NCBI RefSeq assembly: GCF_003574625.1
Contig: NZ_QNUJ01000009.1
Coordinates: 124,001-188,000 of the forward strand
DNA length: 64,000 nucleotides
Direction of reading: 5' to 3'
DNA from: Shinella zoogloeoides
GTDB taxonomy: Bacteria > Pseudomonadota > Alphaproteobacteria > Rhizobiales > Rhizobiaceae
The position numbers and the translations under genes are program-made. Below the pieces are notes generated by a model. That model saw nothing but the letters and a program-made list of their open reading frames with translations. It was not told the origin of the DNA and searched no databases. Of this stretch, positions 1 through 64,000 are shown one piece after another (position 1 is the first letter of the stretch; each line of letters opens with the position of its first letter).

Positions 1-1111
1 TGCCGACGAGGGCGGCGCCGAGGATGCCGGCCATGACGAGATAGGGATTGGCGTCCGCGCCGGCGACGCGATGCTCGATGCGCCGCGCCTTGTTGTTGCC
101 GCCGGGAATGCGGATCGCCGCCGTGCGGTTCTCGTAGCCCCAGGAGATCGAGGTCGGCGCATGGGTGTCGGGGCGCAGGCGCCGGTAGGAATTGTAGTGC
201 GGGGCGAAGAGCAGGGTCGATTCCGCCATGCCGCGCGTCAGGCCCGCGACCGCATGCTTCATAATCGCCGATCCCTCGGCGGTGCCGTCGTCGAAGACAT
301 TGTTGCCGTCCTCGTCGATCACGCTGAAATGCATGTGCATGCCGCTGCCCGAGCGCATGCCGTAGGGCTTGGCCATGAAGGTGGCGGCAAAGCCGTGCTT
401 GCGCGCGACGCCCTTGATGATGCGCTTGAAGAACAGCGCGTCGTCCGCCGCCTTCAGCGGGTCGTCGGAATGGATGAGGTTGATCTCGAACTGGCCGATG
501 CCGTTTTCGGCGACCGCCGAATCCGCCGGTACGTTCTGCCGCTCGCATTCCGCATAGACGTCGGAGAAGAACTGGCCGAAATCGTCCAGCTCGTCGATGG
601 AGAGGATGGCGTCGGAATCGAGACGCTTGCCGGTATAGGGCGAGATCGGCGGCTCGGCATGGTCCGGCTCGGCGTCGATCAGGTAGAATTCCATCTCCGA
701 GGCGACGACCGGGCGAAGGCCGAGCTCGTGATACTGCCGCACGATATGGGCGAGCGCCTGGCGCGGGTCGGCGAGGAAGGGATCGCCGTTCTCCTTGAAC
801 AGCCAGAGCGGCACGACGGCGGACGGCTTCAGCGTCCAGCTGACGGGCAGCGCGCCGCGGCCGGTCGCCGCGCAGATGCCGTCCATGTCCCCCGAGGCGA
901 AGACATGGCTGGAGCCGACGATGTCCTCACCCCACACGTCGACGCCGACGATGGAGAGCGGCATGCGGATTCCGCCTTTCAGCACCTTCTCCGCCTGCCC
1001 GACGGGAACGCGCTTGCCCCGCAGGATGCCGTTGAGGTCGCAGACGACGGCCTGGATGCTTTCCACGCCATCGGCATTGATCAGCCATTCGGAGTCTTCG
1101 TTGAACGTCAT
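1..1111 (-). CDS. Glutamine synthetase family protein, PuuA-like (3' end cut by window)
   Basis: Reading the reverse strand from the ATG at 1111 gives about 370 codons with no stop before the window edge, so the C-terminus is missing. The product starts MTFNEDSEWL and has the class-I glutamine synthetase layout: N-terminal beta-grasp, then catalytic segments SEMEFYLID, ENGIGQFEINL and GMHMHFS, and the ATP-site segment ending NRTAAIRIPGG. Family knowledge places such short paralogues (about 450 aa) as gamma-glutamylputrescine synthetases or related gamma-glutamyl-amine ligases rather than ammonia-assimilating GlnA. It is divergent from a GntR regulator and a DadA-like FAD oxidase, which fits polyamine or amine catabolism. 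The exact amine is not visible. The family call is firm; PuuA as substrate-level function is inference. Confidence 0.85.
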   Translation of the reverse strand, partial: MTFNEDSEWLINADGVESIQAVVCDLNGILRGKRVPVGQAEKVLKGGIRMPLSIVGVDVWGEDIVGSSHVFASGDMDGICAATGRGALPVSWTLKPSAVVPLWLFKENGDPFLADPRQALAHIVRQYHELGLRPVVASEMEFYLIDAEPDHAEPPISPYTGKRLDSDAILSIDELDDFGQFFSDVYAECERQNVPADSAVAENGIGQFEINLIHSDDPLKAADDALFFKRIIKGVARKHGFAATFMAKPYGMRSGSGMHMHFSVIDEDGNNVFDDGTAEGSAIMKHAVAGLTRGMAESTLLFAPHYNSYRRLRPDTHAPTSISWGYENRTAAIRIPGGNNKARRIEHRVAGADANPYLVMAGILGAALVG

Positions 1112-1125
1112 GATCCCCTATCCAT

Positions 1126-1151
1126 ATCACATAATTATTTTTGTGATCACA
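1126..1151. promoter_or_regulatory. Candidate GntR operator in the divergent intergenic region
   Basis: AT-rich DNA between the PuuA-like gene and the GntR gene contains ATCACA (1126-1131) and TGTGAT (1142-1147) as an inverted repeat with a 10-bp gap. The second arm runs into the perfect 10-bp palindrome TGTGATCACA (1142-1151). GntR regulators with FCD domains usually bind short palindromes in such divergent promoters. The symmetry is seen directly; the regulator assignment is inference. Confidence 0.5.
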
Positions 1152-1248
1152 TTTTGCAGATATGCACACTTTCTTGTCGCCGGTCAAGCTGCTAGAACCT
1201 GTCACAAAGGCAGGGCAGCACGCCATAGCCTGTCACAGGAGGGATGGA

Positions 1249-1944
1249 TTGGGCAACTTGGCGCTTGAGCCGCTGGCACGGCCGGAAGGCATGACGACGC
1301 ATGAATATGCGCATCGGCGCCTGCGCCAGGCGATCATGGTGGGCTCGATCCGGCCGGGGGAATCGCTGACGATCCGCGGCATCGCCGAAGCCATGGAATC
1401 GAGCCCGACGCCGGTGCGCGAGGCCTTGCGCCGCCTTTCCTCAGAGGGAGCGCTGCGCGTTCTCGACAATCGCCGCATCATGGTGCCGCGCATGACGGCC
1501 GACCGTTTCGGCGAACTCGTCGCGCTGCGCGCCATGCTGGAGCAGCACGCCGCCCGCAGGGCCGTACCGCATATCACCGAGCGTTGCATCGACCGGCTCG
1601 CCGAGATCGACAAGGCGCAGGACGAGGCGATTTCCCGCAAGGACAAGGCGACGGCGCTGCTGCTGAACCAGGAATTCCATCGCACGCTCTATACCGCCAA
1701 TCCCGAGCAGGTGATCATGCCGATGGTGGAGAGCGTCTGGCTGCAGCTCGGCCCCTTCCTCGGCATCGCCATGGAGCATGTCGCCCAGCTCTATTTCGTC
1801 GACCGCCACCAGGAGGCGATCGCGGCGCTGCGCAAGCGCGACGAGGATGCGGTTGCCGCCGCCATCAAGGCCGACATTTCCGAAGGGATCGGCGGTTTCG
1901 AGCGCTCGGCCATCGAGAACCTGCTGCGGCTTGCCGGCCAATAG
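1249..1944 (+). CDS. GntR family transcriptional regulator (FadR/FCD subfamily)
   Basis: The 231-residue product has an N-terminal winged helix (TTHEYAHRRLRQAIMVG, then a recognition-helix region around SSPTPVREALRRL) and an all-helical C-terminal ligand-binding FCD-type domain with the conserved EFHRTLY segment. I chose the TTG at 1249 because AGGAGG (1237-1242) lies six bases upstream; the in-frame ATG at 1162 lacks such a site and overlaps the divergent promoter, and the ATG at 1291 would start just before the DNA-binding domain. It probably controls the divergent glutamine-synthetase-like gene and the downstream FAD oxidase. The ligand is unknown. Confidence 0.88.
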   Translation: MGNLALEPLARPEGMTTHEYAHRRLRQAIMVGSIRPGESLTIRGIAEAMESSPTPVREALRRLSSEGALRVLDNRRIMVPRMTADRFGELVALRAMLEQHAARRAVPHITERCIDRLAEIDKAQDEAISRKDKATALLLNQEFHRTLYTANPEQVIMPMVESVWLQLGPFLGIAMEHVAQLYFVDRHQEAIAALRKRDEDAVAAAIKADISEGIGGFERSAIENLLRLAGQ

Positions 1945-2009
1945 CCTGCACGGCTGTTGCCTTGCCCGAGGCGTCGATGCATTGATGGGCAAGGTAGAAT
2001 CCTCGGGGC

Positions 2010-3269
2010 ATGCAGATGAAGACGGATGTCATTGTTCTCGGTGCGGGCGTGGTCGGCATTTCCACCGCGATCCACCTGGCGCGGCGCGGCAAGTCGGTTG
2101 TGCTGGTCGACCGCCGCGGGCCGGCGGAAGAGACTTCCTACGGCAATGCCGGCCTCATCCAGCGCGAGGGCGTCTATCCCTACGGTTTCCCGCATGATTT
2201 CGGCGCGCTCTTCCGCTATGCGCTGAACAACACGATCGACGCGCATTACCACCCCTCGGCGATCCCCGGCATCATCCCCTTCCTTGCCCGCTACTGGTGG
2301 CATTCCGGCTTCCGCCAGCACCAGAGCATCGCCCATCTCTATGCCCCGCTCATCGAACATTCGATCAGCGAGCATGCCGACCTGATCGCCGCCTCCGGCG
2401 CCGACGACCTCATCCGCAAGGACGGCTGGATGAAGGTTTTTCGCACGGAGAAAGAGCGGGACAAGGCCTATGCGGAAGCGGAGAAACTTTCGGCCAATTT
2501 CGGCGTCAACCACCAGAAGCTGACGACCGCCGAGGTCGCCGCCGCCGAGCCGCATATCCGCGCGGAGCTGACTGGAGGCCTGCGCTGGACCGATCCCTGG
2601 TCGATCCGCGATCCGCAGAGCCTGCTGAAGCGCTACCTCGCCTATTTCCAGTCGCTCGGCGGCATGCTGAAATCCGGCGACGCGGCGACCATCGAACATG
2701 TACTCGAAGGCGAGGGCTGGCGCATCGCCACGCCGGAAGGCCCGCTGGAGGCGAAGGACGTCGTCGTCGCGCTCGGCCCCTGGGCCGATACGGTGACGCG
2801 CAAGCTCGGCTACCACTTCCCGCTCGCCGTCAAGCGCGGCTACCACATGCACTACGGCGCGGAGGAAGGCGCGACGCTCAACAACTGGGTGCTCGACGCC
2901 GAGCGCGGCTATTTCCTCGCGCCCATGCTGCGCGGCATCCGCCTCACCACCGGCGCGGAATTTGCCCGGCGCGATGCGCGCAAGACCCCGGTCCAGCTTC
3001 GCCGCGCCGAAAAGGTCGCCCGCGACTTCTTCCCGCTCGCCGAACGCCGCGACGAGGAACCCTGGATGGGCGCCCGCCCGTGCACGCCGGACATGATGCC
3101 GATCATCGGCAAGGCCCCGCGCCACGTCGGCCTCTGGTTCGCCTTCGGCCACGCCCACCACGGCATGACCCTCGGCCCCATCACCGGCCGCGTCCTGGCG
3201 GAGAAGATGCTCGGCGAGCGGACGACGATCAATATCGGGCCGTACCGGCCGGAGCGGTTCATCGCCTGA
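2010..3269 (+). CDS. FAD-dependent oxidoreductase, D-amino acid dehydrogenase (DadA)-like
   Basis: A 419-residue DAO-fold flavoprotein. The dinucleotide-binding motif GAGVVGISTAIHLA follows the start at residues 9-22, and the C-terminal FAD contact region reads GARPCTPDMMPIIG, typical of DadA/glycine-oxidase relatives that deaminate amino acids or amines and pass electrons to O2 or the quinone pool. It lies 65 bp after the GntR gene on the same strand and near the PuuA-like ligase, so gamma-glutamylated amines or D-amino acids are plausible substrates. The start could be 2010 or the ATG two codons later; neither has a strong ribosome-binding site. Family is sure, substrate is not. Confidence 0.82.
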   Translation: MQMKTDVIVLGAGVVGISTAIHLARRGKSVVLVDRRGPAEETSYGNAGLIQREGVYPYGFPHDFGALFRYALNNTIDAHYHPSAIPGIIPFLARYWWHSGFRQHQSIAHLYAPLIEHSISEHADLIAASGADDLIRKDGWMKVFRTEKERDKAYAEAEKLSANFGVNHQKLTTAEVAAAEPHIRAELTGGLRWTDPWSIRDPQSLLKRYLAYFQSLGGMLKSGDAATIEHVLEGEGWRIATPEGPLEAKDVVVALGPWADTVTRKLGYHFPLAVKRGYHMHYGAEEGATLNNWVLDAERGYFLAPMLRGIRLTTGAEFARRDARKTPVQLRRAEKVARDFFPLAERRDEEPWMGARPCTPDMMPIIGKAPRHVGLWFAFGHAHHGMTLGPITGRVLAEKMLGERTTINIGPYRPERFIA

Positions 3270-3330
3270 AGGTGACGAGCCTTGCTTTGATTGAGCTTGG
3301 CCGCCTCGCTCTTCCCGCTCACCTCCTCGC

Positions 3331-3771
3331 CTACCGCCGGATCCGCGTCGACAGGATGATCGACGACAGCGTGCGCTCCACGCCGTCGATGGCACCGATG
3401 CGGTCGATCAGGTGGTCCAGCTCCGCAATCGACGTGGCCTCCACCACGGCGATGAGGTCGAAGCTGCCGCTGACCGAATGCAGCGTGCGCACCGCGGAAA
3501 TGGCGTGCAGGTCCGTCGTGATGCGGGCAAGGGTTTTCGGCGCGATGGTGATCAGCACGTGAGCCTTCACCATGCCGCTCTCATAGGCGTCGGACAGTTT
3601 GACGCCGTAGCCGGCGATCACGCCGTCGCGCTCCAGCCGGTCGATCTTGGCCTGCACGGTGGTGCGTGACAGGCCCAGCTTGCGGGCGATGGTGGCCGTC
3701 TGCTCGCGGGCGTTCTCGCTGAGGATGGCGAGGAGTTCGCGATCCTTGGGTCCTAACGTCGAAATGCTCAT
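3331..3771 (-). CDS. Lrp/AsnC family transcriptional regulator
   Basis: The 146-residue product has the classic Lrp layout: N-terminal helix-turn-helix (ELLAILSENAREQTATIARKL followed by the recognition helix around SRTTVQAKIDRLE) and a C-terminal RAM ligand-binding domain with HSVSGSFDLI. It is transcribed divergently from the lysine-dehydrogenase-like gene at 3884, the usual arrangement for an amino-acid-responsive activator and its target. Lysine or a pathway intermediate is the likely effector by context. Closest relatives would be BkdR/LysM-type specific regulators rather than global Lrp. Confidence 0.92.
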   Translation of the reverse strand: MSISTLGPKDRELLAILSENAREQTATIARKLGLSRTTVQAKIDRLERDGVIAGYGVKLSDAYESGMVKAHVLITIAPKTLARITTDLHAISAVRTLHSVSGSFDLIAVVEATSIAELDHLIDRIGAIDGVERTLSSIILSTRIRR

Positions 3772-3797
3772 TTTTACCGTCGTTCTGCCGATATCGA

Positions 3798-3812
3798 TGA
3801 CGCATTATGTCA
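3798..3812. promoter_or_regulatory. Candidate Lrp operator
   Basis: TGACGCATTATGTCA is an imperfect 15-bp palindrome (TGAC-N7-GTCA with an AT-rich centre) in the 112-bp divergent region between the Lrp gene and the lysine-dehydrogenase-like gene. Lrp-type regulators recognise such AT-centred palindromes. Only the symmetry is seen; binding is inferred. Confidence 0.4.
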
Positions 3813-3883
3813 GATGTGGCGCTTTAAATCGACAGTGCCCACCCTCAAAATAGGCGCATCAATTCATGCCGGAGGGTAATCAC

Positions 3884-4984
3884 ATGAAGGACATCGTCGT
3901 CATCGGCGCAGGCAAGATCGGCTCGACCATCGCGCGCATGCTGGCCCATAGCGGGGACTACCGCGTCACCGTCGCCGACCGCTCGGAAGACCAGCTGGCC
4001 GCCATCGAGCAGCACGAGGCTGTTTCGACCGCCGTCGTCGACATCGCCGACGCTGCCGCCATGAAGGCGCTGCTCACCGGCAAGTTCGCCGTTCTCTCGG
4101 CTGCCCCCTATCACCTGACGGTCGCGATCGCCGAAGCTGCCGCCGCTGCCGGCGTGCACTATCTCGACCTCACGGAAGACGTCGAATCCACCCGCCAGGT
4201 CAAGCGCATCGCCGAGAACGCCAAGACGGCCTTCATCCCGCAGTGCGGCCTCGCGCCGGGCTTCATCTCCATCGTCGCCAACGACCTCGCAAGCCGCTTC
4301 GACACGCTCGACAGCGTTCGCATGCGCGTCGGCGCCCTGCCGCAGTACCCGTCCAACGCTCTCAACTATAACCTGACCTGGAGCACGGACGGCGTCATCA
4401 ACGAATATATCGAGCCCTGCGAAGCCATCGTCGAAGGCGCGCTGATCGAGGTTCCGGCCCTTGAAGAGCGTGAAGAATTCTCGCTCGACGGCGTTACCTA
4501 CGAAGCCTTCAACACCTCGGGCGGCCTCGGCACGCTCTGCGAGACGCTGAAGGGCAAGGTTCGCACGCTGAACTACCGCACGATCCGCTATCCCGGCCAC
4601 GCCGCCATCATGAAGGCGCTGCTCAACGACCTCGGCCTGCGCCATCGTCGCGAAGTCCTGAAGGACATCTTCGAAAACGCCCTGCCGACCACCACGCAGG
4701 ACGTCGTGATCATCTTCGTGACCGTTTCCGGTCGCAAGGGTGGCCGCCTGATCCAGGAAACCTACGCCAACAAGGTCTACAGCGCTCCGGTCGCCGGCGC
4801 CCTGCACTCGGCCATCCAGATCACGACGGCAGGTTCGATCTGCGCCGTGCTCGACATGCTGGCTGACGGCTCGCTGCGCGCCGAAGGCTTCGTCCGCCAG
4901 GAAGAAATCGCCCTCGACGCCTTCCTCGCCAACCGCTTCGGCCACTACTACGCCCAGGAAAACCGCGGCGCGCACGCCGCCTGA
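3884..4984 (+). CDS. Saccharopine dehydrogenase-fold enzyme, probable L-lysine 6-dehydrogenase
   Basis: A 366-residue Rossmann-fold protein with GAGKIG at residues 8-13 and the saccharopine-dehydrogenase family core (VLSAAPYH, then GVHYLDLTED, then CGLAPGF). The start is the ATG at 3884, preceded by GGAGGG; an in-frame upstream ATG at 3866 lacks this. Single-domain proteins of this length with NALNYNLTWSTDG resemble NAD-dependent L-lysine 6-dehydrogenases, which oxidise lysine to 2-aminoadipate semialdehyde that cyclises to piperideine-6-carboxylate. The adjacent ALDH7-type dehydrogenase, aminotransferase, HglS and hydroxyglutarate dehydrogenase would carry the product to 2-oxoglutarate. Alternative: a saccharopine dehydrogenase whose lysine-ketoglutarate reductase partner lies elsewhere. 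Confidence 0.78.
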   Translation: MKDIVVIGAGKIGSTIARMLAHSGDYRVTVADRSEDQLAAIEQHEAVSTAVVDIADAAAMKALLTGKFAVLSAAPYHLTVAIAEAAAAAGVHYLDLTEDVESTRQVKRIAENAKTAFIPQCGLAPGFISIVANDLASRFDTLDSVRMRVGALPQYPSNALNYNLTWSTDGVINEYIEPCEAIVEGALIEVPALEEREEFSLDGVTYEAFNTSGGLGTLCETLKGKVRTLNYRTIRYPGHAAIMKALLNDLGLRHRREVLKDIFENALPTTTQDVVIIFVTVSGRKGGRLIQETYANKVYSAPVAGALHSAIQITTAGSICAVLDMLADGSLRAEGFVRQEEIALDAFLANRFGHYYAQENRGAHAA

Positions 4985-5002
4985 TTTTCCCGACTTCTTC
5001 AA

Positions 5003-5027
5003 CGCCCCGGCCAGACCGGGGCGTTTT
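5003..5027 (+). terminator. Rho-independent terminator after the lysine dehydrogenase gene
   Basis: CGCCCCGG (5003-5010) and CCGGGGCG (5016-5023) form an 8-bp perfect stem with a 5-nt loop, followed by TTTT. It lies 18 bp past the stop codon. Confidence 0.85.
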
Positions 5028-5088
5028 CGCATCGTGGCCCGGCCGCGGGGAAGAGAGAACGCCAGCAAGGCGCGAACAGATAAAAATG

Positions 5089-5109
5089 GGGCCTCTTCGA
5101 GGCCCTTTT
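5089..5109. terminator. Bidirectional terminator between converging genes
   Basis: GGGCCTC (5089-5095), a TTC loop and GAGGCCC (5099-5105), with T-runs on both sides (TTTT on the plus strand, an A-rich flank at 5081-5086 giving Ts on the minus strand). It can end transcripts from the lysine dehydrogenase and from the MerR-like gene. Confidence 0.75.
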
Positions 5110-5118
5110 CTTTTGCAA

Positions 5119-6078
5119 TCAGGCAGCGCTCGGCCGAAAGGCGATCACGCCCTCCGTCCGCGACCGCACGGCCGGCGTGGCAACGCATGTCGCGACCGCC
5201 TCGTAGCCCCGCGCGCCCTTGTGGGGCGCTACGACCATCGGCACGTCGTGATTGGCCGGGCAGTAGAGGATGGTTTCGTCCGCCGAAGTATCCGAAAGGT
5301 CGAGGATCGACGAGGAGCGCGTGAGCAGGAATAGCGGGCGTTTCCCGAAAGGCCGGCTTCGCAGGTAGCGCCGTAGCACCTGCTGTGTGGCCTGATCCAG
5401 CCCCTGCTCGACCATATCGATGACAAGGGCCGCCGCCTGCGAGGCTTCGATGGCGAGTATCAACGCCGTCACGGCCGGCGAGAGGTTTGCGCCCTGCTCG
5501 ACAAGCCGGCGAAGATGGCTGTCGCTTCGCGCCTGCACTGCCGCGTCGCTGTCCGCCAGCCGCTCCAGACCGATAAAGGCAGCATCCGGCAAGGCTTCGG
5601 CAATCGCCTGCGCCAGCCGCGTCTTGCCGCTTCCCAGGGGGCCGGTGATGTAGGTGACAGGCGTGATGGCCGGAAGTTCGAACCGCTCGCCGCCCCAGGG
5701 CCATGGCAATTCCAGCGAAATCGTCCTCTCCGCCACCGATACCGTTTGCTTTCGCACCGCCTCCACGGATCGCACGGTCTCGGCCAGATTATCGAGCTGG
5801 CGTTCGAGGCCGGCCTGATGGGCGGCGAGCGCCGCGGCGAGATTGTCGCCACCGGCTGACAGGACGGCCTTGATCTGGGCGAGGCCCATCCCGAGCCGTC
5901 GCAAGGCGGCGACTTCCCTTGCGCGGGCCAGTTCGGACGGACCGTATATCCGCCAGCCGGCGGCCGTGCGCAGCGGCGCCAGAAATCCATTCTGCTCGTA
6001 GAGCCGGAGAGCCTTGGCCGAGACGCCGAGTTCCCTTGCCGCCTCGGCAGCGGTCAGATGAAGGCCGGACCTGCGCAC
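5119..6078 (-). CDS. MerR-type HTH fused to a P-loop NTPase-like domain
   Basis: The 319-residue protein begins with a MerR winged helix (residues about 8-75: LTAAEAARELGVSAKALRLYE ending GWRIYGPSELARA), then a helical linker (85-120), then a domain with Walker A GPLGSGKT at 146-153 and a Walker-B-like AALVIDMVEQGLD at 216-228, followed by LFLLTRSS. Usual MerR regulators are 110-280 aa and carry a small-molecule domain, so a C-terminal P-loop is unusual. The GTG start at 6078 has GGGAGG six bases upstream. It sits alone on the reverse strand inside the lysine catabolic block, transcribed toward the lysine dehydrogenase. What it regulates is unknown; nucleotide-dependent control is inference. 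Confidence 0.8.
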   Translation of the reverse strand: MRRSGLHLTAAEAARELGVSAKALRLYEQNGFLAPLRTAAGWRIYGPSELARAREVAALRRLGMGLAQIKAVLSAGGDNLAAALAAHQAGLERQLDNLAETVRSVEAVRKQTVSVAERTISLELPWPWGGERFELPAITPVTYITGPLGSGKTRLAQAIAEALPDAAFIGLERLADSDAAVQARSDSHLRRLVEQGANLSPAVTALILAIEASQAAALVIDMVEQGLDQATQQVLRRYLRSRPFGKRPLFLLTRSSSILDLSDTSADETILYCPANHDVPMVVAPHKGARGYEAVATCVATPAVRSRTEGVIAFRPSAA

Positions 6079-6160
6079 GAATCACCTCCCTGTCGTTCAC
6101 CATCCTCTTATGCGGCCGGCCCCCGGGGCCGGGTCAAGCAGACGTTTCGGCAAAGAAAAA

Positions 6161-6185
6161 CCCGCCGCAAGCTGGCTGCGGCGGG
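6161..6185 (-). terminator. Rho-independent terminator of the lysine catabolic operon
   Basis: On the minus strand CCCGCCGCA and TGCGGCGGG (6177-6185 and 6161-6169) form a 9-bp stem with a 7-nt loop, followed by TTTTT (6156-6160). It lies just after the aminotransferase stop. Confidence 0.85.
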
Positions 6186-6211
6186 TCGAAAAGGCGAGGT
6201 GCGTGGGCTGC

Positions 6212-7450
<1,239 letters not shown>

Positions 7451-7466
7451 TTACTCGATGTCGCCG

Positions 7467-8990
7467 TTATTCGATATCAAAGGAGACGCCCTGGGCGAGC
7501 GGCAGTGCCTTCGAGTAGTTCACCGTGTTGGTGGCGCGGCGCATGTAGGCCTTCCAGGCGTCGGAGCCGGATTCGCGGCCGCCGCCGGTTTCCTTCTCGC
7601 CGCCGAATGCGCCGCCGATTTCAGCGCCCGAGGTGCCGATGTTGACGTTCGCGATGCCGCAGTCCGAACCGTCGGCCGACAGGAAGCGCTCGGCTTCCTG
7701 GACGTTGAGCGTGAAGATCGACGAGGAGAGACCGGCCGAAACGGCATTGTGGTCTTCCAGCACGGCTTCGAAGTCGGAATACTTCATGACGTAGAGGATC
7801 GGCGCGAAGGTTTCTTCGAGAACCGGGCCGGCCTGCTTCGGCATTTCGACAATGGCGGGCTTGACGTAGTAGGCCGTGTCCTTGCCGGCTTCGGCAACGC
7901 GCTCGCCGCCGGTGACGGAACCGCCCTCGGCCTTGGCCGCTGCGATTGCCTTCTGCATGCCGTCGAAGGCCTGCTTGTCGACCAGCGGGCCGACGAGAGC
8001 GGAGGTTTCCAGCGGGTTGCCGACGGAAACGCTGGTGTAAGCCTTCTTCAGGCGCGGAACGAGCTGGTCGTAGACGCTGTCATGCACGAAGAGGCGGCGC
8101 AGCGTCGTGCAGCGCTGGCCGGCGGTGCCCATGGCGCCGAAGGCAATCGCGCGCAGCGCCATGTCGAGGTCGGCCGAGGGGCAGACGATGCCGGCATTGT
8201 TGCCGCCGAGCTCGAGGATCGAGCGGGCGAAACGCTTGGCGAGACGCGGGCCGACTTCCTTGCCCATGCGGGTGGAGCCGGTGGCCGAGACGAGCGCGAC
8301 CTTGTGGTTGTCGACGAGGGCTTCGCCGATGGTGCGGTCGCCGATGAGAACCTGCGACAGGTTCGCCGGGGCGTCGCCGAAGCGGGCAAGCGCGCGCTCG
8401 AAGATCGCCTGGCAGGCCAGCGCCGTCAGCGGGGTCTTTTCAGAGGGCTTCCAGACGATGGAATTGCCGGCGACGAGCGCCAGAGCCGCGTTCCACGACC
8501 AGACGGCGACCGGGAAGTTGAAGGCCGAGATGATGCCGACGACGCCGAGCGGGTGCCAGGTTTCCATCATGCGGTGGCCGGGACGCTCGGTGGCGATCGT
8601 CAGGCCGTAGAGCTGGCGGGAGAGACCGACGGCGAAATCGCAGATGTCGATCATTTCCTGCACTTCGCCGAGGCCTTCGGAGTTGATCTTGCCGGCTTCG
8701 ATGGAGACGAGGCGGCCGAGATCGGCCTTGGAGGCGCGCAGCTCTTCACCGAGCAGGCGGACGAGTTCGCCGCGCTTGGGAGCCGGAACGAGACGCCAGG
8801 CTTTGAAGGCTTCGTGGGCGGCGTCGATCGCCTTGTTCGTCTCGGCGGCGGAGACGGTCTTCAGCTTGCCGATCTCCTCGCCGCTGACCGGGCTGAAGGA
8901 GGCCATGTCGCCACCCTGCCAGGCCGCGCGGGCAACGCCCAGCTTGTCGAGAAGGGCTGCGGTTTCGGTTTTCACGTCGACTTTCGTCAT
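7467..8990 (-). CDS. amaB: ALDH7-family aldehyde dehydrogenase (piperideine-6-carboxylate/2-aminoadipate semialdehyde dehydrogenase)
   Basis: The 507-residue protein carries the NAD aldehyde dehydrogenase core: FNFPVAVWSWN, the glutamate motif LELGGNNAGIV and the catalytic cysteine segment GTAGQRCTTLRRLFVH. GQRCTTLRRL is a hallmark of ALDH7A1/AmaB, the antiquitin group that oxidises 2-aminoadipate semialdehyde (in equilibrium with piperideine-6-carboxylate) to 2-aminoadipate. Its position between the aminotransferase and the hydroxyglutarate dehydrogenase matches lysine catabolism. Family call is strong; the gene name follows the Pseudomonas enzyme by inference. Confidence 0.88.
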   Translation of the reverse strand: MTKVDVKTETAALLDKLGVARAAWQGGDMASFSPVSGEEIGKLKTVSAAETNKAIDAAHEAFKAWRLVPAPKRGELVRLLGEELRASKADLGRLVSIEAGKINSEGLGEVQEMIDICDFAVGLSRQLYGLTIATERPGHRMMETWHPLGVVGIISAFNFPVAVWSWNAALALVAGNSIVWKPSEKTPLTALACQAIFERALARFGDAPANLSQVLIGDRTIGEALVDNHKVALVSATGSTRMGKEVGPRLAKRFARSILELGGNNAGIVCPSADLDMALRAIAFGAMGTAGQRCTTLRRLFVHDSVYDQLVPRLKKAYTSVSVGNPLETSALVGPLVDKQAFDGMQKAIAAAKAEGGSVTGGERVAEAGKDTAYYVKPAIVEMPKQAGPVLEETFAPILYVMKYSDFEAVLEDHNAVSAGLSSSIFTLNVQEAERFLSADGSDCGIANVNIGTSGAEIGGAFGGEKETGGGRESGSDAWKAYMRRATNTVNYSKALPLAQGVSFDIE

Positions 8991-9012
8991 CGGGTATCTC
9001 CCTGGTTGTCTC

Positions 9013-10443
9013 TCAGAAGGTGATGGCGCCGAGCGGGCCCGGCGAAGTGATGGTTTTCAACCCGGCCGCAAGCCTGCGGATCTCGTCCGGGGTGTATCTG
9101 TCGTAGAAGGCCTGGTTCTTGCGGCCGATGGCATGCTCGGCGGAAAAGCTTCCCTCGAACCGCTCGACCGCGACGGTGAAGACCCATTCGCGCAGGTCCG
9201 CCTCGAAATCGGGATCGGCAAGGCGCGGATCGTCCTTGGCGACGACGAGGTTGAAGTGCACGCCGCCATCGCCGATATGGCCGAAGTCGCAGATCGTCAC
9301 GTCCTCGAAGTGGTTCGGCATTTCCGCCTTCATATGGGCGAGGAAGGGCATGATGTCACCCCGGCGGAAGGCAAGATCGAAGGCGATCAATCGCCCGCTA
9401 TGCTTCACGCCTTCCGAAAGCGCATGGCGCAGCGCCCAGATCTCGTGCGGCGGGCCGACGAAGGCGTCGGCCAGCGGCGCGTCCTCCCGCTCCCAGATCG
9501 CGGCCAGCACCTCCTCCAGCACCGCGTCGAGCGGCTGCTCGCCCTCGCGCGGCGGGGTGGAGCGGGAGATTTCCGCGAGGATCACGAAATCCGGCACGAT
9601 GCCGCCCTGGAAGGGATTGCGCAGCGAGGGCACATGGTCGAGCGCGGCGCGCACGGCATTGCCGGACATGCCCTCGAAGGCCGAGAGATAGCTGCCGAGC
9701 GCATCTTCCATGGCGACCAGCAGGGCCGCGACCTGTTCTTCCGAGGCCGGCACGAGAAGCGCCGTCGCCGACTGTTTCGGCGCGGGTTCGAGGTTCAGCA
9801 CGCATTCGGTGACGATGCCGAAGGCGCCGGAGGTGCCGATGAAGAGCTGCTTCCAGTCGATGCCGGTATTGTTCTTGCGCAGGCCGGACGAGAGGTCGAG
9901 CACGGTGCCCGCCTCGTCGGCAAGAACGACGGTGAGACCGAGCGTGTTGCGGCGAACATCGCCGTAGCGCAGGAAGCGCGAGCCGCCGGTATTCGTCGCG
10001 ATCATGCCGCCAAGGCGCGGATCGGCGCCGAGGTCGATCGGGAAGAAGAGGCCGGTCTCCTCCAGCCTGCCGTTGAGATCGGAAAGGCGAAGGCCCGCGC
10101 CTGCCCTGACCGTGCGGTTGACGCGATCCAGTTCGAAGGGCGCGGTCAGGCGGTCGAGGCTGAGGATGCCCTGGCTTCCGCTCCCGTCCGGCGTCGAGCC
10201 GGAAACGAGGCCGGTATTGCCGGATTGCGGCACGAGGGCAATGGCGTTCCGTACGCAGTAGGAAACGACGGCGGAGGCTTGCGCGGTCGTCGCCGGACGG
10301 GCGACGAAGGCGGCGCGTCCCTTGTCGTAGCGCGCGCCGGTCTCGTATGCGGCCATGTCGGCGGGCGCGGTGAGAAGACCCTTCTCACCGACGAGGCTTT
10401 TCAGCGCTTCGATATGCCCTGCCTCGATCATGCTTGCGTCCAT
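9013..10443 (-). CDS. FAD-binding oxidase, probable D-2-hydroxyglutarate dehydrogenase
   Basis: A 476-residue member of the FAD_binding_4 / FAD-oxidase_C family (GlcD/D2HGDH type). The FAD-binding half shows VSYCVRNAIALVPQSGNTGL and GGMIATNTGGSRFLRYGDVRRNTLG; the C-terminal half has CDFGHIGDGGVHFN and ends EHAIGRKNQAFYDRYTPDE. The ATG at 10443 overlaps the stop of the upstream gene as TAATG, so the two are translationally coupled; a longer in-frame start at 10482 would lie inside hglS. It would oxidise the D-2-hydroxyglutarate made by HglS to 2-oxoglutarate, passing electrons to ETF or quinone. The general family alternative is a D-lactate/glycolate dehydrogenase. Confidence 0.87.
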   Translation of the reverse strand: MDASMIEAGHIEALKSLVGEKGLLTAPADMAAYETGARYDKGRAAFVARPATTAQASAVVSYCVRNAIALVPQSGNTGLVSGSTPDGSGSQGILSLDRLTAPFELDRVNRTVRAGAGLRLSDLNGRLEETGLFFPIDLGADPRLGGMIATNTGGSRFLRYGDVRRNTLGLTVVLADEAGTVLDLSSGLRKNNTGIDWKQLFIGTSGAFGIVTECVLNLEPAPKQSATALLVPASEEQVAALLVAMEDALGSYLSAFEGMSGNAVRAALDHVPSLRNPFQGGIVPDFVILAEISRSTPPREGEQPLDAVLEEVLAAIWEREDAPLADAFVGPPHEIWALRHALSEGVKHSGRLIAFDLAFRRGDIMPFLAHMKAEMPNHFEDVTICDFGHIGDGGVHFNLVVAKDDPRLADPDFEADLREWVFTVAVERFEGSFSAEHAIGRKNQAFYDRYTPDEIRRLAAGLKTITSPGPLGAITF

Positions 10444-11840
10444 TATTCCGCGGCGGCCGCCATGTTGACGATGCCGAGGCACATTTCAAGCGAGGCGCGC
10501 TGGATGCCGGCATAATGTGCGAATTCATCCAGCACCGCGCCGCCGAGATCGCGCTCGAACATCACCTGGTTGGGGCTTGCGACGAAGTCCTGCGTCGCAT
10601 CGTCGCCGAGGTTCGACTGGAAGATACCCGCGGCGCTGACCGGCAGGAAATCCTCGTAGACGATCGGGTCGAACTGGATGAGGCCGGCTTCGATGGCGGT
10701 TTCCAGATCAGTGTTGCGGCCGGTGACGGACATGCCCTTCTCGGTCAGTGAATAGCGGAAATAGCCGAGGCCCGCCTTGCGGATACCGTCCCAGTCGTCC
10801 GGGAAGGCCTTGAAGACGTCGGCGAGCGCCGCCTCGTATTCGGCGGCATTGGAACCATCGGCGGCCGGGCGCACGCGGGCGCGGGTCTCGTTCAGCAGCT
10901 GGTCGTAGAGCGCGCGGCCCTTCGGCGTCAGCGCCACGCCGCGCTGCTCGATCTCGCCGAAGCGGGCGGTGTGCGAGCCTTCCTGCCAGCGTCCGTCCTC
11001 ACCGATAAAGGAAACGGCCTCTTCCAGCGCCTTGAACGAGGTCTGGCGCAGGAGGATCGGGCATTTGCGGGTCGGCGGACCCTCGACGACGGCCTTGGGG
11101 GCGATGCCCTCTTCCGGCATGCGCGCCTGCACCTTGTCGATATCGAGCGTGCGCGGCGTCAGGTGGTTGATATGCGGGCCCTTGAAGGAGACGACGTCGG
11201 CGACCAGCCGGTGCGCGTCGTGCAGGCGCCTGTACATGTCGGCGCTGACGATGGCGTGGTCGTGCCAGCGGAAGGTTTCCAGCACTTCCGCGACGAGACG
11301 GGCGGCATCGACCGCATTGAGGCCGCCGTCGCGCTCGGCCTTTTCGACCAGCGCAACCGCCTCGTCGGTGAAGATTTTCCGGGCCGCCAGAACAGCGGCC
11401 GCTTCCTCGCGCAGCGCGGCATCGGCGATGAGATCGAGGCGCAGCAGCGAGGTGAAGACGCGGAACGGGTTGCGGCTGAGGCTTTCCGCGCCGACCGGAC
11501 GGAAGGCGGTGGAATGAACCGGCACGCCGGCCGTGGAAAGATCGTAGTAGCCGACCGGGAACATGCCCATGACGGCGAAGACGCGGCGCATCATGGAAAG
11601 CTCTTCCGGCGTGCCGAGGCGGATGGCGCCGTGGCGCTCCTCGGAAATGCGCTCCAGCGAATCCGTCGCATCGAGACGCGCCTTCAGATGCGGGTCGGCG
11701 GCGAGCGTCTCCGCGTTCACATCGGCGACCAGCGACATCAGCGTGCCATAGGCCGGAACCTCGTCGCGATACATGGCGGACATGGCGGCAGAGAAATCCG
11801 CGCGGATCTTGTCGGCAGAAACCTGTGCATTTGCTTTCAT
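10443..11840 (-). CDS. hglS: 2-oxoadipate dioxygenase/decarboxylase (hydroxyglutarate synthase, DUF1338/YdcJ family)
   Basis: The 465-residue product belongs to the DUF1338 family. With the start at 11840 (MKANAQ) the expected Fe(II) site falls at His70, Arg74 and His226 (ISEERHGAIR and GPHINHLTPR) plus a Glu in RFGEIEQRG near 296, which closely matches what I recall for Pseudomonas putida HglS. The enzyme converts 2-oxoadipate and O2 to D-2-hydroxyglutarate and CO2. It is the first gene of the operon that continues into the dehydrogenase (TAATG overlap), ALDH7 and aminotransferase. A longer start at 11870 would extend into a palindromic repeat, so I rejected it. The divergent LysR gene is the likely regulator. 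Confidence 0.9.
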   Translation of the reverse strand: MKANAQVSADKIRADFSAAMSAMYRDEVPAYGTLMSLVADVNAETLAADPHLKARLDATDSLERISEERHGAIRLGTPEELSMMRRVFAVMGMFPVGYYDLSTAGVPVHSTAFRPVGAESLSRNPFRVFTSLLRLDLIADAALREEAAAVLAARKIFTDEAVALVEKAERDGGLNAVDAARLVAEVLETFRWHDHAIVSADMYRRLHDAHRLVADVVSFKGPHINHLTPRTLDIDKVQARMPEEGIAPKAVVEGPPTRKCPILLRQTSFKALEEAVSFIGEDGRWQEGSHTARFGEIEQRGVALTPKGRALYDQLLNETRARVRPAADGSNAAEYEAALADVFKAFPDDWDGIRKAGLGYFRYSLTEKGMSVTGRNTDLETAIEAGLIQFDPIVYEDFLPVSAAGIFQSNLGDDATQDFVASPNQVMFERDLGGAVLDEFAHYAGIQRASLEMCLGIVNMAAAAE

Positions 11841-11863
11841 GGCGAACAGTCTCGTCTCATGGT

Positions 11864-11915
11864 TGCGCAATTTCCGCCGGAAAAGCGCTCACACTTTTCC
11901 GGAAATTGCTTTAGA
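11864..11915. repeat. Rhizobial-type palindromic intergenic repeat
   Basis: Read on the minus strand the element runs GCAATTTCC-GGAAAAG, a short spacer, then CTTTTCC-GGCGGAAATTGC: 16-bp arms with a 3-nt bulge. It resembles the short AGAGCAATTCC...GGAATTGC palindromes scattered in rhizobial genomes and shares architecture with 14311-14357. It lies between hglS and its divergent LysR gene, so it could also affect their promoters. Confidence 0.6.
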
Positions 11916-12010
11916 AGGGTGGGAGGCCCTGATCATTCTCAAAACGGATAATACCGGATCGTTTCTCCAAGCGATTGCGACCGTTCTGACTATGTTGATG
12001 CGAGGAATGA

Positions 12011-12904
12011 ATGAAGCTCAGTCGCAGGCTGATCCCGGACGTCACCACGCTGCAAGCGTTCGAATGCGCTGCCCGCCACGGCAGCTTCACGCAGGCGGCG
12101 CATGAGCTGAATCTCACCCAGAGCGCCGTCAGCCGCCAGATCAAGGACCTCGAGGAACAGCTCGGCGTTCTGCTCTTCGAGCGCGTGCGCCAGCGCGTCG
12201 TGCTGTCCGACGACGGCCGCCGCTTCCTGCCGGAAGTGCGCAAGCTGCTGCACCAGACGGAAGAGACCATGCTGCGCGCCATGGCGTCGGCCTCCTCCGA
12301 GCACAGCCTCGCCATCGCCACGCTGCCGACCTTCGGCAGCCGCTGGCTGACGCCGCGCATTCCGGGTTTCCTCGCCGAAAATCCCGGCACGATCATCAAC
12401 ATCGCCTCCCGCTCGGCGCCGTTCGATTTCGACGAGGAGAATTTCGACCTCGCCATCCATTACGGCCAGCCCGTCTGGGCCCGCGCGGCCTGCTCCTATC
12501 TCTGCAGCGAGGAGATTCTGCCGGCCGCAAGTCCCGAACTCCTGAAATCCTGGAGCCTTGCCGAGCCGAAGGATCTGGAGAAGGCGCCGCTGCTGCATCT
12601 CGCGACCCGCCCCAAGCTCTGGGCGCAATGGTTCGAGCTGAACGGCGGCTTGGCCGACACCGCCTATCGCGGCCATCGCTTCGACCAGTTCGCCATGGTC
12701 ATCGAATCGGCCGTCGCCGGCCTCGGCTTCGCGCTGCTGCCGAAATATCTCATCGAACAGGAACTGGAGAACGGCCGCCTCGCCGTCGTCTTCGACCGCC
12801 CGATGCAGACCGAGAACAGCTATTATCTCGTCGTGCCCGAGGGAAAGCTCGAAAACCCGCTGAGCCAGGCCTTTCGCGCCTGGATCGCCAAGGAGGTTCC
12901 CTGA
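12011..12904 (+). CDS. LysR family transcriptional regulator (GcvA-like)
   Basis: A 297-residue LysR protein. The N-terminal helix-turn-helix reads LQAFECAARHGSFTQAAHELNLTQSAVSRQIK; the C-terminal periplasmic-binding-like effector domain includes PTFGSRWLTPRI and a GLGFALLPKYLIEQEL segment typical of the GcvA branch. It is divergent from hglS with 170 bp between the start codons, the standard setting for a LysR activator of the lysine catabolic operon. Effector unknown; 2-oxoadipate or aminoadipate is a guess. Confidence 0.92.
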   Translation: MKLSRRLIPDVTTLQAFECAARHGSFTQAAHELNLTQSAVSRQIKDLEEQLGVLLFERVRQRVVLSDDGRRFLPEVRKLLHQTEETMLRAMASASSEHSLAIATLPTFGSRWLTPRIPGFLAENPGTIINIASRSAPFDFDEENFDLAIHYGQPVWARAACSYLCSEEILPAASPELLKSWSLAEPKDLEKAPLLHLATRPKLWAQWFELNGGLADTAYRGHRFDQFAMVIESAVAGLGFALLPKYLIEQELENGRLAVVFDRPMQTENSYYLVVPEGKLENPLSQAFRAWIAKEVP

Positions 12905-12930
12905 GGGACCTGCGGGACGGCTTGATGCGG

Positions 12931-12958
12931 CGGGGGCATGACCCCGTTCGCATTTTTT
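12931..12958 (+). terminator. Probable terminator after the LysR gene
   Basis: CGGGG (12931-12935) and CCCCG (12942-12946) form a short stem with a 6-nt loop, followed shortly by a run of six Ts (12953-12958). The stem is only 5 bp. Confidence 0.5.
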
Positions 12959-13027
12959 GCTTTAGTCATGGTGGCACTTGGCCGATTGTGCAAGGGAAGA
13001 TCTTCCTCCTTTAAAAGACACACCACC

Positions 13028-14311
13028 ATGCTCAACGATCCGCGCTCCCATGGCCTTTGGGAGATGACTGCCCCGCCCGCCCCCGAAACCGCCGCCTTTT
13101 CCGGCTCGACCGAGGCGGATGTCGTCATTGTCGGCGGCGGCTTCACCGGCTTTTCGACCGCCCTTCACCTCGCCGAGCGCGGCACGCGCGTCGTCGTGCT
13201 CGAAGGAGCGGAAATCGGCTATGGCGGCTCCGGCCGCAATGTCGGCCTCGTCAATGCCGGCATGTGGGTGATGCCCGACGAACTGCCCGGCGTGCTCGGC
13301 GACGTCTATGGCAGCCGCCTGCTCGAAGTGCTCGGCAATGCGCCCCGCCTCGTCTTCGACCGCGTCGAGAAGCACGGCATCGATTGCGAGATCAATCCCG
13401 TCGGCACGCTGCACTGCGCCGTCGGCCAGTCCGGCTTCGACGAACTCAAGCAGCGCGCCGAGCAATGGGCCCGCCGCGGCGCCCCGGTGCGCCTGCTCGA
13501 CGCCACGGAGACGGCGGTGAAGGTCGGCACGGATGCCTATGCGGGCTCGCTGCTCGACCTGCGCGCCGGCACGATCCAGCCGCTCGCCTATGTGCGCGGC
13601 CTTGCCCGCGCCGCCATCACGGCGGGCGCGAAGGTCTTCACCGGCAGCCCGGTGACGGGCGCGGAGCGAAACGGCAAGCGCTGGACGGTCAAGACAACGC
13701 GCGGCACGGTCACGGCGGACTGGGTGGTCGTCGCCACCAACGCCTATACGGTCGCCCCGTGGAACGAGGTTCGCACCGAGCTCGTGCATCTTCCCTATTT
13801 CAACTTCGCCACCGTGCCGCTCTCGGCCGAGATGCAGGCGAAGATCCTGCCGGAAAAGCAGGGCGCATGGGACACGAAGGAAGTCCTCTCCTCCTTCCGC
13901 TTCGACAAGCGCGGCCGGCTCGTCTTCGGCAGCGTCGGCGCGCTGCGCGGCACCGGCACCGGCATCCACAAGGCCTGGGCGCGCCGCGCCCTGAAGAAGC
14001 TGTTCCCGGCGATCGGCGACGTCGCCTTCGAGGCGGAATGGTACGGCAAGATCGGCATGACCTCCGACAGCCTGCCGCGCTTCCACCGCCTTGCCGAAAA
14101 CGTCATCGGCTTTTCCGGCTATAACGGTCGCGGCATCGCGCCCGGCACGGTCTTCGGCCGCACCCTCGCCCAGCTCATTGCTGGCGAGATCGCCGAAATG
14201 GACCTGCCGCTGCCCGTCACCGAGCCCGAGGCGCAGTCCTTCCGCACGGTGCGCGAAGGCTATTACGAACTCGGCGCGCAGATCGCCCATTTCGCCGGCG
14301 CGCGCCTCTAG
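13028..14311 (+). CDS. FAD-dependent oxidoreductase, pipecolate/amine oxidase-like
   Basis: A 427-residue DAO-family flavoprotein. ADVVIVGGGFTGFSTALHLAERG (residues about 30-52) binds the ADP part of FAD; GSGRNVGLVNAGMW is the typical flavin-contact loop; the C-terminus has GFSGYNGRGIAPGT. I start at the ATG 13028 (MLNDPRSHG), because the longer reading from 12938 adds unrelated residues across the LysR terminator. It resembles gamma-glutamylputrescine oxidase and L-pipecolate oxidase (AmaA) type enzymes. Next to an AmaB-type dehydrogenase and a lysine operon, a pipecolate or D-lysine branch entry is plausible, but the substrate cannot be read from sequence. Confidence 0.8.
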   Translation: MLNDPRSHGLWEMTAPPAPETAAFSGSTEADVVIVGGGFTGFSTALHLAERGTRVVVLEGAEIGYGGSGRNVGLVNAGMWVMPDELPGVLGDVYGSRLLEVLGNAPRLVFDRVEKHGIDCEINPVGTLHCAVGQSGFDELKQRAEQWARRGAPVRLLDATETAVKVGTDAYAGSLLDLRAGTIQPLAYVRGLARAAITAGAKVFTGSPVTGAERNGKRWTVKTTRGTVTADWVVVATNAYTVAPWNEVRTELVHLPYFNFATVPLSAEMQAKILPEKQGAWDTKEVLSSFRFDKRGRLVFGSVGALRGTGTGIHKAWARRALKKLFPAIGDVAFEAEWYGKIGMTSDSLPRFHRLAENVIGFSGYNGRGIAPGTVFGRTLAQLIAGEIAEMDLPLPVTEPEAQSFRTVREGYYELGAQIAHFAGARL

Positions 14312-14357
14312 AGCATCTCCAGCAAAAGTGCGAAGCGGTTTTGCGTTCGGGAATGCG
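14311..14357. repeat. Palindromic intergenic repeat (second copy of the family)
   Basis: Starting at the last base of the oxidase stop codon, GAGCATCTCC-AGCAAAAG is followed by GCGGTTTTGC and GGGAATGC, an imperfect inverted repeat with the same arm order as 11864-11915. Such elements directly after stop codons are common in rhizobia. Confidence 0.55.
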
Positions 14358-14399
14358 GCGAAACTTCCAGGCGAAAGCCGCCCTAGGCACTGCAAACAG

Positions 14400-14425
14400 A
14401 AAGGCCGGCATTACGCCGGCCTTTT
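14400..14425. terminator. Bidirectional terminator between the oxidase gene and purU
   Basis: AAAGGCCGGC (14400-14409), a 5-nt loop, GCCGGCCTTT (14415-14424) with a T-run on the plus strand and As preceding the stem. It separates converging transcripts. Confidence 0.85.
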
Positions 14426-14431
14426 ATCGTT

Positions 14432-15316
14432 TCAGCCCATGCGCTCGGACTTGTAGGAGCCCGGGCTCGGCGGGAAGACGATGGTCTTGTTGCCGTTCAT
14501 GAAGACGCGGTGATGGATGTGAGCGTGCACGGCGCGGGCAAGCACCTGGCTCTCAACGTCGCGGCCGATCGAGACATAGTCGTCCGCCGACTGCGCATGG
14601 GTGATGCGCGCGACGTCCTGCTCGATGATCGGACCCTCGTCGAGGTCTTCCGTCACATAGTGCGCCGTCGCGCCGATCAGCTTCACGCCGCGCTCGAAGG
14701 CCTGCTTGTAGGGGTTGGCCCCCTTGAAGGACGGCAGGAACGAGTGGTGGATGTTGATGATGCGGCCCGACATCTTCTTGCAGACGGCGTCCGACAAAAC
14801 CTGCATGTAGCGGGCGAGAACGATGAGTTCGGCGCCGGACTGCTCGACGACTTCCATCAGCCGCGCCTCGGCCTGCGGCTTGTTCTCCTTCGTCACCTTG
14901 ACGTGATGGAAGGGGATATCGTGGTTGACGATGACCTTCTGGTAATCGAAATGGTTGGAGACGACGCCGACGATGTCGATCGGCAGCGCGCCGATCTTCC
15001 AGCGGTAGAGCAGGTCGTTGAGGCAATGTCCGAAGCGCGAGACCATCAGCAGCACCTTCATGCGCTCGTCGCTGTTGTGGAACCGGTGGACCATCGCGAA
15101 TTTCTTGGAGATCGGGGCGAAGCCGGCATCGATATCGTCCTGCGTCGCGCCGCCCTCGCTGGTGAAGGTGAGGCGCATGAAGAACAGGCCCGTCTCGAGG
15201 TCGTCGAACTGCGACGAATCCACGATATTGCATTCCTTCTCGGCCAGGTAGCCGGTGATCGCGGCGACGATGCCGCGGGTCGATTGGCAGGTTACGGTCA
15301 GCACATAGCTTTTCAT
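14432..15316 (-). CDS. purU: Formyltetrahydrofolate deformylase
   Basis: The 294-residue protein has an N-terminal ACT domain (YVLTVTCQSTRGIVAAITGYLAE) and a C-terminal formyltransferase-fold hydrolase domain with VSNHFDYQ, IPFHHV, the catalytic-loop segment INIHHSFLPSFKGANPY and a late ED-L-DEGPIIEQ segment. It hydrolyses 10-formyl-THF to formate and THF, balancing one-carbon and methionine/glycine pools. I chose the ATG at 15316 (MKSYVL); an alternative start lies three codons upstream. It is monocistronic, ending at the bidirectional terminator. Confidence 0.95.
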   Translation of the reverse strand: MKSYVLTVTCQSTRGIVAAITGYLAEKECNIVDSSQFDDLETGLFFMRLTFTSEGGATQDDIDAGFAPISKKFAMVHRFHNSDERMKVLLMVSRFGHCLNDLLYRWKIGALPIDIVGVVSNHFDYQKVIVNHDIPFHHVKVTKENKPQAEARLMEVVEQSGAELIVLARYMQVLSDAVCKKMSGRIINIHHSFLPSFKGANPYKQAFERGVKLIGATAHYVTEDLDEGPIIEQDVARITHAQSADDYVSIGRDVESQVLARAVHAHIHHRVFMNGNKTIVFPPSPGSYKSERMG

Positions 15317-15625
15317 CGGTCTCATCTCGCGTTCGGCCGGTGCTGCGGGCAGGCGCCGGCGATCCCCTTTTTTGCGGCCGCGTGAACGGCTCGGTGCATA
15401 TTTCAGGCCGCTCGCGGCAGCGCAAGCCCCTGCAATGGCGGAAAGCTACGCCTGCTCTTGCAAGGAATCCCTCCGGTTCGCGACATCCAATGCGTCGAAA
15501 ATGCCAGCAGGCCCGCCCGAAGCCGCCCCGCCGCCGTTCCGGCCCGCTCTGCGTGATCCCGCCTGAAGGACGAAGGCGGCGCTTTCTTGCACAAATGCAA
15601 GCCTCGTCCTTTCCGGGCAAAAATC
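15317..15625. other. Intergenic region upstream of purU and of the 395-aa gene
   Basis: About 310 bp with no convincing gene. Open frames here are short, lack family motifs and lie on several strands. The region must hold the purU promoter. Toward the right end the DNA becomes AT-rich and runs into the operator-like motif at 15626-15649. Confidence 0.6.
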
Positions 15626-15649
15626 CATATGGACACTATTATGGACATA
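15626..15649 (+). promoter_or_regulatory. Operator-like motif, site A (shared with 25072-25095)
   Basis: The 24-bp site begins CATATGGACA and ends GGACATA, with two GGACA blocks starting 12 bp apart (15631 and 15643). Twenty of 24 bases match the reverse complement of 25072-25095 upstream of the ABC operon. It ends 37 bp before the start codon of the 395-aa gene. A third GGACA occurs at 15663. The IclR protein at 25246 is the obvious candidate ligand. Confidence 0.65.
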
Positions 15650-15686
15650 TGTTCTATAAAATGGACAGAATAGACGGGAGCACGCC

Positions 15687-16874
15687 ATGCATCTTTCCAT
15701 GTGGACCTATCCTTGGGACATCCAGGACCAGGGGCTGGAGGCGCTCGCCGCCGATCTTGCCGGCCGCGCCCGGCTGAACACGGTCAGCATGGCCACCTCC
15801 TACCATGCCGGCCGCTTCCTGCAGCCCCGCAGCCCGCGGCAGAAGGCCTATTTCCCGGAGGACGGCACAGTCTATTTCCGGCCGGACGAAAGCCTCTGGC
15901 GGGACAAGATGATCCGCCCCCTCATGGCGCAGAACGTCGCCGAGCGCGGCGACATGCTGGCGGCGCTGACGAAGGCACGGGCGCAGACCGGCCTCAAGGT
16001 CTCCTGCTGGACGGTCTGCCTGCACAACAGCCGCCTCGGCATGCTGCATCCCGGGCATGTGACCCGCAACGCCTTCGGCAATGCCAACTATTACAATCTC
16101 TGCCCCTCCAGCCCCGCCGCGCGCGATTATGTCGTGACCCTCGTCCGCGACATCACGACGAACTACCGGCCCGACATGCTGGAGCTGGAAAGCCCGAACT
16201 TCATGGGCTTTGCCCATGAATACCACCACGAGAAGGACGGCGTCGGCCTCAATGCCGAGGACGACTTCCTGCTCTCGCTCTGCTTCTGCGACCATTGCAC
16301 CGCGCGGGCCGAAAAGGCCGGCGTGCCGGTGGAGGGCGCGCGCAAGACGGTCGCCCGCTTCATCGCCGAGCTTTGCGAACGCGCCGTGCCGGAACGGCAG
16401 TTCCCCGATTTCCCGGAAGCCGGCATCGACGCCTTCCGCGCCCATCCCGAGCTTCACGCCTTCCTTGCCTGGCGCAGCGAGCCGGTGACGAGCCTGATCG
16501 GCGAGATCAGGGCCGCCGCCGACCCGGCGACGCGCATCGTGCTGATCGACCTCAAGGACGGCTGGCTCGGCGGCGTCGATCTTGCCGCCGTCGGCAAGCT
16601 CTGCGACGGGGCGATCCTCTGCTGCTACGACATGACGCCCGAAGCCGTCGGCGAGGTCATCCGCACCGGCCGGGCGCTGCTCGGGCCGGACAAGTTCCTC
16701 GGGCTCGGCCTTCGCGTCTTCTATCCCGAGGTCGACGGTCCGGAGATCCTGACGGCGCGCGTGAAAAACGCCGTCGAAGCGGGCGTCGACGGCGTCAATT
16801 TCTACAATTACGGGCTCATTCCGGCCAAGCGCCTCGACTGGGTGGGCGAGGCGGTGGCGGCGATCAGCCGCTGA
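15687..16874 (+). CDS. Uncharacterised protein, probable TIM-barrel hydrolase-like
   Basis: I do not recognise a named family. The 395-residue product has no signal peptide. It alternates strand-helix segments in a way that suggests a (beta/alpha)8 barrel: HLSMWTYPW at the N-terminus, KVSCWTVCLHN at 104-114, DMLELESPNFMGF at 163-175, IVLIDLKDGWLG in the second half, and GVDGVNFYNYGLIP near the end. A cysteine cluster CFCDHC at 199-204 could bind metal. It shares an upstream motif with the ABC operon and its 3' end overlaps the deacylase gene tail-to-tail by 11 bp, so a role in the same catabolic pathway is likely. A glycosidase-like or epimerase-like activity is possible but unproven. Confidence 0.75.
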   Translation: MHLSMWTYPWDIQDQGLEALAADLAGRARLNTVSMATSYHAGRFLQPRSPRQKAYFPEDGTVYFRPDESLWRDKMIRPLMAQNVAERGDMLAALTKARAQTGLKVSCWTVCLHNSRLGMLHPGHVTRNAFGNANYYNLCPSSPAARDYVVTLVRDITTNYRPDMLELESPNFMGFAHEYHHEKDGVGLNAEDDFLLSLCFCDHCTARAEKAGVPVEGARKTVARFIAELCERAVPERQFPDFPEAGIDAFRAHPELHAFLAWRSEPVTSLIGEIRAAADPATRIVLIDLKDGWLGGVDLAAVGKLCDGAILCCYDMTPEAVGEVIRTGRALLGPDKFLGLGLRVFYPEVDGPEILTARVKNAVEAGVDGVNFYNYGLIPAKRLDWVGEAVAAISR

Positions 16875-17877
16875 TCGGCTCGGCCACCTGGATCAGGCAG
16901 TCGCCGGGCTGGCTATCGGTGTGCAGCCGGTGGGAGATGACGATGCCGCCTTCGGCGAAACGCAGCGCCCCTTCCCCGTCGTCCAGCCGCTCCAGATCGT
17001 GATACCAGCCGGCAAGGTCGCCGGCCGCCACATGCGCGCCGAGCGCGACGGCCGGCTCGAACCAGCCGCGCCGGCTGGCATAGATGCCCTGGCTGTGCCG
17101 CGACAGCGAGAGAAGCTGCAGCGCGGGCGGCGCGGGCAGGGCCTGCCGCGACAGGACGGGCTTCTCGACGATGCCGAGCGCCAGGAGCAGCCGGTCGATG
17201 GCGGCCGCCGTGAAGGCCATGCTGTCCGGCGTCACCGTTCCACCGCCGCCGAATTCGCCGGAAAGGCCGATCGTGCCGGCACGGCCCGCCGCACCCATCG
17301 AGGTCGGCGCCGCCGGCCCGTTGTCGGCGATGAAGGCATGGGCCGCGCCCATCGCCCGCATCAGGTCGAGCGAGCGCTCGAAACGCGCGGCATCGGCCTG
17401 CCGCTCGATGAGCGTGCAGGCCAGATGCGCCATGGAGGTGCCGCCGGAATGGAGGTCGAGCACCGCGTCGTGCTGCGGGAACAGCGTGTGCTCGAGGAAA
17501 TGCGCCAGCCGCGCCGTCGGCGTACCGGCGGGATCGCCCGGAAAGGCGCGGTTGAGATTGCCGCCGTCGAAGGGCGAGCAGCGCTTCGCCGCCATCACCG
17601 CCGGCAGGTTCGCCATCGGCAGGATGGTGACGGCGCCGCGGATCTTCGCCGCATCGAGAAGCCGCATCAGCCGCCCGAGCTGGAGCTCGCCCTCGTATTC
17701 GTCGCCATGGTTGCCCGCCATCAGCAGAAGGCTCGGTCCCGCGCCGTTCTTCAGGCGCAGGATCGGAATGCGGATCTGGTAATAGGGCGAGCGGTCGACC
17801 GAATAGGGAATGGCGAGATGCCCGGCCTGCCGGCCGTCCAGCGCGAAATCGATCGGGTTGACAAGTCCGCTGTGCAT
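16864..17877 (-). CDS. AstE/aspartoacylase family zinc deacylase
   Basis: A 337-residue member of the succinylglutamate desuccinylase/aspartoacylase group (M14-like). Zinc-site features are visible: MAGNHGDEYEG (His and Glu ligands near residues 55-58) and VLDLHSGG (second His near 142), with a probable catalytic Glu in GLSGEFGGGGTVT. Relatives such as DoeB/EutE remove acyl groups from N-acylated amino acids (for example N-acetyl-diaminobutyrate in ectoine breakdown). It is the last gene of the IclR-linked operon, 30 bp after ridA. The substrate is unknown; an N-acyl amino acid is likely. Confidence 0.83.
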   Translation of the reverse strand: MHSGLVNPIDFALDGRQAGHLAIPYSVDRSPYYQIRIPILRLKNGAGPSLLLMAGNHGDEYEGELQLGRLMRLLDAAKIRGAVTILPMANLPAVMAAKRCSPFDGGNLNRAFPGDPAGTPTARLAHFLEHTLFPQHDAVLDLHSGGTSMAHLACTLIERQADAARFERSLDLMRAMGAAHAFIADNGPAAPTSMGAAGRAGTIGLSGEFGGGGTVTPDSMAFTAAAIDRLLLALGIVEKPVLSRQALPAPPALQLLSLSRHSQGIYASRRGWFEPAVALGAHVAAGDLAGWYHDLERLDDGEGALRFAEGGIVISHRLHTDSQPGDCLIQVAEPISG

Positions 17878-17907
17878 GGGGGTCTCCAGTCCGGGCAGGG
17901 GCCGCCC

Positions 17908-18252
17908 TCAGAGGGCGGCGACGGCGGTCATTTCGACGCGCAGGTCGGGATCGGCAAGGCGGGCCTCGACGCAGGCGCGGGCCGGCGGATTGGCTGGATC
18001 GATCCACGCATCATAGACACCGTTCATCGCATCGAAATCCACGATCGCCGGCAAGAAGACATTGACGGCAAGGAGCTTCGAGCGATCCGTGCCGGCTTCC
18101 TTCAGAAGGGCGTCGATCTTGCCGAGCACGTCCTGCGTCTGGGCTTCGATGCCGGCCTTGCGGTCTTCGGCGACTTGGCCGGCAATGTAGACGAGACCGC
18201 CATAGCTGACGGCCTGGCTCATGCGCGAACCCTTCTGGTAACGCTGGATCAT
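17908..18252 (-). CDS. RidA family enamine/imine deaminase
   Basis: The 114-residue protein has the YjgF/RidA signature, including VYIAGQVAEDRKAGIEAQTQDVL and a C-terminal ARACVEARLADPDLRVEMTAVA with the conserved Arg that binds substrate carboxylate. RidA proteins hydrolyse enamine/imine products released by PLP dehydratases. That fits its place directly after the D-threonine-aldolase/D-hydroxyaspartate-dehydratase-like gene in the same operon. Confidence 0.9.
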   Translation of the reverse strand: MIQRYQKGSRMSQAVSYGGLVYIAGQVAEDRKAGIEAQTQDVLGKIDALLKEAGTDRSKLLAVNVFLPAIVDFDAMNGVYDAWIDPANPPARACVEARLADPDLRVEMTAVAAL

Positions 18253-18290
18253 CGCGAGTTTTCCTTTTCTTTATGCTTGCTTGGGGAGGA

Positions 18291-19601
18291 TCAGCCGAAG
18301 CTGGTGAGATAGGCCACTGTCACCGTATGGTCCGGGTCGAGGCCGTAGAGGATGGCGTGCCGGTCGAGGCAGGTGCAGGGATGCGAGATACCGAACTCGA
18401 CCACGTCGCCGACGGCAACGTCGCCTGCCCCCGGCAGGGCGACGAAGGCGTGCTGGTCGTTGAGGCGCAGCCCCTCGGCGCCGGTGAAATCGCCAAGCCG
18501 CGCGCCGTTCCGGTAAAGCGCCAGCGGCCGCGGCAGCCCCTGGTCGATGGCGACGTCGCGAAGGCCCATGCCGCAGATCGCAAGACCCGGCTCGGGGCGC
18601 GACAGCACCTCCGCCCAGACCCGAAGCGCCGGCCGGAAGCCCTCGGATGCCGACGCGGCCTCCTTGCCGATGCGGAAGCCGCCGCGCGCATCGAGGCCGG
18701 CAAGGCCGCGCTCGTAGATGCCGTGGTCGTGGAAGAAGATCGCCCCGCAGCGCAGCACCAGCCGGCAATCGGGATCGGCCCTGACGGCGGCGGAAAGCCC
18801 GGCGACGACCCGGTCGAAAAAGACCGAACCGCCCGCCGTCACCAAGAGCGACCGCTCGCTGCCGATGCGGGCGCGCACCTTCGGCAGGAAATCCGCCGTC
18901 AGTTGCATCAGGCCGTCGATCCGGCTCAGCGTCTCGTCGGCATCGGCGGTCGCGGCGGCGCCCTCATAGGCGGCGATGCCGGTCAGCCGGAAGTTTGGCG
19001 TTTCCGCCGCAAGGATGGCGTCGAGGATCGCCCCGGCGGCCTCGGCGCTGCGCGCACCGGCGCGGCCGGCACCGAACTCGACCAGAAGGCCGAGCGGCGG
19101 CAGGTCGCCGCGCTCCCGCCAGGCCGTGCGCAACGCCTCGGCCAGCGGGAGCGAATCGACAAAAATATGCACCTCGGCCGTCGGATAGCCGGCGAGCAAC
19201 GCGGCAAGGCGGCGGGCGGCGGCAAGGCCGCCGATCTCGTTGGCAAGCAGCAGCCGGCGCTGGCCGGCCTTGAGCAGTACGGCAGCCTGGCGGATATCGG
19301 CGACGGTCGTGCCCCACGCGCCCGCGGCCAGCAGCGCGCCGGAAATCGCCGTCGACATCGGCGTCTTGGCATGCGGGGCGATCTCGACGCCCTGGCCTTT
19401 CACATAGGCCATCATCAGGTCGACATTGGCGGCGAAGGCCTGCCGGTCGAGCGAGATCAGCGGCAGCGCCATGCTGCCGTCGAAGGGCTTCCAGCCCTGC
19501 CTGCCGATGGCGTCGAGCGCAAGCGGCGCATGGCCCGGCGGAAAGCCACGGGTGCGGTCGTCGATCATCGGATTGTCGGTGGCGGCGTGAAGGTCAGACA
19601 T
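18291..19601 (-). CDS. PLP-dependent DSD1-family enzyme (D-threonine aldolase / D-hydroxyamino acid dehydratase-like)
   Basis: A 436-residue fold-type III PLP enzyme: an alanine-racemase-like N-terminal barrel with the PLP lysine in IAPHAKTPMS (Lys79) and a C-terminal domain with the metal-binding His/Cys motif SHPCTCLDRH. Characterised relatives are D-threonine aldolase, eukaryote-type D-serine dehydratase and D-threo-3-hydroxyaspartate dehydratase. The start is the ATG at 19601, overlapping the preceding gene by 8 bp. A RidA gene follows, which favours a dehydratase releasing an enamine. Which beta-hydroxy D-amino acid is used is unknown. Confidence 0.83.
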   Translation of the reverse strand: MSDLHAATDNPMIDDRTRGFPPGHAPLALDAIGRQGWKPFDGSMALPLISLDRQAFAANVDLMMAYVKGQGVEIAPHAKTPMSTAISGALLAAGAWGTTVADIRQAAVLLKAGQRRLLLANEIGGLAAARRLAALLAGYPTAEVHIFVDSLPLAEALRTAWRERGDLPPLGLLVEFGAGRAGARSAEAAGAILDAILAAETPNFRLTGIAAYEGAAATADADETLSRIDGLMQLTADFLPKVRARIGSERSLLVTAGGSVFFDRVVAGLSAAVRADPDCRLVLRCGAIFFHDHGIYERGLAGLDARGGFRIGKEAASASEGFRPALRVWAEVLSRPEPGLAICGMGLRDVAIDQGLPRPLALYRNGARLGDFTGAEGLRLNDQHAFVALPGAGDVAVGDVVEFGISHPCTCLDRHAILYGLDPDHTVTVAYLTSFG

Positions 19602-20529
19602 GGTGTTCTCCCATCCCGAGGCGGTAGGTCTCGTTGGCGGTCGTGAAGAAGAGGGCGCGCTGCTCGTCGAGCGAAAGCGGCGCGGCGACGGTGCGGAAGA
19701 CCGCGTAGACCTCATCGAAGGAAGCATGCAAGCCGGCCACGGGGAAATCGCTGGCGAACATCGCGCGCACCGGCCCGAAGCAATCGAGCCCGTGCTCGAT
19801 GACCGGCCGCAGGCTTTCGAGCGTCCAATCGTTGTCATAGGCAACGAGGTCGGAAATCTTCAGCCGCACGTTCGGCTCGCGGCCGAGCGCCCGCAGGCCG
19901 CTCCTCCAGAGCACCATGCCCTCTTCGCTGCGATCGGCCGGGCTGCCGGCATGGTTGAGCGCGAAGACCGTGTCGGGAAAGGCGCGCACGAGATCGACCG
20001 CCTCGTCCATCTGCCAGGGATAGAGCATCAGGTCGAAGACGAGGCCGAGGCGGGCGAGATGGGCAAGGCCGCGGCGCCAGGCAGGATCGGCCATGCGGTA
20101 CGGACGAGGCGCAAAACTCTTCGCCGGCTCCGGGTGCCAGCTCACGATGTCGCGAATGCCGACGACGTTCGGATTGGCCGCCTCCGTTTCGAGCAGGCGA
20201 AGGACATCGGGGCTGTCGAGGGGGACGCGGGCGACATAGCGCCGCGCGATGCCGCAGGAACGGTCGAACCCGTCCAGCCAGCGGCTTTCCTCCAGCGGAT
20301 GCGCATCCGACCAGCCGGCCTCGACATGCACCGTGGCGACGATGTCCTGCCGCACGGCATCGGCGCGATATTCGGCGATGCCGTAGTCCTTCAGAATCGG
20401 CGCGAGGCTGCCATAGACCATCTCGCCGCCGGTCGCCCGCGCCTTTTCCAGCCAGGGATGACGCCCGAGCGAAAGGTCCCAGAGATGGTGGTGCGGGTCG
20501 ATGACCGGCCCGCCGTAGCGCACAGTCAT
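19594..20529 (-). CDS. Amidohydrolase family protein (amidohydrolase_2, lactonase-like)
   Basis: A 311-residue TIM-barrel hydrolase starting with the metal motif DPHHHLWD (residues 11-18), with a conserved VHVEAGWSD strand, NHAGSP in the second half and the late Asp in ASDFPVAG. Relatives include L-fuconolactonase, L-rhamnonolactonase and 2-pyrone-4,6-dicarboxylate hydrolase. The ATG at 20529 overlaps the permease stop as ATGA, so it is coupled to the transporter genes. It may open a lactone or cyclic amide derived from the imported compound. Confidence 0.85.
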   Translation of the reverse strand: MTVRYGGPVIDPHHHLWDLSLGRHPWLEKARATGGEMVYGSLAPILKDYGIAEYRADAVRQDIVATVHVEAGWSDAHPLEESRWLDGFDRSCGIARRYVARVPLDSPDVLRLLETEAANPNVVGIRDIVSWHPEPAKSFAPRPYRMADPAWRRGLAHLARLGLVFDLMLYPWQMDEAVDLVRAFPDTVFALNHAGSPADRSEEGMVLWRSGLRALGREPNVRLKISDLVAYDNDWTLESLRPVIEHGLDCFGPVRAMFASDFPVAGLHASFDEVYAVFRTVAAPLSLDEQRALFFTTANETYRLGMGEHHV

Positions 20530-21467
20530 CGCCGCGCCTCTCGGCCGGAAATGAGCAGCAGCGCGAGGATCAGCGTGCCGAACATGATCGAGCGCCAGCC
20601 GGGCGAGGCATTGACCACCGTGATCAGCGCCGTCGTGGTGACGAGCAGGATCGCGCCCGGAATGGTGCCGGCATAGGTGCCGCGCCCGCCGAGGATGGAG
20701 GTGCCGCCGAGCACGACGGCCGCGATCGATGTCAGGAGATAGGGATCGCCGATGCCGACATAGCCCTGCCGGTTCATGCCGAGCACCAGGATGCCGGCAA
20801 GGCCGGCGAAGAAGCCGGAAAGCGCATAGAGGATCAGCGTGTTGCGCGTGACGCTGACGCCGGAAAGCCGCGTCGCCAGCGGATTGGCCCCGAGGGCGAG
20901 GAAGCGCGCGCCGATGGGCATGCGGTGGATGAGCAGCAGCACGGTGGCCGAGACGACGACCCAGAGGATCACCCCGGCGGGAACGCCGAGCGGCCGGGCT
21001 TGCCCGAGCAGGATGACCGCCGGATTGCTGACCGTGACCGCACTGCCGCCGGCGACGATGACGAGCAGGCCCTGCAGGAAGGTCGCCATGGCGAGCGTCA
21101 TGATGATCGGCGGCACGCGGAGATAGGCCGCCCCCGCGCCGTTGAGGAAGCCGATGCCGGCGGCAATCGCCAACGCAAGGACGATGCCGACGAGGCCCGT
21201 CGGGTCCCAGGCGGGGGAGATCAGCGGCAGGAGGATCGCCGTGACGGTGATGACCGCGCCGACCGAAAGGTCGATGCCGCCCATCAGGATGACGAGCGTC
21301 TGGCCGGCTGCCGCGATGCCGATGACGGCGGCAAGCTCCAGAAGGTAGCGCAGGTGCCCGTAGGCGCCGAAGCCGCGCAGCGTGAGGCCGGCGACGAGCC
21401 AGACGAGCGCCACAAGCACGAAGGTCAGGAGCGGCGGGTTGCGGAACAGGGATCGCACTGCATTCAT
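20526..21467 (-). CDS. Sugar-type ABC transporter permease (RbsC family)
   Basis: A 313-residue, very hydrophobic protein with eight or more membrane segments and the RbsC-type EAA-like loop around GVSVTRNTLILYALSG, ending with the conserved AAVVLGGTSILGGRGTYAGTIPG block. The start at 21467 is an ATGA overlap with the other permease; the open frame extends upstream but only as antisense-like sequence. It pairs with the second permease and the double-NBD ATPase as a CUT2-type importer. Confidence 0.9.
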   Translation of the reverse strand: MNAVRSLFRNPPLLTFVLVALVWLVAGLTLRGFGAYGHLRYLLELAAVIGIAAAGQTLVILMGGIDLSVGAVITVTAILLPLISPAWDPTGLVGIVLALAIAAGIGFLNGAGAAYLRVPPIIMTLAMATFLQGLLVIVAGGSAVTVSNPAVILLGQARPLGVPAGVILWVVVSATVLLLIHRMPIGARFLALGANPLATRLSGVSVTRNTLILYALSGFFAGLAGILVLGMNRQGYVGIGDPYLLTSIAAVVLGGTSILGGRGTYAGTIPGAILLVTTTALITVVNASPGWRSIMFGTLILALLLISGREARR

Positions 21468-22429
21468 CGCCTTGCCCTCCAGACGCCGAGAAGTTCCGGC
21501 ACCGCGACGGCGCCGACGATGATCAGGCCCTGCGCGACATATTGCGCGACGGGCGGGAAGCCGAGGAAGAACATCACGTTGATCATGACGGAAAGCAGCA
21601 GGCTGCCGCAGATCGCCCCGCGCATCGTGCCCTTGCCGCCGAGGAAGCCGACGCCGCCGAGCACGGCCGCGGCAATCGAGTTCAGCGTGAAGGGATTGCC
21701 GATGACCGGGTCGCCCGAGCCGGTCTGCGCCGCGACGAAGAGGCCGGCCAGCGCCGCCAGCAGGCCGGAAAGCGCGAAGGAGACGATCTTCACCCGTTCG
21801 ACCGGAACGCCGGAGCGGAAGGCGCCGACGGGATTGTCGCCCGCCGCATAGATGCCGAGGCCGAGCGGCGTTGCCAGAAACGCCTTCCAGAGCACGAGGA
21901 TGACGACGAGCAGCAGGAAGGCGACCGGCGTGTGGCCGGCGAGCGTCGTCGAGAGCCAACCGGGAATGAAGCCGCCCGGGCGCGGCAGGAGGATCAGCGC
22001 GACGCCGGTGATGATGAAGGAGCCGGCCAGCGTCACGATGATCGCCGGCAGGCGCAGATGCGCGACGATGGTCCCGGTGACGGCACCGATGGCAAGGCCG
22101 GTGAAGGCGACGGCGAGGAAGCCGCCCGGCACGCCGAGGACACCCTCCATGGTGGTCGCGGCGATGACCGCGCCGAGGCTGACGAGCGGGCCGATGGCGA
22201 GCGTGATGCCGCCGTTCAGCATCAGCAGCGCCTGCGCCATGGTGACGAGCGCCAGCGGGAACCAGTTCTGCGTGAACTTGGAAAAGCCGCCGACGGAAAG
22301 GATGCCCGGAAAGAGCACGGCATAAAGGATCAGGAAGGCGGCGACGACGAGATAGAGGCCGCCGAGGCCGCGGTTGCGGCGGCACTGGACGGCGCCGTAG
22401 AGCCAGCCGGAGGACGAAACGGTGCTCAT
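21464..22429 (-). CDS. Sugar-type ABC transporter permease (RbsC family)
   Basis: A 321-residue membrane protein of the same family as its neighbour. It shows MLNGGITLAIGPLVSLGAVIAA near TM3-4, an EAA-like GVPVERVKIVSFALSG loop and the AAAVLGGVGFLGGKGTMRG block. ATGA overlaps on both sides (22426-22429 and 21464-21467) couple it to the ATPase and the second permease. Two different permeases suggest a heterodimeric membrane pore. Confidence 0.9.
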   Translation of the reverse strand: MSTVSSSGWLYGAVQCRRNRGLGGLYLVVAAFLILYAVLFPGILSVGGFSKFTQNWFPLALVTMAQALLMLNGGITLAIGPLVSLGAVIAATTMEGVLGVPGGFLAVAFTGLAIGAVTGTIVAHLRLPAIIVTLAGSFIITGVALILLPRPGGFIPGWLSTTLAGHTPVAFLLLVVILVLWKAFLATPLGLGIYAAGDNPVGAFRSGVPVERVKIVSFALSGLLAALAGLFVAAQTGSGDPVIGNPFTLNSIAAAVLGGVGFLGGKGTMRGAICGSLLLSVMINVMFFLGFPPVAQYVAQGLIIVGAVAVPELLGVWRARR

Positions 22430-23934
22430 GCGGCCGCTCCCTTTCTGTCGATGCCCATGGCCGCGCCGACGATGGCCTCTTCACTGATGGCGTCGCCCGA
22501 CAGCGTCGCCGCGACGCGGCCTTCGCGCAGCACCACGACGCGGTCGCACAAATGCACCAGCTCGGGCGTATCGGAGCTTGCGAGGATGACGAGCCGGCCC
22601 TCGGCGGCGAAGGCCCGCAGCATGAGGTAGATCTCGCGCTTGGTCTCGATGTCGACGCCGCGCGTCGGATCGTTGAGCAGCAGCACGGACGGGTCGAGCG
22701 GCAGCCACTTGGCGAGCGCCACCTTCTGCTGGTTGCCGCCCGAAAGCGCCTGCACCGGGCGGGCGACGTCGCCCTTGATGGTGAGCCGGCAGGCGAGATC
22801 GGCGATCAGCCCGGTTTCCGCGGCCCGGTCGCGCAGGCCCCCGCGCGCAAGCCGACCGAGGGAGGGCAGGATGAGGTTGGAGGCGATGGAATGCGGCAGC
22901 ACCAGCCCCTCGTGCTTGCGGTCGGCCGGCACATAGACGATGCCGGCCGCATTGGCCGCCTCGACATGGGCGGGCAGGCCGCTCCTGCCCGAGACCTCGG
23001 CCCTGTCGGCCCTTGCGGGAATTGCGCCGTAAAGGCCGAGCAGCAGGTCTTCCTGCCCCTGCCCGACGAGGCCGCCGATGCCGACGATCTCGCCCGCATG
23101 GGCGGAAAAGCCGATGTCGCGCACGAGGCCGGCGGAAAAGCCCTCGACGCCGATGCGCAGCGCGCCGGGATTGGAAACGGTGCGCGGCGGGAAGAGATCG
23201 CCCGTCTCGCGGCCGACCATCAGGCGCACCAGCCCCTCCCCGTCGATGCCGGCGAGCGACTGGTCGGCGGTGACGCCGCCATCCTTCAGCACGGTGACGT
23301 GGGAGCAGAGCGCCTGCACCTCGTTGAGACGGTGGGAGATATAGAGCAGCGCCGTGCCGCGGTCGCGCAGCATCTCGATGAGGCGGGCGAGGATGCCGGC
23401 CTCATGGGCGGAGAGCGAGGAGGTCGGCTCGTCAAGGATGAGCACGCGGGGCTTGCGGAAGAGCGCCTTGGCGATCTCCACCATCTGGCGGCGGCCGAGC
23501 GCGAGGTCGGCGACCGGCATGTCGAGCGGCTCGGTGAGACCCACCATGTCGCAAACCTCCCGCACGCCGCGATGGAGCGCGGCATAGTCGATGAGGCCGA
23601 AGCGCCGCGGGAAGGCGCCGAGGCCGATATTCTCGGCGATCGACAGGTCGGCCGTCAGGCTCAGTTCCTGCTGCACCACGGCGATGCCGGCCGCGCGGGC
23701 GGCGGCCGGGCTGAAGCGCCCGACCGGCTTGCCGTCGACGAAAATCGTGCCGCTGTCCGGCTGGAGAGCGCCGGACAGCAGATTGATCAGCGTGGATTTT
23801 CCCGCGCCGTTCTCGCCGAGCAGGGCATGAACCCGGCCCGGCAGAAGGGCGATATCGACACCCTTCAGAACCGGATTGCCGAAAAATCCCTTGAACACCT
23901 GCCGGGCTTCCAGCAGGGGCCTTGGTTCCGTCAT
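22426..23934 (-). CDS. Sugar-type ABC transporter ATPase with two nucleotide-binding domains (RbsA-like)
   Basis: The 502-residue protein has two ABC domains. The first has Walker A GENGAGKST (about 38-46), an unusual signature LALGRRQM and Walker B ILDEPTSSL. The second has a degenerate P-loop (GIGGLVGQGQEDLL), a full signature LSGGNQQKVALAKWL and LLNDPTRGVDIETK. This asymmetry is normal for RbsA/MglA/XylG proteins. It lies 19 bp downstream of the binding-protein gene. Confidence 0.92.
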   Translation of the reverse strand: MTEPRPLLEARQVFKGFFGNPVLKGVDIALLPGRVHALLGENGAGKSTLINLLSGALQPDSGTIFVDGKPVGRFSPAAARAAGIAVVQQELSLTADLSIAENIGLGAFPRRFGLIDYAALHRGVREVCDMVGLTEPLDMPVADLALGRRQMVEIAKALFRKPRVLILDEPTSSLSAHEAGILARLIEMLRDRGTALLYISHRLNEVQALCSHVTVLKDGGVTADQSLAGIDGEGLVRLMVGRETGDLFPPRTVSNPGALRIGVEGFSAGLVRDIGFSAHAGEIVGIGGLVGQGQEDLLLGLYGAIPARADRAEVSGRSGLPAHVEAANAAGIVYVPADRKHEGLVLPHSIASNLILPSLGRLARGGLRDRAAETGLIADLACRLTIKGDVARPVQALSGGNQQKVALAKWLPLDPSVLLLNDPTRGVDIETKREIYLMLRAFAAEGRLVILASSDTPELVHLCDRVVVLREGRVAATLSGDAISEEAIVGAAMGIDRKGAAA

Positions 23935-23953
23935 GACGGCGTCCTCTTCGGGT

Positions 23954-25024
23954 TTACTGCGCGATCAGCTTGTCGAAAAGCGCCTGATCGTAATCCGAAT
24001 AGATGTAGCCGTCGGCCGGGAACTGGTCGGCGCGGGCGAGGTAGCTGTCGATCGAGCTGTCGTCGATGACCGGCAGCGGAACCTTGATGAAGGCGGGAAC
24101 GTCCTTGCCTTCCAGCGCCTGCACGGCCGTGTAGACGGAAAGCGCGCCGAGCCAGTTCGGCTGCATCGTCGCCCAGCCCTTCAGGCCCTTTTCCTTCCAC
24201 AGTTCCAGGAACTGACGGGCATTCTCGCCGGTGATCGGAACCTGCTCGCGGCCCTGGCGGTCGAAGGCCATGACGGAACCGGCCGAAAGCGCGCCGCCGA
24301 GCGAGAGCACGCCGTCGATCTCCGGATTGGCGAAGAGCAGGCTCGTCATCGCTTCCTGCGCCGGGGCGACGTTGTATTCGGTGTTCGTCTCGGTGATGAT
24401 CTCGAGACCCGGATTGGCGTCGAGCACCGGCTGGGCGCCCTTGCGGCGGTCATCGCTGACGGAAATGCCGGCCGGACCGTTCATGACGATGATCTTGCCC
24501 TTGCCGCCGAGCTGGTCGGCAAGCCACTTGGCGGCGCCCGCGCCCCATTCACTGGAATCGGTGTTGATCTTCGCCGTCACCTTGTCGGTGTTGACGAGGC
24601 TGTCGAAATTCACGACCGCGATGCCCTTGTCGCAGGCATCCGAAATGACGCGGTCGAGCGCGTTGGACGAGCCGGCGATGACGACGATGGCGTCGACATT
24701 GGCGTCGATCATCGACTGGATGTGCTGGATCTGCGTCTGGGCGTTGCCCTGCGCGTCCGTGATCATCAGGTCCTTGACGAGGCCGTCCTTCTTCAGCGTC
24801 TCGACCTCGGCGGCAATCGTGCCTTCGGTCTGCTTCATCCAGGTCGGCACCGAATAGATGTTGGCCCAGCCGATCGTGTAGGGCGCCTTGCGATCGCCCT
24901 TGATGCAGTTGGCGGCAGCCGACGCCGTGCCGGCGCCGAAGACGAGGAGAGCCGCGGCGGCAGCGGCACCCGCGAGAAGGCGGCTGCGCAGCGAGGCGGA
25001 CGGGCGGTGCTTGGAATTGTTCAT
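23954..25024 (-). CDS. Periplasmic sugar-type substrate-binding protein (RbsB family)
   Basis: A 356-residue secreted protein. The first about 37 residues form a signal peptide: basic start, hydrophobic core LLAGAAAAAALLVFGA, and cleavage near TASA-AA. The mature part is a peripla_BP_4 fold with QIQHIQSMIDANVDAIVVIAGSSNALD and IDGVLSLGG. The start at 25024 has GGGGATC upstream. It is the first gene of the operon and follows site B by 47 bp. Ligand unknown; the family takes up sugars, polyols, autoinducers and amino-sugar-like compounds. Confidence 0.9.
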   Translation of the reverse strand: MNNSKHRPSASLRSRLLAGAAAAAALLVFGAGTASAAANCIKGDRKAPYTIGWANIYSVPTWMKQTEGTIAAEVETLKKDGLVKDLMITDAQGNAQTQIQHIQSMIDANVDAIVVIAGSSNALDRVISDACDKGIAVVNFDSLVNTDKVTAKINTDSSEWGAGAAKWLADQLGGKGKIIVMNGPAGISVSDDRRKGAQPVLDANPGLEIITETNTEYNVAPAQEAMTSLLFANPEIDGVLSLGGALSAGSVMAFDRQGREQVPITGENARQFLELWKEKGLKGWATMQPNWLGALSVYTAVQALEGKDVPAFIKVPLPVIDDSSIDSYLARADQFPADGYIYSDYDQALFDKLIAQ

Positions 25025-25071
25025 GTCGATCCCCTTTTTGTGCGGCAGCAGGAACGGGCTTGCCATCCGTT

Positions 25072-25095
25072 TATGTCCAATATAATGTACATATG
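25072..25095 (-). promoter_or_regulatory. Operator-like motif, site B (shared with 15626-15649)
   Basis: On the minus strand the site begins CATATGTACA and ends GGACATA, matching site A at 20 of 24 positions with identical spacing. It lies 47 bp upstream of the binding-protein start codon, close to where site A sits relative to its gene. It is also upstream of the divergent IclR gene, so autoregulation is possible. Confidence 0.65.
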
Positions 25096-25245
25096 ATCTT
25101 TATAGCGGACGGCGCGATCTTATGCCGATTTTTCCGCCCCGCAAGAGGGGCGTGAAAATTTCCCTGGCGGGGACGGAAAACGAGCGGATTGACAGATGCC
25201 GCGGCCGGCGTGACAAGCTGGCGCGACAAAAGAGGATGGACAGGC

Positions 25246-26031
25246 ATGGATGCGATTGCGGACGAAGCAGGCGGCAAGCGGGCGAGAGGGCTCGACCGGG
25301 CCTTCGAGATCCTCGATTTCCTGCGCCAGAAGCGCCAGCCGCTGAAGCCGAACGAGATCGCCGCGCAGATCGGCGCGCCGCGCTCATCGGTCTACGAGCT
25401 GGTGAACCTCCTCTTGCGCAACGGCATCCTGGAGTTCACCGGCGGCGAGGGCCGCGTCTATCTCGGCCGCAAGCTTTATTTCCTCGGCGCGGCCTACGAG
25501 AACCATTTCGACTTTACCCGCGAATGCGAGGCGGCGCTCGACCGGCTTGCCGACGAGACACGCGAAACCGCGCAGTTCTGCATGCTGGACGGCAACAAAT
25601 ATACGGTCGTGCGCATGCGCGAGGGCGCCCGGCCCTTCCGCATCTCCACCGACATGGGCCAGTCGGTGCCGATCCCGTGGACCGCCTCGGGCCGCCTGCT
25701 GGTCGCGCATATGACGGATGCGGAGATCCTCGCCTTCATCCCCCCGGAGGATTTCCGCCTGCCGAGCGGCGAATGGCTCGATCCGCAGGCATTCCTCGCC
25801 GAGGTACGGCAATCGGCAGCCGACGGCTTCTTCACCTTCAACAGCATCGTCGACAGCTTCACCCATTGCTTCGCCGTGCCCGTCATGGATGAGGAGCGCC
25901 ATGCCATGGCGACGCTCTGCCTCGTTGCCCCGCGCGCCGACGGCCTTGCCAACCGCGACCGCTACCTCGCCTGCCTGAAAGACGCCGCCGCCACGCTCGG
26001 CCACATGCCGGCACGGGCGAAACGCGCCTGA
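25246..26031 (+). CDS. IclR family transcriptional regulator
   Basis: The 261-residue protein has an N-terminal winged helix (RGLDRAFEILDFLRQKRQPLKPNEIAAQIGAPRSSVYELVNLL) and the IclR effector domain, including PWTASGRLLVAHM and FTHCFAVPVMDEERHAMATLCLVAPR. I took the ATG at 25246 with GAGGA upstream; a longer in-frame start at 25189 is possible. It is divergent from the ABC operon, and the shared 24-bp motif suggests it controls both that operon and the 395-aa gene. Confidence 0.9.
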   Translation: MDAIADEAGGKRARGLDRAFEILDFLRQKRQPLKPNEIAAQIGAPRSSVYELVNLLLRNGILEFTGGEGRVYLGRKLYFLGAAYENHFDFTRECEAALDRLADETRETAQFCMLDGNKYTVVRMREGARPFRISTDMGQSVPIPWTASGRLLVAHMTDAEILAFIPPEDFRLPSGEWLDPQAFLAEVRQSAADGFFTFNSIVDSFTHCFAVPVMDEERHAMATLCLVAPRADGLANRDRYLACLKDAAATLGHMPARAKRA

Positions 26032-26040
26032 TACGGGCTA

Positions 26041-27249
26041 TTATTTATTGGATAGCCAGCGATCCATCCCGAGCGCGGCCGCACGGCCGGTGGCAAGGCA
26101 CGCCGTCAGCAGGTAGCCGCCGGTCGGCGCTTCCCAGTCGATCATCTCGCCCGCGACGAAGACGCCGGGCAGCGCCCTCAGCATGTAGCCCTCGTCGATG
26201 GCGTCGAACCTCACGCCGCCCGCCGACGAGATCGCCTCGGCAATCGGCCGCGGGCGCACGGGGCGGAGCGGCACCGCCTTGATCGCCGCCGCCAGAGCTG
26301 CGGGAGCCAGTCCGGCCGCATCGGGAATGCAGGCCCGCAGCAGCGCCGCCTTGACCCCGTCGAGCCCGGCGCCCTTGCGCAGCCGGGTGGAAAAGCTCGC
26401 CTTGCCGCCCTGCCGGGCGAGATCCGCGGCCAGCCGCTCCACCGTACGGCCCGGCGCGAGATCGAGCGTAAGGATCGCCGTCCCGGTCCCGTCCAGCGCA
26501 TCGCGGAGCGCTGCCGCATGGGCATAGATCAGGCTGCCCTCGACGCCCGAGGCCGAGATGACGAATTCGCCGGGGATCGTCCCGGCCGCAGAGCGCGCCG
26601 TGACGCCCTTGACCGGCGCGCCCGCGAATTTCTCCACGAAGAACGCCGGCCACTCGACATCGAAACCGCAATTGGCCGGCCGGAAGGGCGCGATATCGAC
26701 GCCCCTTTCGGCAAGCGCACCAACCCAGGCGGCATCCGAGCCGAGCCGCGGCCAGCTCGCCCCGCCAAGCGCCAGGAGGATCGCATCGAAGGCCATCGTC
26801 ACCGCACCGTCCGGCGTCTCGACCGCCAGCCCCTCCGGCGCAAAGCCCGTCCAGCGATGGCGCACGCGGATATCGATCCCCTGCCCCTCCAGCCGCGCCC
26901 GCCAGGCGCGCAGCAGAGGCGAGGCCTTCATCACGGTCGGGAACACCCGGCCGGACGATCCGACGAAGGTCTGCGTGCCGAGCCCGGATGCCCAATCCCG
27001 CAGATCGTCCGGCGGGAAGGCATCGAGCGTCGCGCGCAGATGCCCGTTCGCCGCGCCGAAACGGGTGGCGAAGCGCTCATAGGGTTCGGAATGGGTGATG
27101 TTGAGGCCCGACTTGCCGGCGAGCAGGAACTTTCGCCCGACCGTCGGCATCGCCTCCAGCACCGTCACGGCATGGCCGCGCGCGGACAGCATCTCTGCCG
27201 CCATCAGCCCGGCCGGCCCGCCGCCGACGATCCCGATCCGCTTTGCCAT
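26041..27249 (-). CDS. NAD(P)/FAD-dependent flavoprotein, HI0933/YhiN (BaiN-like) family
   Basis: A 402-residue flavoprotein with IGIVGGGPAGLMAAEMLSARG at the start, the family hallmark GRKFLLAGKSGLNITHSEP, a central FVISASGVEGSLIYAHA and the C-terminal FAD contact GVFVAGEMIDWEAPTGGYLLTACLATG. The start at 27249 (MAKRIG) is preferred; an in-frame ATG seven codons upstream exists. The family includes tricarballylate/3-ketosteroid-type oxidoreductases and is mostly uncharacterised. It converges with the IclR gene, leaving only 9 bp. Confidence 0.87.
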   Translation of the reverse strand: MAKRIGIVGGGPAGLMAAEMLSARGHAVTVLEAMPTVGRKFLLAGKSGLNITHSEPYERFATRFGAANGHLRATLDAFPPDDLRDWASGLGTQTFVGSSGRVFPTVMKASPLLRAWRARLEGQGIDIRVRHRWTGFAPEGLAVETPDGAVTMAFDAILLALGGASWPRLGSDAAWVGALAERGVDIAPFRPANCGFDVEWPAFFVEKFAGAPVKGVTARSAAGTIPGEFVISASGVEGSLIYAHAAALRDALDGTGTAILTLDLAPGRTVERLAADLARQGGKASFSTRLRKGAGLDGVKAALLRACIPDAAGLAPAALAAAIKAVPLRPVRPRPIAEAISSAGGVRFDAIDEGYMLRALPGVFVAGEMIDWEAPTGGYLLTACLATGRAAALGMDRWLSNK

Positions 27250-27343
27250 CCTGTTCCCGCGCAATGACATTTCGATAGAGCGGTCCACCGCCACATTGCC
27301 GCCGATGCGCCCGTCATAACGCAATCGCGGCGGCGGCGACAGG

Positions 27344-28966
27344 TCAGCCTGCGAGGCCCGGCGCCTCGTGCCCGGTCTGGGCGACATATTCGGTATAGCC
27401 GCCCGGATACTGGTGGATGTCGTCACCGTTGAGCTCCAGCACCCGGTTCGACAGCGCGCCGAGGAAATGGCGGTCGTGCGAGACGAAGAGCATGGTGCCC
27501 TCGTATTCCGACAGCGCCTTGATCAGCATCTCCTTGGTGTCGAGATCGAGATGGTTGGTCGGCTCGTCGAGGATGAGGAAGTTCGGCGGATCGAACAGCA
27601 TCGCCGCCATGACGAGCCGCGCCTTCTCGCCGCCGGACAGCACCCGGCACTTCTTCTCCACGTCGTCGCCGGAAAAGCCGAAGCAGCCGGCCAGCGTGCG
27701 AAGCGGCCCCTGCCCCGCCCGCGGAAACTCCGCCTCCAGCCATTCGAACACGGTCAGGTCGCCGTCGAGGAGATCCATCGCATGCTGTGCAAAATAGCCG
27801 ACCTTGACGCTCGCCCCGATGGTCACGCTACCGGCATCGGGTACCGCGGCACCGGCGACGAGCTTCAGCAGCGTCGACTTGCCCGCGCCGTTGATGCCCA
27901 TCACGCACCAGCGTTCCCGGCGGCGGATCAGGAAGCTGAAATCCTCGTAGATCGCCCGGCTGCCATAGGCCTTGCCGACATTCTTGAGGCTGACCACGTC
28001 CTCGCCCGAGCGCGGTGCCGGCTGGAATTCGAACATCACCGTCTGGCGCCGGCGCGGCGGCTCGACGCGCTCGATCTTGTCGAGCTTCTTCACCCGGCTC
28101 TGCACCTGCGCGGCGTGCGAGGCGCGCGCCTTGAAGCGCTCGATGAACTTGATCTCCTTGGCGAGCATCGCCTGCTGGCGCTCGAACTGCGCCTGCTGCT
28201 GCTTCTCGTTCTGCGCGCGCTGCTGCTCGTAGAAGCCGTAGTCGCCGGAATAGGTGGTCAGCGAGCCGGCATCGATCTCGATGATCTTGTTGACGATGCG
28301 GTTCATGAACTCGCGGTCGTGCGAGGTCATCAGCAGCGCGCCGTCATAGCCCTTGAGGAACTGCTCCAGCCAGATCAGGCTTTCGAGGTCGAGATGGTTG
28401 CTCGGCTCGTCGAGCAGCATGACGTCCGGCCGCATGAGCAGGATGCGGGCGAGCGCCACGCGCATCTTCCAGCCGCCCGAAAGCTTGCCGACGTCGCCGT
28501 CCATCATCTCCTGGCTGAAGCTGAGGCCCGCCAGCACCTCGCGCGCCCGGCTCTCCAGCCCGTAGCCGTCGAGCTCCTCGTAGCGCGCCTGCACCTCGCC
28601 GTAGCGCTCGATGATCGCATCCATCTCGTCCAGCCGGTCGGGATCGACCATCGCCGCCTCGAGTTCGCGCAGTTCCGCCGCGACGGAACTCACCGGCCCC
28701 GCCCCGTCCATCACCTCGGTGACCGCGCTGCGCCCCGCCATCTCACCGACATCCTGGCTGAAATAGCCGATGGAGACATGCTTCTCGACGGAAACCTGCC
28801 CCTCGTCCGGTAGCTCCCGCCCGGTGATCATGCGGAAGAGCGTCGTCTTACCCGCCCCGTTGGGCCCGACCAGCCCGATCTTCTCCCCGCGGTTCAGCGC
28901 GGCGGAGGCCTCGATATAGAGGATGCGGTGGCTGTTGGACTTGCTGATATTCTCGATGCGGATCAT
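27344..28966 (-). CDS. ABC-F family ATP-binding protein
   Basis: A 540-residue soluble protein with two complete ABC domains: Walker A GPNGAGKTT and GINGAGKST, signatures KLSGGWKMRVALA and LSGGEKARLVMA, Walker B LLDEPSNHLDLES and LILDEPTNHLDLDT. The charged linker between domains (QQRAQNEKQQQAQFERQQ, about residues 240-260) is the ABC-F arm/linker. No membrane segments. Length and motifs resemble YbiT, a ribosome-associated translation factor. The start at 28966 (MIRIENISKS) is chosen; upstream in-frame residues are low-complexity shadow sequence. Confidence 0.92.
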   Translation of the reverse strand: MIRIENISKSNSHRILYIEASAALNRGEKIGLVGPNGAGKTTLFRMITGRELPDEGQVSVEKHVSIGYFSQDVGEMAGRSAVTEVMDGAGPVSSVAAELRELEAAMVDPDRLDEMDAIIERYGEVQARYEELDGYGLESRAREVLAGLSFSQEMMDGDVGKLSGGWKMRVALARILLMRPDVMLLDEPSNHLDLESLIWLEQFLKGYDGALLMTSHDREFMNRIVNKIIEIDAGSLTTYSGDYGFYEQQRAQNEKQQQAQFERQQAMLAKEIKFIERFKARASHAAQVQSRVKKLDKIERVEPPRRRQTVMFEFQPAPRSGEDVVSLKNVGKAYGSRAIYEDFSFLIRRRERWCVMGINGAGKSTLLKLVAGAAVPDAGSVTIGASVKVGYFAQHAMDLLDGDLTVFEWLEAEFPRAGQGPLRTLAGCFGFSGDDVEKKCRVLSGGEKARLVMAAMLFDPPNFLILDEPTNHLDLDTKEMLIKALSEYEGTMLFVSHDRHFLGALSNRVLELNGDDIHQYPGGYTEYVAQTGHEAPGLAG

Positions 28967-29177
28967 GGAAGGAAGCCTCGTCGTGTCCCGCGCCCTATGC
29001 CACGAGGCAGTGCGGCAAGTCCATGCGGGTGCGGCGGCGAATCTCCATGAAATGTGCCGGCTCCGTATCTCGTGCGCGAGACCCCTGCCCGCGCGGCGCG
29101 CTGGACCACCGGTCTCGATTGATGTTATATTCAATTATCCTAAAATTAAGAATCTGTCCTGGCCATGGGAGGCTTCC

Positions 29178-30239
29178 ATGCGTGAACCGGATATGCAGAA
29201 ACTCGACACGCTCGTCGGCCGCCTCGTCGGCGATATCGGCGCCGCGGTAACGGGCGCCCTGGTCGTGCTCGGCGACCAGGTGGGTATTTTCAGGGCGATG
29301 GCCGACGGCGAGCCGGTAAACGCCCGGGAGCTTGCGGCGAAAACCGGGCTGAAGGAGCGCTACCTGCAGGAATGGCTCAGCGCTCAGGCCGCCGCCGACT
29401 ATATCGACTATGACGAAGCAACGAACCGTTTCAGCCTGACGCCGGAGCAAGCGATGGTATTTGCCGAGGAGAACAGCCCGGCCTTTTTCGTCGGCGCATT
29501 CGAGGTCGTCCAGTCCATGTGGGTGGACGAACCGAAGGTCGCCGACGCGTTCCGCACCGGCAAGGGCGTCGGCTGGCATGAGCACAGCACCTGCCTTTTC
29601 CGCGGAACCGAACGGTTTTTCCGTCCCGGCTACAACAGCCATCTGGTGACCGAATGGATTCCGGCCCTCGACGGCGTCGAGGAAAAACTCAGGTCAGGCG
29701 CCAGTGTCGCCGACGTCGGCTGCGGCCATGGCGCATCGACCATCCTGATGGCACAGGCCTATCCGGCATCTCGATTCCTCGGCTTCGACTATCACGGCCC
29801 CTCGATCGAAAGGGCAAGGGCAGCGGCCGAAAAGGCCGGAGTGGCCGATCGGGTCACCTTCGAGCAGAGCGCGGCAGCGCAGTTTCCGGGCCGCGACTAC
29901 GACATGATCGCGATGTTCGACTGCCTGCATGACATGGGCGACCCGGTGGGCGCCGGACGACACGTGCGAGAAACGCTCGCCCCGGACGGAACATGGATGA
30001 TCGTCGAACCATTCGCGCATGATCATCTCAAGGACAATCTCAACCCGGTCGGCCGTGTCTATTACGGCGCATCGACAATGATCTGCACGCCCGCCTCGCT
30101 CTCCCAGGACGTGGGACTCGGGCTTGGCGCACAGGCAGGGGAACTGCGCCTTCGCAAGGTCGCGCTCGATGCGGGCTTCACCCGTTTCCGCCGGGCAACA
30201 GAAACGCCGTTCAACATGGTATTCGAGGTGCAGGCTTGA
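29178..30239 (+). CDS. SAM-dependent methyltransferase with N-terminal winged helix
   Basis: The 353-residue protein starts at the ATG 29178 with GGGAGG five bases upstream. Residues about 35-100 look like a winged-helix dimerisation domain (ARELAAKTGLKERYLQEWLSAQAAADYIDYD). The C-terminal half is a class I methyltransferase: motif I VADVGCGHGASTILMAQ, FLGFDYHG, DMIAMFDCLHDMGDP and an MIVEPFAHD strand. Layout resembles plant-type/small-molecule O-methyltransferases and the Rv2258-like group. Upstream DNA is AT-rich and likely a promoter. Substrate unknown. Confidence 0.85.
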   Translation: MREPDMQKLDTLVGRLVGDIGAAVTGALVVLGDQVGIFRAMADGEPVNARELAAKTGLKERYLQEWLSAQAAADYIDYDEATNRFSLTPEQAMVFAEENSPAFFVGAFEVVQSMWVDEPKVADAFRTGKGVGWHEHSTCLFRGTERFFRPGYNSHLVTEWIPALDGVEEKLRSGASVADVGCGHGASTILMAQAYPASRFLGFDYHGPSIERARAAAEKAGVADRVTFEQSAAAQFPGRDYDMIAMFDCLHDMGDPVGAGRHVRETLAPDGTWMIVEPFAHDHLKDNLNPVGRVYYGASTMICTPASLSQDVGLGLGAQAGELRLRKVALDAGFTRFRRATETPFNMVFEVQA

Positions 30240-30328
30240 AAGGCGGCAATCGCCACGCGTGAAGAGCGTCTATCCGCAAAAGGCGGATGAAGAACACCCA
30301 TCGCCATCGGAACAGCCGATGAAGACCC

Positions 30329-30544
30329 TCACCAGTTGCCGGGATCCGCCGTGTGATCGGTCAGCGCGTATTCCTCCGCCTTTTCCGGATCGAGCACCAG
30401 CTCCGTCGTCATGTTCTTCGCGTCGGTGACCCGATAGGTGACCGGCACAGGGTCCCTGCTGAGTTCGCGATACATCATCAGCGCGGCTTCCTCGGCGGTA
30501 TCCGCTTCGACTTCAATGCCGGTCGTGACCGTGAACATCGCCAT
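30329..30544 (-). CDS. Small conserved-looking hypothetical protein (71 aa)
   Basis: The ATG at 30544 opens a 71-codon frame (MAMFTVTTGIEVEADT...DHTADPGNW) rich in acidic residues, with EADTAEEAALMMYREL as an amphipathic helix and VTYRVTDAK and TTELVLD as likely strands. It lies alone between the methyltransferase (tail-to-tail) and tRNA-Ser. No family is recognised. Codon use looks like the neighbours. Longer in-frame extensions run across the tRNA and are rejected. Confidence 0.65.
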   Translation of the reverse strand: MAMFTVTTGIEVEADTAEEAALMMYRELSRDPVPVTYRVTDAKNMTTELVLDPEKAEEYALTDHTADPGNW

Positions 30545-30677
30545 GGCATCACCTCGCTGCGCATCGGTTCTCGTCAGCAGCAGTGTAGCCCTCGCGCCGA
30601 TCGAGCGCCAGACTCGCGCAACGGATCGGAGAGCCATCCCGTCTCGTTCGGAAAAATATCGATCTATTGGAAACTTA

Positions 30678-30767
30678 TGGCGGAGAGGGTGGGATTCGAA
30701 CCCACGATACCCTTGCAGGTATGCCGCATTTCGAGTGCGGTGCATTCGACCACTCTGCCACCTCTCC
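30678..30767 (-). tRNA. tRNA-Ser (CGA anticodon)
   Basis: Reverse-strand cloverleaf: acceptor GGAGAGG (5' end at 30767) pairs with CCTCTCC; the anticodon loop reads CTCGAAA with CGA; a long variable arm (GGCATACCTGCAAGGGTATC) is typical of tRNA-Ser; the T arm is GTGGGTTCGAATCCCAC. Discriminator G and the CCA end (30678-30680) are encoded in the DNA. Confidence 0.97.
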
Positions 30768-30870
30768 GGATGTCGGTCGGCGCCTTCAGCGCGGGGCGGT
30801 ACATAGCGGGTGTCGGGCGGGGGCGCAAGGGGGCAGAAAGCATCTAATTGCAATGGTGACGGAAATCTCC

Positions 30871-30899
30871 TTGACAGTTTTCATCGGCTCACCTATTGC
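30871..30899 (+). promoter_or_regulatory. Probable sigma-70 promoter for rplU-rpmA
   Basis: TTGACA (30871-30876), a 17-bp spacer and TATTGC (30894-30899) lie about 200 bp before rplU. The intervening 5' leader (30905-31097) holds no ORF I can support. The -35 is a perfect consensus. Confidence 0.7.
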
Positions 30900-31097
30900 G
30901 CAAGGTGCAGTGGCATAGGTCTCACCTGTGCCGCGACGATGGTTCTTTGTGCCGTACTTCCTCGCTTCGCGGGGATCATGCCGGCAGGAACCGACCTAAC
31001 CGGCGGGGCGCCAATGCCTCTCCATTCGTAGCGACTGACAAAAAGACGGCCGTGCCCTCAAGGGCAAAGAGCCGGCACGAACATGAAAGGATATAAA

Positions 31098-31472
31098 ATG
31101 TTCGCAGTCATCAAGACCGGCGGTAAGCAGTACCGCGTGGCCGCCAACGACGTCCTGACGGTTGAAAAGCTGTCCGGCGAAGCTGGTGCGAAGATCGAAT
31201 TCACCGAAGTGCTGATGGTCGGCGTCGGCGCCGATGCCACGATCGGTGCGCCCTTCGTCGAAGGCGCCGTCGTGACCGCCGAAGTCGTCGAGCATGGCCG
31301 TGGCAAGAAGGTTATCGCCTTCAAGAAGCGCCGCCGCCAGAACTCGAAGCGCTCGCGCGGCCATCGCCAGCACAACACGACTGTCCGTATCGTCGAGATC
31401 GCGGCAGCCGGCGGCAAGGCAAAGAAGGCTTCCAAGAAGTCTGAAGCCGAAGCCGTTGCAGCAGCCGAATAA
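31098..31472 (+). CDS. rplU: 50S ribosomal protein L21
   Basis: The 124-residue product starts [15 protein letters not shown], the L21 signature N-terminus, and contains the basic [20 protein letters not shown] segment that contacts 23S rRNA. The C-terminus has an Ala/Lys-rich tail ([20 protein letters not shown]) extending about 20 residues past the bacterial core, common in rhizobia. GAAAGGA lies upstream of ATG 31098; an in-frame ATG five codons earlier is less likely. It is followed by rpmA. Confidence 0.98.
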
Positions 31473-31497
31473 TCCGGACAGGTAAAGGAGAACTCCC

Positions 31498-31767
31498 ATG
31501 GCACACAAAAAAGCTGGCGGCTCCTCGCGCAACGGTCGCGATTCCCAGTCCAAGCGCCTCGGCGTGAAGAAGTTCGGCGGCGAAGCCGTCCTCGCAGGCA
31601 ACATTATCGTCCGTCAGCGCGGCACGCAGTGGCATCCCGGTGCCAATGTCGGCCTCGGCAAGGATCACACGATCTTCGCCCTTACAGCTGGCAATGTGAA
31701 TTTCCGTACGAAGGCCAACGGTCGCGTCTACGTGTCTGTAATGCCGAAAGCGGAAGCAGCGGAATAA
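31498..31767 (+). CDS. rpmA: 50S ribosomal protein L27
   Basis: The 89-residue protein starts [24 protein letters not shown], the invariant L27 N-terminus that reaches the peptidyl-transferase centre. AAAGGAG lies before the start. It is 25 bp after rplU in the conserved rplU-rpmA pair; obgE, often next, is separated here by two GNAT genes and a phosphatase-like gene. Confidence 0.99.
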
Positions 31768-31771
31768 GCCG

Positions 31772-31818
31772 GTAGCGCTCTAAAACAGCCGGCGTCTCAT
31801 CGACCCGGCTGACGCTAC
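31772..31818 (+). terminator. Large nested stem-loop after rpmA
   Basis: GTAGCG (31772-31777) pairs with CGCTAC (31813-31818) and, inside it, CAGCCGG (31786-31792) with CCGGCTG (31805-31811). No T-run follows. It could be an RNA-stabilising or first termination structure before the intrinsic terminator at 31837. Confidence 0.5.
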
Positions 31819-31836
31819 AGGTTTCGGACCTGCAGG

Positions 31837-31876
31837 AAAAAAAGGGAGATGAGGCAAGTCCTTATCTCCCTTTTTC
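31837..31876 (+). terminator. Rho-independent terminator of rplU-rpmA
   Basis: GGGAGATGAG (31844-31853) pairs with CTTATCTCCC (31861-31870) with one G-U, extended by A-run/T-run pairing, and ends in TTTTT (31871-31875). Confidence 0.85.
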
Positions 31877-31895
31877 CGTTCTGGAGGAACGAGCC

Positions 31896-32528
31896 ATGCA
31901 GACCGAATTGTTGCGGGAAGACCAATCAAGGTCTCCCAAGGAAAGGCTGAGGCCTGAACGGTCGAGGACCGATTGCCCGATCTTGCTGTCGCCGAGGCTC
32001 GTCATGAGAGCCCCGCACGAAGACGACATCGACGCCCTTGCCCATCTTGCCAACAACGCCAACATCGCCAACATGGTCGCCCGCATGCCGCACCCGTACA
32101 CGGTTGCGGACGCCGCTGATTTCGTGCGACGCACACGCGCCGGCGCGATTGGCAAGTGCGTCTATGCCATTACGAAAGCCGACAACGGCGCCTTCCTCGG
32201 CTGCTGCGGGATCGAACCGCACGAGGACGGACGCACGGTCGAGCTCGGCTACTGGCTGGGCGAGCCCTACTGGAACCAGGGTTATGTCACCGAGGCGGCG
32301 CATGCGCTGATCGACATGGTCTTCCGCACCCGCGATGTCGAGCAGATCGATGCGCGCTGCCGGGTCATGAACATCCCCTCGCGCCGGGTCATCCAGAAGT
32401 GCGGCTTCCAGTTCCAGGCGACCGGCATGGTGCAGAGCCTCGCCGTCGGCGGCATGGTGCCCGTCGAATGGTACAGGCTCGACCGCAAGACCTGGGTTTC
32501 GCTGAAGAGCTGGGGAGGCATGCGATGA
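31896..32528 (+). CDS. GNAT family N-acetyltransferase (RimJ/RimL-type)
   Basis: A 210-residue acetyltransferase: substrate-side strand LVMRAPHEDDIDALAHLANN, central ELGYWLGEPYWNQGYVTEAAHALID with acetyl-CoA-binding loop, and C-terminal VMNIPSRRVIQKCGF typical of the RimJ/L branch acting on protein N-termini or small amines. GGAGGAA lies upstream of the start. It overlaps a second GNAT gene by ATGA, so the two are coupled. Substrate unknown. Confidence 0.88.
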   Translation: MQTELLREDQSRSPKERLRPERSRTDCPILLSPRLVMRAPHEDDIDALAHLANNANIANMVARMPHPYTVADAADFVRRTRAGAIGKCVYAITKADNGAFLGCCGIEPHEDGRTVELGYWLGEPYWNQGYVTEAAHALIDMVFRTRDVEQIDARCRVMNIPSRRVIQKCGFQFQATGMVQSLAVGGMVPVEWYRLDRKTWVSLKSWGGMR

Positions 32529-33115
32529 ACGCCATGCAGACCCAGAGGGACCGCGAGCGCGTTACCGGCCCCGGCCCCGGCCCGACCATCCGGACGGCGC
32601 GCCTCACCCTGCGTCCGCACCGCATGTCCGATGCGGATGCCATCGCCCAGTCGCTCGGCGATTTCGAGGTCTCGCGCATGCTGGCGCGGGCCCCCGCCCC
32701 CTATGACCGGCAGGATGCGGCCGAATGGCTCACCATTGCGACCACCGATCTCAACGAGGGCTGGGCCTTCGCCATCACCACCGGCGACGACGTGCATATC
32801 GGCTGCGTCTCCTTCGAGTGGCTCGGCGGGGAATGGCATCTCGGCTACTGGCTGAACCGCTTCTACTGGCGGCGCGGCTATATGAGCGAGGCGGTGCACG
32901 CGGCAACGGCGCGGTTCATGACGCGCATGCCCGGAACGGACATCCATTCCGGCGTCTTCGCCGACAACCCCGCTTCGCTGAGGGTCCAGGAGAAGGCGGG
33001 CTTCCGCATCACCGGATGCAGCGACCTCTATTGCGTCGCCCGGGGCTCGATGGTCCCGCATATCGAGACGCGGCTGGAGCCGGGCGACTTCCGCCCGGCA
33101 ATCCCGCGGCAGTAA
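32525..33115 (+). CDS. GNAT family N-acetyltransferase (second of a tandem pair)
   Basis: The 196-residue protein begins at the ATG 32525 in an ATGA overlap with the preceding GNAT gene. It shows RTARLTLRPHRMSDADAIAQ, HLGYWLNRFYWRRGYMSEAVHAA and VFADNPASLRVQEKAGF, the RimJ/RimL layout. The pair looks like an old tandem duplication, now clearly diverged. A GC-rich hairpin without a T-run (33123-33144) follows. Confidence 0.87.
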   Translation: MNAMQTQRDRERVTGPGPGPTIRTARLTLRPHRMSDADAIAQSLGDFEVSRMLARAPAPYDRQDAAEWLTIATTDLNEGWAFAITTGDDVHIGCVSFEWLGGEWHLGYWLNRFYWRRGYMSEAVHAATARFMTRMPGTDIHSGVFADNPASLRVQEKAGFRITGCSDLYCVARGSMVPHIETRLEPGDFRPAIPRQ

Positions 33116-33152
33116 GAAAGAACGGGGCGGATCGCTCCGCCCCGCTTCCATG

Positions 33153-35109
<1,957 letters not shown>

Positions 35110-35110
35110 G

Positions 35111-36277
35111 ATGACGAAGAACCGCAAACCGCTCGGAAAATACCGCCGGATTGTGATCAAGATCGGCTCGGCACTGCTCGTCGACCGGGCGAGCGGCCTG
35201 AAGAAGGCTTGGCTCGACGCCATGTGCCGGGATATCGCGGCGCTCCGGGCCGGCGGCACGGACGTTCTCGTCGTCTCCTCAGGCGCCATCGCGCTCGGCC
35301 GCTCGGTGCTGAAGGTGCCGGCCGGCGCGCTGAAGCTGGAGGAAAGCCAGGCGGCAGCAGCCGTCGGCCAGATCGCGCTTGCCCGCGCCTGGTCGGAAAG
35401 CCTTTCGGCTGACGGCATCGTCGCCGGGCAGATCCTGCTGACGCTGGGCGACACGGAAGAGCGCCGCCGCTATCTCAACGCCCGCGCGACGATCAACCAG
35501 CTCCTGAAGCTCGGCGCCGTGCCGATCATCAACGAGAACGACACGGTCGCGACGACGGAAATCCGCTATGGCGACAACGACCGGCTCGCCGCTCGCGTCG
35601 CCACGATGACGGGCGCGGACCTGCTGGTTCTGCTCTCGGATATCGACGGGCTCTACACGGCCCCGCCGCATCTCGACCCCGAGGCGCGTTTCCTTGAGAC
35701 CATCGACGCCATCACGCCGGAGATCGAGGCGATGGCGGGCGGTGCGGCCTCGGAACTGTCGCGCGGCGGCATGCGCACCAAGATCGACGCCGGCAAGATC
35801 GCGACGGGCGCGGGCTGCGCCATGATCATCGCCTCGGGCAAGGTCGACCATCCGCTGCGCGCCATCGAAGAGGGTGCGCGCTCCTCCTGGTTCGCCCCCT
35901 CGGGTTCGCCCGTTACCGCGCGGAAAACGTGGATTGCCGGGCAGTTGCAGCCGGCCGGACGGCTGGAAATCGATGCGGGCGCGGAAACGGCGCTTTCGGC
36001 CGGCAAGAGCCTGCTGCCCGCCGGGGTGCGCGGCGTCTGGGGTTCGTTCTCGCGCGGCGACACGGTTTCGATCTACGGCGCGAGCGGGCGCGAGATCGCG
36101 CGCGGCCTTGCCGGCTACGATGCCGATGAAGCGCGGCTGATCGTCGGCAGGAAATCGGCCGATATCGCCGCCATTCTCGGTTATGCCGGGCGCGCCGCGA
36201 TGGTGCACAGGGACGATCTCGTGGTGACCGGGCTGCCTGTCGCCACCGAGGCGGGGAGGGATTTGAGCCATGCTTGA
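35111..36277 (+). CDS. proB: Glutamate 5-kinase
   Basis: The 388-residue protein has the amino-acid-kinase domain ([62 protein letters not shown]) and a C-terminal PUA domain (about 290-370). First step of proline synthesis: ATP-dependent phosphorylation of glutamate, normally feedback-inhibited by proline. It follows obgE immediately and overlaps proA by 8 bp. Confidence 0.98.
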
Positions 36278-37547
36278 CCAGGTGAAGACCGACATCGACA
36301 GCCTGATGGCCGAAATCGGCCGCAACGCCCGCGCCGCCGCCCGCCCGCTCGCCATCGCCACGGCCGATCAGAAGAACCGCGCCCTTGAAGCCATGGCTGC
36401 GGAAATCCTCGCGCATCGCGAGGCGATCCTTGCCGCCAATGCCATCGACCTTGCCAATGCGAAGGAAAGCGGCGTCGCGGCCTCCTTCATCGACCGGCTG
36501 ACGCTGACGGCCGAGCGCATCGAAGGCATTGCCGGCGCGATCCGCGACATCGCCGCGCTCAAGGACCCTGTCGGCGACGTCATCGCCGAATGGGACCGGC
36601 CGAATGGCCTTCATATCGAGCGCGTGCGCACGCCGCTCGGCGTCATCGGCGTCATCTACGAGAGCCGTCCGAACGTGACGGCGGATGCCGGCGCGCTGTG
36701 CCTGAAGGCCGGCAATGCCGTGATCCTGCGCGGCGGCTCGGACAGCGTGAATTCATCGCAGGCGATCCATTCCTGCCTCGTCGCCGGATTGAAGGCCGCC
36801 GGCCTTCCGGAACATGCGATCCAGTATGTGCCGGTGACGGACCGCGCCGCCGTCGGCGCCATGCTGTCCGGCCTTGGCGGCGCCATCGACGTCATCGTGC
36901 CGCGCGGCGGCAAGAGCCTCGTCGCCCGCGTGCAGAGCGAGGCGCGCGTGCCGGTCTTCGCCCATCTCGAAGGCCTCTGCCATATCTACGTCGACAAGTC
37001 CGCCGATCTGGACATGGCGAAGAAGATCGCCGTCAATGCCAAGATGCGCCGCACGGGCATCTGCGGTTCGATGGAGACGCTGCTGATCGATCGTGCCGTC
37101 GCAGACACCCATCTCGCCCCGCTGGTCGAAGGCCTTGTCGCCGCCGGCTGCGAAGTGCGCGCGACGGAGGAAATCCGCGCCCACATCCCGAACCTCGTTG
37201 CCGCGACGGAAGCGGACTGGTCGACGGAATATCTCGACGCCATCCTCTCGGTCTCGCTGGTCGACGGCATTTCCGGCGCGATCGAGCACATCAACCGATG
37301 GTCCTCCGCCCATACGGAAGCCGTCATCGCCGAGAATCCCGCCGTCGTCGAGCGTTTCTTCACGGAAATCGATTCGGCCATCCTCCTGCACAATGCCTCC
37401 ACCCAGTTTGCCGATGGCGGCGAGTTCGGCATGGGCGGCGAGATCGGCATCGCCACCGGCAAGATGCATGCGCGCGGCCCCGTCGGCGTCGAGCAGCTCA
37501 CCTCCTTCAAATACCGCGTGCGCGGCACCGGACAGGTGCGGCCCTGA
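36270..37547 (+). CDS. proA: Glutamate-5-semialdehyde dehydrogenase (gamma-glutamyl phosphate reductase)
   Basis: A 425-residue ALDH-superfamily protein with [28 protein letters not shown], a catalytic-Cys segment [14 protein letters not shown] and [22 protein letters not shown]. Reduces gamma-glutamyl phosphate with NADPH. Coupled to proB by an 8-bp overlap, fitting the labile channelled intermediate. Confidence 0.98.
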
Positions 37548-37584
37548 GGTGACGGCGGACACGGTTGCAGAGCGCTACCTCAGG

Positions 37585-38193
37585 ATGCCCCATGTCGAGA
37601 AAGGCATGTCGGTGGGCCTTTTCGGCGGCTCCTTCAACCCGCCGCACCAGGGCCATGCGCTCGTCGCGGAAACCGCGCTGCGCCGCCTCGGCCTCGACCA
37701 GCTCTGGTGGATGGTGACGCCCGGCAACCCGCTGAAGGACCACCGGGAACTGGCCCCGCTCGCCGAGCGCATCCGCCTCAGCGAGGCCATCGCACCCGGT
37801 CCGCGCGTCAAGGTGACGGCCTTCGAGAAGCGGCTCGGCCAGAGCTACACGGCCAAGACGCTCGAACGGGTCCAAGCGCTGAACCGCGGCGTGAATTTCG
37901 TCTGGATCATGGGCGCCGACAATCTCGGCACCTTCCATCACTGGCAGAACTGGCGGAAGATCGCCTGCACCTTCCCCATCGCCGTCATCGACCGGCCGGG
38001 CTCGACGCTCTCCTATCTATCCTCCCGCATGGCCAAGACCTTCGACCATGCCCGGGTCGACGAGGAGGATGCCATGTCGCTTCCCGGCCGCCCGGCGCCG
38101 GCCTGGACCTTCATCCATGGGCCACGCTCGGCCCTCAGTTCCACGGCGCTGCGCAAGGGCGCGACGCTAGAGAAAACCATCCCTCAGAAGTGA
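37585..38193 (+). CDS. nadD: Nicotinate-nucleotide adenylyltransferase
   Basis: The 202-residue nucleotidyltransferase has GLFGGSFNPPHQGHALVAE (the HxGH ATP motif written HQGH here), LWWMVTPGNPLK and a C-terminal SSTALRKGA variant of the usual ISSTxIR motif. Makes deamido-NAD. The start is unsure: ATG 37585 is given, but an in-frame GTG at 37549, 1 bp after the proA stop, would add 12 residues and keep the operon gap-free. Confidence 0.95.
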   Translation: MPHVEKGMSVGLFGGSFNPPHQGHALVAETALRRLGLDQLWWMVTPGNPLKDHRELAPLAERIRLSEAIAPGPRVKVTAFEKRLGQSYTAKTLERVQALNRGVNFVWIMGADNLGTFHHWQNWRKIACTFPIAVIDRPGSTLSYLSSRMAKTFDHARVDEEDAMSLPGRPAPAWTFIHGPRSALSSTALRKGATLEKTIPQK

Positions 38194-38215
38194 CGTCTTG
38201 AAACTGCCCCCCATC

Positions 38216-38256
38216 GGTGCCTACATTTGGTAGGTGCCGGCGCGTTTTGCCGGTAC
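38216..38256 (+). promoter_or_regulatory. Two mutually exclusive hairpins between nadD and rsfS
   Basis: GGTGCCTAC (38216-38224) can pair with GTAGGTGCC (38230-38238, two G-U pairs). GTGCCGGC (38234-38241) can pair with GCCGGTAC (38249-38256, one G-U). Both use 38234-38238, so only one can form. No T-run follows. It could tune rsfS expression or mRNA processing within the operon. Confidence 0.4.
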
Positions 38257-38290
38257 GGGACGTGCTGCTTGTATCCAGAAAGGAACGAAC

Positions 38291-38704
38291 CTGACAACAG
38301 TGCACGCAAAGGGAAACGTCGTCGGCGTTTTCTCCAGGAGCGCGGGAAGGGGCGATGATGCCGCCGACCGGGCCCTTCAACTGGTCCTCGCAAGCCTCGA
38401 GGACTCCAAGGCGGAAGATATCGTCACCATCAACATTGCCGGAAAATCGGCGCTGGGCGACTACATGGTGGTCGTGTCCGGACGCTCGAACCGTCATGTC
38501 ATGGCGATCGCCGATCACCTCATCACCGATCTCAAGGACGAAGGCCTGGGCAATGCCCGCGTCGAAGGCCTGGAGGCGGGCGACTGGGTGCTGATCGACA
38601 CGGGCGATATCATCATCCACGTGTTCCGGCCGGAAGTCCGGGAGTTCTACAACATCGAACGGATGTGGGCGGCTCCCGAGATCGAGGACGGCACGGTACA
38701 CTAA
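38291..38704 (+). CDS. rsfS: Ribosome silencing factor RsfS (Iojap/DUF143)
   Basis: The protein (about 137 aa) carries the RsfS core: LEDSKAEDIVTINIAGKSALGDYMVVVSGRSNRHVMAIADHL and GDWVLIDTGDIIIHVFRPEVREFYNIERMW. It binds L14 on the 50S subunit and blocks subunit joining in stationary phase or starvation. No ATG fits: the frame starts at CTG 38291, with AAAGGA six bases before it, or GTG 38300, which is too far from that site. A CTG start is rare but supported by spacing. Confidence 0.92.
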   Translation: MTTVHAKGNVVGVFSRSAGRGDDAADRALQLVLASLEDSKAEDIVTINIAGKSALGDYMVVVSGRSNRHVMAIADHLITDLKDEGLGNARVEGLEAGDWVLIDTGDIIIHVFRPEVREFYNIERMWAAPEIEDGTVH

Positions 38705-38783
38705 TCCAGACGCCGGGCACCTGTCCGGCGAAAGCAGGCGGTGGCGCGGCTGCGCGTCACCCGAACGGACAGGGCTTGAGGCG

Positions 38784-39266
38784 ATGCGGGTTGGACTTTT
38801 TTCGGTGGGACGGCTGAAGGCCGGCCCTGAGAAGGAACTTGCGGCCCGCTATATCGACCGTTTCGCGAAGGCCGGTCCCGCCATCGGCCTCGAACTCGGC
38901 AAGCTCGCCGAAGTCGGCGAAAGCCGGGCCGGCAATGCCGAGACGCGCAAGCGCGAGGAAGCGGCCATGCTGGAAAAGGCGCTGCCCGACGGCGCCGTGC
39001 TGATCCTGCTCGACGAGCGCGGCAAATCGCTCGATTCCCCGGCCTTTGCCGATCTTCTCGCCGGCTTCCGCGATTCCGGCAAACGCGAGCTGATGATCGC
39101 CATCGGCGGTGCAGACGGGCTCGACCCCGCCCTTTACGAGCGCGCCAACGCCACGCTCTGCCTCGGCAAGATGACCTGGCCGCACCAGCTCGTGCGCATT
39201 CTGCTGGCCGAACAGCTCTACCGCGCCGTCACCATCCTCTCCGGCCATCCCTACCACCGCAGCTGA
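38784..39266 (+). CDS. rlmH: 23S rRNA (pseudouridine1915-N3)-methyltransferase
   Basis: The 160-residue SPOUT methyltransferase has MRVGLFSVGRLKAGPEKELAARYIDRF, LLDERGKSLDSPAFADLL, MIAIGGADGL and the C-terminal knot LCLGKMTWPHQLVRILLAEQLYRA ... GHPYHRS. Uses SAM at the knot. Adjacent to rsfS as in many bacteria. Confidence 0.97.
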   Translation: MRVGLFSVGRLKAGPEKELAARYIDRFAKAGPAIGLELGKLAEVGESRAGNAETRKREEAAMLEKALPDGAVLILLDERGKSLDSPAFADLLAGFRDSGKRELMIAIGGADGLDPALYERANATLCLGKMTWPHQLVRILLAEQLYRAVTILSGHPYHRS

Positions 39267-39358
39267 CGGATAGCGTCATGGCCGCGCAAGCCTCGCGCCC
39301 CATGATGGCGGAGGCCGTATTTTTGGCGCTGTTTGTTGGCGAAATCGGCAAATCAGCA

Positions 39359-39405
39359 TAGAGCAGGTCCAGCAAAACGTTCGGCCCAAAAAATGTTCGG
39401 AACGC
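39359..39405. repeat. Possible degenerate copy of the palindromic intergenic repeat
   Basis: AGAGCAGGTCCAGCAAAACG resembles the left arm of the element at 14311-14357 (AGAGCATCTCCAGCAAAAGT), followed by CGTTCGG, an A-rich spacer and GTTCGGAACG. It lies directly before the next start codon, so it may also hold its promoter. Confidence 0.35.
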
Positions 39406-39406
39406 G

Positions 39407-40837
39407 ATGAGGAAGACCGGCACAGCCAATCCGGGTGAAGGTGTCAGCCGCCTGCTGCGGCCGGCCATGCTCTCGGCTGCCCTGTCGCTGGCCCTCCTTC
39501 CCCACCCGCTCGCCGCCGAGCCCAACGAGACATCCGTCGCGCTGGAAAAGACCGGCTCACTGCCGAAAGCCGAGCCCGATCCCGCCGCGGCGCTCGCCCT
39601 TCGCCGCGACAGCACGCGCCGGGAGCTTGACGCCCTTTCCCAGTCGATCACCGTTTCGTCGGAAAAGACCAGGCAACTCGAAGCGGAGATCGCCAATCTC
39701 GACAAGTCGCGCCAGAGCCTGCGCGAGGCGATCGTCCAGTCGGCGGCCAGGCGCAAGGCGATGGAGGAGAAGATCCTCGACGGCGAGAAGCGGCTGGAGG
39801 GCATGCGCGACCGGGAAGCCGGCGTGCGCGCCTCGCTGCACGAGCGGCGCGGCCTGCTCGCCGAAGTGCTCGCCGCGCTCCAGCGCATGGGGCGAAACCC
39901 GCCGCCCGCCCTCCTCGTGACCCCGGAAGACGCGCTTTCCTCGGTGCGTAGCGCCATCCTGCTCGGCGCCGTCGTGCCCGGCATCCGCAAGGAGACGGAT
40001 GCGCTCATCGACGACCTTGCCGCGCTGATGGACATCAAGAGCAATATCGACCGTGAAAGAACCGAGCTGACCGACGCCATGCAGGTGCGCATCGAGGAGG
40101 AGAAGCGCTCGGAAATGCTGATCGCCGAGAACGAGGCGCTGACCGAGACCAATGCCCGCACACTCGCCGCCGAACGGCGCCGCGCGGAGGAACTGGCCGC
40201 CCGCGCAACCAGCCTCGAAGGGCTGATCGGCAGCCTGGAGCAGGAGATCGGCTCGGTGCGCGACGCCGCTGCGCTGGCCCGCGCCAGGGAAGAGGAACGG
40301 CGCGGACAGAGCGAGGCGGAACGCGAGAAGGCGAGGGCTCTCGCCCGCGACAGCGTGCCCGACAAAAACCGCATTGCTCCGGCATACGAATTTTCGCAGT
40401 TGCAGGCAAAACTCGACTATCCCGTGGCGGGAGACGTGCTGCGCCAGTTCGGCGAGGCGGACGGCACCGGCCACGATTCGCAGGGGCTGACGCTGGCGGC
40501 CAATCCGGGCGCGCTGGTCACGGCTCCCTCGGACGGATGGATCGTCTTTGCCGGAACGTTTCGCAGTTACGGGCGCATGATCATCCTGAATGCCGGAGAA
40601 GGCTACCATCTCGTGCTTTCCGGCATGGACAGGGTGAGCGTGCGGGAGGGTCAGTTCGTCGTGGCGGGAGAACCGCTCGCCGTGATGGGTGAAAAAAGGG
40701 TCGCGAGTGTCAACGCTTTGGCGCTGGAAACGGACAAGCCGACACTTTACATTGAATTCCGAAAGAACGGAAAACCGGTTGATTCCCGGCCGTGGTGGTC
40801 CGCCAAGAAATCTGGAAAGGCACGCAATGATTCGTAG
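39407..40837 (+). CDS. Murein hydrolase activator EnvC-like protein (M23 domain)
   Basis: A 476-residue exported protein. An N-terminal hydrophobic stretch (residues about 15-35) acts as signal or anchor. Residues about 60-305 form a long coiled coil rich in Glu/Arg/Ala. The C-terminal LytM/M23 domain spans about 330-465 (GDVLRQFGEADGTGHDSQGLTLAANPGALVTAPSDGWIVFAG). The zinc ligands of active M23 peptidases (HxxxD and HxH) are not intact: the sites read HDSQGLTL and YHLVL. As in EnvC it probably activates amidases at the septum rather than cutting peptidoglycan. The gene overlaps ctpA by 11 bp. Confidence 0.9.
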   Translation: MRKTGTANPGEGVSRLLRPAMLSAALSLALLPHPLAAEPNETSVALEKTGSLPKAEPDPAAALALRRDSTRRELDALSQSITVSSEKTRQLEAEIANLDKSRQSLREAIVQSAARRKAMEEKILDGEKRLEGMRDREAGVRASLHERRGLLAEVLAALQRMGRNPPPALLVTPEDALSSVRSAILLGAVVPGIRKETDALIDDLAALMDIKSNIDRERTELTDAMQVRIEEEKRSEMLIAENEALTETNARTLAAERRRAEELAARATSLEGLIGSLEQEIGSVRDAAALARAREEERRGQSEAEREKARALARDSVPDKNRIAPAYEFSQLQAKLDYPVAGDVLRQFGEADGTGHDSQGLTLAANPGALVTAPSDGWIVFAGTFRSYGRMIILNAGEGYHLVLSGMDRVSVREGQFVVAGEPLAVMGEKRVASVNALALETDKPTLYIEFRKNGKPVDSRPWWSAKKSGKARNDS

Positions 40838-42149
40838 GGCTTCACTTGTTATTGTCGGTGCACTCATGGGTGCTACGGCCATGAGCGTCATCAACACGGT
40901 AACCCTGCCCGCGGAAGCAGCCGGTTCGTCGACCTATCGCGAACTGTCCATCTTCGGTGACGTGTTCGAACGCGTGCGCGCCCAGTATGTGACGCCGCCG
41001 AAGGAAGACCAGCTCATCGAGAATGCCATCAACGGCATGCTCTCCTCGCTCGATCCGCATTCCTCCTACATGAATGCCAAGGACGCCGAGGACATGCGCA
41101 CCCAGACGCGCGGCGAGTTCGGCGGCCTCGGCATCGAAGTCACGATGGAAGACGAACTCGTCAAGGTCATTACGCCGATCGACGACACGCCGGCCGCCCG
41201 CGCCGGCGTTCTTGCCGGCGACTTCATCTCGAAGATCGACGGCCAGGACGTCCGCGGCCTGAAGCTGGAAGACGCGGTCGAGAAGATGCGCGGCGCCGTC
41301 AACACGCCGATCAAGCTGACGCTGATCCGCAAGGGCGCCGACAAGCCGATCGAGCTGACCATCAAGCGCGACATCATCGCCGTGAAGGCCGTGAAGTTCC
41401 GCGTCGAGAACGATGTCGGCTACCTGCGCGTCATCTCCTTCACCGAGAAGACCTTCGACGACCTCGAAACCGCCATCGCCAAGATCAAGGAACAGGTCCC
41501 GGCCGACAAGCTGAAGGGCTACGTGCTGGACCTCCGCCTCAATCCGGGCGGCCTGCTCGACCAGGCGATCAACGTTTCCGACGCCTTCCTCGAGCGCGGC
41601 GAGGTCGTTTCGACCCGCGGCCGCAACGAAGACGAGACCCGTCGCTTCAACGCCTCGCCGGGCGACCTTTCCGACGGCAAGCCGGTGGTCGTGCTGATCA
41701 ACGGCGGCTCGGCCTCGGCCTCGGAAATCGTCGCGGGCGCGCTGCAGGATCTGCGCCGCGCCACCGTCGTCGGCACCCGTTCCTTCGGCAAGGGCTCGGT
41801 CCAGACCATCATTCCGATGGGCGACGCCGGCGCGCTGCGCCTGACGACGGCGCTCTACTACACGCCGTCCGGCAAATCGATTCAGGGCACCGGCATCACG
41901 CCGGACATCACGATCGACCAGCCGCTGCCGCCGGAACTGCAGGGCAAGGTCGAGAACGCCAGCGAATCGAGCCTGCGCGGCCATATCCAGGGCCAGAGCG
42001 AGACGGACCAGGGCTCCGGTTCCTCCGCCTACGTTCCGCCGGAAGCCAAGGACGACGTCCAGCTTCAGTATGCGCTGGAACTGCTGCGCGGCCAGAAGAC
42101 CGACCCGTCCTTCCCGGCCAATCCGGAAAAGGCCGAGCTGAAGAAGTAA
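40827..42149 (+). CDS. ctpA: Carboxyl-terminal processing protease (S41 family)
   Basis: The 440-residue protease has an N-terminal signal/anchor (residues 1-32), a PDZ domain (GEFGGLGIEV...VITPIDDTPAARAGVLAGD, about 95-175), and the S41 core with catalytic Ser in INGGSASASEIVAGALQD and Lys in VVGTRSFGKGSVQT. The start at 40827 has GGAAAGG upstream. Acts in the periplasm on proteins with exposed C-termini and on cell-wall hydrolases; the coupling with an EnvC-like gene fits this. The tail is Lys-rich. Confidence 0.97.
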   Translation: MIRRASLVIVGALMGATAMSVINTVTLPAEAAGSSTYRELSIFGDVFERVRAQYVTPPKEDQLIENAINGMLSSLDPHSSYMNAKDAEDMRTQTRGEFGGLGIEVTMEDELVKVITPIDDTPAARAGVLAGDFISKIDGQDVRGLKLEDAVEKMRGAVNTPIKLTLIRKGADKPIELTIKRDIIAVKAVKFRVENDVGYLRVISFTEKTFDDLETAIAKIKEQVPADKLKGYVLDLRLNPGGLLDQAINVSDAFLERGEVVSTRGRNEDETRRFNASPGDLSDGKPVVVLINGGSASASEIVAGALQDLRRATVVGTRSFGKGSVQTIIPMGDAGALRLTTALYYTPSGKSIQGTGITPDITIDQPLPPELQGKVENASESSLRGHIQGQSETDQGSGSSAYVPPEAKDDVQLQYALELLRGQKTDPSFPANPEKAELKK

Positions 42150-42219
42150 GACATCTGCGCAGGGCCCGCCGTCGGCAGGCCCTGTTTCCCCCGCACCTTT
42201 CGGCCAGCGCGGACTGACC

Positions 42220-43413
42220 TTGGGCACAGATATTCACGCACCTCTCGGCCAGGACCGCAAGGCAAGGCCCGGACCGGCGGGACCCTCCCGGTTCTCCGCC
42301 GGCACCCTTGTGTCCGCGCTCGTCGTCGCCGGCCTTCTCGGCTTTTCCGGCTGGACGGCGCTGGCGCCGAGCAGCCTTGCCACCACGCCTTTCACGCCTC
42401 CTTCCGAAGACGCCCATGCGGCGGCCGACAAGGCCGACCAGAAAACCGCCGAGGCGAAGGGCGGCGTGCGGCGCGCAAACGGCCTTTCCGGCGCCCGCGT
42501 CGAGGAAACGACGACCGACGACGGCAATGTCGTGCGCACCTATTCTCCCGGCACGCGCGACGGCAAAGGACCGCTCCTCATCGAGGCGAACCGCATCGGC
42601 CAGGATCCGCGCACCGCGGCCTTCCCCAACGACGCCCTGCTGGAAGAGACCTCGGACGGCAAGATTCCCGTCATCGGCCTCGACGGCACGCGGCCGATGG
42701 ACCAGTATGCCCGGCCCTGGTCCGGCGCGCGCGGCACGCGCATCGCCATCGTGGTCGGCGGCCTCGGCCTCAGCCAGACGGGCACGCAACGCGCCATCCG
42801 CGAGCTGCCGGCGGAAGTGACGCTCGCTTTTGCCGCCAGCGGCAACAGCCTTTCGCGCTGGATGCAGGAAGCTCGCCGCGGCGGCCATGAAATCCTCCTG
42901 CAGATGCCGCTGGAACCCTTCGACTATCCGCAGAACGATCCCGGCCCTTATACGCTGCGCACGGATTTCAGCGAGACGCAGAACCTTGCCGAACTGCACC
43001 GCGCCATGGCGAAGATCACCAACTATACCGGCCTCGTGAACTTCATGGGCGGGCGCTTCCTTGCCGATGCCGACGCGCTGGAGCCGGTGATCCGCGATGT
43101 GGCCAGCCGCGGCCTGCTCTTCCTCGACGACGGCAGCTCCGCCCAGTCGCTTTCCGGCACGATCGCCGGGGCGGTGGAGGCTCCGCACGCCTTCGCCGAC
43201 CTCCAGCTCGACGCCGACCTTTCCCGCGAGGCGGTGCTGAAGAAGCTCGACGAGCTGGAGCGCATCGCTCGCCGCAACGGCACGGCGATCGGCATCGCCT
43301 CGGCCTTCGACGAAAGTGTGGACGCCATCGGCAAATGGTGCGAGGAAGCGGAGACCCGCGGCATCGAGATCGTCGGCGTCGCGTCGCTCGCAGCCGTTCC
43401 CGCCAGAAAATAG
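42220..43413 (+). CDS. Divergent polysaccharide deacetylase family protein (YibQ-like)
   Basis: The 397-residue product uses a TTG start at 42220. It has a cytoplasmic lead, one TM segment (about 30-50: LVSALVVAGLLGFSGWTAL), a variable linker, and a NodB-fold domain without the full catalytic triad: RIAIVVGGLGLSQTGTQRAI, VTLAFAASGNSLSRW, HEILLQMPLEPFDYPQNDPG, FMGGRF, LLFLDDGSSAQS. It follows ctpA by 70 bp and precedes rppH by 9 bp. This envC-ctpA-yibQ order is conserved and points to envelope or division work. Confidence 0.9.
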   Translation: MGTDIHAPLGQDRKARPGPAGPSRFSAGTLVSALVVAGLLGFSGWTALAPSSLATTPFTPPSEDAHAAADKADQKTAEAKGGVRRANGLSGARVEETTTDDGNVVRTYSPGTRDGKGPLLIEANRIGQDPRTAAFPNDALLEETSDGKIPVIGLDGTRPMDQYARPWSGARGTRIAIVVGGLGLSQTGTQRAIRELPAEVTLAFAASGNSLSRWMQEARRGGHEILLQMPLEPFDYPQNDPGPYTLRTDFSETQNLAELHRAMAKITNYTGLVNFMGGRFLADADALEPVIRDVASRGLLFLDDGSSAQSLSGTIAGAVEAPHAFADLQLDADLSREAVLKKLDELERIARRNGTAIGIASAFDESVDAIGKWCEEAETRGIEIVGVASLAAVPARK

Positions 43414-43422
43414 GACATCTCA

Positions 43423-43950
43423 ATGGGCAAGGATAAGGACAAGGTGGTTCGGGCCGAGGACCTGCCGTATCGCCCCTGCGTCGGCATCATGGTGCTGAAC
43501 GCCGAAAACAGGGTCTGGGCCGGCCGGCGCCTGGCTGTCGGCAATTCCGAATATGACGGCTCGCCGCAGCTCTGGCAGATGCCGCAGGGCGGCATCGACA
43601 AGGGCGAGGACCCGCTGGAGGCCGCCTACCGCGAACTCTACGAGGAGACCGGCATGAAGAGCGTGTCGCTCCTCGCCGACGCCGGGCGCTGGATCAACTA
43701 CGACCTGCCCACCCACCTGATCGGGATCGGCCTCAAGGGCAAGTATCGCGGCCAGACGCAGCGCTGGTTCGCCTTCCGCTTCGAAGGCGGCGAAAGCGAG
43801 ATCGCCATCAACCCGCCGCCCGGCGGCCACGAGGCCGAGTTCGACGCCTGGGAATGGAAGGCGATGCGCGACCTGCCGGAGCTGATCGTGCCCTTCAAGC
43901 GCAAGGTCTACGAGGAGGTCGTCTCGACCTTCGCGCATCTGGCGCCCTGA
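43423..43950 (+). CDS. rppH: RNA pyrophosphohydrolase
   Basis: A 175-residue Nudix hydrolase with the box [22 protein letters not shown] (about 56-77) and the RppH features [11 protein letters not shown] at the start, LWQMPQGG before the box and [11 protein letters not shown] after it. Removes pyrophosphate from 5'-triphosphate RNA, starting decay. Terminator at 43990 follows. Confidence 0.96.
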
Positions 43951-43989
43951 TCGGGGCCAAGAGGCAAGCCGCCGCGCCACCGGCAACAA

Positions 43990-44014
43990 AAAACCCCGGC
44001 AAAGCCGGGGTTTT
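43990..44014. terminator. Bidirectional terminator between rppH and bfr
   Basis: ACCCCGGC (43993-44000), loop AAA, GCCGGGGT (44004-44011), with A-run before and T-run after the stem, so it works in both directions. Confidence 0.88.
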
Positions 44015-44037
44015 CCATATCTGCGGGAATTGAAAGC

Positions 44038-44523
44038 CTATTCGGCTTCGTTGGCCGGCGCTGCGTTGAGCTGGCCGTATTTTTCCTCGCCGAGCTTGCC
44101 GAGCAGTTCGAGCTGGGTTTCGAGGAAGTCGATATGGCCTTCCTCGTCGATCAGCAATTCTTCGAACAGCTTCATGGTGACATAGTCGCCGGCCGCGTGA
44201 CAGATGTCGCGCGACTTCTTGTAGGCCGCGCGGGCGTCGTATTCGCCGGCAAGGTCGGCTTCCAGGACTTCCTTGACGTTCTGGCCGATGCGCAGCGGTG
44301 CGACGGTCTGCAGGTTCGGGTGGCCTTCGAGGAAGATGATGCGGGCGACGAGCTTGTCGGCGTGCTGCATCTCTTCGATGGACTCGGCACGCTCCTTCTT
44401 GGCGAGAAGCGTGTAACCCCAGTCCTCGAGAAGGCGGTAGTGGAGCCAGTACTGGTTGACAGCACCCAGCTCGAGATAGAGCGCTTCGTTAAGCTGCTCG
44501 ATGACCTTTTTGTCGCCTTTCAA
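44038..44523 (-). CDS. bfr: Bacterioferritin
   Basis: The 161-residue four-helix protein (start TTG 44523: [32 protein letters not shown]) has the ferroxidase ligands: Glu in [31 protein letters not shown] and a late [16 protein letters not shown]. The heme Met lies in the EEMQHADKL helix region. AGGAG sits seven bases before the TTG; a longer ATG start at 44547 exists but is less family-like. It overlaps bfd by 35 bp. Stores iron as a 24-mer. Confidence 0.95.
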
Positions 44524-44800
44524 GATCCGCTCTCCTGTTCTCTTCATGGAATTGTTTGAGGCGGGTCATGAAATCAAATATCTCGGCATCCGTCGAGTCA
44601 CGACGGGCGTGATACGCTTCGGTCGTCCGAATGATGATATCGACCACGTTGGGGAAGCAGCCGCAGCAACGGCCGCGCTTCTGCATGGCGTGATAGACCT
44701 TTGCAGGCACGATGAGCTGCCAACAGTCCTCGTCGAGAAGGCCGTTGATCACGTCGACGATTTCTTTTTCGGTGATGAAGTTGCAGCTGCAAACCAGCAT
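44489..44800 (-). CDS. bfd: Bacterioferritin-associated ferredoxin
   Basis: The 103-residue protein has the Bfd 2Fe-2S motif: CSC at residues 4-6 and CCGCFP around 45-50, giving the C-x-C / C-x2-C pattern. The last about 35 residues ([27 protein letters not shown]) form a charged extension longer than E. coli Bfd (64 aa). It is the first gene of the bfd-bfr operon and reduces core iron for release from bacterioferritin. An ICE-like palindrome lies upstream. Confidence 0.93.
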
Positions 44801-44840
44801 TTCGTCTTGCCTGCTATACGCAAAGTCCTGAATTTCCGGG

Positions 44841-44870
44841 GATTAAGCAAAAGAGGATATTCGTTGTCAA
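44841..44870 (-). promoter_or_regulatory. Probable sigma-70 promoter of bfd-bfr
   Basis: On the minus strand TTGACA (44865-44870), an 18-bp spacer and TTAATC (44841-44846) lie about 40 bp before the bfd start codon. Confidence 0.55.
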
Positions 44871-44903
44871 GAATGAACCGGGCAGTCTCGCCGCCCGATT
44901 CGT

Positions 44904-44918
44904 TTAGAGCTGTTCTAA
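44904..44918. promoter_or_regulatory. Iron control element (Irr box)-like palindrome
   Basis: TTAGA-GCTGT-TCTAA is a perfect 5+5 inverted repeat, preceded by T to give TTTAGA, matching the ICE form (TTTAGA..., TCTAAA) bound by Irr in rhizobia. It lies about 34 bp upstream of the -35 of the bfd promoter. The iron-linked target strengthens the call. The rest of the 44801-45120 gap shows no gene I can support. Confidence 0.6.
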
Positions 44919-45120
44919 TCTTGACAAAAGATATCGCCTTTTCAGTCGGTTACGGATTTTCATCGAATGCAGACCCCGGGCTTGCTGCGGCAAACTGACC
45001 GATCACGTTTTGTTGCAGACGACCGTCGGCAAGAGCCTTCGCAGCGCGCAACACGGCACACCCAAATTCGCCCCTCGAAAAACGCTGAAAATCGTCTATA
45101 TGACGGGCAAAGGAGTGCCC

Positions 45121-45555
45121 ATGGCCCGCATCGACCAGACCGAGGATTGGCAGACCCGCCACGCCCCGACCATCAGCACCTTCGAATCCCTGGCGCTGGA
45201 GGCTTACGGCCACCTGCCGGAGGAGTTCCGCGCGCTGACGGGCAACCTCATCATCGAGATCGCCGAATTCCCGAGCGACGACGTCTTCGAGGACATGGCG
45301 CTGGAAACGCCCTTCGACCTGCTCGGCCTCTTCGAGGGCCGCGGCATCAGCGAGCGCTTCACGGTCGAGACCGGCGAGATGCCGAACCGCATCACCCTCT
45401 ACCGCCGCCCGATCCTCGATTACTGGGCGGAGAACGAGGAAACGCTCGGCGACATCATCACCCATGTCCTCATCCACGAGATCGGCCACCATTTCGGCCT
45501 GTCGGACGACGACATGGAGCGCATCGAGGCGAGCGCGGAGATCGCGGCAGGGTAG
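45121..45555 (+). CDS. Zincin-like metallopeptidase family protein (PF06262 type)
   Basis: A 144-residue cytoplasmic protein with the zinc motif HEIGHHFGLSDDDME near the C-terminus (HExxH with the extended HFGLSDDD typical of the family) and a conserved DLLGLFEG and ITLYRRPILDYW before it. Start ATG 45121 with AAAGGAG upstream. Usually a stand-alone gene of unknown substrate. Confidence 0.9.
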   Translation: MARIDQTEDWQTRHAPTISTFESLALEAYGHLPEEFRALTGNLIIEIAEFPSDDVFEDMALETPFDLLGLFEGRGISERFTVETGEMPNRITLYRRPILDYWAENEETLGDIITHVLIHEIGHHFGLSDDDMERIEASAEIAAG

Positions 45556-45638
45556 GGCGGCCGTACGAAACCCGCCCGTATCGAAAAGCCTGCTACCTCT
45601 CTATCGTCATGATCGGACCTGACCCGACCATCCATACC

Positions 45639-45676
45639 GCGGATGCCGCGTGGATCCTCGGGTCAAGCCCGAGGAT
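45639..45676. repeat. Two-hairpin palindromic repeat (REP-like)
   Basis: CGCGG-ATG-CCGCG (45639-45651) is followed by ATCCTCGGG-TCAAG-CCCGAGGAT (45654-45676), a perfect 9-bp stem. The sequence CCTCGGG...CCCGAGGATGAC is a frequently repeated intergenic unit in alphaproteobacteria. It fills most of the 45556-45737 gap between converging genes. Confidence 0.6.
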
Positions 45677-45737
45677 GACAATGGAGAGGAAGGCGACCGA
45701 CTCTGACAGCGTACAGTCCGCTGTTCCGCAGCGTCTC

Positions 45738-45944
45738 TTACTGCTCCGAAAGCTTGATATCCGGCGTATACTCCTTGCCGGGCACGTCCTTCACCACAGC
45801 CTGGCCGCATTGCATGATCTTCGCCTCCGCATTGTAGGCGTAGCTCGGCGAGCCGTGCAGCTCCCAGCCCTTGTTCAGCGCCAGCGTGACCTTGTGGCAG
45901 AAGGAGGCATCGTCGGGGCCGGTCAGGAAGCGGTAGACTTTCAT
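45738..45944 (-). CDS. DUF1737 family small protein
   Basis: The 68-residue product starts MKVYRFLTGPDDASFCHKVTLALNKGWELHGSPSYAYN, the pattern of DUF1737 (short proteins with a GW-LHGSP core). It overlaps the upstream CoA-lyase gene by ATGA, so the two are coupled. No function is known. Confidence 0.82.
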   Translation of the reverse strand: MKVYRFLTGPDDASFCHKVTLALNKGWELHGSPSYAYNAEAKIMQCGQAVVKDVPGKEYTPDIKLSEQ

Positions 45945-46852
45945 GCGTTCTTCTTTCTCTCGTTGATGAGGTCGGCCTTGGCGAGAAGGCGCTCGGCCTG
46001 CTCGGCATGGAGCTTTTCCACCATGCGGCCGGCGATATTGACGACGGCCTTGCCCGCATTGTCGGGCGCACCGAAGGCGGCGACGATGGCAAGAGCCTCG
46101 GCGGCCTCCGCCTCCGTCACGCCATAGGCCGCATTGGCCCCGGCGATCTGCGTCGGATGGATGAGCATCTTGCCATCAAAACCCATCTGGCGTCCCTGCC
46201 GGCATTCCGCCGCGAACCCGTCCTCGTCGGCAAAATCGTTGAAGACGCTGTCGATGACATCAAGCCCGCAGGCGCGCGCCGCGACGACCGCCTGCAGCAG
46301 CAGCGGCACGAGGAAGGGGCGGCCCGGAATATCGGCGATGCCGGTTTCCCTGCGCAGGTCGTTGAGCCCGACGACGAAGCAGTCGAGCCGGCCGCCATGG
46401 GTGCGCCCCGTCTCGGCGATGGCCGCAAGGTTGAGGAGCGCGGCCGCCGTCTCGATCATCGCCCAGAGGCGCGGGCCGTCGTCGACGCCCGCCTCGGAAA
46501 GCCAGTCGGCGACGGTGAGCACGTCCTGCGGCTCGCTGACCTTGGGCAGCAGCACCGCATCGGGCATGCAGTCGAGCACCGCTTCGAGGTCCAGCACGCC
46601 GTCCGGGCCGTCGAGCGGATTGATGCGGATGACATGCTCCCGGCCGCCCGATCGGTCGAGCGTCGAAAAATGCGCGACCAACGCCGCGCGCGCCTCGGCC
46701 TTCTTCTCCGGCAGCACGGAATCCTCGAGGTCGAAGATGATCGCATCGCAATCGAGCGAGGCGGACTTGGCGAGCGCCCGCGGATTGACGGCGGGAACGC
46801 TCAGTACCGAGCGGCGCAGGCGAAGCGGATGATGGTGCGGTGTCCTGTTCAT
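45941..46852 (-). CDS. HpcH/HpaI-type CoA ester lyase (CitE-like)
   Basis: A 303-residue TIM-barrel protein: LRRSVLSVPAVNPRALAKSASLDCDAIIFDLEDSVLPEKK, then VIRINPLDG, DAVLLPKVSEPQDV, LWAMIETAAALLN, VGLNDLRRE and GFDGKMLIHPTQI. The DLEDSV Asp/Glu and the MIET Glu bind Mg. Members cleave malyl-, citramalyl- or beta-methylmalyl-CoA. Start ATG 46852. Operon partner is the DUF1737 gene only, so the pathway is not visible. Confidence 0.88.
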   Translation of the reverse strand: MNRTPHHHPLRLRRSVLSVPAVNPRALAKSASLDCDAIIFDLEDSVLPEKKAEARAALVAHFSTLDRSGGREHVIRINPLDGPDGVLDLEAVLDCMPDAVLLPKVSEPQDVLTVADWLSEAGVDDGPRLWAMIETAAALLNLAAIAETGRTHGGRLDCFVVGLNDLRRETGIADIPGRPFLVPLLLQAVVAARACGLDVIDSVFNDFADEDGFAAECRQGRQMGFDGKMLIHPTQIAGANAAYGVTEAEAAEALAIVAAFGAPDNAGKAVVNIAGRMVEKLHAEQAERLLAKADLINERKKNA

Positions 46853-46957
46853 CCGTCCTTTTTGCCGCGCTTTGTCGCAGCCCGCAAGCGCCTGCAGGTT
46901 CGGCCTTGCAATGAACAAAATCACCCCCCACATTGCTGTCATAGAAAGGGCAAATCA

Positions 46958-47206
46958 ATGCAGCGCATCCGCTCCATCGTCTTCACCGTCTTCGCCATGC
47001 TGGTCGCCGGCGCGACCTTCCTGTTCGCGGCCTCCATCGGCCTTGCCATCGCCGGCATCGTCACCGTGCTGATGCTCGGCTCCATGCTCGCGAACAAGCT
47101 CCAGCCGGCCCCCGTCCGCGCCACCGCGCGCAACGACCGCAGGGCACCCGGCCAGCGCGAACCGCGCATCTGGAACGACGGCCGGGGCACGATCATCGAC
47201 CTCTGA
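46958..47206 (+). CDS. Small membrane protein of unknown function (82 aa)
   Basis: GAAAGGG precedes the ATG at 46958. The product has one or two hydrophobic stretches (residues 6-47: IVFTVFAMLVAGATFLFAAS then GLAIAGIVTVLMLGSMLA) and a basic, Arg-rich soluble tail (RATARNDRRAPGQREPRIWNDGRGTIIDL). It is divergent from the CoA-lyase gene and followed by a terminator. The closing WNDGRGTIIDL looks like a conserved rhizobial C-terminus. No function is known. Confidence 0.75.
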   Translation: MQRIRSIVFTVFAMLVAGATFLFAASIGLAIAGIVTVLMLGSMLANKLQPAPVRATARNDRRAPGQREPRIWNDGRGTIIDL

Positions 47207-47228
47207 GGAAGCCTTCTTCCGGCAGGAT

Positions 47229-47260
47229 ACCGGGCGTCGCGCACGCCCGGTCTTTGCGTT
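47229..47260 (+). terminator. Probable terminator before leuD
   Basis: ACCGGGCGT (47229-47237) and ACGCCCGGT (47243-47251) form a 9-bp stem with a 5-nt loop, followed by CTTTGCGTTT. The T-run is interrupted. Confidence 0.7.
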
Positions 47261-47352
47261 TGCGGCCGGCGATCAAGATTCTCCTTCAAATTCCGGGGAA
47301 ACTGATCTAAACGCTTGGCCAACCGACATCACCGCATTTCGAGGGTTTCCGC

Positions 47353-47958
47353 ATGGACAAGTTCGTCAAGCTGACCGGCGTCGCCGCGCCGCTCCCCGTC
47401 GTCAATATCGACACGGACATGATCATTCCGAAGGACTACCTGAAGACGATCAAGCGCACCGGCCTCGGCAAGGGCCTCTTCGCCGAAGCGCGCTATAACG
47501 AGGACGGCAGCGTCAACGAAAGCTTCGTGCTGAACAAGCCCGCCTATCAGAACGCGACGATCCTGGTCGCCGGCGACAATTTCGGCTGCGGCTCCTCGCG
47601 TGAGCATGCCCCCTGGGCGCTGCTCGACTTCGGCATCCGCTGCGTGATCTCCACGAGCTTCGCCGACATCTTCTACAACAACTGTTTCAAGAACGGCATC
47701 CTGCCGATCGTCGTCAGCCAGGAAGACCTGGACAAGCTGATGGACGACGCCAGCCGCGGCTCCAACGCCATCCTGACGGTCGACCTGGAAGCCCAGGAAA
47801 TCACCGGCCCCGACGGCGGCCGCATCGGCTTCGAGATCGACGCCTTCCGCCGCCATTGCCTCCTGAACGGCCTCGATGACATCGGCCTGACGCTGGAGAA
47901 GGCGCCCGCCATCGACAGCTTCGAGAAGCAGACCGCAGCTTCGCGCCCCTGGGCGTGA
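47353..47958 (+). CDS. leuD: 3-isopropylmalate dehydratase small subunit
   Basis: The 201-residue swivelling-domain protein has [35 protein letters not shown] and [11 protein letters not shown]. With LeuC (not in the window) it isomerises 2- to 3-isopropylmalate. It leads leuD-ridA-leuB; the next gene starts 4 bp on. Confidence 0.97.
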
Positions 47959-47962
47959 TCCG

Positions 47963-48343
47963 GTGCGCCGGCTGATCTCGTCCGGCTCCCCCTTCGAAAC
48001 GACGGCGGGCTATTCGCGCGCCGTCGTGGAGGGCAACTGGTGCTTCGTTTCCGGCACGACCGGCTACGACTATGCCACCATGACCATGCCCGAAAGCGTC
48101 GAGGACCAGACGCGCAACTGCCTTTCCACCATCGGCAGGGTTCTCGAAGACGCCGGCTTCTCCTTCGCCGATGTGGTACGCTGCCACTACTACGTGACCG
48201 AAGCGGCCTTTGCCGACCGCGTCTTCCCGATCCTCGGCGAGACGTTCGGCGCCATTCGCCCCGCCGCCACCATGATCGTCTGCGATCTGATCCGCCCGGA
48301 AATGCGGATCGAGATCGAGGTCACGGCACTCCGCCGAGGCTGA
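47963..48343 (+). CDS. RidA family protein in the leucine cluster
   Basis: A 126-residue RidA-fold protein from a GTG start (SSGSPFETTAGYSRAVVEGNWCFVSGTTGYDY; VEDQTRNCLSTIGRVLEDAGFSFADVVRCHYYVTE). The substrate-binding Arg appears as IRPAATMIVCDLIRPEMRIEIEVTA. It sits between leuD and leuB with 4 bp to leuD. RidA clears 2-aminoacrylate and related imines made by threonine/serine dehydratase in branched-chain amino acid synthesis, so the location makes sense. Confidence 0.88.
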   Translation: MRRLISSGSPFETTAGYSRAVVEGNWCFVSGTTGYDYATMTMPESVEDQTRNCLSTIGRVLEDAGFSFADVVRCHYYVTEAAFADRVFPILGETFGAIRPAATMIVCDLIRPEMRIEIEVTALRRG

Positions 48344-48439
48344 GTCCTCCGCGCAAAAATCTTTCCTTTCGGCGATTTTCCTTGAATGGAAGTTGCGCTA
48401 AGAAGCGCCCAACCCTTCCGTGACATCAAGGAACATCCC

Positions 48440-49552
48440 ATGACAGCGCGTACCCTCCTCCTTCTGCCCGGCGACGGCATCGGCCCGGAAGCCATGGCGG
48501 AAGTCCGCAAGATCATCGCCTATATGAACGCCGAGCGTGGCGCGGGCTTCGAGACCGACGAAGGCCTCGTCGGCGGCTCGGCCTATGACGCCCATGGCGC
48601 GGCGATCTCGGAAGGCGACATGGAGAAGGCGCTTGCGGCCGACGCCGTGCTCTTCGGCGCCGTCGGCGGCCCGAAGTGGGATGCCGTTCCTTACGAGGTG
48701 CGCCCCGAAGCCGGCCTGCTGCGCCTGCGCAAGGACCTGAAGCTCTTCGCGAACCTGCGCCCGGCCATCTGCTATCCGGCGCTCGCCAATGCCTCTTCGC
48801 TGAAGCCGGAACTCGTCGAGGGCCTCGACATTCTCATCGTGCGCGAGCTGACGGGCGGCGTCTATTTCGGCGAGCCGAAGGAAATCATCGACCTCGGCAA
48901 CGGCCAGAAGCGCGGCATCGACACGCAGGTCTACGACACCTACGAGATCGAGCGCATCGCCGGCGTCGCCTTCGAGCTGGCCCGCACGCGCGGCAACCGC
49001 GTCTGCTCGATGGAAAAGCGTAACGTCATGAAGTCCGGCGTGCTCTGGAACCAGGTCGTGACGGAAACGCACAAGCGCAGCTACTCCGACGTGCAGCTCG
49101 AGCACATGCTCGCCGATGCCGGCGGCATGCAGCTCGTGCGTGCCCCCAAGCAGTTCGACGTCATCGTCACGGACAACCTCTTCGGCGACATGCTCTCCGA
49201 CGTCGCGGCGATGCTGACCGGCTCGCTCGGCATGCTGCCCTCCGCCTCGCTCGGCGCGCCGGACGCCAAGACCGGCAAGCGCAAGGCCCTCTACGAGCCC
49301 GTGCACGGCTCGGCGCCCGATATCGCCGGCAAGGGCATCGCCAACCCGATCGCCATGATCGCCTCCTTCGCCATGTGCCTGCGCTACTCGTTCAACATGG
49401 TCGCGGACGCCGACAACCTGGAAAAGGCCATCGCCGAAGTCCTCGACAGCGGCACCCGCACCGGCGACATCATGGCCGAAGGCTGCCGCAAGGTCGGCAC
49501 CGCCGAGATGGGCGACGCCATCCTCGCCGCCTTCAGGAAGCTCTCGGCCTGA
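48440..49552 (+). CDS. leuB: 3-isopropylmalate dehydrogenase
   Basis: The 370-residue protein starts [22 protein letters not shown], with [42 protein letters not shown] and [19 protein letters not shown], covering substrate, NAD and Mg sites. Oxidises 3-isopropylmalate to 2-oxoisocaproate. AAGGAAC precedes ATG 48440. Ends at a strong terminator. Confidence 0.98.
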
Positions 49553-49569
49553 GCCTTCGCAGATTACTG

Positions 49570-49606
49570 AAAAGGCTCCCGTTGCACGCGCAGCGGGAGC
49601 CTTTTT
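49570..49606 (+). terminator. Rho-independent terminator of the leu cluster
   Basis: AAAGGCTCCCG (49571-49581) pairs with CGGGAGCCTTT across a short loop, followed by TTTTTCGTTT. Confidence 0.88.
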
Positions 49607-49673
49607 CGTTTGCCTCCCTTGAATTGCCGGCGGCGGCCAACACATGGAAACAACGCCGTTACAAGGGATGACC

Positions 49674-50372
49674 ATGAACCGATCGCTTGCGACCTCCTCG
49701 CTCTGGATCCTCGCCACCACCGCCATCCTCGTCGCGGCCCTTGTTCCTTTCGATCCGCTGCTGTCGGAACGCGCCCAGGGGCTGCCGCGCGGCGTGGTCG
49801 CCTTCAACGAGCGCATCACCGATTTCGGCACCTTCCGCTGGATGATCTACGGCTCCGGTTTTCTCGTCATCCTCACCTATGTCGTCGGCCGGGCAAGCGC
49901 CGACGAGACTAGAGCAGGGCGGGCGAGGACCGGCGGGCGGCTGTCGCTCTACTTCTTCCTGACGATCGGCGCGACGAGCGCGCTCGTCCATCTCGTCAAG
50001 CTGATCGTGGGGCGGGCGCGGCCGGCGCTTTTCGCCGAATACGGCGCCTACAGCCTCACGCCCTTTGCCTATGACGATCTCTATTCCAGCTTTCCCTCCG
50101 GCCACTCGGCGGCCGTCGGCGCCTTCTTCGGCGCCTTCTCGATGCTGGTGCCGCGCCTGCGTCCGCTCTTCCTCCTCGGCGCGCTGGCGATCGGCGTCTC
50201 GCGCGTTGTCGTCGGCGCGCATTATCCGAGCGACGTGGCCGCCGGCCTGCTGCTCGGCCTCTGGACGGCCATCGCCACGGCCTATCTCTTCGCCCGCGCA
50301 AACTGGCTCTTCCGCTTCGACGCGCGCGGCTGGCCCCTGCCGAAATCCGCGACGCCGCCGAAAGGCCAATGA
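49674..50372 (+). CDS. PAP2 family phosphatase (membrane lipid/undecaprenyl-PP type)
   Basis: A 232-residue membrane protein with about six TM segments and the three PAP2 signature motifs: KLIVGRARP, SFPSGHSAA and SRVVVGAHYPSDV. Faces the periplasm; members dephosphorylate undecaprenyl-PP, phosphatidate or lipid A. AAGGG lies six bases before ATG 49674; in-frame ATGs at 49644 and 49668 are alternatives. A strong hairpin follows. Confidence 0.92.
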   Translation: MNRSLATSSLWILATTAILVAALVPFDPLLSERAQGLPRGVVAFNERITDFGTFRWMIYGSGFLVILTYVVGRASADETRAGRARTGGRLSLYFFLTIGATSALVHLVKLIVGRARPALFAEYGAYSLTPFAYDDLYSSFPSGHSAAVGAFFGAFSMLVPRLRPLFLLGALAIGVSRVVVGAHYPSDVAAGLLLGLWTAIATAYLFARANWLFRFDARGWPLPKSATPPKGQ

Positions 50373-50374
50373 AA

Positions 50375-50402
50375 AGCCGGCCCGTGTCGCCACGGGCCGG
50401 CT
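50375..50402 (-). terminator. Terminator of the MHS transporter gene
   Basis: AGCCGGCCCGTG (50375-50386) and CACGGGCCGGCT (50391-50402) form a perfect 12-bp stem with a 4-nt loop. On the minus strand it is followed by TTTTC. It also ends the facing PAP2 gene. Confidence 0.85.
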
Positions 50403-50430
50403 CGCCATGAACGGATCGGAAGGGGGGTGA

Positions 50431-52320
50431 TCAATCCATGGCGTGGATGTCGCGGTCCTTCGTTTCCGGCAGGAAGAGAAGGCCGATGACCAGCGTGATG
50501 CCCGCGAAGATGATCGGGTACCAGAGGCCGTAGTAGATGTCGCCCTTGGCCGCGCTCATCGCGAAGGCCATCGCCGGAAGCAGACCGCCGAACCAGCCGT
50601 TGCCGATATGGTAGGGCAGCGACATGCCGGTGTAGCGGATGCGGGTCGGGAAGAGCTCGACCAACAGGGCGGCGATCGGGCCGTAGACCATCGTGACGTA
50701 GATCACGAGGACGGTCAGCACGGCGATGGTCATGACCCAGTTCACCTGCGCCGGATCGGCGACCATGGTGAAGGCGCCGCCCTTGTCGATCGTATAGACC
50801 GGCATGTCGGCGGCCCCGGCGGCTTCTTCCGCCGTCAGCAGCTTGCCGGCAACGAGATCGGCCGAAGACATGGTGGCCTTCTCGCCGCCGCGAACGGCAG
50901 CCGCATCAAGGCCGAGTTCCGGGTTGGCCGCGATGAAGGCGTCCAGCTTGGAGTCCGGAACCTTCGCCGCGCCGCGAACCAGCGGATAGCCCGCATCGTG
51001 AAGCGCGATGTTGATGCCCTTGCGGAAGGCCGCCTCGTGCGCCTTGGCGTCGTCGCCCGAAGCAACGGCGTCGTAGCTGGTGATCGTCTCTTCGCCGATC
51101 TTGACCGTGGCGGCCGTTCCGGCCGGCGCCGTGGTGACGACGTCATAGGGAACGGAGTTCTGCGTCAGGAACGAGGTGGCGATATCGCACGAGGTGGTGA
51201 ACTTCGCCGTGCCGGTCGGGTTGAACTGGAACTTGCAGTCGCCCGGGGCGGCGGTGACCGTGGCGCGGATCGTCGCCTGGGCTTCCGCCAGTGCCGGGTT
51301 GCCGGCCCAGGTCATGGCCTTGAACAGCGGGAAGTAGGTCAGCATGGCGAGCAACAGGCCGGCCATGATGATCGGCTTGCGGCCGATCTTGTCCGACAGC
51401 CAGCCGAAGAAGACGAAGAAGCCGGAGCCGATGAGCAGCGCGACCGCCACCATGATGTTGGCGGACTGGCCGTCGACCTTGAGCACGCCCGTCAGGAAGA
51501 ACAGGGCGTAGAACTGGCCGGAATACCAGACGACGGCCTGGCCGACGACGGCGCCGAACAGCGCCAGCAGCGCGATCTTGGCATTGCGCCACTGGCCGAA
51601 GGCTTCCGTCAGCGGCGCCTTGGAACCCTTGCCCTCTTCCTTCATCTTCGCGAAGGCGGGCGATTCGTTCATCTTCATGCGGATCCAGACGGAAACGCCG
51701 AGCAGAACGACCGAGACGAGGAACGGAATGCGCCAGCCCCAGGCCGCGAAAGCCTCCTTGCCAACGATGAACTGCACCGCCAGGATGACGATCAGCGACA
51801 GGAACAGGCCGAGCGTCGCCGTGGTCTGGATCCAGGAGGTGAAGTAGCCGCGCCGGCCGTCCGGTGCATGCTCGGCGACATAGGTCGCGGCACCGCCATA
51901 CTCACCGCCGAGCGCCAGGCCCTGCAGCATGCGCAGCGCGATCAGGATGATCGGCGCGGCGATACCGATCGAGGCGGCGCCGGGCAAGAGGCCCACGACG
52001 AAGGTCGAGAAACCCATGATCAGGATGGTCACGAGGAAGGTATATTTGCGGCCGACGAGATCGCCGAGGCGGCCGAAGACCAGCGCGCCGAACGGGCGCA
52101 CGAGGAAGCCGGCGGCGAAGGCGAGCAGCGCGAAGATGTTGCGCGTCGTCTCCGGATACTGGCTGAAGAAGGTTGCGCCGATATAGATCGCCAGCGAACC
52201 GTAAAGATAGAAATCGTACCACTCGAAGACGGTGCCGAGCGAAGAGGCGAAGATCACCTTCTTCTGCTCGCCCGTCATGGACGACGCCTTGGCGTTGCCC
52301 ACGGTCGAAACATTGGCCAT
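50431..52320 (-). CDS. MFS transporter, metabolite:H+ symporter (MHS) family with a large insertion
   Basis: The 629-residue protein begins at ATG 52320 (GGAGG upstream). TM1-TM6 and motif A GRLGDLVGRK plus the MHS signature LQGLALGGEYGGAATYVAEHAP are clear; the second motif A (GWLSDKIGRKPIIM) is at 306-319. Between TM9 (about 316-336) and TM10 (about 528-547) lies an insertion of about 190 residues, whereas MHS members are usually 430-550 aa long. It is predicted periplasmic and has Cys362 and Cys378 that could form a disulfide. Relatives carry alpha-ketoglutarate, shikimate or proline/betaine. Substrate unknown. Confidence 0.88.
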   Translation of the reverse strand: MANVSTVGNAKASSMTGEQKKVIFASSLGTVFEWYDFYLYGSLAIYIGATFFSQYPETTRNIFALLAFAAGFLVRPFGALVFGRLGDLVGRKYTFLVTILIMGFSTFVVGLLPGAASIGIAAPIILIALRMLQGLALGGEYGGAATYVAEHAPDGRRGYFTSWIQTTATLGLFLSLIVILAVQFIVGKEAFAAWGWRIPFLVSVVLLGVSVWIRMKMNESPAFAKMKEEGKGSKAPLTEAFGQWRNAKIALLALFGAVVGQAVVWYSGQFYALFFLTGVLKVDGQSANIMVAVALLIGSGFFVFFGWLSDKIGRKPIIMAGLLLAMLTYFPLFKAMTWAGNPALAEAQATIRATVTAAPGDCKFQFNPTGTAKFTTSCDIATSFLTQNSVPYDVVTTAPAGTAATVKIGEETITSYDAVASGDDAKAHEAAFRKGINIALHDAGYPLVRGAAKVPDSKLDAFIAANPELGLDAAAVRGGEKATMSSADLVAGKLLTAEEAAGAADMPVYTIDKGGAFTMVADPAQVNWVMTIAVLTVLVIYVTMVYGPIAALLVELFPTRIRYTGMSLPYHIGNGWFGGLLPAMAFAMSAAKGDIYYGLWYPIIFAGITLVIGLLFLPETKDRDIHAMD

Positions 52321-52520
52321 TTGTTTGTCCTCCACAAAACGGCGTATCGGGGCAGCCCCTATGCGGTCCGGTGTTTCTCCCTCAAACCCCGGACAGGGTG
52401 CGCCTGATGGAAGGATGGCAGAAAACCAATTGTCATATCAGCGCTGCTTTGGGCTTATGACTTTCGGCGTAAGACTAAAGTGGAGGCGGGCGGTGAAATG
52501 CGCCGGACCGCATGCAACAC

Positions 52521-52548
52521 TTGACTCTTCGGCAGATGAGCGTATTCA
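52521..52548 (+). promoter_or_regulatory. Probable promoter of the asd leader RNA
   Basis: TTGACT (52521-52526), a 16-bp spacer and TATTCA (52543-52548). A start near 52555 would place the ribosome site and leader ORF right at the transcript 5' end, as in classic attenuators. The rest of the 52321-52520 gap holds only the upstream region of the transporter gene and no ORF I can support. Confidence 0.6.
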
Positions 52549-52570
52549 GCACGCACGCAAGGGAACCGCC

Positions 52571-52690
52571 ATGTACCGCTTTGGACTGTCCATCGCCCGC
52601 ATGATCGCTCCGGCCTTCAACGCCGGACGGGTTCGTCATTGCGTATCGATTTCCAAAACAACGGCCAAAACGACGACGAAAACCGTCTGA
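52571..52690 (+). CDS. Leader peptide with Thr/Lys codon run, upstream of asd
   Basis: AAGGGA precedes ATG 52571 and a 39-codon frame (MYRFGLSIARMIAP... ending SKTTAKTTTKTV). Six of its last eleven codons are Thr and three are Lys; Ser and Ile precede. Threonine and lysine are end products of the aspartate pathway, whose second enzyme is Asd, the next gene. This is the composition expected of an attenuator leader peptide such as E. coli ThrL. A shorter start at the internal ATG 52601 is possible. No domain is recognised, so the product itself need not be stable. Confidence 0.7.
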   Translation: MYRFGLSIARMIAPAFNAGRVRHCVSISKTTAKTTTKTV

Positions 52691-52795
52691 CGTCTCTGGC
52701 CCACCGCTCTCTCCCCGGTATGGCCGGGGACCGAAACCCGCGTCACGGCCGGCGGGTTTCCCCTCCTGACCCGCGGAGAGACAGAGAAAGAGAGC
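52691..52795 (+). promoter_or_regulatory. Putative attenuator structure in the asd leader
   Basis: After the leader stop (52688-52690): CCCACCG (52700-52706) can pair with CGGCGGG (52750-52756, one mismatch), which would block hairpin B, GAAACCCGC (52733-52741) with GCGGGTTTC (52752-52760). Hairpin A is TCCCCGG (52712-52718) with CCGGGGA (52724-52730). GCTCTCT (52706-52712) also matches AGAGAGC (52789-52795), which covers the asd ribosome-binding site. Hairpin B is followed by CCCCTCC, not a clean U-run, so translational control is an alternative to termination. Confidence 0.5.
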
Positions 52796-52802
52796 TTTAG
52801 TC

Positions 52803-53837
52803 ATGGGTTTCAAGATCGCAGTCGCCGGCGCGACCGGCAATGTCGGCCGCGAGATGCTGAACATCCTTTCCGAGCGCGGTTTCCCGGCCGATGAGGTGGT
52901 GGCGCTCGCTTCCGCCCGCTCGCAGGGCACCGAAGTCTCCTTCGGCGACAAGACGCTGAAGGTGCAGAACCTCGAGAACTACGATTTCTCCGACACTGAC
53001 ATCTGCCTGATGTCAGCCGGCGGTACCGTCTCGCAGAAGTATTCGCCGAAGATCGGCGCGCAGGGCTGCGTCGTCATCGACAATTCCTCGGCCTGGCGCT
53101 ACGACGCCGACGTGCCGCTGATCGTTCCGGAAGTGAACCCGGACGCCATCGCGGGGTTCACCCGTAAGAATATCATCGCCAACCCGAATTGCTCGACCGC
53201 CCAGCTCGTCGTCGCGCTGAAGCCGCTGCATGACCGCGCCACCATCAAGCGCGTCGTCGTCTCGACCTACCAGTCCGTCTCCGGCGCCGGCAAGGACGGC
53301 ATGGACGAGCTCTTCAATCAGACGCGCGCCGTCTTCGTCGCCGATCCGATCGAATCGAAGAAGTTCACCAAGCGCATCGCCTTCAACGTCATCCCGCATA
53401 TCGATAGCTTCATGGAAGACGGCTACACGAAGGAAGAGTGGAAGGTTCTCGCCGAGACCAAGAAGATGCTCGATCCGAAGATCAAGGTGACCTGCACGGC
53501 GGTGCGCGTCCCGGTCTTCATCGGCCATTCCGAATCGGTCAACATCGAGTTCGAGAAGGAAATCACGGCGGACGAAGCCCGCGAGATCCTGCGCGAGGCG
53601 CCGGGTTGCCAGGTCATCGACAAGCACGAGAACGGCGGCTACATCACCCCTTACGAATCGGCTGGTGAAGACGCCACCTACATCTCGCGCATCCGCGAGG
53701 ACGCGACGGTCGAGAACGGCCTCAACCTGTGGGTCGTCTCCGACAACCTGCGCAAGGGTGCCGCCCTCAACGCCATCCAGATCGCCGAACTGCTCGTGGC
53801 CCGCGGCCTGATCAAGGCGAAGAAGCAGGCCGCCTGA
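52803..53837 (+). CDS. asd: Aspartate-semialdehyde dehydrogenase
   Basis: The 344-residue protein has the NADP-binding start FKIAVAGATGNVGREMLNIL, VIDNSSAWRYDADVPLIVPEVN, the catalytic Cys in IIANPNCSTAQLVVALKPL and QSVSGAGKDGMDEL. It reduces aspartyl phosphate to aspartate semialdehyde, the branch point to Lys, Met, Thr and DAP for cell wall. AAGAGAG lies eight bases before ATG 52803 and can be masked by the leader pairing described upstream. Asd is essential for peptidoglycan DAP. Confidence 0.98.
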   Translation: MGFKIAVAGATGNVGREMLNILSERGFPADEVVALASARSQGTEVSFGDKTLKVQNLENYDFSDTDICLMSAGGTVSQKYSPKIGAQGCVVIDNSSAWRYDADVPLIVPEVNPDAIAGFTRKNIIANPNCSTAQLVVALKPLHDRATIKRVVVSTYQSVSGAGKDGMDELFNQTRAVFVADPIESKKFTKRIAFNVIPHIDSFMEDGYTKEEWKVLAETKKMLDPKIKVTCTAVRVPVFIGHSESVNIEFEKEITADEAREILREAPGCQVIDKHENGGYITPYESAGEDATYISRIREDATVENGLNLWVVSDNLRKGAALNAIQIAELLVARGLIKAKKQAA

Positions 53838-53915
53838 TAGCGCAAGAGCGACGGAACGGTGCCTTTCCGCATTTCGGTGAAAAGTGGCAACGTTCCGTTA
53901 AGCAAGTTTAAATAA

Positions 53916-53953
53916 AAGTCCCGGTTGTTCCGTTTGAGAACAATCGGGACTTT
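53916..53953 (+). terminator. Terminator or long hairpin after asd
   Basis: AAAGTCCCGGTTGTTC (53916-53931) pairs with GAACAATCGGGACTTT (53938-53953) as a 16-bp stem with one G-U and a 6-nt loop. The following TTTGCTTTG is only weakly U-rich. Confidence 0.75.
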
Positions 53954-54052
53954 GCTTTGAGCCGGAACGGTCCGAAGCAGGGTGCGGTGACAGGAACCGG
54001 GGAGCATGCCATGCTCCCGCAGCGGATTTGACGAGAGATCACGGGGTTTTTC

Positions 54053-54874
54053 ATGGGCATGACAAAGAGCGTGGCCAAGGTGCTGGCCGCAATGATCGCC
54101 ACGGCGGCAGTGCCGGCGGCGGCCGAAGCCGCCCAGTGCGGCAAGGATGCGGGCGGTTTTCCGGCCTGGGTCGAGGCATTCAAGGGCGAGGCGGCCAGCC
54201 GCGGCATCAGCCGCTCGACGCTGGACAAGGCCTTTTCCAATGTCGACTATGCCCGCGCAACGATCCGCGCCGACCGCGGCCAGAAGAGCTTCAAGCTCTC
54301 GCTCGAGCAGTTCATGCAGAAGCGCGGCGGCCAGGCGATCATCCGCCGCGGCAAGGGCCTGAAGAAGCAGAATGCCGCGCTCTTCCAGCGCATCGAAGCA
54401 CGCTACGGCGTGCCGGCCGGCCCGCTGCTGGCGATCTGGGGCATGGAAACCGGCTTCGGCGGCTTCCTCGGCAAGGAGCACACGCTCTCGGCCGTGGCGA
54501 CGCTCGCCTATGACTGCCGCCGTCCGGAATATTTCACCAACCAGCTCTATGCCGCCCTGCAGCTCGTGCAGAACGGCACACTGAGCACGACGGCGCGCGG
54601 CGCGGCGCATGGCGAAATCGGCCAGACGCAGTTCCTGCCGGTGAACGTACTGAAATACGGCGTCGACGGCGACGGCAACGGCCGCATCGACCTCGTCGGC
54701 TCCAAGGCCGACGCGCTTGCCTCGACGGCGAACTTCCTGCGCGGCCACGGCTGGAGCGCCGGCGCGGGCTACCAGCCGGGCGAGCCGAACTTCGGCGCCC
54801 TGCAGGGCTGGAACGCCGCCAGCGTCTACCAGCGCGCGATCGCCATCATCGGCGCGGAAATCGACGGCAACTGA
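54053..54874 (+). CDS. Lytic murein transglycosylase (MltB-like, SLT_2)
   Basis: A 273-residue secreted protein: signal peptide of about 27 residues ending AAEAA, then the SLT_2 domain with catalytic Glu in AIWGMETGFGGFLGKEHTLSAVATLAYDC, GEIGQTQFLPVNVLKYGVDGDGNGRIDL and FLRGHGWSAGAGYQPG. No lipobox is evident, so it is periplasmic. Cuts the glycan strand with 1,6-anhydro formation. Terminator GGCGCGG/CCGCGCC with six Ts (54925-54951) follows. Confidence 0.93.
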   Translation: MGMTKSVAKVLAAMIATAAVPAAAEAAQCGKDAGGFPAWVEAFKGEAASRGISRSTLDKAFSNVDYARATIRADRGQKSFKLSLEQFMQKRGGQAIIRRGKGLKKQNAALFQRIEARYGVPAGPLLAIWGMETGFGGFLGKEHTLSAVATLAYDCRRPEYFTNQLYAALQLVQNGTLSTTARGAAHGEIGQTQFLPVNVLKYGVDGDGNGRIDLVGSKADALASTANFLRGHGWSAGAGYQPGEPNFGALQGWNAASVYQRAIAIIGAEIDGN

Positions 54875-54924
54875 CCTGAAGACCGGCCTGTAGGCCGGCG
54901 CTTGGGAAATCCGGAAAAGAGCCT

Positions 54925-54951
54925 GGCGCGGACCCCCGCGCCGGGTTTTTT
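54925..54951 (+). terminator. Rho-independent terminator after the transglycosylase
   Basis: GGCGCGG (54925-54931), ACCC loop, CCGCGCC (54936-54942), GGG and TTTTTT (54946-54951). It touches the 3' end of the converging carbonic anhydrase gene. Confidence 0.85.
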
Positions 54952-55591
54952 ATGCGCTCGGCCGTTTGAAGTCGCCCGTCGTGGCATCCATGATCCAGAG
55001 TTCGCCGGTCGAGATGTCGAACCAGGCGCCATGGAGCTGGATGCGCCCCTTTTCCTCGAGGATGCGCACGCAGGGGAAGGTGCGGAGATTGGCGAGCGAA
55101 TTGCGGATCGAGACGCGCTCCAACGCGCGCTGGCGTTCGCCCTGCGTCAGGCTCTCCGCGCCCTGGATCTGCTCGGCGACGGGCTTGAGCATGCCCATCC
55201 ACTTGCCGATGAAGTCCCCGGGCGAAAGCGGCTCGGCATCCGGATCGAGCGCGGCCGAGATGCCGCCGCAGCGGCCGTGGCCCATCACGAGGATGTCGCT
55301 GACCTTCAGCGACTGCACGGCGAATTCAAGCGCGGCGGAAGTCGCGTGGAACTGGCCGTCCGGCTCGTAGGGCGGCACGAGATTGGCGACATTGCGTATC
55401 ACGAAGAGCTCGCCCGGCCCGCTGTCGAAGATCGTCTCCGGCGCGGCGCGGGAGTCGCAACAGGCGATGACGAGCGTCTTGGGCTTCTGGCCCGTTTCGG
55501 CGAGCGCCCTGTAGCGCGCGGACTGCTCGGAATAGCGGCCCGACATGAAATTGCGGTAGCCGTTCAGAAGACGATCGGGAAAGCGGTTCAT
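54950..55591 (-). CDS. Beta-class carbonic anhydrase
   Basis: The 213-residue enzyme has the zinc ligands of plant-type beta-CAs: Cys and Asp in VIACCDSRAAPETIF, and His and Cys in ILVMGHGRCGGISAAL. Middle NVANLVPPYE and C-terminal WFDISTGEL are also conserved. Hydrates CO2 to bicarbonate for carboxylases and pH balance. Confidence 0.95.
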   Translation of the reverse strand: MNRFPDRLLNGYRNFMSGRYSEQSARYRALAETGQKPKTLVIACCDSRAAPETIFDSGPGELFVIRNVANLVPPYEPDGQFHATSAALEFAVQSLKVSDILVMGHGRCGGISAALDPDAEPLSPGDFIGKWMGMLKPVAEQIQGAESLTQGERQRALERVSIRNSLANLRTFPCVRILEEKGRIQLHGAWFDISTGELWIMDATTGDFKRPSA

Positions 55592-55686
55592 GGTGTCGGA
55601 ATACTCCCGTGCCGGCGATCTCTACCGGATGAGACCGCATCCGGTTTTGCATAAACCACTCTGAAAGGAGCCGCGCAAGGGCCGAT

Positions 55687-56562
55687 TTACGGACGGCGCA
55701 TCTGGGTGGGATGCATCAGGCGGCGCATATGCACCATGGCCATGGGCGTCGCGATGCTGGAGGCGTCCTGCTCCAGCGTCAGCTCGTCCGCCCCGCGCTT
55801 GGCGGTGCGCGTGACGATCTCGAAGACGCTGGCCGTCGCCATCGACAGCGCCCGCTCTTCCGGCAGGCCCTCCATCAGGCGCGAGAGGAAGATCGCCGAA
55901 AGGAGATCGCCCGTTCCGTTCGGCGGGTTCGGCACGAGCCGGTGCTCGGCAAGGAGCGCGTCGCGGCCGGAAAGATAGAGATTGCCCGTGCTGCCGGCCA
56001 TCATCGGCAGCGCAGAGGTGACGAGCATGCGCGGCGGGCCGAGCGAAAGCGCCGCCTCGATGATCGCCCCGTTCGTCTCCAGCGGCGTGCCGGCGAGCCA
56101 GGATAGCTCGAAGCGGTTCGGCGTCGCCACCGAGGCGAGCGGGATCAGGCTGTCGCGGATCGCCACGGCCGTTTCTTCCGGGACATAGAGCCCGCGGTCG
56201 TCGCCGCAGACCGGATCGCACATATAGAAGAGGTCGGGATTGTCCGCACGAAGGCTCTCGACGAGCCGCGCGACGGACCGGGCCTGCGCCGCGCTGCCGA
56301 GATAGCCGGACAGCACGGCCTTGACCTCGCCGCGCCAGGGCGCGCGGATGAGATCGGAGATAATGGCGTCGAAGTCCTCCGCGGAGATCGGGACGCGCGT
56401 CGCGCGCCCATGGCCGGGATGCCAGGGCAGGATGACCGTGGGCAGGGCCCAGACCGGATGGCCGAGCGTTTCGAGTGCGAAGACCGCCGCGCGGTTGCCG
56501 ACCGTGCCGCGCACCACATGGCTCGAAATCACGATGACCGTGCCCTTTTCGCTCTCGTCCAT
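55687..56562 (-). CDS. pdxY: Pyridoxal kinase
   Basis: The 291-residue ribokinase-fold protein (ATG 56562) has ISSHVVRGTVGNRAAVFALETLGHPVWALPTV, a typical PdxY start; GYLGSAAQ; MCDPVCGDDRGLYV; TPNRFELSWLAG and PPNGTGDLLSAIFLSR with the catalytic Asp. It phosphorylates pyridoxal for PLP supply, useful next to the many PLP enzymes here. An open frame continues upstream in the same phase across the next gene, but it is antisense shadow. Confidence 0.93.
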   Translation of the reverse strand: MDESEKGTVIVISSHVVRGTVGNRAAVFALETLGHPVWALPTVILPWHPGHGRATRVPISAEDFDAIISDLIRAPWRGEVKAVLSGYLGSAAQARSVARLVESLRADNPDLFYMCDPVCGDDRGLYVPEETAVAIRDSLIPLASVATPNRFELSWLAGTPLETNGAIIEAALSLGPPRMLVTSALPMMAGSTGNLYLSGRDALLAEHRLVPNPPNGTGDLLSAIFLSRLMEGLPEERALSMATASVFEIVTRTAKRGADELTLEQDASSIATPMAMVHMRRLMHPTQMRRP

Positions 56563-56745
56563 AGCCGGCTCCCTTTCCTTTCGCCGAGTGATGGCAAGGG
56601 GGTTTCGGCCTGTCAACGGCGCCGCCGAAAAACCCGTTGGGCGGAATGGCCGCATTGAACGGCTTCGGCCGGTTTTGGGCTGCTTTTCGACGGAAAAGGC
56701 CGGTTTTCGCGTCAAAACGACAGCATAACTGACCTGTTTTGGACA

Positions 56746-56780
56746 AAATCGATTGAATTTTCTCGCAAATCGACAAATTT
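56746..56780. promoter_or_regulatory. Tandem AAATCGA boxes upstream of glutamate dehydrogenase
   Basis: AAATCGATTGAATTT (56746-56760) and AAATCGACAAATTT (56767-56780) are related copies 21 bp apart, two helical turns, in the AT-rich 276-bp gap before the gdh start. They look like a tandem operator; the regulator is unknown. Confidence 0.4.
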
Positions 56781-56838
56781 CATCGCAGGTATTTTTTCTT
56801 CTGCTAACGTCCCGGCATCGGATTCGAGGGAGCATTCC

Positions 56839-59800
56839 ATGGGTGCCAGGACCAACGTGAAGCGAGAAAAACATATCGAGGCCGCAAAGGCCGCAGCAGC
56901 CGCCCTCGGCGCAAAGACGCTCCAGCCGGACATCCTTTTCGGACGTGCCAGCAAGGATGATCTGGAGCACTATACGGGCGAGATGCTGGCCGTTGCCGCC
57001 GCCCATGCCATGGCCGAGATCGAGGCCTTCGACGGCACCTTGCCGCGCGTCACCGTGACGACGCTGCCGGACGTCACGCCGGCCGGCGAGCCCGTCTCCG
57101 TCCTCTCCGTCACCGACCATAACCAGCCGTTCCTCTACGATTCGGTCATGGCCGAGGTGACGAGCACGCATCGCGACATCCACCTTGCCGTCCACCCGAT
57201 CCTGGTCGTCGCGCCGGGCGAGGCGCCGAAGCTCTTCTCGCCGGACGAGGAGAGCGATCCCGGGCAGCGGGTCAGCCATATCGAGATCCACCTGCCCGAA
57301 CTCTCGCCCGGCGAGGCCGCCGCACTCGCCGAGCGTGTGAAGACCGTGCTCGCGCAGGTGCACCTTGCCGTCGAGGACTGGCCGGCGATGCTGCAGAAGC
57401 TCGACAGCGCCATGGCGGACATGGAGCGCTATGCCAAGGCCAAGCCCGGCAAGGACGAGGCGCTCGCCTTCCTCGACTGGCTGCGCGGCAACAACTTCAC
57501 CTTCCTCGGCATGCGGGAATACACCTATTCCGGCAAGGGCGAGGCGGCGACCGTCGAGCGCGGCGGCGAAGGCCTCGGCATCCTTTCCGATCCCGACGTG
57601 CGCGTGCTGCGCCTCGGCAAGGACGCGGTGACGACGACGCCGGAAATCCTCGAATTCCTCGAAGGCCCGGATTTCCTCATCGTCACCAAGGCCAATGTGA
57701 AGTCGCTCGTCCACCGCCGTGCCTATATGGACTATGTCGGCCTCAAGCGCTTCGACGAGAAGGGCAAGGTCATCGGGGAGCTGCGCATCGTCGGCCTCTT
57801 CACCTCCACCGCCTATACGCATGCCGCCGGCCAGATCCCGCTGCTGCGCTCCAAGGTGGAGACGGTCATCGAGCATTTCGGCTACGACCCGAAGAGCCAT
57901 TCCGGCAAGATGCTGATCAACACGCTGGAATCCTATCCGCGCGACGATCTCTTCCAGATCGATCCCGGCCTGCTCGCCACCTTCTGCGAGCAGATCAACG
58001 AGCTTTCCGACCGGCCGCGCATCCGCGTCCTGCCGCGCATCGACCGTTTCGACCGCTTCGTCTCGGTCATCGTCTACGTGCCGCGCGAGCAATACGATTC
58101 GGATGTCCGCGAGAAGATCGGCAACTATCTGAAATCGGCCTATGACGGCCGCGTCTCCGCCTATTACCCGGCCTTCCCGGAAGGCGGCCTCGCCCGCGTC
58201 CACTTCATCATCGGCCGCTCCGGCGGCAAGACGCCGCGCATTCCGCAGAACAAGCTCGAACAGGCCGTGCGCGAGATCGCCACGCGCTGGACCGACCGCT
58301 TCGAGGCGCTTTCCGGCGCCGACGGCCTGCAGCTCGTCACGGACCGCAGCTACCAGGAGGACTTCACCCCGGCCGAGGCCCATGCCGACCTTGCCCTGAT
58401 CACCACGGCAACGCCGGAAAACCCGATCCGCATCGCCTTCTACCGCAAGGCATGGAACACGGACCTCGCCTCCGTCGAGCTGAAGATATTCCATGCCGGC
58501 GAGCCGGTTTCGCTCTCCAGGCGCGTGCCGCTCCTCGAAAACCTCGGCTTCAGCGTGGTCAGCGAGCAGACGCACGACCTGACTGTCGCCGGCCTCGACG
58601 GCGAAGAGCGCCGCGTCATCCTGCACGACATGGAGCTGCGGCAGCGTGACGGTCAGGAGGTGAACCTCGCCAGACTCAGCCCGATGCTGGAGGAAGCCTT
58701 CCTCGCGGCCTGGCACGGCGAGGTCGATGACGACGCGCTGAACCGCCTGATCCTCACCGCCGGCCTTTCCGCCCGCGAGATCATGGCGCTGCGCACCTAT
58801 TCGCGCTACCTGCGCCAGACCGGCATCGCCTATTCGCAGGGCTATATCGCCGATACGCTCAACAAGTATCCAGCCATTGCCGCCAACCTCTTCCGCCTGT
58901 TCGAGACCCGCCTCGATCCGAAGCTCTCGGACCGCCAGCGCGAGAAGAAGTCGGCGGAGGTCGCCGCCGCAATCGAGGAGGCGCTGGCCGCCGTGCCGAG
59001 CCTCGACGAGGACCGGATGTTGCGGCGCTACGTCAACGCCATAGAGGCGACGCTGCGCACGAACTATTTCCAGAAGGATCCGGACGGCAGGCCGCGCAAG
59101 ACGCTGGCGATCAAGCTCGATCCGAAGGCCCTCGACGGCCTGCCGGAACCGCGCCCCTTCCGCGAGATCTTCGTCTACGGCGCGGAAGTGGAGGGCGTGC
59201 ACCTGCGCTTCGGCAAGGTCGCCCGCGGCGGCCTTCGCTGGTCCGACCGCGCGCAGGACTACCGCACGGAAGTGCTCGGCCTCGTCAAGGCGCAGCAGGT
59301 GAAGAACGCGGTCATCGTGCCGGTCGGCGCCAAGGGCGGCTTCTATCCCAAGCAGCTTCCCGCCGGCGGCAGCCGCGACGCCGTCTTCAAGGCCGGCACC
59401 GAGGCTTACAAGACCTATATCCGCACGCTGCTCTCCGTCACCGACAACATCGTCGGCCAGGACGTCGTGCCGCCGGCCGATACGGTCCGCATCGACGGGG
59501 ACGATCCCTATTTCGTCGTCGCGGCCGACAAGGGCACGGCGACCTTCTCCGACACGGCGAACGGGCTTGCCCAGGAAGCCGGCTTCTGGCTCGACGACGC
59601 CTTCGCCTCCGGCGGCTCGGCGGGCTATGACCACAAGAAGATGGGCATCACCGCCCGCGGCGCGTGGGAAACCGTCAAGCGCCACTTCCGCGAGATGAAC
59701 ATAGACATCCAGAAGACACCCTTCACCGTCGCCGGCGTCGGCGACATGTCGGGCGACGTCTTCGGCAACGGCATGCTGCTGTCGCGCAAGATCCGCCTCG

Positions 59801-61620
59801 TCGCGGCCTTCGACCATCGCGACATCTTCATCGATCCTTCGCCGGACACCGACACGTCCTTCGCCGAGCGCCGCCGCATGTTCAACCTGCCGCGCTCGAG
59901 CTGGCAGGACTATGACCGCTCGGTGCTCTCCAAGGGCGCGATGATCATTCCGCGCACGGAGAAATCCGTGACGCTGACGCCGGAAGCCCAGGCCGTGATC
60001 GGCCTCGACAAAGCCAAGGCGACGCCCTTCGAGATCATGACGGCGATCCTGAAGGCCCCCGTCGATCTCCTGTGGTTCGGCGGCATCGGCACCTATATCC
60101 GCGGCCAGAACGAGACGGACGCGGAAGTGGGCGACCGCGCCAACGACCCGATCCGCATCGTCGGCGAGGATGTGCGCGCCAAGGTGATCGGCGAGGGCGC
60201 GAATCTCGGCGTCACCCAGCGCGGCCGCATCGCCTTCGGCCTCAAGGGCGGACGCAACAATTCCGACGCCATCGACAACTCGGCCGGCGTGAACTCGTCG
60301 GACGTCGAGGTGAACATCAAGATCGCGCTCGCCTCGGCCATGCGCGACGAGCGGCTGCCGCGCGCCAAGCGCAACGTGCTGCTCGCCTCGATGACGGACG
60401 AGGTGGCCCATCTCGTGCTGCGCAACAACTACCTGCAATCGCTGGCGATCTCGCTGACGGAGCGGCAGGGCCTTGCCAACCGCGCGCCGCTGACCCGCCT
60501 GATGGATCGTCTGGAAGCCGCCGGCCAGCTCAACCGCAAGGTCGAGACGCTGCCCGACGACCGCACCGTCGCCGAGCGCTACCAGGCCGGCAAGCCGCTG
60601 ACGCGGCCGGAGATCGGCGTGCTGCTCTCCTATGCCAAGCTGGTGCTGTTCGACGAGCTGATCCACACCAGCCTGCCGGACGAACCCTATTTCGAGCCGA
60701 CGCTGACGGGCTACTTCCCGGCGAAGATGCAGAAGGCCTATGCGGACGATATCCGCTCGCATCGCCTGCGCCGCGAGATCATCGCGACGATTCTCGCCAA
60801 CGAGGTGATCAACCGCGGCGGCCCGGCCTTCATCAACGGCCTCACCGACGGCACCGGCTTCGGCCCGGCCGATGCGGTGAAGGCCGCGGTCATCGCCCGC
60901 GACGGCTACGGCCTTCCGGCGCTCTATGCCGGCGTCGATGCGCTGGACAATGTGGTCTCCGGCTCCGTCCAGAACGACCTCTACGAGGAGATCGGCCGCA
61001 TCTACGCCTCCGTCACGGGCCTGCTGCTGACCACCGGCGCCGTCTCCGGTCCGCTGGACCAGGCTGTGCACAAGCTGAAGCAGGCGCTGAAACAGCTTCG
61101 GCCGAACCTTGCGACGCTCGTCTCGGAAGCAGCGGCCGACGAGGTCCGCCGCAAAGCCCATGCCTATGAGGACGAAGGCGTGCCGGAGGAGCTGGCGGAA
61201 GAGATCGCCACGCTTTCCATGCTGACCTTCGTGCCGGAGGTCATGCTGATCGCGGGCGCCACCGGCGATACCCTCGGCAAGACGGCGCAGACCTTCGCCG
61301 GTATCAGCTCCGCGCTGAATATCGGCCGTCTGCTTTCCGCGGCCGGCCGCATTCCGACCGGCGATCTCTACGAGGCCCTCGCCCTCCAGCGCAGCCTCAC
61401 CGACATCGCCAATGCCCGCCGCGATCTTTCGACCGCCGTGCTCGCCCGCCACAAGGGCGACAAGGCGCCGCTCGCCGCCTGGCAGAACGCCGAAAAGGAG
61501 CGTCTCGCCCGCGTGACGGCGAACCTCTCGGCGCTGACGGAGACGGGCGAGGCCACGCTCGCCAAGGTCAGCGTCGCCGCGGGCATCCTGAGCGACCTTG
61601 CACAGGAAAGGGCGAAATGA
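56839..61620 (+). CDS. gdhB: NAD-specific glutamate dehydrogenase (large, GDH-180 type)
   Basis: The 1593-residue protein belongs to the large NAD-GDH class (L_180 type, normal length 1580-1650). The N-terminal half (1-700) holds ACT-like segments (VLSVTDHNQPFLYDSVMAEV; FRLLFVHF-like regions); the catalytic domain starts near 740 with VHLRFGKVARGGLRWSDRAQDYRTEVLGLVKAQQVKNAVIVPVGAKGGF, and the Rossmann part has KVIGEGANLGVTQRGRIAFGLKGGRNNSDAIDNSAGV. Converts glutamate to 2-oxoglutarate and ammonium with NAD, a catabolic role; it could process nitrogen from the lysine route. GAGGGAG lies before ATG 56839. Confidence 0.97.
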   Translation: MGARTNVKREKHIEAAKAAAAALGAKTLQPDILFGRASKDDLEHYTGEMLAVAAAHAMAEIEAFDGTLPRVTVTTLPDVTPAGEPVSVLSVTDHNQPFLYDSVMAEVTSTHRDIHLAVHPILVVAPGEAPKLFSPDEESDPGQRVSHIEIHLPELSPGEAAALAERVKTVLAQVHLAVEDWPAMLQKLDSAMADMERYAKAKPGKDEALAFLDWLRGNNFTFLGMREYTYSGKGEAATVERGGEGLGILSDPDVRVLRLGKDAVTTTPEILEFLEGPDFLIVTKANVKSLVHRRAYMDYVGLKRFDEKGKVIGELRIVGLFTSTAYTHAAGQIPLLRSKVETVIEHFGYDPKSHSGKMLINTLESYPRDDLFQIDPGLLATFCEQINELSDRPRIRVLPRIDRFDRFVSVIVYVPREQYDSDVREKIGNYLKSAYDGRVSAYYPAFPEGGLARVHFIIGRSGGKTPRIPQNKLEQAVREIATRWTDRFEALSGADGLQLVTDRSYQEDFTPAEAHADLALITTATPENPIRIAFYRKAWNTDLASVELKIFHAGEPVSLSRRVPLLENLGFSVVSEQTHDLTVAGLDGEERRVILHDMELRQRDGQEVNLARLSPMLEEAFLAAWHGEVDDDALNRLILTAGLSAREIMALRTYSRYLRQTGIAYSQGYIADTLNKYPAIAANLFRLFETRLDPKLSDRQREKKSAEVAAAIEEALAAVPSLDEDRMLRRYVNAIEATLRTNYFQKDPDGRPRKTLAIKLDPKALDGLPEPRPFREIFVYGAEVEGVHLRFGKVARGGLRWSDRAQDYRTEVLGLVKAQQVKNAVIVPVGAKGGFYPKQLPAGGSRDAVFKAGTEAYKTYIRTLLSVTDNIVGQDVVPPADTVRIDGDDPYFVVAADKGTATFSDTANGLAQEAGFWLDDAFASGGSAGYDHKKMGITARGAWETVKRHFREMNIDIQKTPFTVAGVGDMSGDVFGNGMLLSRKIRLVAAFDHRDIFIDPSPDTDTSFAERRRMFNLPRSSWQDYDRSVLSKGAMIIPRTEKSVTLTPEAQAVIGLDKAKATPFEIMTAILKAPVDLLWFGGIGTYIRGQNETDAEVGDRANDPIRIVGEDVRAKVIGEGANLGVTQRGRIAFGLKGGRNNSDAIDNSAGVNSSDVEVNIKIALASAMRDERLPRAKRNVLLASMTDEVAHLVLRNNYLQSLAISLTERQGLANRAPLTRLMDRLEAAGQLNRKVETLPDDRTVAERYQAGKPLTRPEIGVLLSYAKLVLFDELIHTSLPDEPYFEPTLTGYFPAKMQKAYADDIRSHRLRREIIATILANEVINRGGPAFINGLTDGTGFGPADAVKAAVIARDGYGLPALYAGVDALDNVVSGSVQNDLYEEIGRIYASVTGLLLTTGAVSGPLDQAVHKLKQALKQLRPNLATLVSEAAADEVRRKAHAYEDEGVPEELAEEIATLSMLTFVPEVMLIAGATGDTLGKTAQTFAGISSALNIGRLLSAAGRIPTGDLYEALALQRSLTDIANARRDLSTAVLARHKGDKAPLAAWQNAEKERLARVTANLSALTETGEATLAKVSVAAGILSDLAQERAK

Positions 61621-61709
61621 GACAGTCCCCTGCCGGCTGACGGGGCCAATTCTCCGTTAGCCGGCTTGAGGACGGGCGCGGTCGTCGCCCCCGCAACAGA
61701 GGAGGGGCG

Positions 61710-63095
61710 ATGACGATCGCAACGGAAAGCCGGGAGCCGCGCGCAAGCCGCCTCGGCATTGCGGGCTGGATGCTGTTCGACTGGGCCGCCCAACCTTTTT
61801 TCACGGTCATCACCACCTTTATCTTCGGCCCCTATCTCGTCTCGCGCCTGACCGCGGACCCCGTCGCAGGGCAGGCGGCCTGGAGCTACACGCTCACCGT
61901 CGCCGGCATCGCCATCGCGCTGCTCGCGCCCGTCATGGGCTCCATCGCCGATGCCTCCGGCGCGCGAAAGCCGTGGATCGCCGCCTTCGCGGTGGTGAAG
62001 ATCCTGTCGCTTTCCGCCCTCTGGCTGGCCGTGCCGGGCAGCAGCCTCGCTTTTGCCATGGCGTTGATCGTGCTCGCCACCGTCGCGGCGGAATTCTCCA
62101 TCGTCTTCAACGATTCCATGATGCCGCGGCTCGTGCGCCCGGAAGACACCGGCCGCATCTCCAACATCGCCTGGGGCCTCGGCTATCTCGGCGGCATGAT
62201 CGTGCTGATCGCCGTCGTGGCGCTGCTCGCCGCCAATCCCGAGACCGGGAAAACCGCCATCGGCATCGCGCCGCTCTTCGGCCTCGACCCGGCGGCAGGC
62301 GAGGATGCGCGCATCACCGGCCCGATCTCGGCGCTGTGGTACTTCGTCTTCATCCTGCCGATGTTCTTCATCACGCCGGACCAGAGCCGCGGCCTGCCGA
62401 TCGCCGCGGCCGTCCGCACCGGCTTTGCCGATCTTTCCACCGCGCTGCGTGATCTCAGGAAGAAGCCCGGCATCCTGCGCTTCCTTATCGCCCGCATGAT
62501 CTACCAGGATGGCGTCAACGGCCTGCTTGCACTCGGCGGCACCTTCGCCGCCGGCATGTTCGCCTGGCAGACCTTCGAGCTCGGCATCTACGGCATCATC
62601 CTCAATGTCGTGGCGATCGGCGGCTGCCTCTATGCCAGCCGCCTCGACAGGCGCCTCGGCTCCAAGGCCGTCGTCGTGATGAGCCTCCTCTGCCTCACCG
62701 TCGCGACCGTCGGCATCGTCTCCACCGGCCCCGGCTTCACGCTCTTCGGCCTTATCCCGCTGCCGACGGCCGACAGCGGCGGCCTCTTCGGCACCGCGGC
62801 GGAAAAGGCCTATATCCTCTACGGCCTGCTCGTCGGCCTGACCTTCGGCCCGGTACAGGCGTCGGCCCGCTCCTATCTCGCTCAAAGCGTCCATCCGGAC
62901 GAGGCCGGCCGCTATTTCGGCCTCTATGCCCTCTCCGGCCGCGCGACGTCCTTCCTCGCGCCGCTCTCGGTGGGCATCCTCACCACCGCCACGGGCTCGG
63001 CGCGCCTCGGCATGATGGCGCTCATCGTCTTCCTCGTCGCCGGCTTCCTGCTCCTCCTGCGCACGCCCTATCCGGCCGCAAAGGTCGAGGGCTGA
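61710..63095 (+). CDS. MFS transporter, UMF1/Atg22-like family
   Basis: A 461-residue membrane protein with about 12 TM segments. The family marks are the start LGIAGWMLFDWAAQPFFTVITTFIFGPYL, PVMGSIADASGARKPWIAAFAVVK, IVFNDSMMPRLVRPEDTGRISNIAWGLGYLGG and QASARSYLAQSVHPDEAGRYFGLYALSGRATSFLAP. Relatives include yeast vacuolar amino-acid effluxer Atg22. The bacterial substrate is unknown. It starts 89 bp after gdh, possibly in the same transcript. Confidence 0.9.
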   Translation: MTIATESREPRASRLGIAGWMLFDWAAQPFFTVITTFIFGPYLVSRLTADPVAGQAAWSYTLTVAGIAIALLAPVMGSIADASGARKPWIAAFAVVKILSLSALWLAVPGSSLAFAMALIVLATVAAEFSIVFNDSMMPRLVRPEDTGRISNIAWGLGYLGGMIVLIAVVALLAANPETGKTAIGIAPLFGLDPAAGEDARITGPISALWYFVFILPMFFITPDQSRGLPIAAAVRTGFADLSTALRDLRKKPGILRFLIARMIYQDGVNGLLALGGTFAAGMFAWQTFELGIYGIILNVVAIGGCLYASRLDRRLGSKAVVVMSLLCLTVATVGIVSTGPGFTLFGLIPLPTADSGGLFGTAAEKAYILYGLLVGLTFGPVQASARSYLAQSVHPDEAGRYFGLYALSGRATSFLAPLSVGILTTATGSARLGMMALIVFLVAGFLLLLRTPYPAAKVEG

Positions 63096-63102
63096 AACGC
63101 AA

Positions 63103-63124
63103 GACGCCCCGCGAACGGGGCGTC
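63103..63124 (-). terminator. Terminator of purH
   Basis: GACGCCCCG (63103-63111) and CGGGGCGTC (63116-63124) form a 9-bp stem. On the minus strand the loop is TTCG, a stable tetraloop, followed by TTGCGTTT. The U-run is interrupted. Confidence 0.7.
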
Positions 63125-63154
63125 GATCTGCTTGGACCCGTCGATGAATCCGGC

Positions 63155-64000
63155 TCAGTGCCGGAAATGCCGCATGCCGGTGAAGACCATCGCGACGCCC
63201 GCCTCATCGGCAGCCGCGATGACCTCCGCATCGCGCATCGAGCCGCCCGGCTGGATCACCGCCGTCGCCCCGGCGGCGATGGCCGAGAGCAGGCCGTCGG
63301 CGAAGGGGAGGAACGCCTCGGAGGCGACCGCAGAACCACGCGTCAGCGGCTCGGCAAGGCCCATGGCCTTCGCGGCTTCCTCGGCCTTGAGGCCGGCAAT
63401 GCGGGCGGAATCGACGCGGCTCATCTGGCCGGCGCCGATGCCCGCCGTCTGGCCGTCCTTGGCATAGACCACGGCATTCGACTTCACATGCTTGGCGATC
63501 TTGAAGGCGAACTTCATGTCTTCCAGCTCCTGCGCGGTCGGCGCGCGCCTGGTGACGACCTTCAGCTCCAGATCCTCGACCATGCCGTTATCGCGGCTCT
63601 GGACGAGGAGGCCACCGGAAACGGTCTTGGCGGAAAGGCCCGGCACGCGCGGATCGGGCAGGGCGCCCGTCACCAGGAGGCGCAGGTTCGGCTTGCCGGC
63701 GATGATGGCGCGCGCGGTCTCGTCGGCGTCGGGCGCGATGATGACCTCGGTGAAGAGCTTGACGATCTCCTCCGCCGTCTCGCCATCGAGCGTCGAATTG
63801 AGCGCGATGATGCCGCCGAAGGCCGAGACCGGGTCGCAGGCGAGCGCCCGCGCATAGGCCTCCTTCAGCGTCCTGCCGGTGGCGACGCCGCAGGGATTGG
63901 CATGCTTGATGATCGCGCAGGCCGGGCCGTTCTCCGGCAGGAACTCGGCGACCAGCTCGAAGGCGGCGTCCGTGTCGTTGATATTGTTATAGGAAAGCTG
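63155..64000 (-). CDS. purH: Bifunctional AICAR transformylase/IMP cyclohydrolase, C-terminal part
   Basis: 282 codons (the last 281 residues plus stop) are in the window; the N-terminal IMP cyclohydrolase part lies beyond base 64000. The visible part is the AICARFT domain: [36 protein letters not shown] (catalytic Lys-His), [39 protein letters not shown] and [28 protein letters not shown], ending MRHFRH. It carries out the last two steps of purine synthesis using 10-formyl-THF. Confidence 0.97.

Follow-up and report, generated by a model that had tools for sequence, protein, structure and literature searches.

The gene asd is needed for the synthesis of threonine and lysine, and its product feeds both. 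In the window, the whole 64,000-nt stretch of Shinella zoogloeoides DNA that was analysed, we found asd preceded by a short leader ORF with a promoter and a ribosome site of its own (Table 1). A sequence-only reading of this DNA had described the promoter-like pair, the ribosome site and the 39-codon ORF, and direct reading of the letters confirmed their coordinates, as well as the count of six threonine (Thr) and three lysine (Lys) codons among the final eleven codons of the leader. The leader ends in SKTTAKTTTKTV, and a 112-nt gap separates its stop codon from the asd ATG. A simple sigma-70 scan of positions 51800-53200 listed no promoter, and missed 52521-52548 because TATTCA breaks its fixed rule of a T at position 6. 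Upstream of the leader lies a long divergent ORF on the minus strand (50431-52335), whose start faces the leader promoter and whose translation, judged by eye, resembles an MFS-type transporter.

Table 1. Features of the asd leader region in window coordinates
Feature	Position	Strand	Remark
Promoter, TTGACT, 16-nt spacer, TATTCA	52521..52548 (TTGACT 52521-52526; TATTCA 52543-52548)	+	letters read
Ribosome site of the leader ORF, AAGGGAA	52559..52565	+	letters read
Leader ORF, 39 codons, MYRFGLSIARMIAPAFNAGRVRHCVSISKTTAKTTTKTV	52571..52690 (ATG 52571, TGA 52688-52690)	+	
Small hairpin CCGGC/GCCGG	52610..52626	+	within leader ORF; weakly supported
Thr/Lys codon run KTTAKTTTKTV	52655..52687	+	within leader ORF
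Element W, UCUCUGGCC	52693..52701	+	directly past leader stop; pairs with Y
Element X, GCUCUCUCC	52706..52714	+	in W:Y loop; first base also ends inner stem
Element Y, GGCCGGGGA	52722..52730	+	partner of W
Hairpin H2 (proposed earlier as terminator)	52733..52760 (arms 52733-52741/52752-52760)	+	no U-tract
Element Z, GGAGAGA	52775..52781	+	complementary to X; 22-28 nt before asd start
AGAGAGC at asd ribosome site	52789..52795	+	7 pairs with X (GCUCUCU)
asd, aspartate-semialdehyde dehydrogenase	52803..53837	+	NF011456 and TIGR01296 over cut-off

Conservation of the leader ORF upstream of asd

We compared asd upstream regions at three levels: 101 from Rhizobiaceae (21 of the same genus, the own genome included, and 80 named records), 80 out of 146 order genomes that have an asd match (three of the 80, L111, L114 and L116, belong to Rhizobiaceae too), and 40 out of 105 genomes of the class set that have one. 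L022, a weak second match without asd, was left out, and L149 (order) and L221 (class) were removed by eye as non-leaders. An ORF with at least seven Thr or Lys codons per 12 codons was found upstream of asd in 95 of 101 Rhizobiaceae, 45 of 80 order and 4 of 40 class regions; dinucleotide shuffles reached this level in 0.30, 0.13 and 0.25% of cases, respectively. With a threshold of at least six the counts become 101/101, 51/80 and 5/40, the remaining six Rhizobiaceae loci scoring exactly six. On both strands of the 80 named loci, 79 of 7142 short ORFs reached seven, of which 74 are the asd leader and the other five never went above seven. Scores below six were seen at asd in 29 of the 80 order genomes (e.g. 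L115, L123-L125, L132, L133, L137, L140, L143-L145). At some of these low-scoring loci (L140, L154) the end of the upstream ORF resembles what we take to be the end of leuB, and asd may therefore belong to another operon there.

The N-terminal half of the leader varies across relatives and the Thr/Lys end is retained, with a single codon separating the last Thr/Lys codon from the stop in 97 of 101 Rhizobiaceae. Agrobacterium-type leaders end in ITAKTTIKTV and some others in KTMAKTTTKTV, and codons for Ile and Met, other products of the pathway, are present in some leader ends too. One genome of the genus shares its asd leader region, letter for letter, with Shinella fusca (L013, L023). In the 46 leaders of the order structure set (defined below) the codons were ACC (154), ACG (107), AAA (87), ACA (29), AAG (26) and ACT (10); Thr and Lys accounted for 59% of the final codons when read in frame, and for 11 and 4% when read in the other two, a comparison that is illustrative and no test, as these leaders were selected by the same Thr/Lys score.

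Furthermore, the expression signals of the leader are conserved. TTGAC lies 49-56 nt upstream of the leader start, taken as the start giving an ORF closest to 39 codons, in all 101 Rhizobiaceae; the -10 place holds T in 98 and A in 97 of the 101; and a Shine-Dalgarno-like motif from a broad set of six is found 4-16 nt 5′ of the start in every case. Collectively, comparison across relatives supports a leader peptide of the Thr/Lys-sensing type before asd, with expression signals (promoter and ribosome site) of its own. Within the 5.37 Mb genome the codon string for KTTTKT occurs without mismatch once, at asd. Matches with up to two mismatches are meaningless, because 109 were found compared to 89 in the reversed control. 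No Thr/Lys leader was found at the hom and lysC loci of the same genome.

A peptide of this kind is known from Sinorhizobium meliloti 2011. According to the accessible portion of PMC10117765, SEP5 is translated by Ribo-seq and Western evidence, contains six Thr and three Lys codons in its terminal part, lies in the 5′-UTR of a gene named aspartate dehydrogenase, and is called possibly a leader peptide, conserved only in Sinorhizobium. In the window, an ORF in the asd 5′-UTR carries the same numbers of Thr and Lys codons towards its 3′ end, and KTTAKTTTKTV at four Sinorhizobium loci (L030, L031, L036, L042) agrees with the published description. We infer, matching by description rather than by letters, that SEP5 is the asd leader of S. 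meliloti. As SEP5 is published, the peptide itself is not new, and the earlier remark that such a leader is not described for asd in rhizobia is out of date. Whereas that portion of the paper restricts SEP5 to Sinorhizobium and gives no RNA mechanism, the leaders analysed here extend across Rhizobiaceae and much of the order and have predicted alternative helices; what is added here, beyond the peptide, is the spread of the leader and its RNA.

This pattern of conservation bears on two other roles for the ORF. Retention of Thr and Lys codons amid peptide drift would be left unexplained if the leader mainly delivered ribosomes to asd, by re-initiation or coupling and with no amino-acid sensing, as would the Rhizobiaceae gap of 104-120 nt between leader stop and asd; we consider such delivery very improbable, even though a short ORF immediately 5′ of asd would suit it and re-initiation at leader genes is argued in general in the available part of PMC4833913. 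That the ORF arose by chance, or encodes a peptide with its own function, is hardly credible: tagged SEP5 was detected as protein (same portion of PMC10117765), but the conservation centres on the Thr/Lys codons, the position and the RNA helices, and the leader peptide has no Pfam or NCBIfam match.

The absence of a U-tract terminator after the Rhizobiaceae leader

The sequence-only reading had proposed the classic attenuation layout, in which CCCACCG (52700-52706) pairs with CGGCGGG (52750-52756) and thereby competes with H2, taken as the terminator. The conserved leader sensor bears this layout out in part, but the competing stem is near chance and the hairpin has no U-tract. While the coordinates of the two arms are correct, one mismatch (A52703/C52753) leaves six of seven pairs. 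For the structure tests we removed identical family leaders, keeping 96 of 101, and the order structure set comprised 46 leaders after removal of those scoring below six, L136 (too far), L149 and leaders with the same first 45 nt. In 22 of the 96 Rhizobiaceae (23%), 6-7 bases of the first arm find a partner within the hairpin region, compared to 16% of shuffles.

H2 itself lies where it had been placed and has a conserved stem (mean z of -2.0 against mononucleotide shuffles, with z below -1.5 in 67 of 96 Rhizobiaceae), and its sequence varies among aligned relatives. It is nonetheless no intrinsic terminator because the U-tract is missing; in the window it is followed by CCCUCC instead of U. 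Among the 96 Rhizobiaceae leaders only 3 have a hairpin with a U-tract, and among the 46 order leaders only 1; a second, stricter terminator scan gave 2/96 and 1/46, and a simple scan found no terminator-like site on the plus strand between leader stop and asd in the window. Classic transcription attenuation with H2 as terminator is accordingly improbable, given that 93 of 96 relatives lack a hairpin plus U-tract and that the proposed competing stem is mismatched, and this despite the conservation of both leader and hairpin and the occurrence of the classic form upstream of asd in two further orders of Alphaproteobacteria (see below).

Considered as a candidate classic transcription attenuator, the asd locus has the leader but neither the terminator nor the proposed antiterminator. 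Just 3′ of asd, the sequence at 53915-53953 (AAAGTCCCGGTTGTT/AACAATCGGGACTTT) reads by eye as the asd intrinsic terminator, which contrasts with the U-less hairpin of the leader; it escaped a simple scan of 53800-54060 because its loop exceeds the permitted length.

Alternative helices and a proposed translational switch

The expectation that the stems of the leader covary gained little support for the stem first proposed and was borne out for two others, W:Y and X:Z. In 32 aligned Rhizobiaceae, W:Y and an inner 4-pair stem are paired in 96.8% of cells, three pairs of this structure are changed on both sides, and its covariation score beats 500 of 500 shuffles; the partner-swap test of W:Y in the 46 order leaders gave 0/5000. 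Element X, in the loop, is unchanged in 32/32 aligned relatives. Swapping partners between X and positions -32 to -16 before asd gave 15/5000 in the 46 order leaders and 164/5000 in the 43 non-redundant ones, and no order-level signal was found between X and the last 18 nt before asd. Pairing of X with AGAGAGC is seen in 98.7% of cells in the 32 relatives, without covariation, and is present in the minimum-energy fold of 52556-52806 and absent from that of 52688-52806. In silico, the X pairing tests thus place a helix over the asd ribosome site. Collectively, these comparisons support a predicted W:Y helix around X as an alternative to pairing of X with the purine boxes at the asd ribosome site. 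Over the gathering score, Rfam matched only a tRNA (30681-30767) in the whole window; both of its matches at 52400-53000 are far below gathering.

We infer from this arrangement that a ribosome on the leader peptide would gauge, on behalf of asd, how much tRNA-Thr and tRNA-Lys is charged. If either amino acid is scarce, it would stall within the Thr/Lys run and leave W, past the stop, free to pair with Y once Y has been transcribed; X would then be trapped in the loop, the asd ribosome site would in consequence be unpaired, and asd would be on. When both amino acids are plentiful, the ribosome would reach the leader stop codon and cover W, leaving X free to pair with Z and with AGAGAGC at the asd ribosome site, and asd would be off. 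In folding, the switch with ribosome position was seen in nascent RNA and was absent at equilibrium of the full-length leader, and the trap would be kinetic. Since X with the purine boxes would cover the asd ribosome site and nascent W:Y would trap X, the output would lie at the level of translation and would depend on the order in which the helices fold. The leader is built like an attenuator and most likely acts on asd translation, and we favour, with modest confidence, the reading of it as a Thr/Lys sensor with this output.

The same sensor could instead act through Rho-dependent termination, with release at the stop opening a C/U-rich stretch to Rho, and a stalled ribosome together with W:Y blocking it. 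The absence of a U-tract and the pyrimidine-rich stretch 3′ of the leader stop in the 32 aligned relatives are consistent with such an output, and uORF-translation-dependent transcription attenuation is described at an S. meliloti DUF1127 gene in the available part of PMC12218461. However, Rho has no need of the X:Z covariation seen close to the ribosome site of asd, and the C/U-rich stretch can be heavily paired; we regard Rho as an unlikely output, and translation as the probable one.

Several known systems are related to the switch proposed here. Like the asd leader, thrL of the gammaproteobacterial thr operon combines a Thr-codon leader peptide with alternative RNA stems, but it precedes another gene, has Thr and Ile rather than Thr and Lys codons, and has a real U-tract terminator. 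In erm translational attenuation, a ribosome stalled on the leader frees the downstream ribosome site, as it would at asd, although erm senses a drug via nascent-chain arrest and not amino-acid supply. A difference is also seen with the LEU element of actinobacterial leuA, in which it is the run of Leu codons that pairs with the Shine-Dalgarno box, at the base of a pseudoknot (available part of PMC1262725).

Within the leader ORF, the CCGGC/GCCGG hairpin upstream of the Thr/Lys run is possibly an RNA polymerase pause site; its mean z is -1.2, with 17 of 32 non-redundant relatives below -1 and -0.3 in the own genome.

Thr/Lys leaders with terminators in other alphaproteobacterial orders

Two further orders of the class, chosen for the earlier occurrence of leaders there, were sampled, and 5 of their 41 loci were left out as the asd start pattern was unmatched. 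Of the readable asd upstream regions, 11 of 14 in the first order and 8 of 22 in the second carry a Thr/Lys leader (score of at least 7). All of these leaders were followed by a hairpin and U-tract (11/11 and 8/8; mononucleotide shuffles, 21 and 4%), and a stricter stem scan of the same leaders found terminators in 11/11 and 3/8; the leaders of the first order are not independent, because its genomes represent one family. In 15 of the 19 leaders the post-stop stretch pairs with the 5′ arm of the next hairpin at -15 kcal/mol or better. Judged by these predicted structures, the asd leaders of both orders have the classic attenuator layout. They share the gene and the codon bias of the Rhizobiaceae leader and, unlike it, have a U-tract after the hairpin (L223-L263). 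At the remaining class leaders, L185 and L204, a strict scan found no terminator.

Leader peptides that respond to amino acids are a textbook means of switching transcription. At asd, one sensor may have two outputs, of which the one in Rhizobiaceae is probably translational. We tentatively propose, with somewhat less than even confidence, that early Alphaproteobacteria had an asd Thr/Lys leader with a classic terminator, and that Hyphomicrobiales lost this terminator, the post-stop pairing being turned into a co-transcriptionally trapped cover of the asd ribosome site, with the two branch-point amino acids being sensed together. If this is true, with terminators in some orders and the ribosome site in another, the asd leaders would show how attenuators switch output in evolution. 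The asd leader would also be a candidate regulator of the supply of Thr, Lys and cell-wall diaminopimelate in rhizobia and relatives.

The asd loci of L231 and its relatives (order of G206), a type for which we found no mention in the literature searched, carry Thr/Lys attenuators of classic appearance before asd, with GGCCGC...GCGGCCUUUUU as their terminators.
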